Shown here one piece after another: positions 1-64,000 of a DNA stretch of 64,000 nucleotides. A program made the position numbers and the translations under genes. Location: NCBI RefSeq assembly GCF_011734195.1, contig NZ_JAANTH010000001.1, positions 1,302,001-1,366,000 on the forward strand, written 5' to 3'. The stretch comes from Halobacterium sp. R2-5. GTDB taxonomy: Archaea; Halobacteriota; Halobacteria; Halobacteriales; Halobacteriaceae. A model generated the notes under the pieces. That model was not told the DNA's origin, ran no database searches, and saw only the letters and a list, made by a program, of their open reading frames with translations. How positions within the stretch are numbered: the stretch's first letter is position 1; each line of letters starts with the position of its first letter.

Positions 1-677
1 ATCCCGGCGAACCGGCGCACCGCGATCGAGCGGCGGACGTCGTTGCCGACCTCCGCCATCTGTAGCTCGAAGTACACGTCCGCGATGGAGCGGAACGGAC
101 CGATCGCCTCCTCGTCTACCGTACTGGGGTCCACGGTCAAAACGATGACCTTTCCTTTCGAGACCAGATCCCTGAAGAACGAAATAATTTCCAGGGCCGC
201 CTGGCGCTCGTCGTTCTGCCGGATGAGCGCCTCGAACTTCGGGTCGTTCCGGAGGATGGCGTCGAACGTGTCGATGATGACGACGTCCGCCTCCCACATC
301 TTCTCGGCCTCCATCAGGCGCTTCAGCAACTGCATCCGGCTGCCCTCGTCTTCCGTGCCGCGGAGCGTACTCCCACCTGAGTCGACGTCCGCCTGGAAGA
401 ACAGGAGGTTCTCGTTCAGGAGGTGCTCCTCGACGTCGTAGCTCAGGGAGTGCATCTGGTCGATGAACCCCCGCACCGTCAGCTCCGTCGACACCAGCGT
501 CACGGAGTGCTGTTCCTCGCAGAGGCCGTACGTGAGCCGCTGGCTCATCGCGGACTTCCCCGCGCCGTAGTCGCCCTCGATGAGAACGATGCTGCCGCCG
601 GGAATCCCGCCGCCGAGTTCGTTGTTCAGCCGATCGTGTCCGTCCAGACCGAGCGAGTAGAGGTTTCGCGTGCTCAT
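1..677 (-). CDS. arlH: Archaellum motor regulatory ATPase ArlH (FlaH), C-terminus cut off
   Basis: RecA/KaiC-like ATP-binding protein of the archaellum motor, acting with ArlI/ArlJ at the membrane and with the ArlCDE ring. Reading from ATG at 677 gives an N-terminus MSTRNLYSLGLDGHDRLNNE followed by a Walker A motif (EGDYGAGKSAMS, around residues 34-45). A Walker B-like stretch VVIIDTFDAIL lies further on. The last codons run off the window edge, so roughly 225 residues are visible. The start overlaps the arlG stop by 4 bp (ATGA), indicating translational coupling. arlI and arlJ would be expected next, outside the window. Confidence 0.93.
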   Translation of the reverse strand, partial: MSTRNLYSLGLDGHDRLNNELGGGIPGGSIVLIEGDYGAGKSAMSQRLTYGLCEEQHSVTLVSTELTVRGFIDQMHSLSYDVEEHLLNENLLFFQADVDSGGSTLRGTEDEGSRMQLLKRLMEAEKMWEADVVIIDTFDAILRNDPKFEALIRQNDERQAALEIISFFRDLVSKGKVIVLTVDPSTVDEEAIGPFRSIADVYFELQMAEVGNDVRRSIAVRRFAG

Positions 678-1126
678 GATGTTCTGAACTCCAGCACTTC
701 GCGGTCGCCGTTGACTATCACCACCACGCGGTGGTCGCCCGCAGTCAGGTTCCGCACGATCGTCACTTCCGCCACGTCGCCCGTCTGCCAGCTCTCGCCG
801 CCGATGACGTTCGCGTCCGACGGCGTGGCGTACTGTCCGTCGACGAGCACGTCGAACGTGCCGGGCTGGGCCGCTAGCGTCTGCGACCCCGTGTTCTTCA
901 CCAGCAACGTGATCGTCTCGTTGTCGCTGTCGTAGATCGAGGACGGCGTCCCGGGGTCGTTGATGAGTTCGACGTCCGTCCGGATCTCCTGGCTGACGTC
1001 GACGCTCCTGTCGCCGAGCGCGCCGCTCAGCCGCTGGACGCCGTTGGTCATCGTCCCCGCGACGGACGCCGCCACGAGGATGCTCGCGATGAAGATGATG
1101 AGCGTCGACGACGAGACGCTCGCCAT
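674..1126 (-). CDS. arlG: Archaellum stator/anchor protein ArlG (FlaG)
   Basis: 150-residue protein with an N-terminal hydrophobic helix (TLIIFIASILVAASVAGT, residues 8-25) followed by a beta-rich extracytoplasmic domain. ArlG and ArlF form the stator that contacts the S-layer from the pseudoperiplasm. The length and the single N-terminal membrane helix fit the family. The residues NTGSQTL and LVDGQY resemble the matching part of the neighbouring arlF product, as expected for these paralogues. The gene abuts arlF (start at 1126, arlF stop at 1127) and overlaps arlH by 4 bp. Confidence 0.9.
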   Translation of the reverse strand: MASVSSSTLIIFIASILVAASVAGTMTNGVQRLSGALGDRSVDVSQEIRTDVELINDPGTPSSIYDSDNETITLLVKNTGSQTLAAQPGTFDVLVDGQYATPSDANVIGGESWQTGDVAEVTIVRNLTAGDHRVVVIVNGDREVLEFRTS

Positions 1127-1576
1127 TCAGGCCACCTCCACGGCCTCGATATCCGTGACTCCGGAGCCCGTGACGACTTTCACGCGGTCGGGTTCGCTGT
1201 CCACGGCCACCGTGACGTTGTACGTCTCGCCGGGCAGCCACAGCGTCGTGTCCGACTTGCCCTCGACGTTCCAGTCGACGTAGCCGTCCCGCGGCTGGAA
1301 CTCTCCGTCCACGAGGACGTCGGTGTCGTTCACGGACAGCGTCGTCGACCCCGTGTTGGTCACGTTCACGGCCACGTACTCGTTTCCGCTGGCGTTGTAC
1401 TTCGCGTCGGTGACGTTCACGGCGGTGTTGCGCTGTTCGAGCATCTGCTCGCCGTGGCTGTCGTCGGCGTCCTGGACGCGCTCGTAGCCGTTGTACGCGG
1501 CCGAGTAGAGGATACCGACGCAGACGAACGCGGCAATGAACAGGATTGCCGCGGAGCCACTAACGCTGAATCCCAT
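1127..1576 (-). CDS. arlF: Archaellum stator protein ArlF (FlaF)
   Basis: 149 residues. The N-terminal membrane helix (AAILFIAAFVCVGILYSAAY) is followed by a beta-sandwich domain with NTGSTTLSVNDTDVLVDGE, parallel to ArlG. In the family this domain binds the S-layer and anchors the archaellum motor. The start at 1576 lies 17 bp inside the end of arlCE, so the gene is translated as part of the same operon. Context (arlCE upstream, arlG and arlH downstream) makes the assignment firm. Confidence 0.9.
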   Translation of the reverse strand: MGFSVSGSAAILFIAAFVCVGILYSAAYNGYERVQDADDSHGEQMLEQRNTAVNVTDAKYNASGNEYVAVNVTNTGSTTLSVNDTDVLVDGEFQPRDGYVDWNVEGKSDTTLWLPGETYNVTVAVDSEPDRVKVVTGSGVTDIEAVEVA

Positions 1577-3020
1577 TCCTGTGGAGGTCGTCGAAGCGGT
1601 CGACGATGGCGCGCTCGATGTTCTCGCTCGCCAGCTCGTCGATGTAGTCCAGACTCTCGAGGTGGTCGTCCATCGTCAGCTCGGTCGTCCCGAACTCCTC
1701 GCGGTAGAGGTAGTCGGAGTCGGTCAGCCCCTCGAGGTAGTCGAAGAGGTGGTCCCGGACCGGCTCGCCGATCCAGCCGATGCGCTCGTAGTAGTTCAGC
1801 GTCCGGACCGTGTTCTTCGGCCCGAACTCCGAGAGCAGGTAGTCCAGCCACTCCAGGGCGACCACGTCCGCGAGGTAGCCCGTCGGCGGCTCCGCGAGGT
1901 GCGGCTCGTCGCCGCCCGACGCGAACCCGAGACCCGGCGCCGCCGGTGCCGCGCCCGAGGACTCGTCGACGCCAGTGGACTCCGCTTCCTCCTCTTCCTC
2001 GAACTCGAACCCGCCGTCCTCGTCTTCGGTTTCGACCACCGCCTCGTCGTCGGCGTCAGGTTCGTCGTCGTCGACTTCCAGGTCCGAGTCGTCGAACCCG
2101 AGGTCGGACTCGTCGGCGGAGACCTCCGGCGCGTCTGCGGGCTCGTCCTCGACGGCCTCCGCGGGCTCGCCGTCCTCGTCTCCGGCCCAGTCGGCGTCCC
2201 CGGACTCGTACTCCTCTTTGAGCTCCTCGAAGGACGTCCCGCCGCCCCCGCCGTCTTCGGCGTCGTCCTCGCCGTCGTCGAGGTCGCCGAACTCCTCGTC
2301 GTCGTCCTCCTCGAGGTCGCCGAAGTCGTCCATCCCGCCGTCGAGGTCGTCTCCTTCCTCGAAGCCACCCACGTCGTCTTCCTCCTCGAATTCGCCCATG
2401 CCGTCGTCGAGGTCGTCCGGCTCGTCGTCGAGGCCCTCGTCGAACGCGTCGTCTTCGAAGAAGTCGTCGGCGTCCGCGTCCGCGATGTCCGTGTCGAGGT
2501 CCTCCTCGGCAGCGGCCGCCTCGTCCTCACCCTCGTCGTCGTCGAAGAGGCCGAAGCTGTCGGCGCCCCCGCCGCCCATCGCGTCCGCGTTCACGTCGTC
2601 CACGAACGGGTTGACGCCGCGGGTCACCATCTCGTAGATCTCCAGGAGCTTCCGGACGTTCTCCTCGACGTCCTCGACGCTCTCGCTGATCTGTTCGTTC
2701 TCGCTGCGGACGGTGTTGGCTTTCGACGCGACGTTCGACACTTCCGTTTCGAGCTCTTCGATGCGGTGTTCGAGCTCGTTCACGGACGAGTCCGGGGCGC
2801 CCGCACCACCGCCCCCGCCACCGCCGTCCATGTCGTCGAAGGACCCGAACTCGTCGTCGAAGTCGTCGTCGAACTCCTCGTCGTCGACGCCGAACTCCTC
2901 GTCGCCGCCGGAGTCCCCCGACCCCTCCTCGTCGTCGTCGAGCCAACTGGCCATTCCGACGGCCAGCGCCCCGAGCTGCACGAAGACGAGCGCAGCCGGG
3001 GTGAGGTGGATAAACTTCAT
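1560..3020 (-). CDS. arlCE: Archaellum cytosolic ring fusion protein ArlCE (FlaCE)
   Basis: 486-residue haloarchaeal fusion of ArlC and ArlE, part of the cytoplasmic ring that receives the chemotaxis signal through CheF. In order: a hydrophobic N-terminus (residues 1-23), an acidic low-complexity stretch, a coiled coil (about 80-135) ending in LLEIYEMVTRGVNPF, which is the ArlC signature, a very acidic Asp/Glu linker of about 220 residues, and a C-terminal ArlE domain starting near PPTGYLADVVALEWLDYLL. The ATG at 3020 is supported by a TATA-like box centred about 28 nt upstream. A second in-frame ATG at 2954 (MASWLDDD) would remove the hydrophobic segment and remains an alternative start. Confidence 0.88.
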   Translation of the reverse strand: MKFIHLTPAALVFVQLGALAVGMASWLDDDEEGSGDSGGDEEFGVDDEEFDDDFDDEFGSFDDMDGGGGGGGAGAPDSSVNELEHRIEELETEVSNVASKANTVRSENEQISESVEDVEENVRKLLEIYEMVTRGVNPFVDDVNADAMGGGGADSFGLFDDDEGEDEAAAAEEDLDTDIADADADDFFEDDAFDEGLDDEPDDLDDGMGEFEEEDDVGGFEEGDDLDGGMDDFGDLEEDDDEEFGDLDDGEDDAEDGGGGGTSFEELKEEYESGDADWAGDEDGEPAEAVEDEPADAPEVSADESDLGFDDSDLEVDDDEPDADDEAVVETEDEDGGFEFEEEEEAESTGVDESSGAAPAAPGLGFASGGDEPHLAEPPTGYLADVVALEWLDYLLSEFGPKNTVRTLNYYERIGWIGEPVRDHLFDYLEGLTDSDYLYREEFGTTELTMDDHLESLDYIDELASENIERAIVDRFDDLHRNGIQR

Positions 3021-3045
3021 TCGGAGTGATACAGGTGCTCCGCAC

Positions 3046-3054
3046 GTAATTAAT
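3046..3054 (-). promoter_or_regulatory. TATA-like box of the arlCE operon
   Basis: On the minus strand the box reads ATTAATTAC, the only AT-rich patch in the arlD-arlCE intergenic region. Its centre is about 28 nt above the ATG at 3020, the spacing expected for a leaderless archaeal mRNA. It implies that arlCE-F-G-H has its own promoter separate from the transducer-arlD pair. Confidence 0.5.
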
Positions 3055-3191
3055 GTTCTCCCCCAGTTCTCAAAACGATGAATTGGTAAACGACTCCCTA
3101 CCAGCCGGCAGCGGACGTTAGCTGGCCGAAGGGCTGTCGAGGGAGACGGACACGGCAAACGTGACGGAACGTTGAGAACTATGTCGCCGCG

Positions 3192-3662
3192 TCACTCCAT
3201 CGACGAGAGCCGCGCGATGAACACGAGGCTGAGCACGTGGTCGGCCATCTCGAAGTCCGAGTGCGCCTCCTCGTCGGCCGGCCCCGCGAACCCGCGGACG
3301 TGGTCGCGGAGCTCCTCCGCTGCGTCCTCGCCCACCCAGCCGATGGACTCGTAGTAGTCGACGGCGTCCAGCGAGCGCTTCACGCCGCCGCGCTCCAGCA
3401 GGAACTCCAGCCACTCGAACAGCGTGATCTCGGCGGCGTACTTCCCCGGCATCGACTCCAGGTACGGGCGCTGGAGGTTCTCCTCGCTCGCGCTCGAGTG
3501 CATAAAGAGCAGCTGCTTGAGCTGGCTCGACCGGATGGCCTCGTCGGCCGCCTGCTCGTGCTCGGTCAGTCGCGCTTTCAGCTCGCGGATGTTCTGGCCG
3601 TCGCCCTGGCGGGCGGCGCTCCGCAGCTCCTCGGGGTCGTACTCGCGTGGGTTCAGTGTCAT
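3192..3662 (-). CDS. arlD: Archaellum ring protein ArlD (FlaD/E domain)
   Basis: 156 residues. The C-terminal half contains the ArlD/ArlE domain pattern: [20 protein letters not shown], then [17 protein letters not shown], matching the C-terminal domain of the downstream arlCE product (VVALEWLDYLL and YYERIGWIGE). ArlD is a partner of ArlCE in the cytosolic motor ring and a CheF-interacting component in haloarchaea. The start at 3662 overlaps the preceding transducer stop by 4 bp (ATGA). A gap of about 170 bp with a TATA-like box separates it from arlCE. Confidence 0.88.
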
Positions 3663-5551
3663 TGCTCGGTCTCCTCGGTGAGCCGCTCGTCACTCGACGT
3701 CAGCTGGTCGACGCTGTCGTCCAGGTCGCGGACGGCCGCCGACTGCTCGTTGGTCGCGTCCACGATGCGCTGGGACGCGTCCGACGCCTGCTCTGCCTGG
3801 TCTTGGATCTCCTCGATGGTAACGATGACGTCTTCGACCGTGTTGGCCTGTTCGTCGTTCGCGCGCGCGACCTCCGTGATTCCCGTGGCGGCCTCGTCGA
3901 CCGCGTCCGCGATCTCCTCGAGTGCGGTGAGCGCGTCGTCGATCTCGTCGCCCGCGCGGTAGATCTGTTCGTGGGACTCCTCGACGGCGACGACAGTCTC
4001 GTTGGCCTGCTGCTGGACCTCGTCGATGCTGCCCGCGATGCGTTCGGTGTGCTCGCGAGTCTCGTTGGCCAACTGCTTGACCTCGTCGGCGACGACCTCG
4101 AACCCGCTGCCCGCTTCGCCCGCGCGTGCGGCCTCGATGTTCGCGTTCAGCGCGAGCAGGTTCGTCTGGTCGGCGACCTCCGCGATGACGTCGACGACCT
4201 CCTCGATCTCGTCCATCTTCTCCTCGAGCTCGGAGACGCTGTCCACGAGGTCGTCGCTGATGTCGATGACCTCGTCGGTCGCCTGACTCGCGCCCTCGCT
4301 GGCGTCCAGACCGTTCTCCGCGGCGGTCTGGGCCTGCTCGGCGGCCGCGGCGACCTGGTCGGAGCTCGCCGCGACCTCCTGCATGCTCGCGGAGAAGTTC
4401 TGCATCTCGCTGGCCGCGTCCGAGAGCATCTCGTTCTGCTGACCGACCGTCTCCGCGATCTCGTTGGCGTCCTCGGTCGCGCGCCGAATCGACGCCGCCA
4501 GCTCCTGGGTCCGCCCGTCGACCTGGCCGACGAGCCGCTCGAACTCGTCGGCCATCTCGTTCAGGTCGTCGACAACGCCGAGCAGGCGCTCGTCGATGAC
4601 GCCGTCCTGCTCGTAGGACGCGCGGCGTTCCAGGTGGCCGTTCGACAGCGCGTCGATGGTCGAGCTGAGCTCCGCGACGAGGTCCTCGACCGCTTCCGTC
4701 CGCCGAACGTCCTCGGTGCGGTCCTCGACGGTCTCCACGACGGCGACCAGTTCGTCCCCGTCGAAGATGGGGTTCGCCGAGAACCGGATCTCGCGCTCCT
4801 CCCCGTCCGCGGTCACCATCGTACTGCTGTCCACGTATCCGTCGCCGGACTCGGCGCGCTCGAGGCCGAACTCGACGTCCGCGCTCTCCGGCGCCTCGAC
4901 GACCTTGTCCGCGAGCGTCTGGGCGCGCCGGCCGTCGGGGTAGAACCCCTCGCTGGCGTGGCTCATTCCGACGGCCTCCTCGGACGGACACTCCGTGAGG
5001 TCCGCGAGCGCGTCGTTCCACGCGACGACCTCGCCGTCGGCGTCGAGCATGAACACGGGAACGCCGACCCCGTCGAGCAGGTCGTCGTCCTCGACGTTCA
5101 TCTCCGCCGTACCGTCGCCGAACGCCGCGACTCCCGCCGCGGCGTCCTCGACGACGGCGTCCAGGCCAGTCCGGAGTTCGCTCTCTGCCCGCTCAAGCGC
5201 CTGTTCGTCGACACCCTCCTCGCGCAGCCGGTCGAACACGGACCGGACGACGCCGTCGACGGCGGCGTCGTGCGCGGCGACGAACTCCGACGCGTCCACG
5301 TCTGCGGCCTCGTAGGCGGGGACGTACGTCTCCGTTTCCGGACCGGTCTCGTCGAGGAGCCCACCGAGGTGTTCGCGCGCGTCGTCCGGCAGAGCCGGGT
5401 CGAGGCGAGCTCCCTCGACCTCGTAGCCGTCTCGGACGGCCGCGACGTGTCTGTTCTGGCCGCCGAAGGAGAACTCGCCGGTGTCGGTGCCGCCGTCCGT
5501 CGCCGGCTGCTCCGACCCCCGGCCGAGCAGCTTTCGAAGCGTACCCAGCAT
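3659..5551 (-). CDS. htr15: Soluble methyl-accepting transducer, HtrXV-like
   Basis: About 630 residues. No transmembrane helix is visible, so it should be cytosolic. An N-terminal helical domain (about residues 40-160) is followed by a PAS domain ([35 protein letters not shown]), a HAMP-like stretch ([13 protein letters not shown]) and an MCP signalling domain. The hairpin tip core [20 protein letters not shown] is the CheA/CheW-binding signature. ATG 5551 was chosen because a TATA box at 5576-5586 lies 25-30 nt upstream; earlier in-frame ATGs lie above that promoter. The stop overlaps arlD. The symbol follows position beside the archaellum genes as in Halobacterium; the stimulus is not visible. 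Confidence 0.82.
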
Positions 5552-5575
5552 TCGTGGCCGAAGACGAGCCAAGTA

Positions 5576-5586
5576 GCTATAAAAGG
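5576..5586 (-). promoter_or_regulatory. TATA box for the transducer-arlD operon
   Basis: Minus-strand sequence CCTTTTATAGC, a strong archaeal BRE/TATA match, placed 25-35 nt above ATG 5551. This gives a leaderless or near-leaderless transcript and decides the transducer start. Confidence 0.65.
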
Positions 5587-5639
5587 TTTCCCCCACGGTT
5601 ACCAATTCGAATAATCGCGCCCGCTACACGTCGCGGCCG

Positions 5640-5873
5640 TCACGCGTGCGTGAGAACAACTAACCGCTCCGGCTCTCGAACGAGACAGACGTCCACCGAC
5701 GCGCCCGGCGACAGCTGGCACGTGCGATCGCTGGTCGCCAGCGCCTCCGCGAACGGTTCGCCACAGACCGGGCACGCGACGTCGTCCCTGTTCTCGAACA
5801 CGCGCTCGCCGCCCGTGTCCCGTAGCAGTTTCACGCGGTGCCTGACGGCCTCGAAGTCGAGTGTGTCGCCCAT
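5640..5873 (-). CDS. Small zinc-binding flagella-cluster protein
   Basis: 77 residues from ATG 5873. A helical N-terminus (TLDFEAVRHRVKLLRDTGG) precedes a zinc-ribbon-like part with CPVCGEPF and later cysteines (RTCQLSPG, DVCLV). Haloarchaeal archaellum clusters commonly carry such a small protein of unknown role. A TATA-like box (GCTAAACG on the minus strand, near 5896-5903) lies at leaderless distance. It is divergent from the archaellin genes, sharing their 150-bp control region. Confidence 0.7.
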   Translation of the reverse strand: MGDTLDFEAVRHRVKLLRDTGGERVFENRDDVACPVCGEPFAEALATSDRTCQLSPGASVDVCLVREPERLVVLTHA

Positions 5874-5954
5874 GCACGCGACCACGGTTCCCCCACGTTT
5901 AGCTCTTAGCGGTCGGTTACCGCGTTTTTCACGGCTGATAACCGGGGGCGTACC

Positions 5955-5964
5955 TTTTAGTATA
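5955..5964 (+). promoter_or_regulatory. Archaellin promoter
   Basis: TTTTAGTATA upstream of the first archaellin, a good BRE/TATA candidate. The ATG at 6030 is about 70 nt further on, so the mRNA should have a roughly 40-nt leader, unlike most genes here. The leader holds an inverted repeat near 5995-6008 (ACCCG/CGGGT) that could form a small hairpin. Confidence 0.5.
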
Positions 5965-6029
5965 GTTCCCGATTCGTTGCGGGTGAGCCCCAGAAACCCG
6001 TCCCGGGTGGGGGCAGAGAAACCAAACCA

Positions 6030-6163
6030 ATGTTCGAATTCATCAACGACGAGGACGAGCGCGGTCAAGTGGGGATCGGGACGCTCATCGTGTTCATCGC
6101 GATGGTCCTGGTCGCCGCGATCGCCGCCGGCGTCCTCATCAACACCGCGGGTGTCCTCCAGAC
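6030..6163 (+). repeat. 134-bp perfect repeat, copy 1 (archaellin N-terminus)
   Basis: Positions 6030-6163 and 6798-6931 are identical base for base, including third codon positions, and then diverge. The perfect stretch covers the signal peptide and the filament core helix. This points to recent duplication or gene conversion. Confidence 0.9.
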
Positions 6164-6788
6164 CCAAGCCGAGGACACCGGTGCAGACAGTACCGATCAG
6201 GTCGCGAACAACATCAACGTCATCGGCGCAGTCGGTGAAGTGAACGACGCCAGCGAGGCTACGTTCAACGACACGCGGGTCTACGAGATCCGGACGACGG
6301 TCCAGAAGTCGCCAGGCGCAGGTGACATCGACCTCTCGGGGCTGAGCATCCAGTACGTCGGCCCGAACGGGTTCGGTAACCTCGTCCACATCAGCGAGAA
6401 GAACACGTCTCAGGCGGACGTTTCGAACGTGTACTTCGTGCAGGCAATCACCGCGGAAACCGAGGAAGACACGGTGATGACCTCCGAGAGCGACCGCTAC
6501 GAGATCGTCATCCCGACTGGCACTTACTGGAACAATAGTAGCAACACGATTCAGAACGCGACCCTCGACAACGGTGGCGTTGAGGTGGCCACGGGCGCCT
6601 ACGAGAGTGGCGACGATATCGATGCCGACCCCTCCAGCGTCGACATCGACAACACGGACCTCGACCTCCTTCAGGAGAGCGACCGCGTCGAGCTGACCGT
6701 CACGACGGACTCCGGTTCGCAGCGCTACGTGAACCTCCGCGTCCCGTCCTCGCTCGTCGGTGACGAGGGCGGCACGGTCACGCTGTAA
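6030..6788 (+). CDS. Archaellin, first of two tandem copies
   Basis: 252-residue archaellum filament subunit. The class III signal peptide [12 protein letters not shown] is followed by [19 protein letters not shown]; the archaeal prepilin peptidase would cut after the glycine at residue 12. The hydrophobic helix forms the filament core, and the variable surface domain carries N-glycosylation sequons (NTS, NSS, NAT). The C-terminus [11 protein letters not shown] is typical. The next archaellin starts 9 bp after the stop, so both are probably co-transcribed. The name cannot be assigned to A or B type from sequence alone. Confidence 0.93.
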
Positions 6789-6797
6789 ACTAGAACA

Positions 6798-6931
6798 ATG
6801 TTCGAATTCATCAACGACGAGGACGAGCGCGGTCAAGTGGGGATCGGGACGCTCATCGTGTTCATCGCGATGGTCCTGGTCGCCGCGATCGCCGCCGGCG
6901 TCCTCATCAACACCGCGGGTGTCCTCCAGAC
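6798..6931 (+). repeat. 134-bp perfect repeat, copy 2 (archaellin N-terminus)
   Basis: Second copy of the repeat at 6030-6163. A further near-identical block follows (ACCGATCAGGTCGCGAACAA in both), so the conversion tract may be patchy. Confidence 0.9.
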
Positions 6932-7622
6932 GCAGGCCGAGGACACCGGACAGGACAGCACCGATCAGGTCGCGAACAACATCAACGTCATCGGCGCAGT
7001 CGGTGACATCTCCGAGACGGACGGCACCGCACCGCCGATCCTGAACACGACGGACCAGTCCAGCACCCAGAACTTCACGACCTTCGAGAACACGACCGAC
7101 CAACCGAAGGCACACACCATCCGGCTCGCCGTCCAGAAGTCGCCGGGTGCCGCGGACATCGACCTCTCCGGGCTGAGCATCCAGTACGTCGGCGGGGACT
7201 CGTTCGCGAACCTCGTCCACGCCACGCAGGCTGACGCGCCCGTCGTGACGAACGTCAGCGACGAACTGGTCATCGAGGACGGGAACAACGGCGAAGCCGC
7301 CTACTTCGTCAGCAAGATCACCGCCGAGAGCGACGACACGGTGATGACCTCCGAGAGCGACCGCTACGAGATCGTCATCCCGCTCCAGCAGGCGTACAAC
7401 ACGAGCGCCGACTCGGCGACCAATGTCGATCAGGAAGACGTCGGTAGTTCCATCGACTCGCTGAACTCCGACGAAGGCTACGACAACAGCAAGCTCGGCC
7501 TCCTCGACGAGGGCGACGTCGCCGAGCTGACGATTACGACGGAGTCCGGTTCGCAGCGCTACGCGAACCTCCAGGTTCCTGACTCGCTCGTCGGCGACGA
7601 AGGCAGCACGGTCCAGCTGTAA
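6798..7622 (+). CDS. Archaellin, second tandem copy
   Basis: 274 residues with the same signal peptide and core helix as its neighbour. It differs mainly in a central insert ([20 protein letters not shown] and following residues) and in a longer surface loop near [12 protein letters not shown]. Sequons such as NTT, NFT and NVS are present. No promoter fits in the 9-bp gap, so expression probably depends on the promoter at 5955. A T-rich run after the stop (about 7642-7651) is a plausible terminator. Confidence 0.93.
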
Positions 7623-7700
7623 TCGGCTCCACTCGGCTTTCCACTTTTTTCGCGTGCGTCAGGTCGAACAGCGATAGCGACAGCAGAACAGACCGGAACG

Positions 7701-8366
7701 CTACTCGGAGGTGTCAGTCGGCGACGCCGTCGTGGTGTTATCCGCCGTCTCGTTTTCGAGCGCTTCGTCGGTGTAGCCGCTCGCGAACACGGTGTTGAGG
7801 AGTTCGGTGCCGTCCCACTCGCCGCCGTTGTACTTCTCGACCCACTCGCGGCGCACGAGGTAGCCGTCGGGTTGCTCGGCGGCCTCGTTGGGGTTCTCGA
7901 TGTGGGCGTGGACGACGTCGGCTTCGTCGCCGTCCTGGGCGACGTACTCGGCGTACATGCGCGCCATCTGGCCGACCTCTCGGACGTGCTGGCGCTGGGG
8001 CGGAACGTCCTCGACTTCCTCAGTTCGCGAGCGATACGAGATCTCGACGGCAGCGGCGTCGGGAGAGTAGACGAACTCCGTGACGTCGAGGCGCGCGTTC
8101 TCCGCGCCGCTGTTCTCGAGGATGTAGTGGAACTCGCCGAGCGTCGCCGTCCCGTCTTCGTTGGGTTCCGTCGGTTCGACAGTCCGCGTCTGGTTCGGGT
8201 CCGAGTCGCCGAGTACGGCGTAGCTAATGCCGAGGACGGAGCCGAGGCCGATACCGGCTGCACCGACAACCATCGTCCGCCGGGAGACGTCGAGCGGGCC
8301 TGTGTCGTCCCCTCCGGACTCGGAGTTCGGTGGGCTACTGGGCGTCACACCGTCGTCTTCGCTCAT
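7701..8366 (-). CDS. Tat-signal or membrane-anchored haloarchaeal protein of unknown function
   Basis: 221 residues. After an acidic Ser/Gly-rich head comes SRRTMVVGAAGIGLGSVLG, a twin-arginine motif followed by a hydrophobic segment (residues 28-52), so it is exported or anchored facing outwards. The soluble part has no recognised motif: EFHYILENSGAENARLDVTE, then a helical middle with RQHVREVGQMARMYAEYV. The C-terminus is Thr-rich. It sits between the archaellins and the HEAT protein and is read in the opposite direction. A TATA-like box near 8388-8394 fits a leaderless start at 8366. Confidence 0.65.
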   Translation of the reverse strand: MSEDDGVTPSSPPNSESGGDDTGPLDVSRRTMVVGAAGIGLGSVLGISYAVLGDSDPNQTRTVEPTEPNEDGTATLGEFHYILENSGAENARLDVTEFVYSPDAAAVEISYRSRTEEVEDVPPQRQHVREVGQMARMYAEYVAQDGDEADVVHAHIENPNEAAEQPDGYLVRREWVEKYNGGEWDGTELLNTVFASGYTDEALENETADNTTTASPTDTSE

Positions 8367-8505
8367 GGCGGCGCCTATGCGACCGGTGTATTTGTCGCTT
8401 GGGTCCTCGTGTTAGGAGGACGGACAGTCTCGTAGGGCTCGGGAGGAGGGCGTGGCGCACAGGCACCAACACCGACTTATGCGTTCTCTCCGTAGCGCCG
8501 CGATA

Positions 8506-9726
8506 GTGCCATCGCTGTACGGGCTCGAACGCTCCGGTGACGTCGAGAAGCTCGTCGAACTGCTCCGGGAGAGCGAGAAGGAGACGGTTCGGCGCCGCGC
8601 AGCGGAGATTCTCGGGAACCTCGACGACCCGGGCTCGGAGGGGCTGGACGCGCTCGTGGAGGCGATGAGCGACGAGGACGCGGGAGTCCGTGCGGCGGCT
8701 ATCGACGCGCTCACGCAACAGGAGGCCGTCGAGGCCCTGATGAAGGGGCTGGGCCAGTCGGTCCCGGAGACGGGAGCGACGTGGGCGCAGGCGGAGGCGT
8801 TCGTGGAGAGCCTCACCGCGGACACCGTGGAGTTGCGAATGGCGTCGGCGAACGTACTCGGGCTGCTCGCCGTGGAGGACTCGGCGAAGCCGCTGGCTCA
8901 GCGCCTGCAGTCGGAACCGCATCCGGAGGTACGGGCGCGGATTGCTCGCGCGCTCGGCCGCATCGGGGAACCGTCCGTCGCGGGCGTACTCGTGAAGTGT
9001 CTCGAAGGGCAGCCGCTCGGCGTGCGCCGTGAGGCCGCGGAGGCGCTCGGCCGGCTGAACGGAAACACGGCGCTGCGCGGCCTGCTACAGGTCGTCGACG
9101 ACGACAGCGAGGAGATGCGGCGGACGGCGGTGAGCTCGCTGGGGCAGTTCGAGACCGCCGAACCCGTGGACGCGCTGGTCGAGCGGCTGGGCGACGAGAG
9201 CGACCTGGTGCGGCGGGCGGCGGTGTTCTCGCTCATCGAGATTCTGTCGAACGTGCCGCCGGACCGCAGCCACGAGCTCCGGGAGACCATCGTCGACCGG
9301 ATGGCGGCCCGCAGCGACCCGTCTATCGTGGCGTCGCTCGTAGAGATCATCGAGGAGGGCACGCAGATTCACCAGCGCCGGAACGCGGTCTGGATGCTGG
9401 GGCGCGTCGCGGGCGCGAAGTCGACGAAGATGGAGGCCGTGGAGGCGCTCCGGGAGGTACTCGGCGAGGACGACGACCTCATCTCGCAGTTCGCGGCGAC
9501 GGGGCTGGCAGAGATCGGCGGCCGGATGGTGGAGACGGCGCTGCTGGAGGTCGTCGAGACCGACGAGTACGGCGAGGACGCGGTCGCGATGGCGGCGTTC
9601 GCGCTCGGGAAGGTCGGGGGGGAGCGTTCGCGAAAGCGCCTTGAGAAGCTCGTCGACGAGACGGAGAACGCGGAGGTCCGGCGGCGGGCGTTCTCGGCGA
9701 TATCGAAGCTCGGCGGGCACTCCTGA
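8506..9726 (+). CDS. Che-cluster HEAT-repeat protein
   Basis: About 406 residues made almost wholly of HEAT/PBS-lyase-type helical repeats, for example VRRRAAEILGNL, VRAAAIDALTQ, VRRAAVFSLIEIL and VRRRAFSAISKLG. In Halobacterium the homologous gene next to cheF encodes an archaea-specific chemotaxis protein found in interaction studies with Che proteins and the archaellum apparatus. The GTG at 8506 (VPSLYGLERSGDVEKLVELL) was preferred: a TATA-like ACTTATG near 8475 is at leaderless distance. In-frame ATGs at 8452 and 8479 are alternatives. Confidence 0.8.
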   Translation: MPSLYGLERSGDVEKLVELLRESEKETVRRRAAEILGNLDDPGSEGLDALVEAMSDEDAGVRAAAIDALTQQEAVEALMKGLGQSVPETGATWAQAEAFVESLTADTVELRMASANVLGLLAVEDSAKPLAQRLQSEPHPEVRARIARALGRIGEPSVAGVLVKCLEGQPLGVRREAAEALGRLNGNTALRGLLQVVDDDSEEMRRTAVSSLGQFETAEPVDALVERLGDESDLVRRAAVFSLIEILSNVPPDRSHELRETIVDRMAARSDPSIVASLVEIIEEGTQIHQRRNAVWMLGRVAGAKSTKMEAVEALREVLGEDDDLISQFAATGLAEIGGRMVETALLEVVETDEYGEDAVAMAAFALGKVGGERSRKRLEKLVDETENAEVRRRAFSAISKLGGHS

Positions 9727-9792
9727 CGGGTCGACGTCTGCAGTCGACCCGTGCTTCGTGTGGCGGTTTCAATTCCGAGAATCGCACGCAAA

Positions 9793-9801
9793 ACGTTATA
9801 T
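9793..9801 (+). promoter_or_regulatory. TATA box upstream of the cheF1 leader ORF
   Basis: ACGTTATAT in an otherwise GC-rich stretch. It is about 30 nt above ATG 9829 and about 105 nt above the cheF1 start, so the transcript should begin at the small ORF and not at cheF1. Confidence 0.5.
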
Positions 9802-9828
9802 GCGGCAGTTGAATAACTACGCCAAGCA

Positions 9829-9906
9829 ATGAGTACGGACGGGTCGGGCCGGCACGCGAACGACGGGGCTGGGGCGCGCGCACGTCCACTCGCGGGAGAG
9901 GAATGA
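9829..9906 (+). CDS. 25-codon leader ORF overlapping cheF1
   Basis: ATG 9829 opens a 25-residue reading frame (starts MSTDGSGRHANDGAG, ends PLAGEE). Its TGA overlaps the cheF1 ATG as ATGA. It is in a different frame from cheF1, so it is not an N-terminal extension. The TATA box at 9793-9801 places the probable transcript start at this ATG. It may act as a leader peptide coupling translation into cheF1. The peptide is low complexity, so protein function is doubtful. Confidence 0.4.
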   Translation: MSTDGSGRHANDGAGARARPLAGEE

Positions 9907-10772
9907 GCGAGTCCGAGTACAAGATCGCCGACGGCGCCGGCAAGTTCCTGCAGGCGGTCAAGGAGGGCCGGCGGATGAAGGACGCGGAGTGGACGAACGG
10001 CCGCATCCTCCTCTCGAACAAGCGCATCGTGCTCGCGGGCAACGACGGGAAGCGCAGCCTCCCGCTGTCGGAGGTGTCGAGTCTGAGCGGCCGATACGAC
10101 GTCAACCAGACCGTCGCGCAGGTCAGCGACTACGTCTCCCTGCAGATGAGCTCCGAGAGCGTGGTGCTGGTGTCGATGGGCGAGAACACCGAGCAGTTCG
10201 AGACGAAGCTCTACGGCGCCCTGCTCGACCAGACGGAGCTCCTGGTGAAACACCCGGCGGTGAAAGGCGGCGTCGTGCAGGACGGGTCCTTCGAGCGCGC
10301 GCGCATCAAGGTAGACGACGAGCAGTTGAGCGTCGCGCTGCAGAGCGGGTCGTTCGTCTCCGTGGACCTCGACGACGTGGGGTCGGCGGAGGCCGCCTCC
10401 CTAGACGTGCAGGGCGAGCAGAGCCCCGTGCTCAAAGTCGAGCACACCGTCGAGGACACGAGCGTGCAGACGTACTTCTCCAGTGACTCGCACACGTGCT
10501 CGATTCTGGAGTCGCTGCTGACGAAGGAGGCCCAGAAGAGTCAGGGCTCCGTGGACCTCTCGGAGACGGAGAAGCGCGTGCTGATGGCGCTGTACTCTGG
10601 CGTGTCGTCGTTCGAGATTCCGGACTTCCTCGGGATGGACGTCGACGAGGTCGAGAGCATCTTCGAGCGACTCATCGAGGTCGACGTCCTCGAGGAGGTG
10701 CGCAAGCGCCGCGAGGTGACGATGAAGACCCGCGGGCGGAACATCGCGAGCGAGGCTATCAACGAGGAGTAG
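9903..10772 (+). CDS. cheF1: Archaeal chemotaxis protein CheF1 (DUF439)
   Basis: 289 residues. CheF proteins bridge phosphorylated CheY, CheD and CheC to the archaellum ring proteins ArlCE and ArlD, and are required for switching in Halobacterium. The N-terminal region has RMKDAEWTNGRILLSNKRIV, resembling the paralogue at 10812 (GRVVMSKRRIVLAAE). The C-terminal part LSETEKRVLMALYSGVSSFE reads as a winged-helix-like domain in both. It follows the HEAT protein and overlaps a short leader ORF; cheF2 is convergent. Confidence 0.9.
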   Translation: MSESEYKIADGAGKFLQAVKEGRRMKDAEWTNGRILLSNKRIVLAGNDGKRSLPLSEVSSLSGRYDVNQTVAQVSDYVSLQMSSESVVLVSMGENTEQFETKLYGALLDQTELLVKHPAVKGGVVQDGSFERARIKVDDEQLSVALQSGSFVSVDLDDVGSAEAASLDVQGEQSPVLKVEHTVEDTSVQTYFSSDSHTCSILESLLTKEAQKSQGSVDLSETEKRVLMALYSGVSSFEIPDFLGMDVDEVESIFERLIEVDVLEEVRKRREVTMKTRGRNIASEAINEE

Positions 10773-10811
10773 CGCGCGGTTCCGGTTTTGCGGCGCAGCG
10801 CCGCCCAGCAG

Positions 10812-11675
10812 TTACATGTTGACGTCTTCGATGTGCTCGCTGACGGCGGCGCGGCCCATCGACGTGAGGTAGGTTCCGTCGTCGTCGCGGACGAGATCCT
10901 TGTCGATGAGGTCGTTGAGGAACATCGTGAGCCGGCTGGCGTCGACGCCGAGCACAGTCGCGAGGTTGGCGTCCGGGCCGCTGGAGTAGATGGCGACGAG
11001 CGCCTCGATCTCGTCGCTGGTGAGTTCGACGTCGGCGAGCTCCTGCTTGAGCTGGGTGTAGCGGAGGCGGATGAAGCGCCCGAGGAGGTTCATCTTCCGG
11101 CCGGAGTCGAGGGCCAGCTCGGTCGTGACGGGGCCGGTGTCGCCCATGTGGCGGACGGAGAGCATCGAGCGCGTACTGCCGCGGAGTTCGCGCTCGACGC
11201 GCTCGAAGTGCGTGACCGTCGAGACGTCGAGTTCGGCGGCGACGTCGCCGCGCAGCTCGACGGTGCCGGGGGAGACGAAGAGGCCGCCCGACTCGAACGG
11301 CTGGTCGGTGACGCGGCCGCCGCGGCGCGCGGGGTGTTTGGCGTACACCTTCGACCCGTTCAGCAGGCCCTTGAAGACGAGGATGACGAACCGTTCGACG
11401 GTGTCACCGGCGCCCTCGACGACGGCGACGCGGCGGTCGCCGTCGCGCTCGTAGGCGATGGTGACGGTGTCGTCGAAGAACGCCGCGAGGTCGCCGGGCG
11501 CGGTCTCGTGCTGGACGTCGAAGACGCCGCCGAGGGGGATGGTCACTTGCTCGCTCTCCGCGGCGAGCACGATGCGGCGCTTGCTCATCACGACGCGGCC
11601 GCGCACGGGTTCGGCGTGCGTGGCCGTGTCGGGGATGAACGACGTGACGAAGTCCGCGATGGCTGATTCCGACAT
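10812..11675 (-). CDS. cheF2: Archaeal chemotaxis protein CheF2 (DUF439)
   Basis: 287 residues, paralogue of CheF1. Shared landmarks are GRVVMSKRRIVLAAESEQVT, the KVYAKHPARRGGRVTD segment (CheF1: LLVKHPAVKGGVVQD) and a C-terminal helical part ELTSDEIEALVAIYSSGPDA. Two CheF copies in opposite orientation on either side of a 40-bp gap is the arrangement known from Halobacterium. CheF2 is read in the direction of the cheR-cheY operon and starts about 60 bp beyond the cheR stop, so it may be its last cistron. Confidence 0.9.
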   Translation of the reverse strand: MSESAIADFVTSFIPDTATHAEPVRGRVVMSKRRIVLAAESEQVTIPLGGVFDVQHETAPGDLAAFFDDTVTIAYERDGDRRVAVVEGAGDTVERFVILVFKGLLNGSKVYAKHPARRGGRVTDQPFESGGLFVSPGTVELRGDVAAELDVSTVTHFERVERELRGSTRSMLSVRHMGDTGPVTTELALDSGRKMNLLGRFIRLRYTQLKQELADVELTSDEIEALVAIYSSGPDANLATVLGVDASRLTMFLNDLIDKDLVRDDDGTYLTSMGRAAVSEHIEDVNM

Positions 11676-11738
11676 GGCCCCTCGTGTTAGGGGTAGTTGG
11701 TCAGTCAGGTAGAATAAGCGTTTCTTCTCGTCGCACCG

Positions 11739-12542
11739 TCACGCTTCGTCGAGCCGGCGGTAGATGCGGATGCGGGGGTCGGCGGCCTCGAAGCGCTCCT
11801 TGACGCCGCTCGGGAGCGTCTCCGTCTGGCCGAGCACGAGGTGGCCGCCGGGGCGCAGGGACGCGCTGACGGTGTCGAGGATGGGGCGCTTGTACTGCTT
11901 GTCGATGTAGATGCAGACGTTCCGACAGCAGACCAGGTCGAAGCCCGACTTGGGGTCGTCGGTGATGAGGTCGTGGCGCTCGAAGGTCACGAGGTCCTTG
12001 ACGTGGTCGGCGACGACGAACCCGCGGTCGCCGCGCTCCTCGACGTACTCCATGGGGTCGTCGAGGAAGTCCAGCTGGTCGCGGATGTCGGCGGTGCGCG
12101 TGCTCTCGTAGTACCCCTGACGGGCGCGGTCGAGGGCGTCCTCGTCGATGTCGGTCGCGAGGATGTCGACGTCCCGCGGCGGGAGGCCGGCGTCGAGCGC
12201 GAGCATCGCGAGCGAGTAGGGCTCGCGGCCGTCCGCGCACGCGGCCGACCAGATGGACACCGACGGGCGCTCGCCGTCGGTGTCGACGAGCACGTCTTCG
12301 AGCGCGGCCCAGACCTTGTTGTCGCGGAAGAACTGCGTGACGTTGACGCTGAGCGTGTCGAGGAGGGCCGCGCGCTCGTCTTCGTCCTCGCGGAGCACGT
12401 CCAGGTATTCGGCGTACGTGTCGGTGTCTCGACGGCGCATCCGCGCGGATACCCGGCGGTCGAGGTAGGCGTCGTCGTAGTAGCTGGTGGCGAACGTCGT
12501 CTCGCGCTCGACGAACTCGAGGAGGTCTTCGAACTCTGTCAA
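11739..12542 (-). CDS. cheR: Chemotaxis protein methyltransferase CheR, TTG start
   Basis: 267 residues. SAM-dependent methylation of transducer glutamates. Visible are the N-terminal helical domain ([20 protein letters not shown]), the SAM-binding motif [19 protein letters not shown] (equivalent to the usual GCSTGEEPYS), [19 protein letters not shown] and the late motif [11 protein letters not shown]. No ATG precedes the conserved N-terminus; TTG at 12540-12542 overlaps the cheD stop as TTGA, giving [10 protein letters not shown]. This matches the overlap habit of the operon. Confidence 0.9.
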
Positions 12543-13015
12543 ATCACGTCCACCCCGTCTACGCGGTCTATCCGTACGTCGCCGCTGGCGGGGGAAAAGG
12601 TCACCGAACGCCCGGTGCTGCCGCCGGTCTCGGACGCGAGCAGCGGAATGTCGGCTTCGTCGAGCGCTCGCTCGGCGGCCGCGACGTTCCGGTCGCCGAT
12701 GGCGTCCCCGACGGAGATGTCGAGCATCGCGGAGCCGCCGACGAGCTTCGCGGCGACGCTGTCGGGGTCGGCGCCGCGGCGGTACATCGCCGCGAGCATG
12801 TCGTCGAGCCCGGAGTCGACGTACTTCGCGGGCGTCTCCGCGGGCGACGGCGCGGCGGGCAACATCGCGTGCAGCAGCCCGCCGACCGCGGCGTCTTCGT
12901 CGTAGACCGCGACCGCGACGCAGGAGCCGAGGCCGCTCGTGACGAGCGTGTCGTCGGCGTCCGTGACCCGCCAGTCGGCGACGCTGACGCGGGCCTTCCG
13001 CGTCTCGCTGCTCAC
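12539..13015 (-). CDS. cheD: Receptor glutamine deamidase CheD
   Basis: 158 residues. CheD deamidates transducer glutamines and binds CheC and CheF. The catalytic signature is intact: [14 protein letters not shown] supplies threonine and cysteine, and GGLLHAML supplies the histidine, followed by [11 protein letters not shown] and KLVGGSAM. The start overlaps the cheC2-type gene stop by 4 bp (ATGA) and the stop overlaps cheR. This places CheD in one coupled unit with the CheC proteins it regulates. Confidence 0.93.
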
Positions 13016-14184
13016 GACCCCTCACCCTCCGTGTCGTACTCCGGCGGGAACTCGGGGTCGGCGTCGCTCGCGGAGAGCTCGGTCGCGATCTCGGCGACTG
13101 TGTCGGCGTCCTCCGGACTGGGGAACGCACAAACCCGGCACGTCAAGTCGTCGCTGAGCGCGACGGTGGCGTCCACGACGGCGACGGCGTCGGCGTGCCG
13201 GCCGTACGCGGCCGCGACCGTGTCGAGGACCGCGCGACCGTCGTCGTGGACGTGCGACGGCGTGGAGACGTCGATGGTAGCGTCGAGGGCGTTCGCCCAG
13301 CCGTCGAGGACGCCGCTGGCGGTGACGTTCCCGAGTTCCGCGACGGCGCTCTCCGCGAGCGCCGGGTCGGGGTCGCTCTCGGGGACGAGCGCGTCCGCGA
13401 CCGCGCCGGACTCGTCCTCGTCGAACAGCACCGCGAGCACGGTTCGGACGGGGCCGTCGCTCTCGAAGACCGCGCCCTCGTAGGCGGCGTCGTCGAGCAG
13501 CGACGGGACGTCCTGGACGGGCACGAAGTCGAAGTGGGACTCCACGGCGTCCGGGTCGATGCCGGTCATCGCGGCGAGGTGGTCGGCGACGGCGTCGGCG
13601 CTGTGCGCGGTCAGTTGGGCGTACGCGGCGAGCGCGTCCGGGGACAGCGAGCCGTCGTCCCCGAGGTAGTCGACGAACTCGTCGGGCGCGGGCAGCACGG
13701 CGAACCGGCAGGCGCCGTCGACGCCCGCGAGGCCGATGTGGCTCTCGAAGACGAACGCGGCGCCGTCGGCGACTGCGACGTCACCGACGAGCGAGTCGTC
13801 GCCGTCGACGTGCTCCGGCGGTCGGATGTCGATGGTCTCGTCGGCCTGTTCCGCCCAGCCGTCGACGAACCCGCTGGTGAGGATGTTCGCGACTTCGGGG
13901 AGCGCGTCGCCGCCGAGGCCGGTCTCCTCGGCGACCCTGGCGGCGAACGGCTCGTCGAAGGAGACGAGCGCGCGCCCGGCGAGCGCGCCGTCGAACGGCA
14001 CCGCGATACGGGTGGCGGCGCCCCCCAGGAACGCCGCGAGACCGTCCGCGTCGACGAGCGTGGTCCGCGAAATGTCGCAGTGCGCGGGGACGCCGGTCAG
14101 CGTCTCGAGGGCGTCCGCGGCGCGCCGACCGCCTTCCGCGCCCGTCCGGCTGAACGACGCCAGCGAGTCGAGGTCGACGCGCAT
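13012..14184 (-). CDS. Two-domain CheC-type CheY phosphatase
   Basis: 390 residues, about twice the CheC length, with two CheC domains. Each carries the full phosphatase pattern (D/S-x3-E-x2-N-x22-P): first DALPEVAN to the proline before EHV, second SAVAELGN to STPSH. CheC removes phosphate from CheY and forms complexes with CheD. The N-terminal unit (residues 1-200) and C-terminal unit (200-375) each end in a typical [18 protein letters not shown] segment. Start 14184 overlaps the stop of the single-domain cheC by one base. Confidence 0.87.
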
Positions 14185-14771
14185 CAGATGCTGTTGATCA
14201 TCGAGACGAACTCCTCGATGTCCGGGAACGAGTAGATCTTCGCCTCGACGTCCGCGTCGGGCGCCGACAGCGTGGCGTCGAACACCATCGCGATCTCGTG
14301 CTCGCCGGGGTCGACGCAGTGCGCGACGATGTCGTCGCCCGAGGCCCGGAAGAGGTTCGGCGTGGAGATGTCGATGGTGCGGCCGAGGACGTTCGCCCAG
14401 CCGTCGATGAACCCGCTGGTCATGATGTTGCCGACCTCGCGGATCGCGGAGCGTTCCATGTCGCTGTACGCGCCGCCGTCGCTCTCGATGCCGCCCATCA
14501 TCGTGGAGGCGACGCGGCGCGCGCTCGCGTCGTCGAACAGCACGAGCACGGAGCCGTAGGGCTTCTCGGTCAGCGGGACGTTCACGCCGACCTGCTTCTG
14601 GTTGCCGAGGTGGGCGCCGAGGTCCTCGACGTCGAGGACGTTGATCTTCGTGATCTCCATCTCGGTGTCGACGCCGGTGAGCTGGCTGAGGTTGTCCGCG
14701 ACCGTCGAGGCGCCCTCGCGGGCGAGTTCGTTCACCGTCTGCAGCCGCCGGATGTCTATCATCGTGCTCAT
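14184..14771 (-). CDS. cheC: Single-domain CheC phosphatase
   Basis: 195 residues. The motif SAIREVGNIMTSGFIDGWAN with a proline 22 residues after the asparagine (DISTPN) is the intact CheC active site. Only one such helix is present, as in other short CheC forms that keep a single site. The N-terminal helix RLQTVNELAREGASTVADNL is the CheC/FliY-type start. It lies directly after cheA (3-nt gap) and before the two-domain paralogue. Confidence 0.9.
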   Translation of the reverse strand: MSTMIDIRRLQTVNELAREGASTVADNLSQLTGVDTEMEITKINVLDVEDLGAHLGNQKQVGVNVPLTEKPYGSVLVLFDDASARRVASTMMGGIESDGGAYSDMERSAIREVGNIMTSGFIDGWANVLGRTIDISTPNLFRASGDDIVAHCVDPGEHEIAMVFDATLSAPDADVEAKIYSFPDIEEFVSMINSI

Positions 14772-14773
14772 GG

Positions 14774-16855
14774 TTAGAGGGTCGACACGTCCAGGATGGT
14801 CACCACGTCGCCCTCCCCGAGGACCGCCGCGCCGGAGAGGCCCGGAATCCCGGAGAGGATGCCCTCGAAGGGCTTGACGACGACTTCCTCCTGGCCGCGG
14901 ACGTCGTCGCAGTGGACCGCCACCTGTCGCTCGGTGTCGCGGATGCGGACGAGCATCCCGTCGTCCTCGCGGGTCTCGCCGGGGACGTTCAGCGCGTCGC
15001 CGAGGCGCACGAGCGGGTAGACCGTCTCGTCGTACGTGATGACTTCCTCGCCGTCGACGGACTTCACCTGCTTCATCCGCGAGATCTCGTCGACGGTCTT
15101 GATGGGGATACCGTACTCCTCGCCGCCGCTCTCCACGAACAGCACCTTCACGATGGCGACCGTCACCGGCAGCGTCATCGTGAACGTCGTCCCCTCGCCG
15201 GGGACGCTGGAGACGGAGACGGAGCCGTCGAGCCGCGAGACCGTGTCGCGGACGACGTCCATCCCGACGCCGCGCCCGGAGACGTCGGTCACCTCGTCGT
15301 TCGTGGAGAACCCCGGGTGGAAGACGAGGTCCTCGACCTCCGCGTCGGTGAGTTCGTCGACTTCCTCGCGGGACTTGACCCCCTTCTCGACGGCCTTCTC
15401 GCGGACGCGCTCGCGGTCGATGCCGCCGCCGTCGTCGCGCACCTCGATGATGACCTGGTCGCGGTGGCGCTCCGCGGACAGCGTCACCGTCCCCTCGGGG
15501 TCTTTCCCGTTGGCCTCCCGCACTTCGGGCGGCTCGATGCCGTGGTCGACGGCGTTCCGCAGCAGGTGCATCAGCGGGTCGCTGATCTCCGTGAGGATGG
15601 TGCGGTCGAGCTCGACGTCGTCGCCCTCCACGACGAACTCGATGTCCTTGTCCTGCTCCCGCGCGAGGTCCCGTACCAGCCGCGGGAACTTCCCGACGAT
15701 CTTCTTCATCGGGACCAGCCGCATGTCCATCACGGTGTCCTGGAGGCTCCCGGAGATCTTGTCGAGCTCGTCGAGTTCGTCGGCGACCTGCCGGTCGCCG
15801 CTCTCCATCCCGCGACGGAGCTTGATGCGGGTGGTCACGAGCTGTTCGACGAGCCCGTGGAGCTCGTCGAGCTGGTCGACGTCCACGCGGACGGACTGAA
15901 TCTCCGTGTCCGTCGAGGCGACCGCGTCGCTGCCACCCTCGGCTTCATCGGCGCCGTCTCCGGCGTCCTCGTCCGCGTCGTCGCTCGGCTCCGACTCCGC
16001 ACGCTCGGCGCTCGCTTCGGTCTCGCCGGCTCCCACTTCGGCCAACGCCTCCACGTCGACGTCTTCGGCCGCCAGTTCGTCCGCCGGCCCGTCGGCGCCG
16101 CCAGTGCTGTCCGCGAGCTCCGTGACCGTGGCGTCGGTGAGCTTCGGGAAGCCGTGGACGGTCGCGGCGACGTCGTCGACGTCGCTGCCGACGACGAGGT
16201 CGAAGCCGTCCTCGTACTCGCCGTCGTTGATGGCGTCCACGCCGGGGTCGGCGCCCAGCAGGTCGAACGACTCCTGGGCGGCCTCCAGCACGAACATGCC
16301 GTCGACGCCCTTCATCTGGGAGTCGCCCATGTCGACCTCCACGAGGAAGACCCGGCCGTCGACGCTCTCGACGGTGTCTCGGTCCACGATGGCGAACGGG
16401 TCCGCGTCCGGTTCGTCCTCGCCGCCGGGCTGGGCCGCCGCCTCGTCGGCGTCCGCCGTCTCCTCGCCGGACTCGTCACCGGCTTCGTCGAGGACCGCGC
16501 GCACGGACTCGACGGTGTCCGAGACGTCCCGTTCGACCTCGCCGCTCGCCTCGATCTCGTCGAGGCACGCCTCGATCTCGTCGACGCCCTCGAAGATGCG
16601 GTCCATCCGGTCGCCCGTCACCGCGAGGTCGCCCTGGCGCATCGCGTCCAGGAGGTCCTCGACGGCGTGGGCGAGGTCGCTGGCGTCCTCGAAGCCCATC
16701 GCGCCGAAGTTCCCCTTCAGCGTGTGGGCGGTCCGGAAGATGGCGTCCATCGCCTCCTCGTTGCCGGGGTCGGACTCCAGCTCCAGCAGCGCGTTGTTCA
16801 GGTTGGTTACGTGTTCTTCGCCCTCGCGTACGAACGCTTCCAGGTAGTCGTCCAT
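14774..16855 (-). CDS. cheA: Chemotaxis histidine kinase CheA
   Basis: 693 residues. Domains in order: HPt (residues 1-105) with the phosphorylated His44 in FRTAHTLKGNFGAMGF, a CheY-binding P2-like region, a long acidic linker (about 250-320), the dimerisation helices from VRVDVDQLDELHGLVEQL, the ATPase core with N box LMHLLRNAVDHGIE, G1 box VRDDGGGID, G2 box GRGVGMDVV and GEGTTFTM, and a C-terminal CheW-like domain. It receives transducer signals and phosphorylates CheY and CheB. The cheB stop is immediately adjacent to its start. Confidence 0.96.
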   Translation of the reverse strand: MDDYLEAFVREGEEHVTNLNNALLELESDPGNEEAMDAIFRTAHTLKGNFGAMGFEDASDLAHAVEDLLDAMRQGDLAVTGDRMDRIFEGVDEIEACLDEIEASGEVERDVSDTVESVRAVLDEAGDESGEETADADEAAAQPGGEDEPDADPFAIVDRDTVESVDGRVFLVEVDMGDSQMKGVDGMFVLEAAQESFDLLGADPGVDAINDGEYEDGFDLVVGSDVDDVAATVHGFPKLTDATVTELADSTGGADGPADELAAEDVDVEALAEVGAGETEASAERAESEPSDDADEDAGDGADEAEGGSDAVASTDTEIQSVRVDVDQLDELHGLVEQLVTTRIKLRRGMESGDRQVADELDELDKISGSLQDTVMDMRLVPMKKIVGKFPRLVRDLAREQDKDIEFVVEGDDVELDRTILTEISDPLMHLLRNAVDHGIEPPEVREANGKDPEGTVTLSAERHRDQVIIEVRDDGGGIDRERVREKAVEKGVKSREEVDELTDAEVEDLVFHPGFSTNDEVTDVSGRGVGMDVVRDTVSRLDGSVSVSSVPGEGTTFTMTLPVTVAIVKVLFVESGGEEYGIPIKTVDEISRMKQVKSVDGEEVITYDETVYPLVRLGDALNVPGETREDDGMLVRIRDTERQVAVHCDDVRGQEEVVVKPFEGILSGIPGLSGAAVLGEGDVVTILDVSTL

Positions 16856-17899
16856 TCAGGAACTCCTCCGTATCGAATCAGTGATCGCTTCGGTCAGCCG
16901 GTCCGCGGGCAGCACGTCGTCGACGCAGCCGGTCTCGATGGCGCGGTCGGGGATGCCGAACACCGCGCTCGTCGCCTCGTCCTGCGCGAACGTCGCGCCG
17001 CCCGCTCCCTTCACGGCGCGGATGCCCTCCGCGCCGTCCGTCCCCATCCCCGTCAACACGACCGCGACGAGCGGGTCGGTGACGCGCTCGGCCGCGGACT
17101 CCATCGTCACGTCGATGGCGGGCCGCACGCTGTGGCGGCGCTCGCTCTGGTCGAGGCGCACCCGGAGCCGGCCGTTCGAGTACCCCGACACCTGCATGTG
17201 GTAGTCGCCGCGCGCGACGAGGCCCTCGCCGCCGCTGATGCGGTCGCCGTCGTCGGCCTCCTTGATGTCGTACTCGCTGGTCTGGTCGAGGCGCTTGGCG
17301 AACCGCGACGTGAACTGGTCGGGCATGTGCTGGACGACGAGCACGCGGAAGTCCGCCTCCCGCGGGAGCGCGCCGAGAATCGACTCCACGACGTTCGGCC
17401 CGCCCGTCGACGCTCCGACGAGCAGCGTCGGGTGGTCGACGTACTCCGCGTCCGTCGTCGGCGCGGTGGTCGGCGCGGTCTGCTCGACGTCGTTGCCCGC
17501 TTCCGGGTCCGCGGCGGCGACCCGTTCGACGGTGGCCACCAGCTCCTCGCTGTGGCCGGAGAGCTCCGTCGAGATGGTGCCACCGGGCTTCGCGAACGCG
17601 TCGACCGCGCCCTTCTCCATCGCTTCCAGCGTCGCGTCGGCGCCCTCGGTGGTCAACGCGGACAGCATCAGAATCGGCGTCGGGTGGCGGTCCGTGATGG
17701 CCTCGACGGCCTCGATGCCGTTCATCTCCGGCATCTCGACGTCCATCGTCACCACGTCCGGGTCGATGGATTCGACCTTCTTGACGGCCTGCTTGCCGTT
17801 GGCCGCGGTGTCCACGACGTCGACGCCGCCGTCCTCGAGGATGTCGCTGATGATGGTCCGCATGAAGTGCGAGTCGTCGACCACCAGCGCCGTCGTCAT
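16856..17899 (-). CDS. cheB: Chemotaxis response regulator methylesterase CheB
   Basis: 347 residues from ATG 17899, which overlaps the cheY stop by 4 bp. The N-terminal receiver has the acidic pair DD (residues 8-9), phosphoacceptor Asp53 in VVTMDVEMPEMNG, and the conserved lysine in FAKPGG. The C-terminal methylesterase has the catalytic triad in LLVGASTGGP (Ser), VVQHMPDQF (His) and GMGTDGAEG (Asp). It demethylates and deamidates transducers for adaptation. The linker between the domains is Thr/Ala-rich. Confidence 0.95.
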   Translation of the reverse strand: MTTALVVDDSHFMRTIISDILEDGGVDVVDTAANGKQAVKKVESIDPDVVTMDVEMPEMNGIEAVEAITDRHPTPILMLSALTTEGADATLEAMEKGAVDAFAKPGGTISTELSGHSEELVATVERVAAADPEAGNDVEQTAPTTAPTTDAEYVDHPTLLVGASTGGPNVVESILGALPREADFRVLVVQHMPDQFTSRFAKRLDQTSEYDIKEADDGDRISGGEGLVARGDYHMQVSGYSNGRLRVRLDQSERRHSVRPAIDVTMESAAERVTDPLVAVVLTGMGTDGAEGIRAVKGAGGATFAQDEATSAVFGIPDRAIETGCVDDVLPADRLTEAITDSIRRSS

Positions 17900-18258
17900 G
17901 CCGCCAACACGTCGGAGATGGCGTCCATCACGCTGGGCTTCTGGAACGGCTTCGTGATGTAGCCGTCCGCGCCAGCCTTCACGGCCTTCTTCATCTTCTC
18001 CTCCTGTCCGATGCTCGTACACATGATGATGTGAGCGCTCGGGTCGTGGTCCTTGATCTCCGAGGTCGCCTCGATGCCGTCACGGATCGGCATCACGATG
18101 TCCATCATCACGAGGTCGGGGTCGTACTCCTTGTACATCTCCACGGCTTCGACCCCGTTCTCTGCCTCGTCCGCGATCTCGAACTCCTCTTCGAGAATTT
18201 CGCGGAGCAAATTCCGCATAAACTCCGAGTCGTCCACCAGTAGGACCTGCTTCGCCAT
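17896..18258 (-). CDS. cheY: Chemotaxis response regulator CheY
   Basis: 120-residue stand-alone receiver. DD at 9-10, phosphoacceptor Asp53 (LVMMDIVMPIRDG), Thr in IIMCTSIGQ and Lys in YITKPF are all present. Phospho-CheY binds CheF to switch the archaellum. The ATG at 18258 follows a TATA box at 18282-18290 at leaderless distance, so cheY probably opens its own transcript within the cluster. Confidence 0.96.
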   Translation of the reverse strand: MAKQVLLVDDSEFMRNLLREILEEEFEIADEAENGVEAVEMYKEYDPDLVMMDIVMPIRDGIEATSEIKDHDPSAHIIMCTSIGQEEKMKKAVKAGADGYITKPFQKPSVMDAISDVLAA

Positions 18259-18281
18259 GCCTCCCTCGTTTGGGGAAGGGG

Positions 18282-18290
18282 CTAATAAAC
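18282..18290 (-). promoter_or_regulatory. TATA box in front of cheY
   Basis: Minus-strand GTTTATTAG, centred about 27 nt above the cheY ATG. It sits in the 47-bp gap after cheW and suggests that cheY-cheB-cheA-cheC can be transcribed apart from cheW. Confidence 0.55.
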
Positions 18291-18305
18291 CCTCCTCACC
18301 GATTA

Positions 18306-18848
18306 TCAGTGCTGATTGTCGCCGTTCTCGTCGTCTGCGACGGCGTCGATGAGCCGGTCGATGTCCAGCCACAGCACGAGGTCGACGTCGGCGTCCTCGA
18401 TGTCCTCGTCCTCCTCGAGCTCCTCGTTGAGCTTCCGGATGACGCCCTTCACGAGGTCGCGCTCGACGGCCGCGGTGCCGATGCGGTCGAGGTCGTCGCC
18501 GGTGTCGACCTGCAGGTCGGCGTACTCGGAGACCTCCGTGACCTCCGCGACCCGCAGGCCGATCTTCTGCTTGTCGTCGGCGCGGTCGAGCACGAGGATG
18601 TTGTCCGAGGCGAGGTCGCCCTCGATGGCGAGGAACTCCCGCGGGTCGACGATCGCGGTGGTCTCCCCGCGGAGGTCCATCACGCCCTCGACGGCTTCGG
18701 GCGCCCGCGGCACCCGGGTCACTTGCTTCGACTCGACGATGCTGTCGACGGCGTCGATGTCGATGGCGCACACCTCGTTGCCGAGTTGGAACTCGACGAC
18801 GTGGGCGGCCGTCTCGACTGCTCGGTCGCCGCCCTCCAGATTCATCAT
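18306..18848 (-). CDS. cheW: Coupling protein CheW
   Basis: About 180 residues. CheW fold signatures: VVEFQLGNEVCAIDIDAVDSI, VPRAPEAVEGVMDLRGETTA and VDPREFLAIEG. It links transducers to CheA. ATG 18848 (MMNLEGGDR) is preferred over the earlier ATG at 18869 because the TATA box at 18871-18878 would then lie at leaderless distance; ATG 18845 is equally possible. The C-terminal acidic tail (EELEEDEDIEDADVD) is longer than in bacterial CheW, as usual in halophiles. Confidence 0.93.
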   Translation of the reverse strand: MMNLEGGDRAVETAAHVVEFQLGNEVCAIDIDAVDSIVESKQVTRVPRAPEAVEGVMDLRGETTAIVDPREFLAIEGDLASDNILVLDRADDKQKIGLRVAEVTEVSEYADLQVDTGDDLDRIGTAAVERDLVKGVIRKLNEELEEDEDIEDADVDLVLWLDIDRLIDAVADDENGDNQH

Positions 18849-18870
18849 GCCCGTGAGACGGACGACCACC

Positions 18871-18878
18871 GATAAAAC
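18871..18878 (-). promoter_or_regulatory. TATA box in front of cheW
   Basis: Minus-strand GTTTTATC about 26 nt above the ATG pair at 18845/18848. It decides the cheW start. Confidence 0.6.
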
Positions 18879-18914
18879 CCTTTCGCGGCGGTTATCAACG
18901 CGGAAAACTCGGCG

Positions 18915-19529
18915 CTATCGGCGCTTCGGGAAGACCAGACCGTCCTCCTCGGAGACCGTCTCCACGAGGTCCCGAATCGAGTCGTCGGGCCCGAGGTCGT
19001 GGGCTTCGAGGTACGCGACGAGACGCGCGGTCGGGTAGCGCGCCTGCACGCTGGACTCCGAGAGGAGGATGCCGAGCGCCTCGTCGACGGGCGTGCCGGC
19101 GGCGACCTGCTGGGCGTACCAGACGAGCAGGCCGTCGAACGCCGCGCCGATGTCGTCGGTCGCGAGCTGCTGGTGGTTGATGGAGTCCTCGGATTTGGCC
19201 GCGATGCGGTAGGCGTACTCGGCGTCGTGCTCGGCGAGCTCGTCGCCGAGCCACCGCTTCACGTCCCGGCCGGTGACCTCGCCCGCGCTGTCGTCGCTCC
19301 CGCCCGCCTCCTCGGCATCGTCCTCGTCGTCGGGCGACTCGTCGGCGTCCGCCCGTCCGTCGTCCTCGGACGGCTCCACCTCGCCGTCCTCGGGCGGGTT
19401 CGGCGGACCGTCGGGACCGATGACGTACCGGTCGTCCCCGATGGAGGCCACCTCCTCGCGGGCCTCGATGTCGAGCTCCTCGGGGGAGAGGACGGGTTCG
19501 TCGGCGTCCGGGTCGCCGGATGGGGCCAT
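18915..19529 (-). CDS. Che-cluster conserved haloarchaeal protein, function unknown
   Basis: 204 residues. The first 90 residues are acidic and disordered with one ordered patch (EARAEEV-like SIGDDRYVIG). The second half is helical: VKRWLGDELAEHDAEYAYRI, then AAFDGLLVWYAQQVAAGTPV and ARYPTARLVAYLEAHDLGPD. No catalytic motif is visible. It lies directly above cheW in the same direction, a position kept in related haloarchaea, which suggests a chemotaxis-associated role. It is not proved to be co-transcribed, since cheW has its own TATA box. Confidence 0.6.
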   Translation of the reverse strand: MAPSGDPDADEPVLSPEELDIEAREEVASIGDDRYVIGPDGPPNPPEDGEVEPSEDDGRADADESPDDEDDAEEAGGSDDSAGEVTGRDVKRWLGDELAEHDAEYAYRIAAKSEDSINHQQLATDDIGAAFDGLLVWYAQQVAAGTPVDEALGILLSESSVQARYPTARLVAYLEAHDLGPDDSIRDLVETVSEEDGLVFPKRR

Positions 19530-19625
19530 GCACGGGCGTTGGCCGCCGCCGGTCTAAAGTCTATCGCGGGTACCGGGCCCGGGCGGTCACCCACCTTTTT
19601 CGCGCGACGCGTCGAAGCTCCGGGC

Positions 19626-20528
19626 ATGTCGTGGTACGCCGTCGAGTCGCTGGACGACGCGCTGGCGGAGACGCAGGCGCTGTTGCTCCCGTTCGACGCC
19701 GACACGTGGCTCCGGCTGGCGGTCGTCGCGATGCTGGCGGGCCTGTCGCCGCCGCAGACGCCCGCGGTCTCCTGGGAAGTCCCGCCGCAGGCGGTCACCG
19801 AGTACGCCGACGTGGTGACCGACCCCGCGTTCGTCGCGGCCGCGCTCGCGGTCGCCACGGCGGCCGTCGGCGTCGGCATCCTGTTCGCGGCCGTCGGCGC
19901 CGTCATGGAGTTCGTGCTCGTGGACGCGCTGCGGTCGCGACACGTCCGCGTGCTCGGGCCGTTCCGCGACCGGCTCGGCCCCGGCCTCCGGGTGTTCGTG
20001 CTCCGCGCCGCGGTCACGCTGGCCGTGCTGCTCGCGGGCGCGGGCGTCGCCGCTCCGGTGTTCCTCGCGCTGACGACGGGGACGGCGCTGCCGCTGCTCG
20101 CGGGCGTCGTGACCGTCCCGCTGCTGTTCGCCGTCGCCGCGTCCGGCGCGCTCGTCGCGGAGTTCACGACGGCGTTCGTCGTGCCGCTGATGGCCGAGTA
20201 CGGCGTGGGCGTGTTCGAGGGCTGGCGGCGCTTCTGGCCGACGCTGCGCGCGGAGTGGCGGCAGTTCGCGGCGTACGTCCTCGTGAAACTCGTGTTGCTG
20301 TTCGGCGCCGGCATCGTGTTCAGCCTCGCTGGCGCGATCATCGTCGCGCCCGCCGGCCTCGTGCTGTTCGCGGGGACGGTCACGCCCGTTGCTGCCGTCG
20401 CGGTCGCGGTCGCGGCGCTGGTCGGCATCGTCGTCCTCGCCGCGGCGAGCGTCCCCGTGGTCAGCTACCTCCGGTACCACTCGCTGTGCACGCTCGACGC
20501 CTCCCCCGCACCGTTCACGCTCCGGTGA
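19626..20528 (+). CDS. Multi-pass haloarchaeal membrane protein (DUF7544-like)
   Basis: 300 residues from ATG 19626. About six hydrophobic segments are visible, including PAFVAAALAVATAAVGVGIL, VFVLRAAVTLAVLLAGAGVA, ALPLLAGVVTVPLLFAVAAS, KLVLLFGAGIVFSLAGAIIV and AVAVAVAALVGIVVLAAASV. A conserved cytosolic loop carries EGWRRFWPTLRAEWRQF. This architecture is common in haloarchaea and has no assigned function. The 3' end overlaps the convergent helicase gene by 14 bp. Confidence 0.7.
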   Translation: MSWYAVESLDDALAETQALLLPFDADTWLRLAVVAMLAGLSPPQTPAVSWEVPPQAVTEYADVVTDPAFVAAALAVATAAVGVGILFAAVGAVMEFVLVDALRSRHVRVLGPFRDRLGPGLRVFVLRAAVTLAVLLAGAGVAAPVFLALTTGTALPLLAGVVTVPLLFAVAASGALVAEFTTAFVVPLMAEYGVGVFEGWRRFWPTLRAEWRQFAAYVLVKLVLLFGAGIVFSLAGAIIVAPAGLVLFAGTVTPVAAVAVAVAALVGIVVLAAASVPVVSYLRYHSLCTLDASPAPFTLR

Positions 20529-22815
20529 GCGCGGCCAGCAGGTCGATCGCGAGCTCCTTGTCGAGCGGGTCGTTGGCGTTCCCGCACTGCGGGGACTGCA
20601 CGCACGCCGGGCAGCCGTCCGCGCAGTCACAGGATTCCAGCATCGCGAGCGTTCGCTCCGCGAGCCCCGCGACCGCGTCGAAGCCGGCGCGCGCGAGCCC
20701 CACGCCGCCCGGATAGCCGTCGTAGATGAAGATGGTCGGGCGCCCCGTGTGCGGGTGGACGGGCGTCGAGAGCCCGCCGATATCCCCGCGGTCGCAGAGC
20801 AGTTCGGTCGGGAACATCGAAATCATCGCGTGCTCGGCGGCGTGAATCGCGCCCGGGAGGTCGCCCCCGGCGCGCAGGTCGGCCTCGACGTCCGGCGGCA
20901 CCGTGTAGTAGAGTGCGCGCGTCTCCAGGGTCTGCTCGGGGAGGTCCAGACTAACGGTGGCCTCCGTCTCGCCGCGCTTGGCGTTCCGGCGCTCGTAGCC
21001 CGTGACTTGCTCGGTGAGCGTGACGTCCGCGAACCGCACCGACACGTCCTCGCGGGCGAACGGCGCGCGCTCCTCGCGGTCCGCCCGTACGTCCATGTCC
21101 TTGTCCGTGAGCACGCGCGTGTAGTGGTCGGCGTACGTCGGCTGGAGGTCTGCGACCTCGTTGTGGAGGTCGAGGTCCACGACCTCGTAGCGCTGGCCCT
21201 GGTGGTGGTAGATGGCGCCCGGGTGGGCGTCCCGGAGTGCGTCCGAGAACTCCATCGACGCGATGGTGTCGCCGGAGGGGTCGAGCAGCCGGACTTCGCG
21301 GTCGTCGATAGAGCGCAGGCTCATCTCGTGCTGGGGGCTGCCGTCGCCAGCGTACGTCCACCGCGTCCCCTCCCGGGTGTCGCGGCGTTCGAGCACGCCC
21401 CGCTCTTCCAGTGTCTCCACGCGCTCGTCGAACCGCGGGAAGTACGCTTCGTCGTCGGGCGACAGCCAGTTCTCCCGCGCGGCAGACGCGAGGTGCGGGT
21501 CGAGCAGGTGCTCGTTCGCGGGGTCGACGATGGCGTTCTCGGGGTCCCCCTCGAACAGCTCCTCGGGGTGGTGCATGACGTACTGGTCGAGCTGGTCCTC
21601 GCCAGCGATTAGCACGACAGCCGCGGGGTCGGTGCCGCGGCCGGCGCGCCCCGCGCGCTGGAACGTGTTCATGCGCGTCCCCGGGTAGCCGTCCAGCAGC
21701 ACGGCGTCGAGGCCGCCGACGTCCACGCCGAGTTCGAGCGCGCTCGTGCTCCAGACGCCGCGCAGGCCGCCGTCGTGGAGGCCGGCTTCGAGGCTCCGCC
21801 GGCGGTCGTCCGTGAGCGCCGCCTGGTACGCGGCAATCTCGTTCGCGAGGGCGTGCTCGCCGCGCTCGCGGAGGTCGTCAGCAGTGCCCGTGGCGTTGCG
21901 CTCGGCGCCCTGTCGGGAGCGCGTGAACGCCAGCGTCTGGTGGCCGCGCGTCACGAGGTCCGCCATCAGCCGCCGCGTCTCGACGTGCGAAGACCGGCGC
22001 CGGCCCTCGCCGCCGGCCTCCTCGGGGGGATTCCACAGCAGCCAGTGCCGCGGGCCGCGCTCGCTCGCGTCGTCGTCCACGAGCGCGAACCCGGTCTCGG
22101 GTTTGCCGGTCACGCGCGCGGCGTGCTCGACGGGGTTGCCGATGGTCGCCGAGCAGCAGACGAACTCGGGGTCCGCGTCGAATCGCTCGCACACACGACG
22201 CAAGCGGCGCAGCACGTGCGCGACGTGCCCGCCGAAGACGCCGCGGTACTCGTGGACCTCGTCTATCACGACCGTCTCCAACCCCGAGAAGAACCACTCC
22301 CAGAGCCGGTGGCCGTGGGGCAGCAGCGCGTAGTGCAGCATCTCGGGGTTCGTCAGCAGGACGGTCGGCCGGCGGTCCCGCACCGCCTGCTTCTCCGAGC
22401 GGGAGAGCCGGCCGGTGTACGTGTCCACCTGCACGCGACTGCCGAACCCGAGGTCGCTCGCGAGGTTCGAGAGCGTCTCCTCCTGGTCGGCGACGAGCGC
22501 GTTCTGCGGCGCGACGTACAGCGTGCGGCCGCCGTGGTCCATCGCGCGCTCGAACGCCGGCACCGTGTACGCCAAACTCTTCCCGCTGGCCGTCTCCGTC
22601 GCGATTACGACGTCGTCGCCGTCCCGGACTGCTTCGACGGCGTCGGCCTGGTGGTCGTAGAGCGCGTCGATGCCGCGGCCCGCGAGCGCCGACGACAGGC
22701 GGGATTCGAGGTCGACGTCCCGGGTGCGCGCCTCCCGCCCGGGGAGCGTGCGCTCGTCGACGATTTGGCCGTCGTAGTGCGGGCGGTCGCGCAGCCAGTC
22801 GGCGAGGTCGTCCAC
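20515..22815 (-). CDS. DEAD/DEAH-box DNA helicase with C-terminal DUF1998 (Hrq1-like)
   Basis: 766 residues. Superfamily 2 motifs in order: DHQADAVEAVRDGDDVVIAT (Q/I), Walker A ETASGKSLAY, NPEMLHYALL (Ib), VIDEVHEYRG (II), CCSATIGNP (III), then RSRQGAERN, WSTSALELGVDVGGLD (V) and QRAGRAGRG (VI). The C-terminal region holds a four-cysteine cluster (SCDCADGCPACVQSPQC), typical of DUF1998 helicases related to yeast Hrq1 and bacterial MrfA, which act in repair of crosslinked or bulky lesions. The role here is inferred from the family. Confidence 0.87.
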   Translation of the reverse strand: MDDLADWLRDRPHYDGQIVDERTLPGREARTRDVDLESRLSSALAGRGIDALYDHQADAVEAVRDGDDVVIATETASGKSLAYTVPAFERAMDHGGRTLYVAPQNALVADQEETLSNLASDLGFGSRVQVDTYTGRLSRSEKQAVRDRRPTVLLTNPEMLHYALLPHGHRLWEWFFSGLETVVIDEVHEYRGVFGGHVAHVLRRLRRVCERFDADPEFVCCSATIGNPVEHAARVTGKPETGFALVDDDASERGPRHWLLWNPPEEAGGEGRRRSSHVETRRLMADLVTRGHQTLAFTRSRQGAERNATGTADDLRERGEHALANEIAAYQAALTDDRRRSLEAGLHDGGLRGVWSTSALELGVDVGGLDAVLLDGYPGTRMNTFQRAGRAGRGTDPAAVVLIAGEDQLDQYVMHHPEELFEGDPENAIVDPANEHLLDPHLASAARENWLSPDDEAYFPRFDERVETLEERGVLERRDTREGTRWTYAGDGSPQHEMSLRSIDDREVRLLDPSGDTIASMEFSDALRDAHPGAIYHHQGQRYEVVDLDLHNEVADLQPTYADHYTRVLTDKDMDVRADREERAPFAREDVSVRFADVTLTEQVTGYERRNAKRGETEATVSLDLPEQTLETRALYYTVPPDVEADLRAGGDLPGAIHAAEHAMISMFPTELLCDRGDIGGLSTPVHPHTGRPTIFIYDGYPGGVGLARAGFDAVAGLAERTLAMLESCDCADGCPACVQSPQCGNANDPLDKELAIDLLAALTGA

Positions 22816-22920
22816 GCGTGCGGGTCGGAGCCGCGGCGCCTAACGGTTTCCGGTGGCCGCCGCGCCTGCCGGCGAGCGCGAGCGGTAACTACTTTCCCGC
22901 GCGAGGCCGGAGTCTCGGGC

Positions 22921-24018
22921 ATGTTCCCGCGGCTCGACTACCTCGAGTGGATCTCCGGCCGGCCCGAGGTCGCGCTGTACGACCTCGCGTCCAGCGACCT
23001 GCGCGGCGACCGCGGCCACGAGCCCGAGGCCGTGCCCGGGCCGCTGGAGGGCCTCGACGACCCGCCGAAGGGCGCGACGGTGGAGACGCAGATCGCGGGC
23101 GCGTACGGCGTCCACCCCGACCAGGTGCTGGTGACCGCCGGCGCGACGCTCGCCAACGTCGTCGCCACCGCGACCGCGCTCGGCCTCGACCCCGACGAAG
23201 ACAGCGACGAGAAACAGCGCGTGCTGGTCGAGAAACCGGCCTACGAGCCGCTCGTTGAGACCCCGGCGGCGCTCGGCGCGGAGGTCGACCGGTTCCTGCG
23301 CGGCGACGTCTACCGGCTGGACGTCGAGCGCGTGGAGAACGCGCTCACGGAGCAGACCGAGCTTGTCACCGTGACGAACCGTCACAACCCCAGCGGCTCG
23401 CTGACCGAACGCGAGACGCTCGCGGACCTCGCGAACGTCGCCAGCGACGCCGGCGCGCGCCTGCTCGTCGACGAAGTGTACGCGCCGTACGTCACCGAGG
23501 AGCGCGACGGCCCGTTCGGCGGGCCGACCGCTGCCGGACTCGATAATACCGTCGTCACGAACTCGCTGACGAAGTTCCACGGGCTCGGCGACCTCCGCAT
23601 CGGGTGGCTGGTCGCGGACCGCGAGTTCGTCGAGCGCGCGCGCTCGGTCTCCCACCACTTCCACGGGGCCGCGGGCACGTCCCGCGCGCTCGCCCGCCGC
23701 GCGCTCCACAACGAGGCGCACCTCGCGGAGCGCTCGCGCACGCTGCTCGCGGAGAACACCGAGCTCCTGGAGTCGTTCCTCGCCGAGCGCGACGACGTCG
23801 ACGGGTTCGTCGCCGACGGCTCGACGTTTGCGTTCCTCGACCCCGCGAACGCCGGCGGCGACGAACTCGTGGAGGCTGCGTGGGACGAGGGCGTGCTCGT
23901 CGTGCCCGGTCGGTTCTTCGACGACGAGGAGCGCGTCCGCGTGAGCCTCGGACGGAATCCCAGCGAGGTCGCGTCCGCGCTCGACGCGCTCCGCGGGGTA
24001 CTCGACGGCTTCCAGTAG
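22921..24018 (+). CDS. PLP-dependent aminotransferase (class I/II)
   Basis: 365 residues. The fold type I landmarks are present: the cofactor loop VTAGATLANVVA, the aspartate in LLVDEVYAPY, the Schiff-base lysine in NSLTKFHGLGDLRIGW, and the arginine in VRVSLGRN near the end. VTNRHNPSGSLTE corresponds to the usual substrate/cofactor asparagine segment. Substrate cannot be read from sequence; the HisC at 60028 is a different branch. Start ATG 22921. It stands alone between a divergent helicase and a PRC-barrel gene. Confidence 0.85.
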   Translation: MFPRLDYLEWISGRPEVALYDLASSDLRGDRGHEPEAVPGPLEGLDDPPKGATVETQIAGAYGVHPDQVLVTAGATLANVVATATALGLDPDEDSDEKQRVLVEKPAYEPLVETPAALGAEVDRFLRGDVYRLDVERVENALTEQTELVTVTNRHNPSGSLTERETLADLANVASDAGARLLVDEVYAPYVTEERDGPFGGPTAAGLDNTVVTNSLTKFHGLGDLRIGWLVADREFVERARSVSHHFHGAAGTSRALARRALHNEAHLAERSRTLLAENTELLESFLAERDDVDGFVADGSTFAFLDPANAGGDELVEAAWDEGVLVVPGRFFDDEERVRVSLGRNPSEVASALDALRGVLDGFQ

Positions 24019-24084
24019 GCGCGTCTGACATCCGCGGGACGCGAGCCTCGAAGACTTAAGGTGGCCCGCCACAATCACCGGGAC

Positions 24085-24375
24085 ATGGAACCCGGACCAG
24101 ACGAAATCACCTCGCTCGTCGGCCGCGAGGTTTACTCGAACAACGGCGTCTTCGTCGGGGAAGTCGAAGACGTCCGCCTGAACCTCGACGCGGAAGTGGT
24201 CAACGGCCTCGCGCTCAGCGAACTCAACTCCCAGCTGTTCTCCAGCACCGAGACCGGGAAGAAGGGCGTCATCATCCCGTACCGTTGGGTGCGCGCGGTC
24301 GGCGACGTCGTCCTCATCAACGACGTCGTCGAGCGCTACGAGAACCCCGACGAGGACGCGGAAGTCGCGGTCTGA
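24085..24375 (+). CDS. PRC-barrel domain protein
   Basis: 96 residues from ATG 24085. LVGREVYSNNGVFVGEVEDV is the PRC-barrel opening, followed by the LNSQLFSSTETGKKGVIIPY stretch and VRAVGDVVLINDVVE. Small archaeal PRC-barrel proteins of this size are linked in some species to RNA processing or to cell division (CdpB type). A TATA-like ACTTAAGG near 24053-24060 is at leaderless distance and supports this start rather than the GTG at 24061. Confidence 0.8.
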   Translation: MEPGPDEITSLVGREVYSNNGVFVGEVEDVRLNLDAEVVNGLALSELNSQLFSSTETGKKGVIIPYRWVRAVGDVVLINDVVERYENPDEDAEVAV

Positions 24376-24462
24376 GGCAGCGCGCTCGAACTAGTCCCCG
24401 AATTCCTTCTCACGCCGTCCCGAGCCGAACAGCGTAAGGCAGCGTGTCGGCTCCGCGGAGAC

Positions 24463-24804
24463 ATGGAAGTCGTCGGCCGACTGCTCGCGCTGCTCGCGCT
24501 GCTGTGCGTCGGCGCGTCGCTGGAACTCGACTCGCCGACCGCGGACGTCCGTGCGACCAGCGCGGTCGTCGCACTCAAGGCCGGACTGATGCCCGTGCTC
24601 GCGTGGGCGACGTTCGCCGTGCTCGCGGTGGACACGGCGACGTTCACGGCCGCCGTCGTGATGCTCGGGACGCCGACCGCGGTGTCGACGTACGTGTTCG
24701 CGACCGAACTCGGCGGTGACGGGGCGTTCGCGTCCCGCAACGTCTTCCTCACGACGCTCGCGTCGGTCGCGACGCTGTTCGTGCTCATCAGAGCCGTCGG
24801 CTGA
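24463..24804 (+). CDS. Half-length AEC-family (auxin efflux carrier-like) membrane protein
   Basis: 113 residues with four hydrophobic segments. It matches the C-terminal half of AEC permeases: LALLCVGASLEL, VALKAGLMPVLAWATFAVLA, AAVVMLGTPTAVSTYVFATELGG and ASRNVFLTTLASVATLFVLI. A full AEC carrier has about 10 helices and 300 residues, so the N-terminal half is absent. No upstream AEC coding is visible in 24376-24462. A TATA-like box (GCGTAAGGC near 24434) precedes the ATG at leaderless distance, so the piece may still be expressed. It could be a genuine half-transporter or a decaying gene. Confidence 0.6.
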   Translation: MEVVGRLLALLALLCVGASLELDSPTADVRATSAVVALKAGLMPVLAWATFAVLAVDTATFTAAVVMLGTPTAVSTYVFATELGGDGAFASRNVFLTTLASVATLFVLIRAVG

Positions 24805-24816
24805 CCGCGGGAGAAC

Positions 24817-26274
24817 TCAGCTGCCGTTCGAGCCGCCGGAACTCTCGGACTCGACGCCCATCGCGTCGAAGAGCTTCTGCGTGACCGCTTCCTCCGTGAG
24901 CGACAGCAGCGTCTCGCGGTTCTCCTCGGTGGCCTCGATGCCCGTGAAGATGCCGAGCGGAATCTCCGCCGAGGCCTGCGTGGAGTGGCCGGCGGACTCG
25001 CCGATGTTCTCGAAGGCGTCGGCGAGCACGCGCCCGATGTTCAGCCGGATGTCCTTCGAGCGCGCTGCGAGGTAGATGGTGTCCTCGACGATACCGAACA
25101 CCGCCGTCGTCGTGATGCCCTCGAGATTCAGTAGCTGGGAGGCCGCTTGCGATAACGCGTCCCGGTCGCTGATGAACCCCGCGTTCGAGACGAGGTGGCT
25201 GCCCTGGACCTCGCGGTTCGCGATGGCCTCCGCGAGCACGTCCAGGGTCTCCGGGCTCATGTTCGGCGACTCCACCTGTTCGAGGGTGTCGTGGTCCGCG
25301 AACGGGTAGAGGTACGCCGCCGCCGTCAGGTCCGCTGGCGTCGTGTCCCGGCGGAAGTCCAGCGTCTCCGCGCGAATCCCGTACAGCAGGGCTGTCGCGA
25401 CCTCCTGGCTGACGGACAGGTCGAACTCCTGGATGTACTTCGTGAGGATGGTCGACGTCGCGGAGACGTTCGGCCGCACGTCCGCGAACTCCGCGTCGAA
25501 CTGCTCGTCGACCTCGTAGTGGTCGAGGAAGATGTCGACCTCGCGGTCGAGCGTGACGTCGCCCGCCTTCGCCGGGTCGACGAGCGCGACCGTGTCGTAG
25601 TCGTCGATGTCCACGTCCCCGAACGGCGTCAGCTCGATGTCGAGGAGATTGACGAACGCGCGGTTCTCTTGGTGGCCGATGTCCCCGAAGTAGAGGATGT
25701 CCGCTGCCACGCCGAGGTGGTCGGCGATGGCGTCCAGCGCGGCCGCCGCCGCGATGGAGTCCGGGTCGGGGTTGTCGTGCGTGACGATCGCCAGCCGGTC
25801 CTCCGTGCCCTGGATGACGTCCGCGAGCTGTCGGGCCTTGTACTCCAGCTCGCCGGACTCGAGCGCTCGCAGCGCCGCGTCCGCGATGACCGACGAGGGG
25901 TTGATGACGACGTCCGCGCCGAGCTCCGTGAGCTCGTCGCTGGTCACGGGGTCGCTCGCGCGCACGACGACGAACTGCTCGCTGTTCCGCCCGCGGATGT
26001 TCGCCACCGCCGCCTCGTTGGCCTCGACGTCAGACGCCATGATGAGGACGACGTCCCGGTCCGCGACCAGACCCGCGACCTCCTCGTCGCGGATGTCCGC
26101 GACCTGCGCGTTCAGGTCCTGGTCCCGCAGCGCCTCCACGCGGGACTCGTCGCGGTCCACGATGAGGACGTCCTTCCCCCGTTCGACCAGCTCCTCGGCG
26201 ACGGCGTGCCCGACGCTCCCGCACCCGAGAATGGCGTACGTAGACATCGAGGAGATGGTTGCCCGGCTGCTCAT
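24817..26274 (-). CDS. RCK_N-DHH/DHHA1 phosphoesterase-like protein
   Basis: 485 residues. The N-terminal Rossmann domain (YAILGCGSVGHAVAEELVER; VLIVDRDESRVEALRD) is a TrkA/RCK_N-type nucleotide-binding unit. It is followed by a DHH phosphoesterase domain (IVTHDNPDPDSIAAAAALDA; VALVDPAKAGD; IFLDHYEVDEQ) and a C-terminal DHHA1 part (GESAGHSTQASAEIPLG). Such proteins are widespread in haloarchaea and related to cyclic-dinucleotide or nanoRNA phosphodiesterases. Substrate is not known. A TATA-like GGTTAAGT (near 26301-26308, minus strand) supports ATG 26274. Confidence 0.83.
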   Translation of the reverse strand: MSSRATISSMSTYAILGCGSVGHAVAEELVERGKDVLIVDRDESRVEALRDQDLNAQVADIRDEEVAGLVADRDVVLIMASDVEANEAAVANIRGRNSEQFVVVRASDPVTSDELTELGADVVINPSSVIADAALRALESGELEYKARQLADVIQGTEDRLAIVTHDNPDPDSIAAAAALDAIADHLGVAADILYFGDIGHQENRAFVNLLDIELTPFGDVDIDDYDTVALVDPAKAGDVTLDREVDIFLDHYEVDEQFDAEFADVRPNVSATSTILTKYIQEFDLSVSQEVATALLYGIRAETLDFRRDTTPADLTAAAYLYPFADHDTLEQVESPNMSPETLDVLAEAIANREVQGSHLVSNAGFISDRDALSQAASQLLNLEGITTTAVFGIVEDTIYLAARSKDIRLNIGRVLADAFENIGESAGHSTQASAEIPLGIFTGIEATEENRETLLSLTEEAVTQKLFDAMGVESESSGGSNGS

Positions 26275-26485
26275 GATGTACCCGGATACCGGAGCCCGTC
26301 ACTTAACCCTCCCGACCTGTCGTCGACGACGGGAATACCCGGCGTTCGGCGTGCTGCGGTCCGACTTTCGACTGGCCCGCTGTGCGTGGCGTCGACTGCC
26401 GCGGGAGTGAACCGTGCGACGGTGCTCCGGTCCCGTCCCGAATCAGAACGTATTTGAGTTCCACCGCCAAACGGTGGAATGCGTT

Positions 26486-26559
26486 GGGCCGGTAGCTCAG
26501 TTTGGCAGAGCGACGGACTCTTAATCCGTCGGTCGCGTGTTCAAATCGCGCCCGGCCCG
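26486..26559 (+). tRNA. tRNA-Lys (CTT anticodon)
   Basis: 74-nt cloverleaf. The acceptor GGGCCGG pairs with CCGGCCC, with G as discriminator. The anticodon stem ACGGA/TCCGT encloses loop CTCTTAA with anticodon CTT. The T arm is GCGTG-TTCAAAT-CGCGC. CCA is not encoded. The 3' half is the attachment target of the mini-element that follows. Confidence 0.95.
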
Positions 26560-26561
26560 CT
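26530..26561 (+). repeat. attL of the tRNA-Lys mini-element
   Basis: The tRNA 3' segment from the anticodon-stem side of the T arm to two bases beyond the gene. It is repeated at 28627-28659 with a single inserted base (GTGTTCAA here, GTGTCTCAA there). Recombination at this site keeps the tRNA gene intact on the left side. Confidence 0.85.
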
Positions 26562-26645
26562 GAAATTCTTATCGAGTAATATTGGCGAGAAGAGGCCCTA
26601 ATACCCAAGTATTCTCTTGGGGATTGGAGGGTGATTTGAACACCT

Positions 26646-26756
26646 ATGGAAGCGGAACGGGCCGCCTTATCGAGGTCTACCGTGGCCGAGCCATTTTTAC
26701 TGCCAGAATGGGGCCAGCCGTATGATGGAACACAGCCACACCGATTTTCACGGTAA
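26646..26756 (+). CDS. Possible 36-codon ORF in the mini-element
   Basis: Starts MEAERAALSRSTVAEPFLLP and ends in HRFSR. A Shine-Dalgarno-like GGAGGGTGA lies at 26626-26634, 11 nt before the ATG. A hairpin (CCCAAG/CTTGGG, 26604-26621) lies just upstream. No family is recognised; it may be part of a broken larger gene. Confidence 0.3.
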   Translation: MEAERAALSRSTVAEPFLLPEWGQPYDGTQPHRFSR

Positions 26757-26801
26757 GTGCAAGGAATAGATTGAAAGAATTAGCCCATTTATTCAGGGGA
26801 T

Positions 26802-27335
26802 GTGATTCCCTCTTTCACAACTGTCGAATGGGCAATTATCGGCGGGGGTGTTGTTTCTTCAGCCACGTTAGTATTCGTCTTCTTAGATTTTTACTGGAGT
26901 CATATTGTAACGGAACGGTCAAACATTTCAATTCGTAAATCACTCTCCAGAGAATCCAATCATAATTCGACAGGAAGCAAAAGTAGAATTTATAGTCCGT
27001 GCACACTTGCTAATGAAGGGAAACGCTCCGGGGTTGTTCGAGCGAAGAATGCCCGTCTACGGTTTGAACCGTCCGGTACAGAATTCACTTGGGAGGAGAT
27101 GGAAGAATTGGAGTCAAACCAGACTCCATATATGAAAATTCAGGGATTAGACAATAACTCTGTACCCGCTGATTCCACGGTGGAAGCGAGTGTTAGGTTT
27201 GGCACTCGCTCCATCGAGCGTTTGAATTCTTTGATGGAGAGTCAAGAGTCGATTATGATTAGTGGTGTGATAGATGTAGAAGATAATCAGGGCCACTACC
27301 AAATTGATTATGCTGATAAGATAGAACTGGGTTGA
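26802..27335 (+). CDS. Membrane-anchored protein of unknown function, mini-element cargo
   Basis: 177 residues from GTG 26802. One transmembrane helix (residues 9-29: EWAIIGGGVVSSATLVFVFL) is followed by a mostly beta-strand soluble part (SRIYSPCTLANEGKRSGVVR; RAKNARLRFEPSGTEFTWEE; ADSTVEASVRFGTRSIERLN). The pattern of strands resembles an immunoglobulin-like fold but no family is recognised. Codon use is AT-rich compared with the chromosome. It is the only substantial cargo of the element. Confidence 0.6.
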   Translation: MIPSFTTVEWAIIGGGVVSSATLVFVFLDFYWSHIVTERSNISIRKSLSRESNHNSTGSKSRIYSPCTLANEGKRSGVVRAKNARLRFEPSGTEFTWEEMEELESNQTPYMKIQGLDNNSVPADSTVEASVRFGTRSIERLNSLMESQESIMISGVIDVEDNQGHYQIDYADKIELG

Positions 27336-27553
27336 TTCGCAAATACACTGAGTAGGTGATTCACGCACTTGGTGGAGAAGATATGTCTATTGATGATAGT
27401 TCTATGACGACTCCCTCCTCCTATACGTAGCAGTCGTAATCCGCTGCCGGCCTTATCGGTGTCCCAGATTAGAAAAATTCGACTTGGGTGGTTCCCCTCT
27501 ACCGTTGTCGTCTCTTCAGGAGGCTCCTCACGGAATCCCACAGACAGGGGGTG

Positions 27554-28582
27554 CTACAGGTCTTTCATAAATTCCTCCCGACGAGCAAGCGCGTCAGCAT
27601 CTTCTGGCTCGTCGTAGTGTGACTTGATAATTTCTGGAGAGGCATTCACGCGGTCGCTGAGATGCTCGACCGGCCAACCGTTGTTTCGATGGTAGGTGAT
27701 TGATGCACTTCGAATCGCGTGAGGGAAGTAGTTGAACGGACAGCCGGCGGCGGGCGAGCTTCCCGCGTACTCACACTCATCGGGGTCACGGTCGTCAGGA
27801 CAGGGTTCCCCATATTCGCAGGGGCGAGTCATCTGATACACCCAGTTGCGAATCGCGGTTCGAGAGACCCGACCGTAGTTAGTCGAAATCAGGGGCTGTC
27901 GGTCGTTGTCGTCCGTCGCGTCAATTCGGTTGTCGGCGAGGTAGTCGTCTAACAGGCGACCCATTCCCTCAGATAGGTTCACTGCTCGCTCGCCGCTGTG
28001 TTTGTTTTTCAGGGGCGTTCCGGAGGATTCCCGGTGCTTGACCTTGATATAGCTCTTCTGAGGGTAGTAGTCCTCCACGTCGAGTCCGTGAATCTCGCCG
28101 AGTCGCATCGCTGTGTGCCACATCAATTCGAGCGCTGTGTGGCGGTTGCTCGCGTACTCGTACTTCCGAAGGTAGTGGAGAGCCGCCAATATCTCGTCAG
28201 TATCGACATCCTTCCGACGAGCCTTCTCCTTCTTGCTGATGGACGGCACCAAGACCTTCTCGTGGAGGCCTTCCGGCACCGCGTCAATCTTCTCGCAAAA
28301 CCGGATGAACACACGGAGCGTGGACATCTGGGTCCGTTGGCTCACTCGATTCAAGTCGCCCTCCTTGGTCCGCCACGTCTTGTATCGGTGGACCTTCCTG
28401 CCGTCGAGGTCGTTCAGATTGTCCAATCCAACTTCGTCACACCAGCGGACGAAGTGTTGAAGCCTGATTCGGTGAGCGTTGAGCGTGTTCTCACTGTACT
28501 CTGCGTCCTTCTCATCGAGGTACCAATCGAACGCGTCTTCTGGCTCGATTGGTTCGAGGGAGCGGTCGTTCATAGTTGGCAT
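27554..28582 (-). CDS. Tyrosine recombinase/integrase of the mini-element
   Basis: 342 residues. An N-terminal SAM-like core-binding domain (FDWYLDEKDAEYSENTLNAH) is followed by the catalytic domain. Box I arginine is in LMWHTAMRLGEIHGLDVEDY, box II is HAIRSASITYHRNNG (H-x-x-R), and the tyrosine nucleophile is in IIKSHYDEP. A cysteine-containing insertion (CEYGEPCPDDRDPDECEYAG, then GCPF) precedes box II. Starts at 28582 or at ATG 28573 (MNDRSLEP) are both possible. It reads away from the right att site, as in other tRNA-targeting haloarchaeal elements. Confidence 0.9.
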   Translation of the reverse strand: MPTMNDRSLEPIEPEDAFDWYLDEKDAEYSENTLNAHRIRLQHFVRWCDEVGLDNLNDLDGRKVHRYKTWRTKEGDLNRVSQRTQMSTLRVFIRFCEKIDAVPEGLHEKVLVPSISKKEKARRKDVDTDEILAALHYLRKYEYASNRHTALELMWHTAMRLGEIHGLDVEDYYPQKSYIKVKHRESSGTPLKNKHSGERAVNLSEGMGRLLDDYLADNRIDATDDNDRQPLISTNYGRVSRTAIRNWVYQMTRPCEYGEPCPDDRDPDECEYAGSSPAAGCPFNYFPHAIRSASITYHRNNGWPVEHLSDRVNASPEIIKSHYDEPEDADALARREEFMKDL

Positions 28583-28626
28583 AACCCGAAGAAGGAGGGG
28601 ACTACTTCACGCGAGCGAAGCGAGCG

Positions 28627-28659
28627 CGGTCGCGTGTCTCAAATCGCGCCCGGCCCGCT
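28627..28659 (+). repeat. attR of the tRNA-Lys mini-element
   Basis: CGGTCGCGTGTCTCAAATCG and following bases, repeating the tRNA-Lys 3' end with one extra C in the T loop. A functional T loop is no longer encoded here. Confidence 0.85.
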
Positions 28660-28668
28660 TCTCTCTGA

Positions 28669-28842
28669 CAACGGCACTCTATCAGTCTCACGTCCGTTTC
28701 TGTCCGAACTAACTTCCGAACGTCTGTCGAACACTCGAACGATTCCGCGGAGTGGCACCCGGTCGCGACGCGGTTCGGCGACGGCGAGTTCCACCTGTTC
28801 GCGTTCTGCTGTGACGACTGTCACAGCGCGTGGCTCGCCGAG
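28669..28842 (+). pseudogene. Start-less remnant of a small zinc-binding protein gene
   Basis: An open frame ending at TGA 28840-28842 codes for EWHPVATRFGDGEFHLFAFC then CDDCHSAWLAE, which reads like the C-terminal part of a small haloarchaeal zinc protein (DUF7576-like). The frame opens after a stop at 28666-28668 and has no ATG, GTG or TTG in its 57 codons. It begins 10 bp beyond attR. Loss of the 5' end by the integration is the likely cause. Confidence 0.5.
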
Positions 28843-28929
28843 TGACCGGGTTCGACCTACCCGCGAGGCGGAAGTTGTCGAAACTGGTTAACGTGGTGAC
28901 GGCGTTGGACCGGGTAGCAGACGCCGCAC

Positions 28930-29520
28930 ATGGACACTCAGGACTCCCCCGTCGTGCTCGTCGTGGACGACGAACGCGACCTCGCCGACCTCTTCACAGC
29001 GTGGCTGTCCAGCGACTACGACGTCGAGACCGTCTACAGCGGACAGGACGCGCTCGGCGCGCTCGACGACGCCGTCGACGTCGTGTTGCTCGACCGCCGC
29101 ATGCCCGACCTCTCGGGGGACGCGGTGCTCGCGGAGGTCCGCGAGCGCGGCCTCGACTGCCGGGTGGCGATGGTGACCGCCGTCGATCCGGACTTCGACA
29201 TCGTCGAGATGGGGTTCGACGACTACGTCACCAAGCCGGTCTCCAGCGAGGAGCTCCACGAGCTCGTCGAGCGATTACTCGCGCGCAAGCAGCACGACTC
29301 GGCCGTCCAGCGGTACTTCCAGCTGGTGTCGAAGCGCGCCGCCCTGGACGCCCAGCACGGCGCGGACGCCGGCGACGACCCGAAGTACGAGGCGCTGGAG
29401 GCCGAGATCGAGTCCCTGGAGGCGGAGGTCGACTCGCTCACCGAGGAGTTCAGTGAGGACGACTTCGCGGCACAGCTCCACCGCATCGGCCAGGACGCTG
29501 CCGCCGAAGACGACGGCTGA
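28930..29520 (+). CDS. HalX-type response regulator
   Basis: 196 residues. The receiver domain (residues 7-120) has the acidic pair in LVVDDERDLADLF, phosphoacceptor Asp55 (VVLLDRRMPDLSG), Thr in AMVTAVDP and Lys in YVTKPVSSEEL. It is followed by a HalX domain (AVQRYFQLVSKRAALDAQHG) and a coiled coil rich in Glu (YEALEAEIESLEAEVDSLTE). REC-HalX proteins are haloarchaeal regulators whose output is not established; no DNA-binding motif is obvious. No kinase gene is adjacent. Confidence 0.88.
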   Translation: MDTQDSPVVLVVDDERDLADLFTAWLSSDYDVETVYSGQDALGALDDAVDVVLLDRRMPDLSGDAVLAEVRERGLDCRVAMVTAVDPDFDIVEMGFDDYVTKPVSSEELHELVERLLARKQHDSAVQRYFQLVSKRAALDAQHGADAGDDPKYEALEAEIESLEAEVDSLTEEFSEDDFAAQLHRIGQDAAAEDDG

Positions 29521-29604
29521 GGGCGCGACCACCCGAGTCGGTGCAGACGCCAGGTCTCGGGAACTGCGGGTGGTTTTAAGCCCCCGACGGGCGTCGTGCC
29601 GAAC

Positions 29605-30024
29605 ATGTACCGCGTGCTGGTGCCGGTCGACGACAACGTAGAACGCGCGCTCTCGCAGGCCCGCTACGTCGCGAGCCTGCCGGAGGCGGCGGAGAACGTC
29701 GAAGCGATCGTACTGTTCGTGTTCACTGGCGACAACGGCGACCTCCCGGAGGACGTCCAGCAGTTCAAGTCCGCGAGCCGCATCCAGTCCGTGCGGCGCG
29801 CCCAGGAGTTCCTCGAGGACGCCGGCGTCACCGTCCAGGTCCGGGACGACTCCGGGGACACCACCGACGACATCCTCGCAGACGCCGAGGAGTACGACGT
29901 CGACGCCATCGTGCTCGGCGGCCGGAAGCGCTCGCCCGCCGGGAAGGCCATCTTCGGCAGCGTCACCCAGTCGGTCATCCTGAACAGCGACCGCCCCGTG
30001 GTCGTCACGGGCGAGGACGCCTGA
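29605..30024 (+). CDS. UspA-type universal stress protein
   Basis: 139 residues. MYRVLVPVDDNVERALSQAR is the UspA opening, and the C-terminal nucleotide-loop region is IVLGGRKRSPAGKAIFGSVT followed by VILNSDRPVVV. The ATP-binding G-x2-G-x9-G(S/T) pattern is recognisable (GGRKRSPAGKAIFGS). ATG 29605 follows a TATA-like GGTTTTAAG near 29571-29579 at leaderless distance. Confidence 0.88.
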   Translation: MYRVLVPVDDNVERALSQARYVASLPEAAENVEAIVLFVFTGDNGDLPEDVQQFKSASRIQSVRRAQEFLEDAGVTVQVRDDSGDTTDDILADAEEYDVDAIVLGGRKRSPAGKAIFGSVTQSVILNSDRPVVVTGEDA

Positions 30025-30078
30025 AGCGGACACTCGCGACCGTAACGAATTTTTCCCGAGGCGCCGAATCGGCCACAC

Positions 30079-30201
30079 ATGGCGCTGGAAACGTACGAGT
30101 GCCAGAGCTGTGGCGACGAGTTCAAAGCGTTCGAGGACTCGGTGGCCGCGGACGACGGCTACTGCAGTCCGCGCTGCGAGACCGAAGGGAAAGGACTCTG
30201 A
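30079..30201 (+). CDS. Small zinc-ribbon protein
   Basis: 40 residues: MALETYECQSCGDEFKAFED at the N-terminus, then YCSPRCETEGKGL. The C-x2-C and C-x3-C pairs form a one-site zinc ribbon typical of the many haloarchaeal micro zinc-finger proteins. It lies 55 bp after the UspA gene in the same direction. Confidence 0.65.
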   Translation: MALETYECQSCGDEFKAFEDSVAADDGYCSPRCETEGKGL

Positions 30202-30217
30202 GCGGTCGGCGAACCCC

Positions 30218-31717
30218 TTACTCGTTCTGCGGGCTGTAGTTCGGCGCCTCGTCCGTGATCATCACGTCGTGGGGGTGGCCCTCGGTCTGGCCGGCCGAGG
30301 AGACGCGGACGAACTCGGCGTCGGCCTTGAACTCGGGGATGGTCTCGGCGCCGACGTACCCCATGCCGGACTGGATGCCGCCGACGAGCTGGTGGAGCTC
30401 CTGGGCGAGCGGGCCCTTGTACGGCGTGGCGGCCTCGACGCCCTCGGGGACGAACTCCTCGTCCTCGTCTTCGTCCTTGAGGTAGCGGTCGCCGCCGCCG
30501 GACTGCATCGCGCCGACCGAGCCCATGCCGCGGTACTGCTTGTACTTCTTGCCGTTCATCGTGATGACGCGACCGGGGGCCTCGTCGGTCCCCGCGAAGT
30601 AGGAGCCGAGCATGACGGCGTCGGCGCCCGCGGCGATAGCCTTCGCGGCGTCGCCGGAGTACCGGATGCCGCCGTCCGCGATGACGGGGACGTTCTCGGG
30701 GTCGGCGACGTCCGCGACTTCGGAGATGGCCGTAATCTGGGGCATGCCGGCGCCCGTGACGACGCGCGTCGTGCAGATGGAACCGGGGCCGATGCCGACC
30801 TTGATGCCGTCCGCGAAGTCGACGATGGCCTCGGCGGCCTCGCGGGTGCCGACGTTCCCGACGACGACGTCCGCGTCGACGGTCTCGCTGATCTCCCGGG
30901 CGGACTCGATGACGTTCTCGTTGTGGGCGTGCGCGCAGTCGATGAACAGCACGTCCGCGTCAGCGTCGTCGGCGGCGGTCGCGCGGTCGGTCTCGAACGG
31001 CCCGACGGCGACGCCGACGCGGAGGCGTCCCTGCTCGTCTCGGGCGGCGTTCTCGTGCTCGCGGCGCTCGAGGATGCCCTGCATCGTGACGAGGCCCACG
31101 AGGCGGTCGTCGGCGTCGACGAGCGGCACGCGCTCGATCTTGTGCTCGTACATGAGCTCGAGCGCGTCGCGCGCGGTGACGTCCTCGCTGGCGGTGATGA
31201 CCTCGTCGGTCATCGCCTCGCGGACGGTGTCGGACTCGCCGACTTCGAGGTACGGGCGGATGTCCGTCCCGGAGATGATGCCGAGGACTTCGTCGTCGTC
31301 GTCGACGACGGGCGCGCCGGAGACGCCCTCGTAGCTCATCATCTCGTCGACCTCGCTGACGGTCTGGCCGGGGCGCGCGGTGACGACGTTCTCGCGGCTG
31401 ATGACGAGTTCGTCGGCCTGCTTGACGCGCTCGACCTCGGCGGCGGTCTCCTCGACGTCCATGTTGCGGTGGAGGACGCCGAGGCCGCCCTCGCGGGCCA
31501 TCGCGATGGCGAGGTCGGACTCCGTGACGGTGTCCATCGCCGCGGAGAGAATCGGGGTGTTCAGCGAGACGTTCGTGGAGACCCTGGTGGAGACGTCGGC
31601 GTCGTCGGGCTCGACGCGGCTCTCTGCGGGTCGCAGGAGCACGTCGTCGAAGGTCAGCGCTTCCGGAACGCGGAGCTTCTCGGAGAACCGGCCGTTCGTC
31701 GAGGAATCGTTCGCCAT
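30218..31717 (-). CDS. guaB: Inosine-5'-monophosphate dehydrogenase
   Basis: 499 residues from ATG 31717. IMPDH converts IMP to XMP in guanine nucleotide synthesis. The N-terminal TIM-barrel part ([40 protein letters not shown]) is followed by two CBS domains (about 100-215), then the barrel again with the catalytic Cys loop [14 protein letters not shown], the phosphate site [13 protein letters not shown] and the flap [19 protein letters not shown]-like GTTTTTGC (minus strand, near 31741-31749) supports this start, rather than the longer frame beginning at 31831. Confidence 0.96.
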
Positions 31718-31968
31718 GTAAACCGTCGCTGGGCGCGCGGCAAAAACGTTCCGAGATTGGGCGAACGTGCGCCAACGACTATCGTGGGCCAACGTAGTGA
31801 ACACGTTCGTGTAACGCTCGCGGACAGACATCTGACAATTGTGTAGCCGACGTGGAATGCAGCGACGAACGTCAGACTCTCTGACGAGCAGCCGCCGAAT
31901 TCTCGACTAACGTCTACCTCCGCCGACGGACAGTAGTTGTGTACTTAAACAGCGGTTGCGGACCCACA

Positions 31969-32002
31969 CCACATGTGGTCGCATCTCACGCAATCTTTAT
32001 GC
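31969..32002 (+). promoter_or_regulatory. Promoter with palindrome before the 63-residue ORF
   Basis: CTTTATGC at 31995-32002 is about 28 nt above ATG 32026. The perfect 10-bp palindrome CCACATGTGG at 31969-31978 lies just above the promoter and could be an operator. Confidence 0.4.
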
Positions 32003-32025
32003 GTGCGTCCCTAATGGTTGTACAT

Positions 32026-32217
32026 ATGGACTCCATCAGTCCCGTCGCAGTGCGTACCGCCGGTAACCACACCGTCGACGAGAGCGCACGCACATTTTTC
32101 GGCAAGCTGATGGAGACATTCGCCTTCTGGCTCGGAACGGCGGCGCCCGCCACCACGACGGCCCAGGCGCCCCGGTATCGCCGCTCCAGCCACACCTCGT
32201 CCAGACAGGCCCCGTAG
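32026..32217 (+). CDS. Small protein of unknown function upstream of the DUF5794-like gene
   Basis: 63 residues from ATG 32026, beginning MDSISPVAVRTAGNHTVDES and containing RTFFGKLMETFAFWLGTA. The N-terminal half looks folded; the Thr/Ser/Arg-rich tail does not. The start is at leaderless distance from a TATA box and the stop is 3 nt before the next ATG, so the two are very probably co-translated. No family is recognised. Confidence 0.5.
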   Translation: MDSISPVAVRTAGNHTVDESARTFFGKLMETFAFWLGTAAPATTTAQAPRYRRSSHTSSRQAP

Positions 32218-32220
32218 TTC

Positions 32221-33102
32221 ATGAGTAGCTCACGCCACCCCGTCGCCCTCCGCCTAGAGCAACGCGTAGGCGGCGACACTCGGCTGCTCGCTACCGTCAT
32301 GCTGCTCCCGCTCGTGGACGGCATCTTCGCCGCCCTTGTGCTCGCGGGCGGCCTGGACACCTACGTCGGCATCGCCCAGATCGGGCTGCTCGTCTTCGGC
32401 GGCAGCGCGACGCTCGCGGTCATCCTCGCGGAGATGGACGACGACCCGCGCTCGCAGGCCGCGACCGTGCTCGTCGTCGGCATCCCGCTGATGCTCGTCG
32501 CCGCCGCCGAGGCCGCGCTCGCGCCCGCCATCGAGACGGTCGTCGACATCCCGACGTTCGAGCGCTTCGCCGCGCTCGTCATCCTCGCCATCGCCGCGAA
32601 GACCGCCAGCTCCACCATCGGCGACTACCTGCCGTCGCCCGGCATCATCATCGGGCTCGGATTCGTCGCGAGCGTCCAGCCCGCCGGCGCCGAACTCGTG
32701 CTCGCCGCCGACCCCGTGCTGATGCTGCGCGCCGCCGCCGCCGGCGGCGTCGCCGTCGCGTTCGCGCTCGCCGTCGTGGCGCTCCAGCCGTACCTCCGCG
32801 AAGTCGTGGACATCGACCGCTTCCGCTTCGGGAGCGCGGTCGCGCTCGGCACGCTCGCGCTGTCCATCTTCGGGCTCGTCCCGTCGCAGTCGCCGCTCGT
32901 CGTCTTCGGCGTCGCCGGCCTGCTCGCGTTCGACCCCGAAGCCGGCGCCGACACGGCGCCCGCACCCGCGCCCGCCGTCGACGACGGCCCCGGCGGCGAA
33001 CAGCCCGCCACGCCCGACGGCGGCAACGACCCCGACGACGACGAAGCCGCCTACGGCTACCCCGGCGAGGACGGCGCCGAAGAGCGCGCGCCCTGGCTGT
33101 AA
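32221..33102 (+). CDS. Haloarchaeal membrane protein (DUF5794-like)
   Basis: 293 residues. MSSSRHPVALRLEQRVGGDT is followed by about seven hydrophobic helices (for example TVMLLPLVDGIFAALVLAGG, IAQIGLLVFGGSATLAVILA, AAAAGGVAVAFALAVVALQP) and an acidic Pro-rich cytosolic tail ending in EERAPWL. The family is restricted to haloarchaea and has no known function. It is followed at 45 bp by the DUF5795-like gene, a pairing common in the group. Confidence 0.75.
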   Translation: MSSSRHPVALRLEQRVGGDTRLLATVMLLPLVDGIFAALVLAGGLDTYVGIAQIGLLVFGGSATLAVILAEMDDDPRSQAATVLVVGIPLMLVAAAEAALAPAIETVVDIPTFERFAALVILAIAAKTASSTIGDYLPSPGIIIGLGFVASVQPAGAELVLAADPVLMLRAAAAGGVAVAFALAVVALQPYLREVVDIDRFRFGSAVALGTLALSIFGLVPSQSPLVVFGVAGLLAFDPEAGADTAPAPAPAVDDGPGGEQPATPDGGNDPDDDEAAYGYPGEDGAEERAPWL

Positions 33103-33147
33103 GCCCGCGAGGAGAAGCCTTTAGCCGCCCGCTGCCCTCCCACAAGT

Positions 33148-33372
33148 ATGTCCGACAACCGCGTCGTCGAAGGCCGCATGGTCACCCCGAAGAAGCTCGC
33201 GGCGCTCGTCGAGGGCGAGTCCGTGATGGACGCCGAACCCATCGAGGACGCCGACCGCGACTGCCCCGACTGTGGCGGCGACGTCCTCTCCGTCGGCTAC
33301 ATGCCCTCGGTGACGGAGTTCGTCACCGGCTACAAGTGCCAGGACTGCGAGTGGAGCGAGCGCGACGACTAG
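33148..33372 (+). CDS. Haloarchaeal zinc-ribbon protein (DUF5795-like)
   Basis: 74 residues. N-terminal MSDNRVVEGRMVTPKKLAAL, then a zinc ribbon with CPDCGGDVLSVGYMP and YKCQDCEWSERDD. Two C-x2-C knuckles are spaced as in transcription-factor-like ribbons. It follows the DUF5794-like gene and overlaps the convergent gene by 4 bp. Confidence 0.75.
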   Translation: MSDNRVVEGRMVTPKKLAALVEGESVMDAEPIEDADRDCPDCGGDVLSVGYMPSVTEFVTGYKCQDCEWSERDD

Positions 33373-33575
33373 GCCGTCCACCGCACGTCCTCGACGTCGT
33401 CGCCGCTCGCGAGTACGTGCCCGACGACCTCTCCGTCCTCGTAGTCCGCGACGTCCACGCGCTCGTAGGCCTCCGCGACGATCTCCCGCAGGTCCGCGTC
33501 GAAGGCCTCCGCCTCCTCGACGCCCACACGCTTCTTCCCGGCGATCTCCCGCACCACGATGGGGTACTCGGTCAT
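33369..33575 (-). CDS. Small conserved-looking protein, function unknown
   Basis: 68 residues from ATG 33575. MTEYPIVVREIAGKKRVGVE, then AEAFDADLREIVAEAYERVD and a C-terminal DVEDVRWTA. Predicted as a mixed alpha/beta small protein. No motif is recognised. Haloarchaeal codon use and the tight convergent spacing argue that it is real. Confidence 0.5.
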   Translation of the reverse strand: MTEYPIVVREIAGKKRVGVEEAEAFDADLREIVAEAYERVDVADYEDGEVVGHVLASGDDVEDVRWTA

Positions 33576-33721
33576 ACCCCGGCGTTCGCTCCTCGCCCGG
33601 AAATGCCAATCGCTACGCGCGAACCTCGTCGCCGCGGTCCGAGCTCGGTTGGCTTCTCGGGGTCGCCGGAGCCGCCGAATCGAAACGCACTTAGGACAAA
33701 TCACCGTACGGAGGAACGCGA

Positions 33722-33898
33722 GGGGCTGTGGCCAAGCCAGGCATGGCGACTGACTCCAGAGGCCACGCGCCCGGGACGAAATTCCAGACTGGTATACCGA
33801 GCGGCCGACTGATCATCGGTCCGCGACGACGACCCTCTGGAGTTCCGAGGCGCACCGGAGATATCAGTCGATCGGGGGTTCAAATCCCTCCGGCCCCA
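33722..33898 (+). tRNA. tRNA-Trp (CCA) with 103-nt intron
   Basis: Acceptor GGGGCTG (33722-33728) pairs with CGGCCCC (33891-33897), with A as discriminator. The T arm is GGGGG-TTCAAAT-CCCTC. Removing 33760-33862 after G37 restores anticodon stem ACTGA/TCAGT around loop CTCCAGA, with anticodon CCA. This is the canonical 37/38 archaeal intron site. The 3' end is the attachment site of the 14.2-kb element. Confidence 0.93.
33760..33862 (+). ncRNA. tRNA-Trp intron, probable box C/D 2'-O-methylation guide RNA
   Basis: Haloarchaeal tRNA-Trp introns are known to guide methylation of C34 and U39 of their own tRNA. Here CCTCTGGAGT at about 33833-33842 is complementary to the anticodon region of the 5' exon and its exon-intron border, and is followed one base later by CCGA, a D-box variant. 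GACTGGTAT, also followed by ACCGA, is nearly complementary to the 3' exon (ATATCAGTC). TGATCATC lies between, where a box C would be expected. Confidence 0.75.
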
Positions 33899-33964
33899 TA
33901 CTGCAAAAAAGTACTTCGGAAGCCCTTGCCGGCTTCCACTTACCTCACGTAAACTCGACCAGCC
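33886..33964 (+). repeat. attL and left-arm repeat of the tRNA-Trp element
   Basis: The first 18 bp (CCCTCCGGCCCCATACTG) are exactly repeated at 48080-48097. Similarity then continues with scattered changes to CCAGCC at 33964 and 48157. The part beyond the tRNA contains a hairpin at 33918-33937 (GGAAGCC/GGCTTCC). Confidence 0.85.
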
Positions 33965-33991
33965 TTCGGTCCATTCTTCGAGGTGGTCGCC

Positions 33992-34231
33992 TTGACTGGC
34001 GGCCGCGAGTTCGTCCCTGCGTCCGAGTTGCAGACTGACGGCGGCCCGCAGGTTCGCCGCCAGGACTACTGGGAGACGATTGCCGAGGACGCGCCTGAAG
34101 CCGACGAGTGCCGCGTCTGCGGCGCCGACGGACCCGACTGCCGGCGCGTCCGCCTTCCCGACCGCAACCTCGAGAAAATCGCTCTCTGCGCCGCCTGCCG
34201 CGCCCTATGGGGTGACGCCGATGCCGAGTGA
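33992..34231 (+). CDS. Small zinc-finger protein, first gene of the element
   Basis: 79 residues from TTG 33992 (GTG 33983 is a possible longer start). A Shine-Dalgarno GAGGTGG at 33980-33986 with 5-nt spacing supports TTG; the same arrangement precedes a broken homologue at 48387. Two cysteine pairs, ECRVCGADGPDC and LCAACRALW, suggest a zinc site. The N-terminal REFVPASEL is shared with the remnant (REFVGMV). It overlaps the next gene. Confidence 0.55.
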   Translation: MTGGREFVPASELQTDGGPQVRRQDYWETIAEDAPEADECRVCGADGPDCRRVRLPDRNLEKIALCAACRALWGDADAE

Positions 34232-34352
34232 CGGTGAGCACAGTCTTTCCGGACCCGACTGCTCCCGCTGCGGCTCCTCGTACGCCGGCGCGGTCGTCGA
34301 CGGGAAAGTCCTCTGCGGTGACTGCGCGCGCGAACTGGAGGGATCGCAGTGA
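34221..34352 (+). CDS. Micro zinc-ribbon protein of the element
   Basis: 43 residues from ATG 34221 (GTG 34212 is also in frame). CSRCGSSYAGAVVDGKVLCG then DCARELEGSQ: two C-x2-C knuckles, about 16 residues apart. It overlaps the previous gene by 11 bp and the next by 4 bp (GTGA), so it belongs to a five-gene coupled operon. Confidence 0.6.
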   Translation: MPSDGEHSLSGPDCSRCGSSYAGAVVDGKVLCGDCARELEGSQ

Positions 34353-34570
34353 CCGACGAATCTGCGGAGAGTCGCCGAGGATGTAATCAGTCCCGTGTTG
34401 ATTATGTCTCTGCCGAGGAGGTCGCGGCGTCCAAGCGGCTACACCAGTCTGGCTTAGTCCTTGACTTATTCGGCGACTTCGACGGACGTTCGCGGATAGC
34501 TGTTGACCGAGAGACAGCGCGGTCCCTTCGGGACCAACTCGATAGTATTCTGGAGGTCGACGATGAGTGA
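34349..34570 (+). CDS. Small element protein, function unknown
   Basis: 73 residues from GTG 34349. VSAEEVAASKRLHQSGLVLD then GRSRIAVDRETARSLRDQLD. Helical at both ends with a strand in the middle; no motif recognised. It overlaps both neighbours, consistent with an operon ending in the large protein at 34874. Confidence 0.5.
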   Translation: MTDESAESRRGCNQSRVDYVSAEEVAASKRLHQSGLVLDLFGDFDGRSRIAVDRETARSLRDQLDSILEVDDE

Positions 34571-34877
34571 GGACGTCGACCACGAGAGTGGCCGCGCTAT
34601 CGCTCGCTTCCACGAGTATAGCGAGTGGCTCACTCCGACAGCGCGCGAGGACTTCCGGCGGACGGAGATTGTCGGCCTCACACGCGCGGAACGTGCCGAC
34701 GAGCGCGACGTCGAGCCGGCGACCGTCTCGGCGAACATCAGGACGGTAAAGGACCGCCTTCGAGAGATTGCCGAAGACCGTGGCGAGCCCGAACTCTCGA
34801 CTGGCAGCGGTGAGGACTACGGCCATCGCACCTACTGCTACGGTGTCGAAGTCGACACAGAGGAGGGGTCGAAATGA
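34563..34877 (+). CDS. HTH protein of the element
   Basis: 104 residues from ATG 34563. A sigma70-region-4/LuxR-like helix-turn-helix is readable in RRTEIVGLTRAERADERDVE and PATVSANIRTVKDRLREIAE. It is probably a DNA-binding regulator of the element's left operon. It overlaps the preceding gene by 8 bp and the next by 4 bp (ATGA). Confidence 0.6.
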   Translation: MSEDVDHESGRAIARFHEYSEWLTPTAREDFRRTEIVGLTRAERADERDVEPATVSANIRTVKDRLREIAEDRGEPELSTGSGEDYGHRTYCYGVEVDTEEGSK

Positions 34878-36793
34878 GTCGGCCGGACACCGGGAGTTCG
34901 CCGCCGGCTGCTCGTAACCCCTACGAGGGAGTTGACCTCGAGCGCAACGAGGGCATCACGACGACCGCGAGAGAACTTCCCGGCGGCGCGCGACACGGCG
35001 GCGGTGGCAAGTTCGTCCTCGACGACGTCGACCGCGACGCCGACAGCCTCCGCGGGAAGTTCGACGTCGGCGACGGCCGTCAGCTACCTGACGGCAGCGC
35101 CTACCAGCACGCCCGCGCCGCGTGGTATGCACACGAAGATGATACCGTCACCCCGCCCGACTCCAGCACCGAGTACGCCGTCCTCACGCGCTCCTATCAG
35201 CATCCCGCTGAAGACGAGCCCGACGAGTACGCTGTCACCCTCACCTCCTCGCGCTGGAAGGCCGGCGCCGGCCAGGGTAACGACTACACGCCGTGGTACA
35301 GCTACGACCTCACCGTCCAGCCTCTCGAAGAGGACGGTAGCATCGCGTGGGACCGTACGCCGCCGCGCTCGCTGTCGTTGAAGCTGGAGCCACAGTACGA
35401 CGAGCTCGTGCATCCCGATGGCGACAACTTCCGGCTCCCCCACGGCGAGGGCACGCTCGTCCGCGTCCAGACCACATGGGTCGACCAGACCGAAGAGTTA
35501 CTTCAGCGCGCCGCTCACCTGCTCGGCCACACCCTGAACTACGGCGTCCAGCAGAGCGACGTCGTCTCTGACTCGGCTGCCTTCTCGAAAGCCGAGGTCC
35601 ATCACCGCGTGACCGAAGACGTCGACGACGACCTCGCGCTGACGATTCGCCAGAGCGCCGAACTGCTCGCGAGCCACGACGCCGACGTCGAAACCCGTGG
35701 CGTCCACGAGGATTCGCGCTGGCTCAAGTCCAAGATTCGCACCGAGGACTGGAACCAACTCGGCTTCCCCGACCTCGACGCGCCCATCCTCATCAAGCTC
35801 TACTACCCCGACGACCCCGGCCACGTCGAGTACCCGCTCAACCAGCCAAAGCTCGAGGTCGCCCTCGACGGGAAGGAAACCGTCGTCGATGACGAGACCG
35901 GCCGCACGGTCGAGCAGATGATTCCGTGGGACCGCTGGGACGAAGTGATGGCCGCCCTCGACGAGATTCTGCTCTCGCACCTGGAGTGGGCTGACGTCTC
36001 CGCGGCGGATCTCATCGCCGACGACTACAGCGACGGAGCACAGAACCCACGCACGCGCTGGCGGCATCCTGAAGGCCGCCGCTACTGGCTGCGCAAGCAC
36101 TACGAGAGCCTCGTCCCCGCGCTCTACCGCGAAGCGACGCGGACGCGCACCGACCTCGTGCTCGACATCCTCGACGTCGTTCGGCGCCGCGGCGAGGTCA
36201 CCTACGAGGACCTCGTTACGGAGACCGGGGCGGCAAAGCGGACGATTCGCGAGCACGTCCGCCGGCTCGATGAAGAGGTTGGCGGTGACGACCCCGGTCT
36301 GTTGTCGCGCAGTCGCGGCGCGAAGACGTTGGTGGCGTACTCCAGTCGGTTCCTGGAAGACCTCGGCGCCGACGCCATCGACTCGATTCAGGCCGACCGT
36401 GAGGAACTCACGGAGGACCGCGCAGAGCGCGCTGACGACCGCGTCCGCCAGCACCTCGAAGACCTCGGGCTCGCACCGGAGGACGCCGAACGCCTGCTCG
36501 ATGCGGTCAGCGAAACGCGCGTGTACGACCGCGAGGACCTACGCACGGTTGACGCGCTTGACGACCTTCGCGAGCTCGTCGACGACCTTGGCGTTACGGT
36601 CGACCTCGAGGCCAGTAAGGACAGCTCCCCGAGCGAGAAGGAGGGGAGTGAGTGCGCGGACAGCGAGGAGTGGGTTGCGTTCACGGCGCTCGCGATGGAC
36701 GGGGAGACGCTCGGGTTCGCGCTCGATGACGGCGCTATCGACGGCGACGACGTGCGGATACGGACTGACCCGTACCCGAGAATAGCGGACTGA
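34874..36793 (+). CDS. Large element protein with C-terminal winged HTH, possible replication or maintenance factor
   Basis: 639 residues. It begins with a disordered region, followed by beta-rich segments (AWYAHEDDTVTPPDSSTEYA; YDLTVQPLEEDGSIAWDRTP) and a long alpha/beta middle (QTEELLQRAAHLLGHTLNYG; LDAPILIKLYYPDD). At about residues 420-470 lies a winged HTH: LVLDILDVVRRRGEVTYEDL then TGAAKRTIREHVRRLDEEVG. It resembles a family found on other haloarchaeal integrated elements and plasmids (DUF7845 by memory). Its size and its place at the end of the left operon, before a non-coding region with a hairpin, suggest an initiator or master regulator, unproved. Confidence 0.6.
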   Translation: MSRPDTGSSPPAARNPYEGVDLERNEGITTTARELPGGARHGGGGKFVLDDVDRDADSLRGKFDVGDGRQLPDGSAYQHARAAWYAHEDDTVTPPDSSTEYAVLTRSYQHPAEDEPDEYAVTLTSSRWKAGAGQGNDYTPWYSYDLTVQPLEEDGSIAWDRTPPRSLSLKLEPQYDELVHPDGDNFRLPHGEGTLVRVQTTWVDQTEELLQRAAHLLGHTLNYGVQQSDVVSDSAAFSKAEVHHRVTEDVDDDLALTIRQSAELLASHDADVETRGVHEDSRWLKSKIRTEDWNQLGFPDLDAPILIKLYYPDDPGHVEYPLNQPKLEVALDGKETVVDDETGRTVEQMIPWDRWDEVMAALDEILLSHLEWADVSAADLIADDYSDGAQNPRTRWRHPEGRRYWLRKHYESLVPALYREATRTRTDLVLDILDVVRRRGEVTYEDLVTETGAAKRTIREHVRRLDEEVGGDDPGLLSRSRGAKTLVAYSSRFLEDLGADAIDSIQADREELTEDRAERADDRVRQHLEDLGLAPEDAERLLDAVSETRVYDREDLRTVDALDDLRELVDDLGVTVDLEASKDSSPSEKEGSECADSEEWVAFTALAMDGETLGFALDDGAIDGDDVRIRTDPYPRIAD

Positions 36794-37435
36794 CCGGCGA
36801 CTAACGGCCGCGTTCGCCGGTTCGTAGTGGCGACACTCGCGTTCATTCCTTGTTTTCGCGGCGTTTCTATGCGTTTCCAAATCTTGTACTCTCGTTGGCG
36901 GCGGTTCGGCCTGTGCTCCACTTTCATGTAGGTGTAAACGTCGCCTGCTAGATTCTATTCGGTTCTGTTTGCGAGAAAATTTAGGCCATCGAGCGTGCCT
37001 CGGCGCCGCCAACACGGCCGCAGACAGCGGCTCGCGGCGTCTCGGGCGGCACCCGGGGCGGCCGCCACCCCTCAGCCATAGTGCCCCTAAGGGGGTATGG
37101 GTAAAACGGGCCGGCGCAAAACGCGCCGGCCCTTCCGCAACCTCCTCCGCAACGATACCGGCCGCGTAGATGCCGTACATACGCTCTACGCGTTGGTTGG
37201 TGCTGGACGCTACTCCGGCCGATTACGCTGCCGAACCTCGTTAGTCACCCCATCAAATCCGGTGGTGAAGTGAGGAAACTATCCAAGTGGACCAGCAATT
37301 CGATTCCATCGGTCGGTTTCGTCCAGAAGTATCGGTATGCGTATTCTATATGCATTCAACAGGGGATTACGGAGTAATCTCATGCATACAGGCCCCATAG
37401 ATTCATGAACTTCGGGTTATAGAAGTCAAGTATAC
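36794..37435. other. 642-bp non-coding region with inverted repeats, candidate origin
   Basis: No credible gene on either strand. It holds CCCC-TAA-GGGG at about 37084-37094 and, 15 bp on, a perfect 10-bp inverted repeat with a 5-nt loop at 37108-37132 (GGGCCGGCGC/GCGCCGGCCC). The right part becomes AT-rich and ends in the Fic promoter (TTATAG near 37418). It marks the switch from the conserved left operon to the cargo region. Confidence 0.5.
37108..37132 (+). repeat. Perfect 10-bp hairpin
   Basis: GGGCCGGCGC, loop AAAAC, GCGCCGGCCC. No run of T follows, so it is not an obvious terminator. It may be a protein-binding site or part of an origin. Confidence 0.6.
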
Positions 37436-38611
37436 ATGCAGCCGGCTGAGTTAGATGCTGACGCTCCCGGTGACCTCGTCTCATACGGCCGCGAGTCATA
37501 CTACAAGCCAGAACCCCTCCCACCTTCCCAGGACCTCGCACTCGGCGACGACTTCTACGAGACGCTTGCCGACGCGACGTTCTGGCTCGGCAAACTCAGC
37601 GGTGTCAGCCTCGAACTCGACTTCCCGCCAGTCCTCTACACCTCTCTGCTCCGCAAGGAAGCTATGGAATCCGCCGAAATCGAGGGGGCCGACATCGACT
37701 ACGACGCCCTGTACAGTCTCGAAACCCGCACGTTCGACGAAGGTCGAGAGGAGCCAAGCGAAACCACTGCAGCTGCCGAAACCAAGGACACCCGTGAGGT
37801 CCTCAACTATGAAACTGCGGTCAAGGAGGGCATCGACGCGCTCGATGACGGCAAGGAGTTGAACGTCGAGTTGCTCCATGACCTCCACGAAACCCTACTC
37901 ACTGGCGTGCCGGACGATCGCGTCGACACTGACACTATCGGCGCGTACAAGACGAAACCGAACTACCTCGGTGAATTCCTGCCGGCTGCGCCGGGCGCTG
38001 TCGAGGACTTGATGGATGGGCTGTTCACCTACTATCGGACTGGCGGCAGCTACCACCCGCTCGTGGACATCGCGCTGTTCCACTATCAGTTCGAAACGAT
38101 CCACCCATATGGCGACGGCAACGGTCGGCTCGGCCGGCTCCTCATCACACTCCAATTGTACGACGCCGATCTCCTCGAACGTCCCAACCTCTACCTGAGC
38201 GAGTACTTCAACCGCAACAAGACCTCGTACGTCGAGCGGATGGAGGGTGTCCGGTTCCACGGTGAGTGGGAAGCCTGGCTCTCCTTTTTCATCGAAGGAA
38301 TCGCACGGCAAGCCCACGAATCTGTGGAGAGAACGCTTGCGCTCGCCGACCTTCGTCGCGAATACGAAGAGGAGTACGGTGGGAAATCGTACACCAAGAA
38401 CCAGCTCGCGGTGAAGCTCTTCGAGCAGCCCTACGTCACGAGCAAGACTGTCCAACGGTTATTCGATGTCGAGCAATCTACAGCCTCGCGGGCCATCAAC
38501 GACCTCGTCGACGAAGGCGTCCTCGAGGAGGTCTCCCGCCACGGCCGGAACAAAGAATATCGCGCTCGCGAAGTCTTCGAGATTCTCGAGCAGCCACCAC
38601 AGACGTACTAG
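37436..38611 (+). CDS. Fic-domain protein (probable AMP-transferase) with winged HTH
   Basis: 391 residues. The Fic active-site motif reads ETIHPYGDGNGRLGRLLI, matching HPFxxGNGRxxR with Tyr for Phe. Before it lies an N-terminal inhibitory-helix signature SAEIEG (S/T-x3-E-G, near residue 78), making this a self-inhibited class II Fic. The region 100-200 contains the flap-like NYLGEFLPAAPG. A C-terminal winged helix (TKNQLAVKLFEQPYVTSKTV; QRLFDVEQSTASRAINDLVD) would bind DNA, perhaps for autoregulation. Fic enzymes transfer AMP to target proteins, and the targets here are unknown. ATG 37436 lies close below TATA-like TTATAG. Confidence 0.88.
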   Translation: MQPAELDADAPGDLVSYGRESYYKPEPLPPSQDLALGDDFYETLADATFWLGKLSGVSLELDFPPVLYTSLLRKEAMESAEIEGADIDYDALYSLETRTFDEGREEPSETTAAAETKDTREVLNYETAVKEGIDALDDGKELNVELLHDLHETLLTGVPDDRVDTDTIGAYKTKPNYLGEFLPAAPGAVEDLMDGLFTYYRTGGSYHPLVDIALFHYQFETIHPYGDGNGRLGRLLITLQLYDADLLERPNLYLSEYFNRNKTSYVERMEGVRFHGEWEAWLSFFIEGIARQAHESVERTLALADLRREYEEEYGGKSYTKNQLAVKLFEQPYVTSKTVQRLFDVEQSTASRAINDLVDEGVLEEVSRHGRNKEYRAREVFEILEQPPQTY

Positions 38612-39062
38612 CGAGGAACCGAAGGTCCGAGGGGTTGAGCATCCACTCGGCACAGGAGAATTCACCGAAATGTAAACGAACCTGCGTTAGGGGTGTTTCA
38701 AGGGGACAAAACCAAAACACGCAGCACACCTTAGCACAGCGCAGCAGAAACCAACCTAGACGAGGAGATCGCTCAGTTCTCTCGGTGAGACAGATGCAAA
38801 GTCGTACTGTTCCTTATTAGCAGGATTGAACGCCAGATTAACCCTGCCTAGCAAACTTTGGGCGGCTCAAGATAATCGCGTTCCTATGGGTAGTTTTAGA
38901 GATAACTCAGCGCAGTATCTCGGACCGTTTCAACTCCGCTGATAACCATATTGAAGATTCGAGTAAATACACGCAAACACTCTGCTATTTTTACCTCAGT
39001 ATAGATAACGATATTACATATTTGATAGAAAATTTTTAATGTGGTTTCTCCGATTAGAGTGT
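38612..39062. other. 450-bp intergenic region with a degenerate repeat
   Basis: No gene is supported. A 40-bp stretch at 38711-38750 has an 80 percent match to 41628-41667. Another segment (38770-38807) resembles 42832-42870. The last 100 bp are AT-rich and probably hold the promoter of the Tat-protein gene. Confidence 0.45.
38711..38750 (+). repeat. Degenerate direct repeat, copy 1
   Basis: Begins ACCAAAACACGCAGCACACC. It matches 41628-41667 at 32 of 40 positions by eye. The pair brackets the Tat-protein/phosphoesterase cassette and the fic remnant. Confidence 0.5.
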
Positions 39063-39806
39063 ATGGTGAATGATAACAGACCACCTGAAGAGGATCAAGG
39101 ATTTGGCCCTTCGATTTCTCGACGAGCAGCACTCACACTCCTCGGGTTAGGGGCGCTCGGTAGCGTGGCATCCGGTGAGACCACTGCTAGCGCGGAAGAG
39201 GTAGACACGACCGGAATGTCCGAAGAGCTAGCCCAGGACGAAGATGTACGAGCGTTCATCGACGAGGTGTTACCGGGTGACAAGTTCGGGAAAATCGAAA
39301 TCGGCGAGTACCAGCATGCGCTCCAACAGTCGGGGACGAGAACGCCATCCTGGATGATTCAGCCGGTGAATCAGGATGTTCGCATCACGAACACGTCCTA
39401 CGAAGAGGTCGGGTCCGGCATCGGCTACGGAGTGATTCCATTCCCGCCCGGTAAGGTCCCGATTCTCAGACTCGTCGCTCACGTCGACGCCAAGCCAGAC
39501 GCGGAAACAAGCCTGCGAGTCTCCATCGCGAATAGGGAAGCGTATTCGCCGCCAGGCGTGGATGGAACGAGAATACTAGAGGATGATCCAGTCCGTCAGA
39601 CGCTCATGGAGGTAACTGCACAGGGGCAAACCCAGGTGTTTGACGAACTCTATCTCACCGATATCGAAGACGTCGTAACCGGATTAGGGAACGGCCACCC
39701 GCTGCCGAGTCATACTCTCCTGTTCGAAGCGAAAACCAACTCGCCTTCCGGACAGGTCACGCTCGGTAGCGAAACGACTGTTGCGCTCGAACTGGAGGCC
39801 CTCTAA
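39063..39806 (+). CDS. Tat-exported protein of unknown function, cargo cassette
   Basis: 247 residues from ATG 39063. A twin-arginine signal SRRAALTLLGLGALGSVASG (about residues 19-38) shows export in folded form. The mature part is beta-rich: GKIEIGEYQHALQQSGTRTP, IGYGVIPFPPGKVPILRLVA and GQVTLGSETTVALELEAL. No family is recognised. The stop TAA overlaps the next ATG by one base (TAATG), so it is co-translated with a cytosolic metallophosphoesterase. Codon use is less GC-rich than the element ends. Confidence 0.6.
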   Translation: MVNDNRPPEEDQGFGPSISRRAALTLLGLGALGSVASGETTASAEEVDTTGMSEELAQDEDVRAFIDEVLPGDKFGKIEIGEYQHALQQSGTRTPSWMIQPVNQDVRITNTSYEEVGSGIGYGVIPFPPGKVPILRLVAHVDAKPDAETSLRVSIANREAYSPPGVDGTRILEDDPVRQTLMEVTAQGQTQVFDELYLTDIEDVVTGLGNGHPLPSHTLLFEAKTNSPSGQVTLGSETTVALELEAL

Positions 39807-40657
39807 TGGTCCGAATTGGATGGCTCTCGGACAGTCACATCGACCCAACGAGTAGTGCAGGCGCCGACGAGAAGTTACCACAGGACATTGCGTCCCTGTT
39901 CGACACGTACGGGGTACAGGACCTGTTCTTCAATGGAGACGCAGTGTTCAAGGCATCCGCTTTCAACGAGGGTGGTTACGCACACTCAACCCCAGAGTTC
40001 TACGATCAGTTCTGGGAGTTCGTCGACCAGAGTGGACATGGAGAGAAGGTGATCTGTACACCCGGTAACCACGACGTTCCACTCCAGTACTTTGTCGAGT
40101 CCGACGATCGGGCTCGGCTTCGTTACAAGAAGACGTACGACGACGAGGGCGTGACAGTCCTCATGATGAACACTGTCGGGCCGGGCGCAGTGAGTGGGTC
40201 ACAGGAGGCTGGCTACGGTTGGACGAACGGATACGTCCCCTATCGAGATCTCCAATGGCTTGACGAACAACTGGACGAGGCAGGAGATAACGCGAAGGTA
40301 GTCTACTTCCACCATCACGCTTGGCTAACGCCAGACGATCCCCTCGCTTCTGCTCCGACAGACACGCAAAGTATCGATCAACTCTACTGGGTCTGCCGCA
40401 ACTATCGTGCTATCCACGACATCCTCAGCTCCTACGATAAGGTTGTCTGTCCACAGGGACACACAGCGCAGTTCGCTGAAGAAGGGTCGTCGAACGTTGA
40501 CGGTGTGGAGTACCTCTACAAAAAACACTACTACAACGTGCGAGACGGCGGCGTGACCACCTACGCGTATATCGACGTTAGTCCTAATCGGTGTACCGTA
40601 ACGACAGTCGATCACGATACCGACAAGGAAACAACTATTCTGGATACAAAATTCTAA
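39806..40657 (+). CDS. Calcineurin-like metallophosphoesterase
   Basis: 283 residues, no signal peptide. The metal-binding motifs of the family appear in order: WLSDSHIDP (D-x-H), FFNGDAVF (GD), CTPGNHDVP (GNHD), VVYFHHHAW (H) and VCPQGHTAQF (GHT). It should hydrolyse a phosphodiester or phosphomonoester; the substrate is not evident. The gene is coupled by a one-base overlap to the Tat-protein gene, and the two look like a functional pair acquired together. Confidence 0.85.
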   Translation: MVRIGWLSDSHIDPTSSAGADEKLPQDIASLFDTYGVQDLFFNGDAVFKASAFNEGGYAHSTPEFYDQFWEFVDQSGHGEKVICTPGNHDVPLQYFVESDDRARLRYKKTYDDEGVTVLMMNTVGPGAVSGSQEAGYGWTNGYVPYRDLQWLDEQLDEAGDNAKVVYFHHHAWLTPDDPLASAPTDTQSIDQLYWVCRNYRAIHDILSSYDKVVCPQGHTAQFAEEGSSNVDGVEYLYKKHYYNVRDGGVTTYAYIDVSPNRCTVTTVDHDTDKETTILDTKF

Positions 40658-40703
40658 GATAGGATTACTGAGTTGCGGTACGAATATCGCATTCTAAACT
40701 GAG

Positions 40704-40765
40704 CGAAATCATACACCAAGAACCAGCTCGCGGTGAAGCTCTTCGAGCAGCCACAGACGTACTAA
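40704..40765 (+). pseudogene. Remnant of a second fic gene (3' end)
   Basis: Codes for SYTKNQLAVKLFEQPQTY and a stop. The first 48 bp match the Fic gene at about 38385-38432 with few changes. The match then jumps to the last codons of Fic (CAGACGTAC before the stop). The join falls at a short GAGCAGCC repeat present at both points of the intact gene, so about 150 bp were lost by slippage or recombination. Confidence 0.8.
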
Positions 40766-41627
40766 CAAGTGGAACTGGGGGATAAAGAGGTGAGCCTCCG
40801 TATGAGAGAACTATCCGCCAGCCTTCTGCGAAATTCTTAGCAGACCGAATGCAACCCTATGTTAACGCAGCCCAAGATTTTATGTGGATTACTGACAGTC
40901 GTTCTGTACGAAGTTAAGATTCGCAAATGGTGATCGACGAACTGCTCCCGGCTGCACTCGAGGACGAATTTCGGGGTGAGGCCCGGCTACCGAGTTCCAT
41001 CATTAGCCAACTCGGTACTCCTCGAGAACTCAGCCCAATAGCGTGGGAACCAGAACTTTCCTCTGGCTGGCCTCCTCCCAATCGTTGCTAACAGTTCGTT
41101 ACTAGTAGGCCAACCCATTGGCTCGATGGCTGTTCTACCCGGAACAGGGAATCCTTGACCGGTAGGGCGGTTGAATAGACCCCCGCCCCGTACGCCCTCT
41201 CGTCAAATCCCGGTGGGCTGCGCTCGAATCTCTGAGATGACGGCTCGCACCAAGAGTCGTTGATATCGTAGGGGTTCACAGCCACACCAACCTCCGGCCC
41301 AGAGGGCAACATCGGGAAAACACCCATCCAACCGAGCAAACGCGACTCGTCGGAACCTTCGGAAGAGAGCGTCCCAGCCAAAATCATCGCCGCAATCTAC
41401 CAGCGGCTAAAATCTCTCTCCACTAATGAGAGACTTCTGTTCAAGCTACTCGTCGTCGCGATAGTATTCAGCCATGATGGGACAGTTCAGTTCCGTAGCC
41501 GCATCATGATAATCGCAGCATGCTTAGCTATAATTGATAGCTTAGGCTCGTAGAAGGTCGTCATCGGCTGATACGATTTCTCCGAGATGTACACACCTTA
41601 GTTCGGTCGGGTAGCTAAGGCCTCCAA

Positions 41628-41667
41628 TCCAAAACACGCCGCGCATCTCAGCACGGCGTAGCCGAAA
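41628..41667 (+). repeat. Degenerate direct repeat, copy 2
   Basis: TCCAAAACACGCCGCGCATC and following; partner of 38711-38750. Confidence 0.5.
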
Positions 41668-41880
41668 AGAGGGGGCACAAGGGTGGGTGGACGCATTCGG
41701 CAAGGGCGAAGGGTCTGTGGCGTGTCGCCGAAGATCGACCTACCGGACAGTTGCTCCGACGAGTAGAGAATTCTATATATCAACTCTTGTCGCCATTGTG
41801 CTCGGGTTTCCTAATCCACTTGAAGAGCTTTCGTCGGTAAGGAATACGACCATCCTCCTGGTTGTCGACTGATTGGAGGT

Positions 41881-42717
41881 ATGTCCAGATTCAATTCAAT
41901 TCCAGAGATCGGCGATGAGAGTAGTTACAAAACCTACGTTGTGGGCTTTCTATTCATTCTCCTAATCGTAGTTGTTATCGGCGCTATTGGGAGTGGAGTC
42001 AGTGCCCCAGAAGCAGTAAATCAAGTAGATGCCGCTATGACAATCATGTCCGCGGCACCCGCCACCACAACTGCAGCATATACAACTGAGGTATCGGCAG
42101 CAACGGCAGCGCAGTCAGCGACACCGACAACTTCAGCAACAGGGACGAATGCTGAATCTGCAGAGAACGGGACATCCTATTCCTTCAACGGAAGTGGAAC
42201 CGATGTCACAGACTCGTTCACGACAGAAGGCGGACTCGTTGTCATCGATGCTCAGCATACTGGAGGAGAGTCAAACTTTCAGATTCAGGCTGTCTCCAGT
42301 AACGGGACTGAAGAGTATATCGTGAACGCAATCGGCGAATACAATGGTACTGTCGCCCTCCACATGCCTTCCGGCGAGTGGCAGCTTGATGTTACCGCCG
42401 ATGGTGACTGGAATACTAACGTTACGCAGCCTCGGTACAACGAAGAAGACATCGAGAACCTACCGGCAAGCGCAGAAGACCAGCACGCAGCTTTCTACGG
42501 GCCCTTTGAATTTGAGGGGGCGACTGAAGTTACGTTCGAGATCGAGAACGATGCCCATGCAGCCGTCTGGCTAGCACGTATGAACGGTGAGAAAGTCGAG
42601 CTCCTCCATAACGAGATTGGGCCGTATGAAGGAACATCACTCGTCAGCCAACAAGGAGTCGGCTTGATTGTCATTGAGGCAGGATCTGCAGATTGGCGTA
42701 TCGAAATCGGCGGCTGA
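41881..42717 (+). CDS. Membrane-anchored surface protein, cargo
   Basis: 278 residues. One N-terminal transmembrane helix (VVGFLFILLIVVVIGAIGSG, about 21-40) is followed by a Thr/Ala-rich linker (residues 55-95) and an outer beta-sandwich-like domain. That domain contains a repeated pattern: TEGGLVVIDAQHTGGESNFQ and VALHMPSGEWQLDVTADGDW. Sequons such as NGS and NGT suggest N-glycosylation. Family unknown. It precedes the S66 peptidase gene by about 380 bp in the same direction. Confidence 0.65.
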   Translation: MSRFNSIPEIGDESSYKTYVVGFLFILLIVVVIGAIGSGVSAPEAVNQVDAAMTIMSAAPATTTAAYTTEVSAATAAQSATPTTSATGTNAESAENGTSYSFNGSGTDVTDSFTTEGGLVVIDAQHTGGESNFQIQAVSSNGTEEYIVNAIGEYNGTVALHMPSGEWQLDVTADGDWNTNVTQPRYNEEDIENLPASAEDQHAAFYGPFEFEGATEVTFEIENDAHAAVWLARMNGEKVELLHNEIGPYEGTSLVSQQGVGLIVIEAGSADWRIEIGG

Positions 42718-42750
42718 CGTATTCTCACTCTTTGCAATCGCCTAACGTGG

Positions 42751-42798
42751 GTTTCGTGGGGTTTCACGTCGAGAGAACCCGATTCCCGAATATGCACA
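42751..42798 (+). repeat. Direct repeat flanking the S66 peptidase gene, copy 1
   Basis: GTTTCGTGGGGTTTCACGTC and following to GAATATGCACA; about 85 percent identical to 44713-44761. Both copies lie just outside the peptidase gene. Confidence 0.65.
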
Positions 42799-43098
42799 AA
42801 AGCAACTGAAGTCCACCCTGACGCACTAAATTCCTCAGCAATCTCAGTGAAACAGGTGCGAAGTAGGATTGCGAACGTACCACCGAATCTTCTGCTAAAT
42901 TCCGTTGATGGACTCTGTATCCTGCTGAATATATTTCTCATATCTTGTACTCACCCGTGTTCTGTGGTGAGACCTGCTGTGTGAATCTGGATTGCGTCTT
43001 TTCGACTTCAATTCGTGCGGTTACGATGGGATAGTTTCCACGAACTTCACACTCATGCTTGTCCCGCCAGTCTCCCGGCCCTCTGGACACCATGGCGC

Positions 43099-44196
43099 AT
43101 GGCTGAAAAAGAAATATTTGACACCTCCCAAAAGACAGCAGTTGTGCCTGAATTCCTTACCCCACCTCCCGTCGAACCCGGTGATCAGGTCGCGGTTGTC
43201 GCACCGGCATCAAACGCACCCGAGTCTGCGCGGTTCATTTATGAACTCGGTCTTGAACGAATGCGCGAGGTTTTCGACCTTGACCCGGTTGAGTATCCGA
43301 CCGCGACCACCGACCCGGAGTGGCTTGCGGACAATCCAGAAGCACGCGCCGAAGAGGTTATGAACGCTTTCCGCGACCCGGATATCTCAGCCGTAATCGC
43401 TAATATCGGAGGCCACGACCAGATCACAATCCTCCCGTATCTCGATGGGGACGTACTCCGCGAACACCCGACGAGATTCTACGGTTACTCAGACAACACG
43501 AATCTGGCCCTGTTTCTCTGGAATCACGGGATTGTTTCGTACTACGGTGGATCGACACTGCTTGAATACGCGATGGATGGCGAGATGTTTGACTACACTG
43601 AAGAGTACCTACGGCGTGCCCTCTTCGAGGATTCCATCGGTGAGTGGACCGAAGCAGAGGTTTTTACTGATGAGGCCGGTGACTGGGAAGATCCAGAGTC
43701 AGTCAAAACCACGCGTGAGATCGAACAATCAGATGGCCGAATCTGGCGTGGTGGGGAAGAGACTGTCTCAGGTCGAATCTGGGGCGGCTGCTATGCAGTC
43801 CTCGTTGAGCAGTTCCTCGCCGAGCGTTACCTACCTGAGCCCGACGCACTGAACGGCACTGTTCTTGCGTTAGAGACGAGCGAACTAATCCCTGACCCGG
43901 CTGTCGTCGGTGCGAACCTCCGGGCACTCGGCGAACGCGGTCTTCTCGAACGATTCGACGGTGTGCTTGTCGGACGCGCCGCCGCACGCTCACACGCTGA
44001 AGAAAACCCACCGGAATGGCGAGTGGGGTATCGAGAGCGCCAGCGCGACACAATTGCTGATGTCCTCGAAACGTACAATCCGAACGCACCCATTGTCTTT
44101 GATTGCGAGTTCGGGCACACGTATCCGACGTGCCCCATTCCAATCGGCGGTGAGGTGGAAATAGATCCCTCAACCAAATCCATTCGCCTCCCTTGA
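43099..44196 (+). CDS. S66-family LD-carboxypeptidase/MccF-like peptidase
   Basis: 365 residues from ATG 43099. Serine nucleophile in RFYGYSDNTNLALFLWNHG, glutamate in VLALETSELIPDP and histidine in FDCEFGHTYPTCPIPIGG form the S66 triad. VAVVAPASNAPESARFIYEL is the usual N-terminal strand. Members either cut LD-peptide bonds of murein or, as MccF, inactivate peptide-nucleotide antibiotics. Haloarchaea have no murein, so an MccF-like detoxifying or immunity role is more plausible. Direct repeats lie on both sides. Confidence 0.85.
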   Translation: MAEKEIFDTSQKTAVVPEFLTPPPVEPGDQVAVVAPASNAPESARFIYELGLERMREVFDLDPVEYPTATTDPEWLADNPEARAEEVMNAFRDPDISAVIANIGGHDQITILPYLDGDVLREHPTRFYGYSDNTNLALFLWNHGIVSYYGGSTLLEYAMDGEMFDYTEEYLRRALFEDSIGEWTEAEVFTDEAGDWEDPESVKTTREIEQSDGRIWRGGEETVSGRIWGGCYAVLVEQFLAERYLPEPDALNGTVLALETSELIPDPAVVGANLRALGERGLLERFDGVLVGRAAARSHAEENPPEWRVGYRERQRDTIADVLETYNPNAPIVFDCEFGHTYPTCPIPIGGEVEIDPSTKSIRLP

Positions 44197-44919
44197 TTTC
44201 ACGGCAGGTTAGAACCCTGTCGGCCACTCGTCTGCTAACAGTGGGGTTCGATAGCTAATAGACGCGAGATGACAACAGAGGATAGGTGCCAGATAGATTC
44301 GCTATATCCAGCAGGGACTAATGGCATCGTTCGGATAAATCAATCCTCACTTCGGTAACCGCTTTTTCTATACTTAGCAATCAGGCGGGCTATCGGAGAA
44401 TACTGTACCTTTCACATCTGCTGAAACCGCCTTTGTAGGTGTGTGTGATCTGATTTCCCTAGTATTGGAGGGAGAATGTTTATCGTTCTGATTGTGCGAG
44501 TGAGAGATGCGAATCCCCGTTGATGCGGCCAGGGTGATTCGCAGTGCCGGACGGGATTCCCGTTCGGCGGTCGCACCAGAGGAACGGTTGTGTGACACTT
44601 GAGGGCACAACTCCCCCTCATTCCCCCTCTCTGTGCTCTCACTTCGCGCGAAGCTACCCAAGTAACGGATATTGAGTAGTACAGCGCTGTACTTAGCAGT
44701 AGTTCTCTACGAGATTCCGTGGGGTCTCACGTCGAGAGAATCCGATTCCAGAATATGCACACGAGCTCGCAAACCTCGTGTGCACATCCCGGCGCCAATC
44801 CTCTGAACGGGCAGCCGTGAGCGTACCGACTACCTCGAAGTTCGCGAAATCCGGGTGAAATCACCCTTCGAGTCACTCCAGATGAATAGGTTAAGCCAGG
44901 TCGTGTGTACGAGACCAAT
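44197..44919. other. 720-bp intergenic region with repeats
   Basis: No gene supported. Contains an inverted repeat at 44547-44567 (CCGGACGGGA/TCCCGTTCGG, one wobble pair) and repeat copy 2 at 44713-44761. The end carries the promoter of the next gene (GGTTAAGC near 44888-44895). Confidence 0.5.
44713..44761 (+). repeat. Direct repeat flanking the S66 peptidase gene, copy 2
   Basis: GATTCCGTGGGGTCTCACGT and following; partner of 42751-42798. Confidence 0.65.
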
Positions 44920-45165
44920 ATGCGAATCCGGACCGACGGCGACTACGCACACCGCCTCGACGCCATCGAATCAGCTATGGACGCCCTCGACGAGAACACC
45001 AAAACTGCCGCGGTCATCGCGGCTTGCGAACACGCCCGCCAAGACCGGAAAGCGAAAGCACGCGCGCTCGCCCATCCCGACATGACCCCAGAGCTTGCTG
45101 AGGTACTGAGCATGCCGACGTTGCAGCTCCACTACGAGATTCAGACCGCCGTCGACGTCGACTGA
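44920..45165 (+). CDS. Small haloarchaeal protein (DUF7692-like)
   Basis: 81 residues from ATG 44920: MRIRTDGDYAHRLDAIESAM, then KTAAVIAACEHARQDRKAKA and PELAEVLSMPTLQLHYEIQT. The form recalls a small family common on haloarchaeal plasmids and elements, possibly a helical DNA-binding or antitoxin-like protein. A TATA-like GGTTAAGC about 29 nt upstream fits a leaderless transcript. Confidence 0.6.
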   Translation: MRIRTDGDYAHRLDAIESAMDALDENTKTAAVIAACEHARQDRKAKARALAHPDMTPELAEVLSMPTLQLHYEIQTAVDVD

Positions 45166-45341
45166 TCGAACTCGCTACGTGGCACTCAGACCGTGAGCGC
45201 CCATTCGATAAGTACGAATCAACGCGGTATACGTGGACTTAGGAGCTACCAAGTAGTCGTCAAGAGAGGCATGCTGAATAGAGAGTGAATTCAGCGGCGT
45301 GTCCGGAATCGATTTCTAAACAGGCGATTCAATGAGGAGCC

Positions 45342-45956
45342 ATGGTTGATGATCCGACAATCCCTCTCGGTGATATTCGACAAGAGGACCCCGGTAGCGA
45401 CCGGCAGGCGGCATTCAAGAGAGGCTGGACGGCTGCTGTTAAAGATCTCGGCGATAGCGATAATACGTCGAAGTATGGAGAGGGTCCCCCGCCAGAGGAA
45501 CTCACATGGGATAATCTCGGCTACCGCTTAGGGAGTCTATTCGGTGAGACAGACGATGACCTGCGACAGGAACTCTTCGAGTGGTGCGTAAAAAAGCAGA
45601 ATCGTGAACTGCAAAGACGTGAACCATCACAGGGACACGAACAAGCTAGAACGTCAAGCACGGAACGACTAGAGGCGTCGGCGTTCGGGATTGGTTGTGA
45701 GTATTGCCCCCACGCTATTCAGTCGGTGACTATCCCTGAAGAAGCAGCTGAGAAACTACAAGACAGAACCATTCCCCCAACTCATGTTGAGATAGAGTGT
45801 CCCAAATGCGAGAACGATTTCTATTATACCCAGGACCGCTGGTATTTCGCATCAGATGATAAGGGAGTGTTTTCGGTGCCAGAACGCGAGACACGGAAGA
45901 CATCGCCGGGCGAGAATGTATACGTCCCGAAAGAAGAAGTAGTGAAAGTAGAATAA
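45342..45956 (+). CDS. Zinc-binding protein of unknown function
   Basis: 204 residues. The N-terminal half is helical (QAAFKRGWTAAVKDLGD; NLGYRLGSLFGETDDDLRQE). The C-terminal half has IGCEYCPHAIQSVTIPEEAA and IECPKCENDFYYTQDRWYFA, two C-x2-C knuckles forming one zinc site. No family recognised. It stands alone between cargo and the right-end operon. Confidence 0.55.
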   Translation: MVDDPTIPLGDIRQEDPGSDRQAAFKRGWTAAVKDLGDSDNTSKYGEGPPPEELTWDNLGYRLGSLFGETDDDLRQELFEWCVKKQNRELQRREPSQGHEQARTSSTERLEASAFGIGCEYCPHAIQSVTIPEEAAEKLQDRTIPPTHVEIECPKCENDFYYTQDRWYFASDDKGVFSVPERETRKTSPGENVYVPKEEVVKVE

Positions 45957-46032
45957 GGATGAATTCCTGACATACTTCTATTATTGGTGGTCTCTTTGTA
46001 TAATACGTCTTCGCGCTTCAATCCGTCTCAGC

Positions 46033-46263
46033 TTAGACAACAGGCTCTTCCGTAGAGTCGGGTGAGTCACTCCAGAGCGGTCCACCAGCATCCTCCGGAA
46101 TTGTCCCGAGCGGCGCTAGGCCGGCATCTTCTGGCGTGTGGTCGTTGAAGAAGTGCCGCCACCGTGGTTCACGGTGCGAGAACTCGTGCCCGCACAGCGG
46201 GCACTCAACGATTCGATTTTGCACCCGCCCGCACTTCTCGTACTCGTAGAACTCCAGGGTCAC
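46033..46263 (-). CDS. C2H2-like zinc-finger protein of the right end
   Basis: 76 residues. VECPLCGHEFSHREPRWRHF then FNDHTPEDAGLAPLG: C-x2-C with H-x3-H-like spacing. A paralogue lies beyond the right boundary at 48185 (HCPACEYPFDTDERRWKHFL; DHDPEDFGLDPLG). The start at 46263 overlaps the stop of the next minus-strand gene by 4 bp, so the two are coupled. Confidence 0.65.
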   Translation of the reverse strand: MTLEFYEYEKCGRVQNRIVECPLCGHEFSHREPRWRHFFNDHTPEDAGLAPLGTIPEDAGGPLWSDSPDSTEEPVV

Positions 46264-46451
46264 GCCATACCACCCATATCCGGGCCGCCAGCAGTTCCTG
46301 GAGCTGCCTCAGGGAGGTCGACAGTGCCAGTAAACGAGCAGTCCGATTCAGGACACTCCAGGCGTAGGCCAGTGACTCCCTCAACGCGCGGCCCCTGAAA
46401 CAGTCCGGAGGCGATGTTCCGCTCACACTCCGGACACGCCACCGTCTCCAA
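46260..46451 (-). CDS. Micro zinc-ribbon protein of the right end
   Basis: 63 residues: VACPECERNIASGLF and LRLECPESDCSFTGTVDLPE give four cysteines in a zinc-ribbon pattern. It lies 12 bp below the 122-residue ORF and overlaps the zinc-finger gene at 46033. Confidence 0.6.
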   Translation of the reverse strand: METVACPECERNIASGLFQGPRVEGVTGLRLECPESDCSFTGTVDLPEAAPGTAGGPDMGGMA

Positions 46452-46463
46452 CTCGCGAGGGCG

Positions 46464-46832
46464 CTAGCGGCGGGCGCAGTCCCGGCAAACCTGCCGGCCC
46501 GGAGTCACTACTTGCCGGGAGACAAGCCTGTAGTCCTCGGCGTCGACGTCGGCTCGCGGACCACCACACGCAGGGAGTGCGTCACCCCGCGCGGCCGGGA
46601 CCGGCGCCGGCAGGTGGAACACCTCAGTGTGGCCCGCGCGCTGGACAACCACCCAGGACGGCTCTGGCTCCAGAATCTCCACATGGTCGACCGCGTACAC
46701 GCCGTCTTTCTCGAGGCGGTTTGCAGCATCCAGAACGTGGACGGCGGCCTCCTCGTGGTCAGGATACCTCACGAGAACAAGCGCGACGGTCGCGGCATCG
46801 GGTTCTGTCCCGCGGTGACTCTGCATCCGCAC
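46464..46832 (-). CDS. Right-end element protein with uncertain start
   Basis: 122 residues from ATG 46832, starting MRMQSHRGTEPDAATVALVL. Features are EILEPEPSWVVVQRAGHTEV and a C-terminal zinc-like pair RQVCRDCARR with an earlier cysteine. Coding appears to continue upstream in frame (GDVVVVNRDGRTWLVTDVAE) into the integrase start region, but no ATG, GTG or TTG is found there. GTG 46838 is a near alternative. The gene may have lost its original start. Confidence 0.5.
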   Translation of the reverse strand: MRMQSHRGTEPDAATVALVLVRYPDHEEAAVHVLDAANRLEKDGVYAVDHVEILEPEPSWVVVQRAGHTEVFHLPAPVPAARGDALPACGGPRADVDAEDYRLVSRQVVTPGRQVCRDCARR

Positions 46833-46951
46833 GGCCCGTTTTTCCCGGCGTTCGGTATCGTCATCAGCGACGGAGACCTCGGCAACGTCGGTGACTAGCC
46901 ACGTCCGCCCGTCACGGTTGACTACGACGACGTCGCCGCGGAGGTGGAGGG

Positions 46952-48025
46952 ATGACGTCGAACGCTGATGACTCGCGGGCGTCCAGCGAGCGCCAGCGCG
47001 ACCTCACGCCGACCGAGGCCGCCGAGCGATTCGTCGCGAAGCGCCGGAACAAGAACACCGACAAGACCGTTCGGAGCTACGAGAACCGCCTCCGGCAGTT
47101 CGTCCGCTGGGCGCACGAGCGCGACGACGTGGACGTCATGCGCGACCTCGACGGCTGGATTATCGACGAGTACGAGCGCTTCCTCGACGAGCGCGGTGAC
47201 GCCCCCGCGACGGTGAAGGGGAAGTTCGTCGCACTGAAGGAGCTCGTGAAGTACTGCGCTCGCCTCGACGTCGTCGACGACAGCCTCCCGGAGAAGGTCG
47301 AGCTGCCGAACCTCTCGAAGGACGAGCAGACCAGCGACAAGCGCCTCGAAGCCGAGGATGCGCGCCGACTCATCGAGCACTACCGCGAGAGCACGCGGGA
47401 CTACGGGACGGCCCAGCACGTCCTCCTGGAGTTACTCTGGCACATCGGCGGCCGCATCTCCTGCTTTCGCGCGCTCGACCTCGGTGACTACGACGCCGAG
47501 GAGCGCGTGCTTCGCTTCCGGCACCGCCCGCCCACGCGCCTGAAGGACGGCAGCGAACACGAGCGCAACGTCGCGCTCCCGGAGCCGATTGCGGACGCGC
47601 TGAACTTCTACATCGAGCGTGAGCGGTACGCGAAGCGCGACGACAACGGTCGGACGCCACTCCTCACGACGAAGTTCGGGCGCCCCGCGGAGTCGACGTT
47701 CCAGACGTGGGCGTATCAGGCGACCCAGCCGTGCGTGGCGGTCGCCTGTCCCCACAACCGGCGTCGGGAGCGCTGCGAATACACGGAGAAGACGCACGCG
47801 AGCAAGTGCCCGTCGAGCCGCGCGCCCCACGCGATTCGGACCGGCAGTATCACGTGGCAGTTGAACCGCGGGCTCAGCTACGTGAAGGTTGCCGAGCGGG
47901 TCGCGTCCAGCCCGGAGACGATTCGCCGGTACTACGACAAGGCGGACCTTGACGACGAGCTCGCGCGCCGCCGGCCGGAGACGGACGACCTCGACCTCCT
48001 CAACGCAACGGAGGTGGCGGACTGA
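46952..48025 (+). CDS. Tyrosine recombinase/integrase of the tRNA-Trp element
   Basis: 357 residues. Core-binding domain from PTEAAERFVAKRRNKNTDKT, then the catalytic domain with arginine in LLWHIGGRISCFRALDLGDY, H-x-x-R in PHAIRTGSITWQLNRG, and the nucleophile in ETIRRYYDKADLD. A cysteine insertion (CVAVACPHNRRRERCEY, then KC) precedes the HxxR box as in the mini-element integrase. A Shine-Dalgarno GGAGGTG at 46940-46946 precedes ATG 46952. The gene ends 54 bp before the right att copy. Confidence 0.93.
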   Translation: MTSNADDSRASSERQRDLTPTEAAERFVAKRRNKNTDKTVRSYENRLRQFVRWAHERDDVDVMRDLDGWIIDEYERFLDERGDAPATVKGKFVALKELVKYCARLDVVDDSLPEKVELPNLSKDEQTSDKRLEAEDARRLIEHYRESTRDYGTAQHVLLELLWHIGGRISCFRALDLGDYDAEERVLRFRHRPPTRLKDGSEHERNVALPEPIADALNFYIERERYAKRDDNGRTPLLTTKFGRPAESTFQTWAYQATQPCVAVACPHNRRRERCEYTEKTHASKCPSSRAPHAIRTGSITWQLNRGLSYVKVAERVASSPETIRRYYDKADLDDELARRRPETDDLDLLNATEVAD

Positions 48026-48079
48026 TGCGGCCGACCGGTGAGGGCGGCGTCAGGGTATCCACAGAAGTCGGGTGCCACG

Positions 48080-48157
48080 CCCTCCGGCCCCATACTGTAA
48101 AAAGTACTTCGGAAGCTCTTGCCAGCTTCCACTTACTTCAGGTAAACTCCACCAGCC
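48080..48157 (+). repeat. attR, continuous with the left arm of a second element
   Basis: First 18 bp equal the tRNA-Trp end. The following 60 bp match the left arm at 33904-33964 with scattered changes, including a hairpin at 48111-48130 (GGAAGCT/AGCTTCC). Element-type sequence beyond attR means another related element was inserted here first. Confidence 0.8.
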
Positions 48158-48184
48158 ACCCGTCTGTTCTCCGGGGTGGTTGGC

Positions 48185-48394
48185 GTGAGTCTCCGCGTTC
48201 GCACCTACGAGCGCAGCGAACGCTTCGTCACGCTCACGCACTGTCCCGCCTGCGAGTACCCGTTCGACACCGACGAGCGCCGCTGGAAACACTTCCTTCA
48301 GGACCACGACCCGGAGGACTTCGGTCTCGACCCGCTCGGCGTCGTCGACGACTGCCACAACAAGCTACTGTTCGGAGGTGGTCGCTTTGACTGA
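48185..48394 (+). CDS. C2H2-like zinc-finger protein, remnant element B
   Basis: 69 residues from GTG 48185 (GTG 48176 also in frame). THCPACEYPFDTDERRWKHF then LQDHDPEDFGLDPLG, clearly paralogous to the protein at 46033. A GGGGTGG stretch 5 nt before the GTG occupies the same place as the Shine-Dalgarno of the first gene of the intact element. It lies just beyond the right boundary. Confidence 0.6.
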   Translation: MSLRVRTYERSERFVTLTHCPACEYPFDTDERRWKHFLQDHDPEDFGLDPLGVVDDCHNKLLFGGGRFD

Positions 48395-48440
48395 CGGCAT
48401 CCGCGAATTTGTGGGGATGGTTCGGAGCTCTACAACCCCG
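48378..48440 (+). pseudogene. 5' fragment of a homologue of the element's first gene
   Basis: GGAGGTGGTCGCTTTGACTG at 48374-48393 is almost the same as the start region of the gene at 33992. It codes for LTDGIREFVGMV, against LTGGREFVPASE in the intact gene. Similarity then stops and the region runs into the 3' end of the surface glycoprotein gene. It is the truncated end of element B. Confidence 0.65.
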
Positions 48441-48453
48441 AAAACACCGGCTG

Positions 48454-51400
48454 TTAGGTACTGCGGAACGCGAGTACAGCACCTGTCACGAGTAACGTCA
48501 GCAGCACACCGAAGCCAGGCGCACTCCCGCCAGAGGACCCGGCAGATGTTGGTTGGGTGGTAGTCGTACCGCCAGAGTCACTCGTTGTTGCGATCGACGT
48601 GGTCGAATTCGATGTTGTCGTCGTTGTCGTCGTAGTCGTCGTTGTCGTCGTAGTCGTCGTCTGTTCGGTTGTGTTGTTAGTGTCGTTGGTATCGTTGGTG
48701 TCGTTGGTATCGTTGGTGTCGTTGGTATCGTTGGTGTCGTCCGTGGTGTCCGTCGTATCCTTTGCGATGCTGACGGTCCCCGAGGAGTAGTGCATTTGTA
48801 CGGACACTCGGAGACCGCCCTCCACCTCTTCGATGGTGTACTGGGTTTCGCCGCTGTCCGCAGTGTAGTCGACAGTCAGTTCAGACGGGTCGCTGACGTT
48901 CCACGCGTCCAGGAGGTCGTCCGGTAGTTTCGCTGTGTAGTGGCCCTGGTTCACGTTGCCGTCCGAGGTAAAGTGGGGACCGGCGACCGCCACTTCGATG
49001 CGCGGCTCGGAATCATCCGTCTCCGGAATGTACACGGGCTGGCGAAACTTCTGTGCGTCCGTCGAGACGGTCAACCCGTCAAGGACCTCTGGTTTGACGT
49101 CGTACTCGGTGTTGTTCCCGTTCCCGATGACCATCCACGCGCCAGCGTCGATGGTGAAGTCGGCGGTGTCGTTCTGTGTTCCCCAGTTCTCAATGCTGTT
49201 TGCATTCTTCTTGAAATTCAACTGGGAGGGACGCAGTAGGATAGACGCCTTCGTCTTGGTCGCACTGACGTTCTCCGTCGTCCACGTCGTCTCGTTACCC
49301 GTATTCAGGAGCACGCGCGGCTCGTAGTCCTGAAGCGTCACGTTCACGCGGAACTGGGTCGTCTCGTCGGCGCCGATACGGCCGAGGTCGTAGCGCTGGG
49401 ACGGTGTCTGCAACATCGCGTAGATGCCGCCGCCGTAGGCGTTGTACCGTGCCTCGACTTCCGGCATCTCGGTCGTTTTCGTGCCGTTGGCGTACGTGAC
49501 TGTTGTGTCCGTGACGATCGGGTCAATGACAGAGACGTTGTACGTCTCGCCATCCACCGTGACGGTGTGCTGGCCCGTGGAGTCGAAGCTGGTCTGGAAC
49601 CAGACGAACTCGGACTGGCCGGGTTCGACACCCGCACGCATCGTCGTGTGGCTGGCGCCGTCAACCTCGACGTCGTAGGTGCGCACCGCCGCTGCGTCAC
49701 CGTCGTTAGTCACGCGCATCGGTACGAACACTCTGTCGCCGACTACCGCCGTCGAGGGTATGTTATCGTCGTGAAGGGTGATGTTGGCGGTGCCAGCGGT
49801 GTCATTCAGAACGTAGACGCGAACGCTCTTCGTGTTCGCCCAGACGTAGTGGGCGCCCGTCTCCGAGAAGGTCCCGGACCGATTGATGGTCGTCGTCTCG
49901 CCGGGTGAGAGCGAAATTTCGGTGTAGTCGCTTCCGTTGAGTTCCGTGTTCACCAAGGTAGTCGCGGACTCACTCGTCGGATTCGTGTACGTCGCGTTCA
50001 CCCAGACGGTTTCGCCAGGCGCAACGCCGTCCTGTACCTCGATGTTCTCCGTCTGAATGCGCGGCTGCACTCGCAGCTCGTCGAGTGAGACATTGTTGAG
50101 TGTCACGCGGCTACGGCTCTCGACGCTGCTGTCGAAACTCGCATTGAACGTCACCGTCGTCGAATTGCCCGGGTCCAGCGTGGCACTCGTCGAGGCGACG
50201 GCCCGGCCCCAGCGAGTGACGGACACCGGGAAGGTCCCCGAGGAATTCCCCGTGTTGACCACTGTAGCGGTGACCGTCACGTTTTCGCCAACGTACGTCT
50301 CGTTCGTTGAGAGGTCGTAACTCTCGACGCCGATGGGGTTGCTCACCACCGGACTGGTTACCGTGCTGTTCTGGACCTCGATCTCGTGGGTGCCGGCAGT
50401 CGGGAACGTGGTCGGGACGGTGACGTTCGTGGCTTCGCTCGCGTTCAGGGATACCGACGTGTTTCCGTACACAGAGAACCCGGTCCGATCCGTGACTTTC
50501 ACCGGGAACGTTCCATTGACGCTGGCGGTGTTGACGACTTCGACCGTCGCGTTGACCGGAGTTCCGACCGCGACGCTGTCGTTCGCGAAGGAGACAGACG
50601 TCGCGTTCACGGGGTTCGTCACATCTACCTGCCCGATGCTGCTGCCACTGACGTAGAATTCACCAGTGCCGGTACGCGTCGCTGGAACTGTCAACTGAAC
50701 GGTGGTGTTGTTACCCGGGTCGAGCGTCACTCCTTGAGAGTCAGTTTCACCCATGAAACTCCCGTAGAGCCGCCGGTTGTCATTCTCTGGACCGAGGTTT
50801 TCGACAGTCAGGTTCGCGGTGACGTTCTCGTTGACGTACGTGTCTGTCGTCGAAAGGCCCGAGGACACGACCTGGAGCGATGGTTCGACATCGATTGACT
50901 CGGTCGATCCATCGTTGACCGCGCGGTAATACGTACCCTTGTTACTAAAGGACGTGTTGACGCTGGCGTTGATAGTCGAGTTCGCAGGCACCGACACCGT
51001 CTTCGCGGACTCTGCCCACCTGCTTTTATCGTACAGGGCGATTGTGAAGTTCTCGGATGCGTCCGTGGGATTGTTCAGGGTCGCGGTAGCATTGATCTGC
51101 TCGTTCGTGTAAAACGGCCCGTCCTCGACGTCGGTGTTCTGGACGGTCACCGGAGTCTCCACTGTGAGATTGTTCGTCGTTCTCGCTTTAGTATCGGTGT
51201 CCCCGTCGGCCGTCTGTCTGAGGGCCGCGGTCAGTGTGTGATTACCGCCGCTAATCTGGTCGGCTGGGACGGTGAAATTCAGCGTCCCGTTCTGGGACGT
51301 GATACTTCCATTGAATAGGGAACCGCCGGTCCTTGCGTAGTAGTTAGGACCACCGATGCTGATATTGTAGTTTGCCGGATCGGCGTTGTCCGGGAGTTGG

Positions 51401-51597
51401 TACGACACTTCGATCGTCGAGTCGGTAGAACTGTTAATCGTCGCATCCGGGAGGTGGACGCCTGGTGTAGACGCCACCTCATCGGTTGTGCTCTGTCCCC
51501 CGCTCGTTGTCTTCGCGACTGCGACGGGTGCGAGCACCGCCGACAGCACGAGGATCAACGATAAACTTACTGAGAGTATCCGTCGCTGGTCTGCCAT
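48454..51597 (-). CDS. Large secreted surface glycoprotein with CARDB-like repeats and PGF-CTERM-like anchor
   Basis: 1047 residues. Signal peptide ILSVSLSLILVLSAVLAPVA, then a series of beta-sandwich repeats with the theme YVNENVTANLTVENLG, YVGENVTVTATVVNTGNSSG and PVNATVEVVNTASVNGTFPV, as in CARDB/adhesion modules. Many N-x-S/T sequons. A tail of Asn-Asp-Thr repeats and a run of about 16 threonines forms a stalk. It ends SAPGFGVLLTLLVTGAVLAF plus a short basic tail, a PGF-CTERM-type signal for archaeosortase processing. Probably S-layer-associated or adhesive. The 3' end lies 14 bp from the remnant of element B. Confidence 0.82.
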   Translation of the reverse strand: MADQRRILSVSLSLILVLSAVLAPVAVAKTTSGGQSTTDEVASTPGVHLPDATINSSTDSTIEVSYQLPDNADPANYNISIGGPNYYARTGGSLFNGSITSQNGTLNFTVPADQISGGNHTLTAALRQTADGDTDTKARTTNNLTVETPVTVQNTDVEDGPFYTNEQINATATLNNPTDASENFTIALYDKSRWAESAKTVSVPANSTINASVNTSFSNKGTYYRAVNDGSTESIDVEPSLQVVSSGLSTTDTYVNENVTANLTVENLGPENDNRRLYGSFMGETDSQGVTLDPGNNTTVQLTVPATRTGTGEFYVSGSSIGQVDVTNPVNATSVSFANDSVAVGTPVNATVEVVNTASVNGTFPVKVTDRTGFSVYGNTSVSLNASEATNVTVPTTFPTAGTHEIEVQNSTVTSPVVSNPIGVESYDLSTNETYVGENVTVTATVVNTGNSSGTFPVSVTRWGRAVASTSATLDPGNSTTVTFNASFDSSVESRSRVTLNNVSLDELRVQPRIQTENIEVQDGVAPGETVWVNATYTNPTSESATTLVNTELNGSDYTEISLSPGETTTINRSGTFSETGAHYVWANTKSVRVYVLNDTAGTANITLHDDNIPSTAVVGDRVFVPMRVTNDGDAAAVRTYDVEVDGASHTTMRAGVEPGQSEFVWFQTSFDSTGQHTVTVDGETYNVSVIDPIVTDTTVTYANGTKTTEMPEVEARYNAYGGGIYAMLQTPSQRYDLGRIGADETTQFRVNVTLQDYEPRVLLNTGNETTWTTENVSATKTKASILLRPSQLNFKKNANSIENWGTQNDTADFTIDAGAWMVIGNGNNTEYDVKPEVLDGLTVSTDAQKFRQPVYIPETDDSEPRIEVAVAGPHFTSDGNVNQGHYTAKLPDDLLDAWNVSDPSELTVDYTADSGETQYTIEEVEGGLRVSVQMHYSSGTVSIAKDTTDTTDDTNDTNDTNDTNDTNDTNDTNNTTEQTTTTTTTTTTTTTTTTSNSTTSIATTSDSGGTTTTQPTSAGSSGGSAPGFGVLLTLLVTGAVLAFRST
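48673..48740 (-). repeat. 18-bp tandem repeats coding Asn-Asp-Thr
   Basis: GTTGGTGTCGTTGGTATC is repeated nearly four times, coding (NDT)n on the minus strand. Next to it is a repeat of GTC/GTT/GTA codons giving poly-Thr. Such arrays can vary in length between strains. Confidence 0.8.
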
Positions 51598-51922
51598 CGG
51601 TCAGTTGGTTTCAATTTTCACTAAAAGTAGTTGCGACCCAATTTTCACCGCCGATAACGTGATGCAGGCAATAATCACTCAACATAACCTCGTAATTTAC
51701 TGTATTCTATAGGTATAGAGGATATTATAGTTATCTAGTAGGTTAGAATATAATACCGGTCTACACTAGCGCTTCCGAACCGGAGGGCGACGGCTCTCAC
51801 TGCTACCGGAGCCCCAGGAGCCCTCCGCGGAAGTTCACAACCGGGGAACTCCCCATTCACTTCTACGATCGCCCCAGAATGGGGCCACTAAGCCCATTTG
51901 ACTGCGCTACGTCAGAGGCGCT
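51598..51922. other. 325-bp AT-rich divergent promoter region
   Basis: Separates the surface glycoprotein gene from the lipoprotein gene. The part at 51670-51765 is strongly AT-rich (for example GGATATTATAGTTATCTAGT) and may be a scar of the adjacent mobile region. No gene is supported. Confidence 0.4.
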
Positions 51923-53407
51923 ATGGCTCGACGGCGCGCACTCGGCGTCCTCGCGGTGGCAGTTCTCGTCCTGCTGGCTGGGTGTAGCGGCGCCGTCAGC
52001 GACGCGCCGGCGGCGACGGACCAGGGCTCGGCCACGACTGAAGCCGCCAATACGACGACGACAGAGGCGACGACCACTGCCGCGGAAACCCCGAACGGAA
52101 CGCTCTCGGTGCACTTCATCAACGTCGGGCAGGGCTCCAGCATCCTCGTGGTCGGCCCGGAGAACGAGACGATGCTGATCGACACGGGCGACTGGTCGGA
52201 CGACGGCGAGATCGTGCTCGACTACCTCCGGGCGCACGACGTAGAGCGCCTGGACTACCTCGTGACGTCCCACGCGGACGCCGACCACATCGGCGGCCAC
52301 GAGGCGGTCATCGACTACTTCGAGACGGCGGGCGACGGCGTCGGCGCGGCCTACGACCCGGGTATCGCGTCGAGTTCGCAGACGTACGAGGAGTACCTCG
52401 ACGCCGTAGAGGGGCACGACGTGCCGCTGTTCCAGACGCGCGCGGGAGACGAGATTCCGCTGGAGAACGCGAGCGTGGACGTGCTGGCGCCGCCCGAGGA
52501 CCGCCTCGCGGGCGGCGACCGCAACGAGAACAGCGTCGTCCTCCGCGTCGAGTTCGGGCAGTCGACGTTCTTGCTGCCGGGCGACGGCGAGGCGGCGAGC
52601 GAGCGGTACCTCGCCGAGGAGTACGGCGCGGGGCTGAACGCCACGGTGTTGAGCGCGGGCCACCACGGCAGTCAGTCCAGTTCGACCGCGGAGTTCCTCG
52701 ACGTCGCGGCCCCGAAGGTCGCCGTGATTTCGAGCGCGTACGACTCCCAGTACGGCCACCCGCACGAGGACGTCCTCCAGCGGTTCGGGGAGCGCTCGAT
52801 TCGGACGTACTGGACGGCGACGCACGGGAACGTTGAACTGGCGAGCAACGGCTCCGCGGTGACGGTCGCGACCCAGCGCGACGCGCCGACGGACCCGCTG
52901 GACCTCCGCGACGGCGACCCGATAGAGCCGGGGAGCGGTGACGACGTCGAAGTCCGTACTGTCGTCCCCGCGAGCGGAACGGCGACGGCGCCGGACGGCG
53001 GGACGACGATCGAGCCTTCCACCACGGACACCGCGACCACGGAGTCGACGACCACGGCTACGACGACCGGCGAAGCCGGCGGTCTGGCCGTCGCGGAGAT
53101 TCACGCCGACGCGGCGGGCAACGACAACGAGAATCTGAACGACGAGTACGTCGTCTTCGAGAACACCGGCAGCGAGGCCCTGGACCTCGGCGGCTGGACG
53201 GTCAGCGACGAGGCGGACCACACGTACACGTTCCCGAGCGGGTTCACGCTCGACGCGGGCGACCAGGTCACCCTGCACACGGGGAGCGGCGAGGATTCGG
53301 CGACAGACCTCTACTGGGGGTCGGGGAGCGCGGTGTGGAACAACGCCGGTGACACTATCGTCGTCGAGACCGACACCGGAACCACAGTCGTCGAGGAATC
53401 CTACTGA
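51923..53407 (+). CDS. Lipoprotein with ComEC/Rec2-type metallo-beta-lactamase and lamin-tail domains
   Basis: 494 residues. Lipobox LLAGC with Cys21. A Thr-rich linker leads to a metallo-beta-lactamase domain: VHFINVGQGSSILVV, LVTSHADADHIGGHEAVIDY (HxHADH-type variant SHADADH), LLPGDGE and SAGHHGSQ. This is the hydrolase type found at the end of ComEC and in secreted competence-related proteins. A second Thr-rich linker leads to a lamin-tail domain (IHADAAGNDNENLNDEYVVF; GGWTVSDEADHTYTFPSGFT). It may act on extracellular nucleic acid. The stop overlaps the DUF3006 gene. Confidence 0.85.
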   Translation: MARRRALGVLAVAVLVLLAGCSGAVSDAPAATDQGSATTEAANTTTTEATTTAAETPNGTLSVHFINVGQGSSILVVGPENETMLIDTGDWSDDGEIVLDYLRAHDVERLDYLVTSHADADHIGGHEAVIDYFETAGDGVGAAYDPGIASSSQTYEEYLDAVEGHDVPLFQTRAGDEIPLENASVDVLAPPEDRLAGGDRNENSVVLRVEFGQSTFLLPGDGEAASERYLAEEYGAGLNATVLSAGHHGSQSSSTAEFLDVAAPKVAVISSAYDSQYGHPHEDVLQRFGERSIRTYWTATHGNVELASNGSAVTVATQRDAPTDPLDLRDGDPIEPGSGDDVEVRTVVPASGTATAPDGGTTIEPSTTDTATTESTTTATTTGEAGGLAVAEIHADAAGNDNENLNDEYVVFENTGSEALDLGGWTVSDEADHTYTFPSGFTLDAGDQVTLHTGSGEDSATDLYWGSGSAVWNNAGDTIVVETDTGTTVVEESY

Positions 53408-53703
53408 TGATACCTAACGGCACCTACACGGCGGTCGTGGACCGCTTCGAGGGCGACCTCGCGGTCCTCCTGCTGGAAGCGGACGGCGAGACGGTCGCCG
53501 AGCGCGTGCTCGACCGGGAGCGACTCCCGGAAGCGGGCCGGCACGTCGACGCGATTCTCACCGTCGAACTGGACGACGGCGACGTAGCGAGCCTCGAATA
53601 CGAGCCGGAGGAGACAGAGTCCCGGGCGGAGAACGCGCAGCGCCGGTTCGACGAACTGTCGCGACGGCCGCCGTCTCGCGGCGACGAGTCGGACTCGGAG
53701 TAG
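53407..53703 (+). CDS. DUF3006 family protein
   Basis: 98 residues, starting inside the stop of the lipoprotein gene (TGATG overlap). TYTAVVDRFEGDLAVLLLEA is the DUF3006 signature: a small beta-barrel-like protein. The family is often paired with ComEC-like metallo-beta-lactamases, as here, but its role is unknown. Confidence 0.8.
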   Translation: MIPNGTYTAVVDRFEGDLAVLLLEADGETVAERVLDRERLPEAGRHVDAILTVELDDGDVASLEYEPEETESRAENAQRRFDELSRRPPSRGDESDSE

Positions 53704-53737
53704 CGCGCGTGGCTCTCGTTGGCCCGCTCGTACGTCG

Positions 53738-54289
53738 TCAGTCGCCGCTCCCTGTGACTTCACGCGAGTACAGCGTTCCGCCGCAGCCGCCGCAGCGGTA
53801 CGTCTCCGGGTTCTCGACGAGCTTCGACTCCCGGTAGCGCGGCAGCTCGCTGTCGCAGTCCTCGCAGACCACCCACCAGTTCGGCTCGGCGAACCGCTCG
53901 CAGGTGACCGACGTCTGGAGTTCGCTCGCCCACTCGCGGAACGCGTCGCCGTGGCTGGCGTCCCCGGCCTCGTTCAGGAGGTGGACGTGAATCAGCTCGT
54001 GGCGCACCACTTCCGCGGTCGCGCCCCAGCCGTGCTCCTGGAAGTACTCCCACGTCAGCGAGACGGTCTCCGGGTGCTCGCCCCGGTACTTGACGGCGCC
54101 CGCGCGGCGCTTCGCGCGCTTGCTCACCTCCCAGTCGAGGGCGCTGACGTCCACGGTGAGGTCGTAGCTGTCGACGACGTCGCGGGCGTACACCTTCGCG
54201 ACCGCCAGGAGCTCCGCGGTTGAGGCGTCCGCGTCGACCGCGTAGAACTCCGTGTCCAGGCCTGACGGTTCCGCGGTCATCGGTGTCAC
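53738..54289 (-). CDS. SprT-like zinc metalloprotease domain protein
   Basis: 183 residues (or from ATG 54277, MTAEPSG). The HExxH-type active site is VVRHELIHVHLLNEAGDASH with the third ligand in the SHGDAFREWA segment. A C-terminal zinc ribbon (VVCEDCDSELP; YRCGGCGGTLYS) completes the SprT architecture. Related SPRTN/SprT proteins cleave DNA-protein crosslinks; whether this one does is inference. Confidence 0.85.
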   Translation of the reverse strand: MTPMTAEPSGLDTEFYAVDADASTAELLAVAKVYARDVVDSYDLTVDVSALDWEVSKRAKRRAGAVKYRGEHPETVSLTWEYFQEHGWGATAEVVRHELIHVHLLNEAGDASHGDAFREWASELQTSVTCERFAEPNWWVVCEDCDSELPRYRESKLVENPETYRCGGCGGTLYSREVTGSGD

Positions 54290-54469
54290 TTGGGAGTGGA
54301 TTCACTCCGAAGAACAGTAGCGTTACGGTTCAGCCGCCGGCGGCATACGCGACGACTGCGGCGCAAAATGCGGTGGTTGGCGACCGTGCGGCCGTCAGTC
54401 CTCGGTGGAGATGGTGCGGCTCCGCCGGCGTCCCGAACGTCTTTTGGTCCGGTGTGGCTGACGTGTGGT

Positions 54470-54883
54470 ATGCTCGAACTCAGCCGCGCACCGACCTCCT
54501 CGGAGTTCGACGCCCGCGAGGTCGGCGACGCGATCTCCGGCGCGGCAGGCGACGGTCTGCGCGCGTTCGTCGAATACGACGAGCGGGACTACAGCCTGTT
54601 GTACGTCCGGGAGGACGTCGTCGAAGACCTCGGCGGCGAGACGGCGTTCGAAGATCTCGCGGACGAGCTGCACTCGGACTACCGCCTGGACTTCACGCAG
54701 CAGGAGCTCTACGAGGAGATATACGGCACGCTCGGGAACGTCAGGGCGTTCGTCGTGGTGCTGGACAGCGCGACTGTGCTACGACTGGTCGGCGACGCGG
54801 AGGGGCTGTACGTCTCACTCGACCCGTCGGTGTCGATTCAAGCGGTGCTGGACGCGGCCGAGGACGTGGTCGACGATGAGTGA
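54470..54883 (+). CDS. Haloarchaeal conserved protein, function unknown
   Basis: 137 residues from ATG 54470. Pattern: GLRAFVEYDERDYSLLYVRE, then EDLADELHSDYRLDFTQQEL and VRAFVVVLDSATVLRLVGDA. It resembles a haloarchaeal family that senses or reports state as in roadblock-like folds, but no function is assigned. It overlaps the following gene by 8 bp, so the two are coupled. A TTTTGG element near 54441 may be the promoter. Confidence 0.6.
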   Translation: MLELSRAPTSSEFDAREVGDAISGAAGDGLRAFVEYDERDYSLLYVREDVVEDLGGETAFEDLADELHSDYRLDFTQQELYEEIYGTLGNVRAFVVVLDSATVLRLVGDAEGLYVSLDPSVSIQAVLDAAEDVVDDE

Positions 54884-55472
54884 CGCGTCGACCGGCCTGG
54901 TCGACGATCTCGCGGACGCGTCGAACATCCTCGTGATGGAGGACGGGGACGCGTCGGTGCACGAACGAGTCCACGAGACCCTGCTCTCGGACCTCCACGA
55001 CGAGGCCGCGGACGTGTTCGTGGCGACGTTCTCGCAGCCGGGCCCGTGGCTGGACGCCTGGGCGGACCACATCTCCATCGAGACGGCCCACCTGGGTCTC
55101 GTCCACCTGACGGAGGGCGACACGAGAGAGGGGTACCGGAACGGTGCGTACGTGCGCGGCGTCCATCCGGGCGACCTGACCGGCCTCGGGATGGCCGTCA
55201 GCGACTTCTTCGACGGCGTGTCCTCGCGCTCCAGTCCGACGGCGGTGTGTTTCGACTCGCTGAGCGAGCTGACGGCGTACAACGACGTCCGCAAACTGTT
55301 CCGGTTCCTGCGCGTCGTCACTCAGCAGATCAACCGGGCGGAGGCGGTCGGTCACTTCCACCTGAATCCGGTCGCGCACGACTCGCAGTCGCTGGCCCGC
55401 CTCCGGCCTCCCTTCGACGTCGAAGTCGAGTGCTCGGAGGCGAGCGGCGTCTCGGTGTCGCGCACGCACTGA
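54876..55472 (+). CDS. Haloarchaeal RecA-fold-like protein (DUF7504-like)
   Basis: 198 residues from ATG 54876. The arrangement ASNILVMEDGDASVHERVHE, then ADVFVATFSQPGPWLDAWAD and TAVCFDSLSELTAYNDVRKL matches a RecA/KaiC-like fold without a Walker A lysine motif. Such proteins are frequent beside haloarchaeal signal-transduction genes. The role is unknown. Confidence 0.6.
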   Translation: MSDASTGLVDDLADASNILVMEDGDASVHERVHETLLSDLHDEAADVFVATFSQPGPWLDAWADHISIETAHLGLVHLTEGDTREGYRNGAYVRGVHPGDLTGLGMAVSDFFDGVSSRSSPTAVCFDSLSELTAYNDVRKLFRFLRVVTQQINRAEAVGHFHLNPVAHDSQSLARLRPPFDVEVECSEASGVSVSRTH

Positions 55473-55554
55473 GCTCCCCACGGCCCCGCCACGGAACATA
55501 TTTGGAACGCAATCCACAACCGATATACCGGCGGGGTGCCGAGTTCCGGTACCC

Positions 55555-56322
55555 GTGACGAACACGCAGGTCACTCTCGTGCAACTCGACAACTACGGCC
55601 CGTGGACCGTGACGCCGTCGCCGCGGCGGGAGGTCGACCTCCAGACGATGCAGTCCCGCCTCTACGCTGACCTCTCGCAGGCGTTCGGCATGCGCGACGG
55701 CTACGTCTTCTTCACGCGCTTCGACAACATGATCGCGGTGAGCAACGGGCTAGACTTGGAGGACCACGCGCGAATCCAGGAGTCCATCCGGAACCGCTAC
55801 CCGGTCACCGTCAGCCTCTCCATCGGCGCCGGGTCGTCGCCCGCGGACGCGCTCGTCGACGCCACCGCCGCGCTCCAGGAGCAGGGCAGCGCACAGGACG
55901 CCGACCGCCGCGAGGCGCTGCTCGGCCAGCCCATCGACGAGGCCGAACGCACCGACGACGACGTCCAGATCGCGCACTTCGACGTCGTCGACGCCACCGG
56001 CACGTACACCGACGAACTCGACGCGTACTCGTCGTTCGTCCACATCGAGCAGGGGTACGCCGCTCTGATGCGGCACATGCACGACGCCCACGACGCGCTC
56101 TCCTTCTTCGTCGGCGGCGACAACATCATCGCGGTCTGCCCCGACCTCTCGCCAGCGGAGTACGAGGAAGCCATCGACTACGTCCACGACACCGCCGGCG
56201 TCGACGTCCGCGTCGGCGTCGGGCACGGCGTCTCGCCGCACGACGCCGGCATGGGCGCCAAGCACGCCCTCGAGGACGCCCGCGAGCGCGAGACGGACGT
56301 CGAAGTCCTCCCCGAGCCCTGA
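55555..56322 (+). CDS. GTP cyclohydrolase III
   Basis: 255 residues from GTG 55555. The archaeal enzyme opens GTP to a formamidopyrimidine nucleotide for riboflavin/F420 and pterin synthesis. The two half-repeats each carry a polymerase-palm-like motif: FFTRFDNMIAVSNG and FFVGGDNIIAVCPD. The substrate region includes VTVSLSIGAGSSPADALVDA and VRVGVGHGVSPHDAGMGAKH. GATATACC near 55522-55530 is a TATA-like box about 27 nt above the GTG. Confidence 0.92.
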   Translation: MTNTQVTLVQLDNYGPWTVTPSPRREVDLQTMQSRLYADLSQAFGMRDGYVFFTRFDNMIAVSNGLDLEDHARIQESIRNRYPVTVSLSIGAGSSPADALVDATAALQEQGSAQDADRREALLGQPIDEAERTDDDVQIAHFDVVDATGTYTDELDAYSSFVHIEQGYAALMRHMHDAHDALSFFVGGDNIIAVCPDLSPAEYEEAIDYVHDTAGVDVRVGVGHGVSPHDAGMGAKHALEDARERETDVEVLPEP

Positions 56323-56367
56323 CCCGCACCGGCCGTTTTTTGCTCGTCGACCCCTGACCACCGAGTG

Positions 56368-57606
56368 ATGGTCGACGGCGAGCGACTCCCCGGGGCGCCA
56401 GACCGCGCGGAGCGCATCGTCCTGCACGTCGACATGGACTGCTTCTACGCCTCCTGCGAGCGCATGCGGGAGCCCGAACTCCGCGGCGAGCCTGTGGTCG
56501 TCGGCATGGGCTACGAGCCGGGTGAGACCGTCGGCGCGGTCGCGACCGCGAGCTACGAGGCCCGCGAGTACGGCGTCGAGAGCGCGCAGGCCATCGGCGC
56601 CGCCTTAGAGAACCTCCCGCGGAGAGCCGAGAATCCCGGCGACCCGGACGCGGGCTACTACCGGCCCGTGGACCTCGACTTCTACCAGGAGGTCGGCAGC
56701 GACGTCAAGGACATCCTGTACGACCTCGGGGACACCGTCCGCGAGGTGAGCATCGACGAGGCGTACCTCGACGTCACCGAGCGCACCGCGTGGGACGTCG
56801 CCGAGGGGTTCGCGCGCCACGTCAAACAGCGCATCGCCCGGGAGGTCGGCGTGCCCGCCAGCGTCGGCGTCGCGCCCGACATGAGCACCGCGAAGCTCGC
56901 CAGCGACCACGACAAGCCCGACGGCCTCGTGGTCGTCGAACCCGACGACGTCCGCGAGTTCCTCGCGCCCATCGACGTCGCGGACGTCCACGGTATCGGG
57001 CCGGTTCGGGCGCGAGAACTCCGCGAGATGGACATCGAGACGGCGGGCGACCTCGCGAGCGCCGACCCCTACGAGCTCGCGGACCGCTTCGGCGACCGCG
57101 GCCGCGACCTCTACCGGCGCGCCCGCGGCGAGGACAACCGCCCCGTCGAGCCCCGCGGGAAGCCCAAGAGCCTCTCCCGGGAGTCCGCCTTCGACGGCGC
57201 GACCGACGACTTCGAGCGCGTCCGCGAACAGGTCGCCACGCTCGCCGAAGCCGTCGCGGACCGCGCCACCCGGAAGAACGCCTTCTACCGCACCATCGGC
57301 GTGAAGGTCGTCACGCCGCCCTACGACGTCCACACGCGCGCCGAGTCCCTGCCCGGTCCCGTCGACGACCCCGCCCTCGTCGACGACCGCACGCAGGACC
57401 TCCTCGGCGAGTTCGAGGGCGAGTCCGTCCGGAAGGTCGGGGTGCGCGTCTCGAACCTCGACTTCTCGGAGCGCGAGCAGACGAACCTCGACGGCTTCGG
57501 AGGCGACGAGAGCGCGGACGGTGGTGGACGTGACCCGACTCGAGGCGGTCGAGGCACGAACGAGCGGCAGAACAGCGGACAGGTGTCCCTGGAGGACTTC
57601 GAGTGA
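56368..57606 (+). CDS. dinB: Y-family DNA polymerase IV
   Basis: 412 residues from ATG 56368 (GTG 56365 adjacent). Catalytic motifs VLHVDMDCFYASCERM and VREVSIDEAYLDVT supply the metal-binding acids. HhH region VHGIGPVRARELREMDIETA and a little-finger domain follow. The C-terminus ends NSGQVSLEDFE, a PIP-box-like sequence for the PCNA clamp. The enzyme carries out translesion synthesis. Confidence 0.95.
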   Translation: MVDGERLPGAPDRAERIVLHVDMDCFYASCERMREPELRGEPVVVGMGYEPGETVGAVATASYEAREYGVESAQAIGAALENLPRRAENPGDPDAGYYRPVDLDFYQEVGSDVKDILYDLGDTVREVSIDEAYLDVTERTAWDVAEGFARHVKQRIAREVGVPASVGVAPDMSTAKLASDHDKPDGLVVVEPDDVREFLAPIDVADVHGIGPVRARELREMDIETAGDLASADPYELADRFGDRGRDLYRRARGEDNRPVEPRGKPKSLSRESAFDGATDDFERVREQVATLAEAVADRATRKNAFYRTIGVKVVTPPYDVHTRAESLPGPVDDPALVDDRTQDLLGEFEGESVRKVGVRVSNLDFSEREQTNLDGFGGDESADGGGRDPTRGGRGTNERQNSGQVSLEDFE

Positions 57607-57628
57607 GCGGGCAACCGAGGAGACAGCG

Positions 57629-58276
57629 CTACGCGAGCGGCGCGACGAGGTCCTCGAGCGCTTCTCTGGGGTCGTCGGCTTTCGCGACGCCGCTGGCGAG
57701 CAGCACGCCGGTCGCGCCGAGTTCGCGGGCGGCTTCGAGGTCCTCGCCCGTGGAGATGCCGGCGCCGCAGTAGACGTCGACGCTCGGGTCGACGGACTCG
57801 GCGGCGGCGACCGCGTCCTCCACGACGTCCGGGTCGGCCTGCGAGACCGGCGTCCCGGTGCCGATGAGCGCCGGGGGTTCGACGGCGACGGCGTCCGGCC
57901 CGAGCGCCGCGGCGGCGGCGACCTGCTCGGGGTTGTTCGCGCAGACCACGGTGTCGAGGCCGACGCGCTCGGCGGCGTCGAGGCTGCCGTCGATGTCCGC
58001 GAGCTTCCGGCGGTGCTCGCTGTGATTGAGCAGCGTGCCGACCGCGCCGTTGTCCGCGACGGATTCGGCGAGCACGCTGCCCGTGTGGCTGCCGTGCTCG
58101 ACGGGGCTGACGTGCTGGGCGTACGTCGTCGCGCCCGTCTCCGCGACGCGCGCGAGGTCCGCGGCCTGCGGCGCGACGGCGACGGTAGCCTCTGTCTCTT
58201 CGGCGACCTCCGCGGCGGCCTCCCCGATTTCGACCGGGTCGCAGGGGTAGGCCTTCAGATTGACGAGTACGAACAC
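57629..58276 (-). CDS. tpiA: Triosephosphate isomerase (archaeal short form)
   Basis: 215 residues from GTG 58276: [13 protein letters not shown] contains the catalytic Asn/Lys pair. [15 protein letters not shown] contains the histidine, [12 protein letters not shown] the glutamate region, and [20 protein letters not shown] the phosphate site. The 215-225 length is normal for archaeal TIM, which forms tetramers. A TATA-like GTTTTTTCG near 58299-58307 is at leaderless distance. Confidence 0.93.
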
Positions 58277-58315
58277 GTCCGCAACGCCGTTCTCGCGGGC
58301 GAAAAAACTGTAGGT

Positions 58316-58858
58316 TTAGCTGCCGTCGCCCTTCCGCTTGACCTTGTCGCCGAGCGTCAGCCCCGCGCTGTCGCTCTCCGAGGACCACTCCGTGTCGTCG
58401 GCTTCGCCGCCGGACTCCGTCAGCGTGATGCCGAGCTTGCGTTCGAGCTTCTCGCGGACGTCGTCGCTCGGGAGGCTGTCCCCGCGTTCGAGCTTGCGGA
58501 TGACGCTCGCCTTCTCGTTGAGGTCGTCCGCGAGTTCCTCCTGGCTGAGGCCCTCGCTCTCCCGGGCGTTCCGGATGCGGGTGTCGTAGTCGCCGACCAG
58601 TTCCTCCATCTCGTCGAACATGTCCCGGCGGCGCCGGCCGCCCGACGAGCCGCCGCTCGCCGACGAGCCCGAGGAGCCAGAGGAACCGGAGGAGCTGGAC
58701 GAGGACGTCGAGTACTTCGTGCTGGTGGACGAGGAGGAGTCGGTCTGGACTTCCGTGCCGAAGTCGGCGCAGTCGTCGCAGACGTCGATTTCGGCCCCCT
58801 CGATCTTGACGGTCTTCGGGGACGCGACCTCCTTGCCACACATCTCGCACTGAGCCAT
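58316..58858 (-). CDS. MBF1-like zinc-ribbon HTH protein
   Basis: 180 residues. N-terminal zinc ribbon MAQCEMCGKEVASPKTVKIE then DVCDDCADFGTEVQTD, a Ser-rich linker, and a Cro/C1-type HTH: RIRNARESEGLSQEELADDL then NEKASVIRKLERGDSLPSDD. This is the archaeal multiprotein bridging factor 1 architecture, thought to act in transcription or translation. A TATA-like ATTTAAGC near 58884-58891 supports ATG 58858. Confidence 0.9.
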   Translation of the reverse strand: MAQCEMCGKEVASPKTVKIEGAEIDVCDDCADFGTEVQTDSSSSTSTKYSTSSSSSSGSSGSSGSSASGGSSGGRRRRDMFDEMEELVGDYDTRIRNARESEGLSQEELADDLNEKASVIRKLERGDSLPSDDVREKLERKLGITLTESGGEADDTEWSSESDSAGLTLGDKVKRKGDGS

Positions 58859-58902
58859 ACCGTGGGGTAGCCGTGGCCGACGCTTAAATGGCACGCCGGG
58901 CG

Positions 58903-59502
58903 TCAGGCGAGCTGGCGCCACGCCGAGACGAACCGCTGGACGGCGGTGAGGTGGCCGACGACCGCGAACAGCGCGAGCAGCCACGCGACCAGCGAGAACC
59001 CCGCGACTGCCGGAACGAACACGGAGAGCCCGCCGGTGATGCCGACGAGCGCGAGGCGGTCCGCGCGCCCGAGCAGGCCGCCGTACACGCGGTCGAGGCC
59101 GACCGCCTCCGCCTGCGTGCCGAGGTAGGACGTGAGCAGGACGCCCGTAACAGCCGCCAGCCCGAGGTCGTACCGCCCGATGCCGGCTGCGAGCCCGGCG
59201 ACGATGACCACGTCGGCGTACCGGTCGAGGACGTGGTCGAGCAGGTCGCCGGCTTCGGAGTCCGTGCCGAGCTCCCGCGCGACCGCGCCGTCGAGCAGGT
59301 CCAGCCAGCCGTTCACCACGACGCAGAGCGCGCCGACGGCGTACATCAGTGGGGTCGCGACGTAGAACGCGGCCGCCGCGCCGACCGCGAAGACGAACGC
59401 GACGACGCTGATGACGTCCGGCGTCGCGCCGACCCGCGTCGCTGCGCGCACCCACGGCCGCAGCAGCCGGTTCGCGAGGTCGCGGTACGAGTCCAGCGTC
59501 AT
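58903..59502 (-). CDS. CDP-alcohol phosphatidyltransferase family membrane protein
   Basis: 199 residues. The family motif D-x2-DG-x2-AR-x8-G-x3-D-x3-D appears as WLDLLDGAVARELGTDSEAG then DLLDHVLDRYADVV. About five hydrophobic helices surround it. It probably attaches a polar headgroup (for example inositol phosphate or glycerol phosphate) to CDP-archaeol. The start overlaps the adenylate kinase stop by 4 bp. Confidence 0.87.
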   Translation of the reverse strand: MTLDSYRDLANRLLRPWVRAATRVGATPDVISVVAFVFAVGAAAAFYVATPLMYAVGALCVVVNGWLDLLDGAVARELGTDSEAGDLLDHVLDRYADVVIVAGLAAGIGRYDLGLAAVTGVLLTSYLGTQAEAVGLDRVYGGLLGRADRLALVGITGGLSVFVPAVAGFSLVAWLLALFAVVGHLTAVQRFVSAWRQLA

Positions 59503-60005
59503 AGGTACTCGGTGAAGTCCACGTCGCCCGCCGAGGGTTCGCGTTCGCCCGCGAGCACCGCCTGAATTGCGTCCGCGACCTCGTCGGGGCTGCGGTCGGT
59601 CGCGTCGACTTCGTAGACGCTCTCGCGGCCGTGTCGCTGCACGGCCTCCGAGAGCACGACGTCCAGCGCCTCGCTCTCGGCGTTCTCCTCGGCCTTCGCC
59701 GCGGGCTCGCCGCGCTCGACGAGGCGTCGCTCCAGTTCGCCGGGCGCACACCGCAACACGACGACGCGGTCGGCGTCCAGGTGGTGCGCGAGGTGCGACT
59801 CCACGAGCACGTCGTCGCGGCCGTCCAGCCAGTCGCGGATGGCGTCGAGGTCCGCGACCTTGCTGTCCCGGGCCTCGTCGACCTCCGTGTAGAGGCCCTC
59901 CTCGCCGATGACGTCGTTCAGGTGGACGACGTCCATGTTCGCGTCGAGGCGCTCGACGGCGGTCGTCTTCCCCGTGCCCGGGGTCCCCGTGACGGCGACT
60001 CTCAT
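59499..60005 (-). CDS. AK6-type adenylate kinase
   Basis: 168 residues. P-loop AVTGTPGTGKTTAVERL, LNDVIGEEGLYTEVDEARDS, then DVLVESHLAHHLDADRVVVL and LRCAPGELERRLVERGEPAA (lid) fit the archaeal/AK6 (Fap7-like) kinases, linked elsewhere to ribosome maturation. It lies 22 bp below hisC and overlaps the phosphotransferase gene. Confidence 0.88.
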   Translation of the reverse strand: MRVAVTGTPGTGKTTAVERLDANMDVVHLNDVIGEEGLYTEVDEARDSKVADLDAIRDWLDGRDDVLVESHLAHHLDADRVVVLRCAPGELERRLVERGEPAAKAEENAESEALDVVLSEAVQRHGRESVYEVDATDRSPDEVADAIQAVLAGEREPSAGDVDFTEYL

Positions 60006-60027
60006 CGCAGTCCCTCCGCGCTCCGGG

Positions 60028-61101
60028 TCACTCCGCGAGCACCTCGTTCAGCACGTCGACGGCGCGCTCGGTCTCCTCGCGCGTGCCGCACGTGACGCGG
60101 ACGTGCTCGGGCAGCCCGAAGCTCGAACAGTCCCGAATTAGCACGCCCTCGCGCTTGGCGGCCTCCGCGACCTCGGTCGCGTCGCCGACGTCCGCGAGCA
60201 CGAAGTTCCCGTGGCTCTCGTAGGTCGGCGCGTCCAGCTCGTCGTAGATATGCTGGCGGGACCACTCGACGCTCTCGACTGACTTCTCGACGTGCTCGTC
60301 GTCGTCCAGCGCGGCGAGGCCGGCGCGGCACGCGATGGCGCTCGCGGCGAACGGCGTCTGCACGCGAGCGTACGCGTCCGCCCACTCCGGCGGCGCGACT
60401 GCGTAGCCGAGCCGGATGCCCGCGAGCCCGTACGCCTTCGAGAACGTCCGCAGCACCGCGACGTCGTCGCGCTCGTCCAGTAGCGAGACCGCCGAGGGCG
60501 CGTCCGTGAATTCGCCGTACGCCTCGTCGACGACGACGAGCGCGTCCTCGCCCGTCTCGTCGGCGACCTCTTCGACGGCGTCCAGCGTGAATCGGTCGCC
60601 GGTGGGGTTGTGCGGGCTCGTGAGGTAGACGACGCGCTCGCCGTCGTACGCTTCGAGCACGCTGTCGGCGGTGAGCGCGAAGCCGTCCTCGGTGCGCACG
60701 TCGTACTCGGCGACCTCCCCGTGGTGGAAGCGCGCGCTCATCCCGTAGTACGTGAACCCGGGTGTGGGGACGAGCACGCGGTCGCCAGGCGCGAGCATCG
60801 CCCGCGCGAGGTAGTCGAGCGCACCGTCGCCGCCGTTCGCCAGCCACACCTGCTCGTCGCCGACGTCCCACTTCTCGGCGAGCGCGGCGGTGAGGTCGGC
60901 GTGGACGGCCTTCGGGTAGCGGTGGACCTCCGGCGCGGTCTCGCGGATGGCGGCCTCGGCCTTCGGACTCGGGCCGTGGGGGTTCTCGTTCGAGGAGAGT
61001 TTGACGAACTCCGCGGGGTCGCGCCCGAGCTCGCGCGCGACCTCCTCGATACCCCGACCGGCCCGGTACTCGACGTGGTCGGAGAGGTCCCGTGGTTCCA
61101 T
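60028..61101 (-). CDS. hisC: Histidinol-phosphate aminotransferase
   Basis: 357 residues from ATG 61101, supported by a TATA-like TCTTAAGG near 61122-61130. KLSSNENPHGPSPKAEAAIR is the HisC opening. ANGGDGALDYLARAM, YLTSPHNPTGDRFTLD, VVVDEAYGEF and the Schiff-base lysine FSKAYGLAGIRLGYAV follow. It makes histidinol phosphate in histidine synthesis. First gene of a three-gene run with the adenylate kinase and the phosphotransferase. Confidence 0.93.
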   Translation of the reverse strand: MEPRDLSDHVEYRAGRGIEEVARELGRDPAEFVKLSSNENPHGPSPKAEAAIRETAPEVHRYPKAVHADLTAALAEKWDVGDEQVWLANGGDGALDYLARAMLAPGDRVLVPTPGFTYYGMSARFHHGEVAEYDVRTEDGFALTADSVLEAYDGERVVYLTSPHNPTGDRFTLDAVEEVADETGEDALVVVDEAYGEFTDAPSAVSLLDERDDVAVLRTFSKAYGLAGIRLGYAVAPPEWADAYARVQTPFAASAIACRAGLAALDDDEHVEKSVESVEWSRQHIYDELDAPTYESHGNFVLADVGDATEVAEAAKREGVLIRDCSSFGLPEHVRVTCGTREETERAVDVLNEVLAE

Positions 61102-61198
61102 GCCCGAGGAGAGTGGCGGGCGCGCCTTAAGACTGCCTTCACGGAACCGCCCGCCGGGACCCCGGCGTTTTACGACGACGGCGTCACAACTCGCGGGC

Positions 61199-61624
61199 AT
61201 GACAGCAACCGAGACGGTCGTCTACACGCTGCACCTGTTGTTCGCCGGCCTCTGGACCGGGAGCGTCCTGTTCGCCGCCGCGACGCTGCCCGGCGTCGCC
61301 GGCAGTCTCTCCGCGAGCGCCCGTGACTCGTTCGTCGGCACGCTCCGGAACGTCTCCCGCGCCAGCGCCCTGCTCCTGTTCCTCACCGGCGGCTACATGC
61401 TCACGCTCGCCGGCTACACCGAGGGCGGCGCGCTCACCGGCACGGGCCGCGGCCACCTCGTCATCACGATGCTCGTGCTCTGGTTCGCGCTCGCCGGCCT
61501 CACCGAGGTCTCGGCCAGCAAACTCGAGGACGCCGAGGACGCCTCGTCGTTCCTCTACGGCGCCGCCGCGGTCGCCCTCCTCCTGCTCGTCGACGCCGGC
61601 CTGCTGCTCACCGGCGGCGTCTGA
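61199..61624 (+). CDS. Four-helix membrane protein (CopD-like)
   Basis: 141 residues from ATG 61199. Four hydrophobic helices: VVYTLHLLFAGLWTGSVLFA, ASALLLFLTGGYMLTLAGYT, GHLVITMLVLWFALAGLTEV and GAAAVALLLLVDAGLLLTGG. H and W residues in the first helix resemble CopD/transporter proteins of copper or cytochrome type. The gene is divergent from hisC, with a TATA-like GTTTTACG near 61167. Confidence 0.65.
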   Translation: MTATETVVYTLHLLFAGLWTGSVLFAAATLPGVAGSLSASARDSFVGTLRNVSRASALLLFLTGGYMLTLAGYTEGGALTGTGRGHLVITMLVLWFALAGLTEVSASKLEDAEDASSFLYGAAAVALLLLVDAGLLLTGGV

Positions 61625-61706
61625 GGACGGTTCTTTCTGCGCTTTCGTGGCTCCTCGAATCGCCCCGACCGGGAGAGTTAACGGCGTCGCTCCCGGGGTG
61701 TGGCAC

Positions 61707-62129
61707 ATGGGGAGTCGCTATCGCGTGACGAGCGTCGACGCCGTCCACGAGGAGGGCGGGTCGGTGTTCACGGTGCGGGACGAGCACGGCGACGACGAGG
61801 AAGTGCTGCTGGTGCCCTGCGAGGACGGCGTGGAGGCGTGGGTGAACCGCTGCACGCACGAGGCCCAGCGCCTCTACCGCGAGGGCGTCGGCGCAGTCGT
61901 GCGCAACGACGAGGTGGTCTGCCCGAAGCACGGGTCGATGTTCGACACGTGCAGCGGCTACTGCGACAACGGCGAGGCCGCGGACACGACGCTCGTCGAC
62001 GTAGACGTCACGGTCGAGGACGGCCAAGTGTACCTCACGGACGACGACGTGCGGTACCTCCACGACGGCACGAGCAGCGACGACGACGGGGACGACGGCC
62101 CGGATTCGACGTCCCACCTCCAGTTCTGA
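61707..62129 (+). CDS. Rieske [2Fe-2S] ferredoxin-like protein
   Basis: 140 residues. Rieske ligands are in WVNRCTHEAQRLYREG (C-x-H) and VCPKHGSMFDTCSGYCDNGE (C-x2-H), spaced about 39 residues. No membrane anchor, so it is a soluble electron carrier. The C-terminus is acidic. A TATA-like GAGTTAACG near 61675-61683 supports ATG 61707. Confidence 0.87.
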   Translation: MGSRYRVTSVDAVHEEGGSVFTVRDEHGDDEEVLLVPCEDGVEAWVNRCTHEAQRLYREGVGAVVRNDEVVCPKHGSMFDTCSGYCDNGEAADTTLVDVDVTVEDGQVYLTDDDVRYLHDGTSSDDDGDDGPDSTSHLQF

Positions 62130-62135
62130 GAACGG

Positions 62136-62531
62136 TCAGTCGCCGGACCGATACGCTTCCCGCAGGAAGACGAGTACGCCGCCGAGCATCGCGAGATTCC
62201 CGAAGAACGCGAGGCGTTCGCCGCTCTTGTCGTCCTCGTCGGCGTTCCAGAAGTCGTGCATCGTCGCGGTGACGACCGTCAGGAACGTCGCGGCCGCGCC
62301 GGTTGCGACGCGAGGGACCCGCCAGAGCGCGATGCCGAGCCCCGCGAACACCATCGTCCCCGAGGCGAGCGGCGCCATGATATCGGGCATCGGCACGCCC
62401 GCTGACTCGGCGTACTCGACGCTGTCCTCCACGTCTCGGAAGTCCTCGGAGGCCTGCAGCGCCAGCCCGAGGCCGAGCGCGACGCGACCGAGCGTGGAGA
62501 GCGAACGGTCGTCTGCTGTCTCGTCTGCCAT
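62136..62531 (-). CDS. DoxX-family membrane protein
   Basis: 131 residues, four hydrophobic helices: STLGRVALGLGLALQASEDF, MAPLASGTMVFAGLGIALWR, ATGAAATFLTVVTATMHDFW and LAFFGNLAMLGGVLVFLREA. The order and the GLGIALWR and MHDFW segments fit DoxX. Convergent with the Rieske gene. A TATA-like GTTTTTGT (minus strand) near 62555-62562 fits the start. Confidence 0.8.
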   Translation of the reverse strand: MADETADDRSLSTLGRVALGLGLALQASEDFRDVEDSVEYAESAGVPMPDIMAPLASGTMVFAGLGIALWRVPRVATGAAATFLTVVTATMHDFWNADEDDKSGERLAFFGNLAMLGGVLVFLREAYRSGD

Positions 62532-62646
62532 GTGCGACAGTTCGACTCGCCGTCACAAAAACGTACGTGGGTGGGGCTGGGAACGGTTGGCTATTCGTGT
62601 CGGAAGCGCAGTTGGTATGTCCCCCAATCCCTTCAGTGGGGGTAAG

Positions 62647-63423
62647 ATGAAACACGTCAGCGTCATCGGCTGCGGCAACATGGGTGGCGCCTTCGTGAAG
62701 GGACTCGCGAAGGCCGGCGGCTACAGCGTGACGGCAATCGACCTCGACCCCGACGCGCTCGAACGAGTGGCGGACGCCGCCGACGAGACCAGCGAGGACA
62801 GCGCGGCGGCGCGGGACGCGGACGTCGTCGTGCTCGCGGTGAAGCCGGACATCGTCGACCTCGTCCTCGACGACGTGGATCTGCGCCCCGAGCAGACCCT
62901 GATCACGCTCGCGGCGGGCGTCCCCCGGCAGTACGTCGCGGACCGGACGGACGCGAGCGTCGTGCGCGTGATGCCGAACGTCGCCGCGGAGACCAACAAC
63001 ATGGCCGCGGCGGCGACCAGCGAGGGGTTCACGGACGAGGTCGGCGGGATTCTCGACGACCTCGGCGAGTACGTCGTCATCGACGAGTCGCTGATGGACA
63101 TCGCGACGGCGGTCAACGGCAGCGGCCCGGCGTTCGCGTTCTACCTCATCGGCGCGATGGCGGAGGCCGGCGTCGAGGGCGGCCTCGAACACGACCAGGC
63201 CGAGCGGCTCGCCGCGCAGACGTTCAAGGGCGCCGCGGAGACGGTGCTGCGGGACGAGCGCAGCGTCGAGGAGCTCGTCGACGCGGTCTGCTCGCCGAAC
63301 GGCACGACCATCGAGGGGATGGAGGTGCTGTGGGACAGCGACGCCGACGAGGCCGTTCAGGGGGCCGTCGGTGCGGCCGAGCGGCGCTCCCGAGAGCTCG
63401 CCGAGGAGTTCGAGGATGAGTGA
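62647..63423 (+). CDS. proC: Pyrroline-5-carboxylate reductase
   Basis: 258 residues from ATG 62647 (ATG 62617 would add MSPNPFSGGK). [20 protein letters not shown] is the NADPH-binding start, then [39 protein letters not shown] and the substrate region [20 protein letters not shown] and [15 protein letters not shown]. Last step of proline synthesis. proB overlaps its end by 8 bp. Confidence 0.94.
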
Positions 63424-64000
63424 GCAAGTGCAGGCGCGGGCGGCCGACGAGGACGCCGTCGAGGCGGCCCGCCGGCGCGCCGCGGACGCCGACCTCGTCG
63501 TCGTGAAGGCGGGGACGAACTCGCTGACCGACGACGACTCGCGGCTCGACCGCGAGAAGCTCGACAAGCTCGTCGACGACATCATGGACCTCCGCGAGCG
63601 CGGCAAGGACGTCCTGCTGGTGTCCTCGGGGTCCATCGGCGCCGGGTCCGGTCGAATCGGGAAGGACGGCGACACCATCGAGGAGACGCAGGCGCTGTCG
63701 ACGGTCGGGCAGAGCCTCTTGATGGCACAGTACACCGAGAGCTTCGAGCGCTACGACCAGAAGATCGCCCAACTGCTGCTGACCGAGCACGACCTCGACA
63801 ACCCCGAGCGGTTCACGAACCTCCAGAACACGGTGCGGACGCTGCTCGACTGGGGCATCGTCCCGGTCATCAACGAGAACGACGCGGTCGCCACCGAGGA
63901 GGTCCGCATCGGCGACAACGACATGCTGTCGTCGTCGGTCGCAATCGGCGTGGACGCGGACCTGCTGGTGACGCTGACGGACGTCGGCGGCGTCTACACG
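63416..64000 (+). CDS. proB: Glutamate 5-kinase, cut by the window end
   Basis: 195 residues visible from ATG 63416, which lies inside the proC stop region. [51 protein letters not shown] and [20 protein letters not shown] are the amino-acid-kinase motifs of ProB. First step of proline synthesis. proA would be expected next. Confidence 0.93.

Follow-up and report, generated by a model that had tools for sequence, protein, structure and literature searches.

A 2.1-kb integrative element with exchangeable cargo at a haloarchaeal tRNA-Lys gene, and gene-less tRNA-end units in Halobacteria

In the genome of Halobacterium sp. R2-5 (G000), the 3′ end of a tRNA-Lys(CTT) gene is duplicated, and the second copy lies 2,098 bp downstream. 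This raises the question whether the stretch in between is an integrative element in its own right, and how it is related to other sequences that end in copies of tRNA 3′ ends. The locus was analysed within a window of 64 kb, i.e. the whole stretch of DNA under study, which spans G000:C1:1302001-1366000. The tRNA gene (26486..26560, plus strand, anticodon CUU; predicted with ARAGORN) is the target gene and is intact. The left att copy, which is the tRNA 3′ end, comprises 32 nt (26530..26561, plus strand), and the right copy comprises 33 nt (28627..28659, plus strand). They differ solely in the T loop, where the right copy has an additional C, and the exact repeat consists of the final 21 nt (26541-26561 and 28639-28659). 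A third copy is absent from the 64-kb window at up to three mismatches, where only the two matches were found and 0.01 are expected from shuffled sequences. The nearly perfect repeat described in the first-pass annotation is therefore confirmed, and it is the only such pair in the window. The GC content is 0.42-0.59 between the att copies versus 0.62-0.72 outside (windows between 24000 and 31000).

The only convincing genes between the att copies encode an orphan protein of 177 aa (plus strand) and a tyrosine integrase of 342 aa (minus strand); all other ORFs are short or overlap one of these two. The integrase gene (27554..28582, minus strand) has its start about 45 nt away from the right att copy, and its product matches Pfam families PF02899 (1e-9) and PF00589 (1e-7) and contains candidate catalytic residues. 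Five residues, R160, K192, H288, R291, and Y323, are invariant across nine aligned integrases, and we take them to be the catalytic R, K, HxxR, and Y set. The integrase is apparently intact. It is not of the integron type, as judged by NCBIfam model TIGR02249 (18.7 bits versus a cut-off of 265). The identity to the integrase of SNJ2 is 38.9% over 98% of the length, and that to the HRPV9 integrase is 41.4%. It thus belongs to the SNJ2-type family as delimited in PMC8371274, i.e. at least 30% identity over 60% to the SNJ2 integrase. According to the same paper, the accessory genes orf2 and orf3 of SNJ2-type systems are not required; SNJ2 has both, and the element has no ORF in their place. At E <= 1e-60, relatives of the integrase are found in 343 of 391 haloarchaeal genomes.

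For comparison, the same chromosomal site was inspected in other genomes. The left flanking gene (24817..26274, minus strand), which we presume from its sequence to be of the TrkA-N/DHH type, lies outside the element; every one of the 13 genomes of the genus has it upstream of tRNA-Lys(CTT), and so does G070. The right flank, also outside the element, is a conserved response-regulator gene (28930..29520, plus strand), which is likewise located downstream of tRNA-Lys in G353, G067, G319, G234, and G035 (in the latter, the fetched stretch ends after its first 30 residues). The gene order TrkA-type gene, tRNA-Lys, response regulator, UspA, IMPDH is common to G000, G353, G067, G319, and G234. What follows the tRNA differs between the genomes. 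G353, a member of the same genus, has a 2,044-bp element with a 99% identical integrase, the same extra base, and a different cargo. G067 has a 6.5-kb element with an integrase of 42% identity. Gene-less units, which are described below, are present at this locus in G319, G003, G376, and G035, and in G319 a single one lies between tRNA-Lys and the response-regulator gene. In G234, the distance between these two genes is 400 bp, with no copy of the tRNA end at up to 3/20 mismatches and no integrase match in the 10 kb fetched, so that the element-free tRNA-Lys site proposed as a check in the first-pass annotation does exist in a related species. The next closest integrase (G070, 56% identity) also resides at tRNA-Lys(CTT), in a 3.7-kb element that is followed by units or further copies of the tRNA end.

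Taken together, a tRNA-derived direct repeat encloses an integrase gene, the tRNA is intact, and relatives have the same site without the element (G234, as well as G319 with its one gene-less unit). The stretch of 2.1 kb is a genuine integrative element of minimal content, and its cargo is exchangeable. The comparison with G353 delimits the exchangeable part: the DNA of G353 matches the window up to 26760 and again from 27440, and the intervening segment (26761..27439, borders taken from the BLAST pieces) has no similarity to the G353 element. There, the opposite strand carries another ORF, of 138 aa, in place of the 177-aa gene. A palindrome that adjoins the right core (CACGCGAGCGAAGCGAGCGCGGTCGCGTG, 28608..28636, read from the sequence) is identical in both species. 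The case in which relatives would carry the same genes without the flanking repeat was not encountered; the sole close relative found, G353, has the repeat.

The cargo gene of the window element (26802..27335, plus strand) encodes an orphan protein of 177 aa with an N-terminal hydrophobic segment. The first-pass annotation had described the contents of the repeat as an integrase and a membrane-anchored unknown protein. The two-gene content holds, and the anchor corresponds to one N-terminal hydrophobic stretch that was read from the sequence by eye. Searches of Pfam, PHROGs, PADLOC, and NCBIfam assigned the protein to no family at the cut-offs used, a search of plasmids yielded no match, and its AlphaFold model is uninformative (pLDDT 32.5). 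Among the 391 haloarchaeal genomes, it has a single homologue besides itself (G372, 52% identity), with no integrase match in the 17 kb fetched around it. The G372 homologue adjoins a DUF4238 gene and an ORF that by eye resembles a C5 methylase. The cargo may be a passenger that protects the host or the element.

To place the size of the element, 24 loci of the integrase family were examined, in nine of which a tRNA and its copy mark the borders. The remaining 15 have no matching tRNA in the fetched stretch, and at least two of these are short contigs (L145, L150). The delimited loci have sizes of 2.04 (G353), 2.10 (window), 3.7, 4.8, 5.6, 6.5, 13.9, 16.0, and 18.8 kb. At 2.10 kb, the window element is the second smallest, in agreement with the earlier proposal that it is among the smallest integrative units, and the search for the integrase with larger cargo, also proposed there, led to relatives of up to 18.8 kb. 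The element illustrates the minimum for haloarchaeal integration: one integrase, two arms, and one exchangeable gene.

In the usual plan of the gene-less units, the tRNA 3′ end is followed by a first hairpin, the T arm of the same tRNA in inverted orientation, a second hairpin, and, in direct orientation, another copy of the tRNA 3′ end. The second hairpins belong to a few recurring families. We collected 70 units, 64 of which are 106-161 bp long, and the others are 64-75 bp or 189-247 bp; this set consists of the loci in hand, which were partly chosen with a tRNA-Lys-specific pattern, and is therefore a biased sample of the architecture. Less biased values were obtained with four approaches, i.e. 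a census of the tRNA genes of G000, a motif search in 391 genomes, a phylum sample, and a mapping of 73 motif matches.

In G000, the own 3′ end is copied downstream of 17 of the 44 predicted tRNA genes (up to 2/16 mismatches, 40-250 bp downstream), and the upstream control of equal window length yielded 0/44. The distances range from 64 to 206 bp and are 106-149 bp for 15 of the 17 copies. The 44 genes are ARAGORN predictions, of which at least two look spurious (both in L320, with implausible introns). The T-loop motif GATTTGAA-N28..58-TTCAAATC, which combines the inverted and the direct copy and requires no tRNA, was detected in 348 of the 391 haloarchaeal genomes, with up to 23 occurrences per genome; among the matches listed for these genomes, the reversed motif had none. 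In the phylum sample, 67 of 75 haloarchaea contain the motif, compared to 21 of 299 other genomes, each with one occurrence, and the reversed control was found in 2 of 374. A longer motif was searched in a species collection of 84,980 genomes: among the 80 stretches listed, out of at least 120, 73 are haloarchaeal and seven are not. The tRNA-Lys-specific form of the unit was detected at 42 places in 35 of 391 genomes, against none for the control, and the tRNA-Lys units of related genera are not independent of each other.

The 73 listed haloarchaeal matches were mapped, using the better strand of each palindromic match. In 59 cases, the match lies downstream of the tRNA that is copied (up to 4/19 mismatches), 58 of them within 200 bp. 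Five of the other 14 are near the end of the piece, and six are found 39-240 bp behind a tRNA with 5-6 mismatches. For the remaining three (L226, L242, L253), the piece contains no tRNA on the strand concerned. An integrase of the SNJ2-type family is encoded about 200 bp from the L242 match. Occurrence on viruses was also considered and rejected: six viral contigs matched the longer motif, their matches look to be of another kind, and the fetched pieces contain no SNJ2-type integrase. The gene-less units are a class-wide feature of Halobacteria. A description of them was not found in the literature searched, which included passages of PMC3119063, PMC9897764, PMC7714728, and PMC8371274.

Within the genus, the units are present at some and absent from other copies of the same locus, and this pattern is seen at three tRNAs, i.e. 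at tRNA-Lys as described above, at tRNA-Gly(GCC), and at tRNA-Arg(CCG). Downstream of tRNA-Gly(GCC), seven of the 13 species have a copy at 133-265 bp, and the other six have none at the threshold used. G000 has two copies there, at 133 and 263 bp, the copy of G376 is decayed, and the downstream sequence of several copy-bearing species matches that of the copy-less G245 and G067. At tRNA-Arg(CCG), three of 13 species have a unit. G353, with a unit, and G319, with none, have 1,329 bp of right flank in common (82% identity); G000 has a unit of 148 bp, in G035 an integrase lies about 43-44 kb away, and the right junction is the same in both (92% over the 112 bp beyond it).

Several features connect the units with integrase elements. 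The tie is clearest at tRNA-Tyr, where the right 103 nt of a 4.8-kb integrase element (L142) recur, apart from three substitutions and one gap, in the gene-less 135-bp unit behind it, and 14 nt at the left are common to both. Units behind the attR of elements are found in G353, G070, L140, and L142. In the window element, the left arm contains a small hairpin (CCCAAG...CTTGGG, 26604..26621, plus strand, read from the sequence) in the same place as hairpin 1 of the units. It also contains an inverted copy of the tRNA-Lys T arm (26631..26644, minus strand), 70 nt behind the core and with 2/14 mismatches; this was equalled by one of 500 arms shuffled with preservation of base composition only. 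In the G353 element, the inverted T arm has 3/14 mismatches and was equalled by two of 500 such shuffled arms. Among the tRNA-Lys units of the genus, its distance is 68-70 nt in five cases and 37 nt in G035; one short copy lacks it. A clear inverted T arm is present in only two of the nine delimited integrase elements (window and G353), and two more are borderline, so that the equation of an element with a loaded unit is not general. Furthermore, units are present in 16 of the 20 listed genomes with no integrase relative at 1e-60, and one genome among these has 13 (28 further such genomes are outside this list). For both reasons, i.e. seven of nine elements with no clear T arm and units in genomes with no close relative of the integrase, we do not claim that the SNJ2-type family moves the units.

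The reading that we favour, with a probability of about two in three, is that the stretch is a minimal site-specific integrative element with one exchangeable cargo gene and a gene-loaded relative of the gene-less units. A circular form, with the order palindrome, tRNA-Lys 3′ end, and left arm, would have been recombined with the tRNA-Lys 3′ end by the SNJ2-type integrase, and this recombination would have restored the tRNA gene. The element would follow the left-arm plan of the units (core, about 70 nt, inverted T-arm copy), and the units would represent miniature attachment-site units, with gain and loss at tRNA ends proceeding core-to-core. The element probably still excises. Weighing against this reading, neither a circle nor a same-species empty allele was seen. 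Alternatively, it could be a dead relic that was derived by deletion from a larger element and inherited vertically, the different cargo of G353 being a later replacement. The often much larger size of family elements would fit this, as would the changed base in the right att copy, which the first-pass annotation had taken as a possible mark of fixation. That interpretation of the base is not supported. G353 has the same extra base, which is thus no private lesion, and single extra T-loop bases recur elsewhere: of the 70 distal tRNA-end copies from other tRNAs and species, 20 have one (related sequences included), as does the unit behind L142. PMC8371274 describes SNJ2-type att sites as 13-14 nt of the tRNA 3′ end with no stem-loop, and two of the nine delimited elements (L140, L158) have only 13 nt in common with the tRNA; the extra base is therefore probably outside the recombining core, and the shared att block of the window element is 21 nt long and contiguous. 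Between G000 and G353, the integrases differ at three of 342 residues (99.12% identity) and at 24 of 148 fourfold-degenerate sites (0.162), which reflects purifying selection; the key residues are retained, and the two-gene layout is the same in two species with different cargo, all of which speaks against a relic. The fourfold divergence of four chromosomal neighbour genes is 0.152-0.351, and the integrase value within this range fits the vertical descent that a relic would imply. It lends no support to a recent horizontal transfer between the two species, a possibility that we rejected, and the element may owe its position to inheritance in place and not to a recent move. Overall, we regard a dead relic as quite unlikely.

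The nature of the units themselves can also be viewed differently. They could be immobile parts of tRNA transcription or processing, with a terminator-like hairpin 1 and with hairpin 2 as an anti-T-arm that is held by the decoy copy of the tRNA end, next to which the mini-element would merely have inserted. Their location behind tRNA genes in a set orientation and their occurrence in genomes with no close relative of the integrase are compatible with this. The region of hairpin 1 is structured (median z -2.70, 63% below -2, n=68, against mononucleotide shuffles), and in 27 of 29 units of family a (related sequences included) both NN/NN stem pairs are kept, with six dinucleotide types, showing that base pairing is conserved by compensatory changes. 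In contrast, the inner part of hairpin 2 is weakly stable (median z -1.15, 18% below -2, also against mononucleotide shuffles), 27 of the 44 predicted tRNA genes of G000 have no copy at the threshold used, and Rfam contains no family that matches the units at the ten loci searched. The 13 species of the genus also vary at the same tRNA between zero, one, and two units and between different hairpin families. We consider a role confined to RNA unlikely; if the units were functional RNAs, they would represent a new layer of tRNA gene expression across a class of archaea. Another explanation is that they are scars, i.e. that each arose independently by internal deletion of an integrative element and retained the fused att arms. 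The ends shared by unit and element in L142 and the units next to the attR of the four elements mentioned above could be read in this way. However, hairpin families recur across tRNAs and genera, and one family is found at different tRNAs within one genome. For the 14 G000 units compared, 60 of 91 pairs align better than any of 91 pairs shuffled with base composition preserved. In addition, tandem units in G119 have identical second hairpins. Propagation thus fits better than repeated independent deletion, and an origin of the units as scars also appears unlikely to us. If the units are mobile, they would constitute a non-autonomous element of a new kind, with tRNA ends as landing sites. An extended form of our favoured reading would regard haloarchaeal tRNA genes in general as anchors of undescribed miniature hairpin cassettes that are gained, lost, and stacked core-to-core and that can carry genes, in the manner of integrons, with the 2.1-kb element as a loaded example. 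This generalisation is tentative, and we are inclined to doubt it.

The element and the units can be compared with several known systems. The proviruses of the SNJ2 type (betapleolipoviruses) have the same integrase family and also integrate at tRNA 3′ ends, SNJ2 itself at tRNA-Met. Unlike these, the window element contains no viral genes and neither Orf2 nor Orf3, which SNJ2 has, and its size is about 2 kb versus 15-17 kb for pleolipovirus records. Tycheposons are characterized by direct repeats of tRNA ends, a tyrosine recombinase, small cargo, and cargo turnover, all of which apply to the window element as well; we know of no gene-less hairpin units of such a size in tycheposons. Integrons have arrays that are anchored at one site, attC hairpins formed by inverted core boxes, and units that are loaded or empty. 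The units resemble cassette arrays and attC in these features, but the anchor here is a tRNA gene and the integrase is not of the integron type. In haloarchaea, PMC3119063 describes GI3 and a tRNA-Ala provirus of Haloquadratum, with duplications of 22-43 nt of the tRNA 3′ end, an adjacent integrase, and sizes of 20-52 kb. The combination of a tRNA-end border and an integrase is the same, and the window element has one cargo gene. The same source describes haloarchaeal MITEs and PATEs, which are gene-less and too short for a recombinase, the PATEs with palindromes near their ends. The units are similar in being gene-less and too short for a recombinase, and in the case of PATEs also in their palindromes near the ends. 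In contrast to MITEs and PATEs, they sit at tRNA genes, and in the unit sequences inspected the ends are direct copies of the 3′ end of the neighbouring tRNA rather than the terminal inverted repeats of MITEs.

Of the 44 predicted tRNA genes in the window's genome, 17 have their 3′ end copied 64-206 bp downstream of themselves (loci L110-L139 and L315-L324). Most of these downstream copies lie within gene-less hairpin units, i.e. two hairpins with an inverted T-arm copy between them and a direct copy of the tRNA 3′ end. At a tRNA-Tyr gene of another genome, G033, a 4.8-kb integrase element is followed by such a unit (locus L142, 14288-19400), and sequence comparison showed that the element and the unit behind it have both ends in common.

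At the right border of the window's tRNA-Lys element, the flank begins with TTCTCTCTGAC (28659-28669), which resembles the beginning of hairpin 1 downstream of tRNA-Lys(TTT) in genome G012. This short stretch may be left over from an older unit. A 6.5-kb integrase element is also present at tRNA-Lys in G067, a genome of the same genus (locus L066, 1464-8060). Similar sequence lies to the right of both of its core copies (the tRNA 3′-end copies at its borders), as though a pair of related elements had come together at this locus.

A single homologue of the 177-aa cargo protein was found. It is encoded in another haloarchaeon, G372 (with its neighbours, locus L065, 6659-12556), where it lies beside a DUF4238 gene and a C5 methylase-like ORF; no integrase match was found in the 17 kb examined around it.

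Past the last core, the motif GTAC(C/T)TTTTTAC...CGGG was observed at several different tRNAs, i.e. Arg-tct, Arg-ccg, and Ser-gga (loci L116, L120, L138, and L143). Two of the non-haloarchaeal sequences among the listed matches to the unit motif, from Woesearchaeota (L209) and Rhodospirillaceae (L259), each also lie about 30 bp behind a tRNA, the 3′ end of which is copied in the match.
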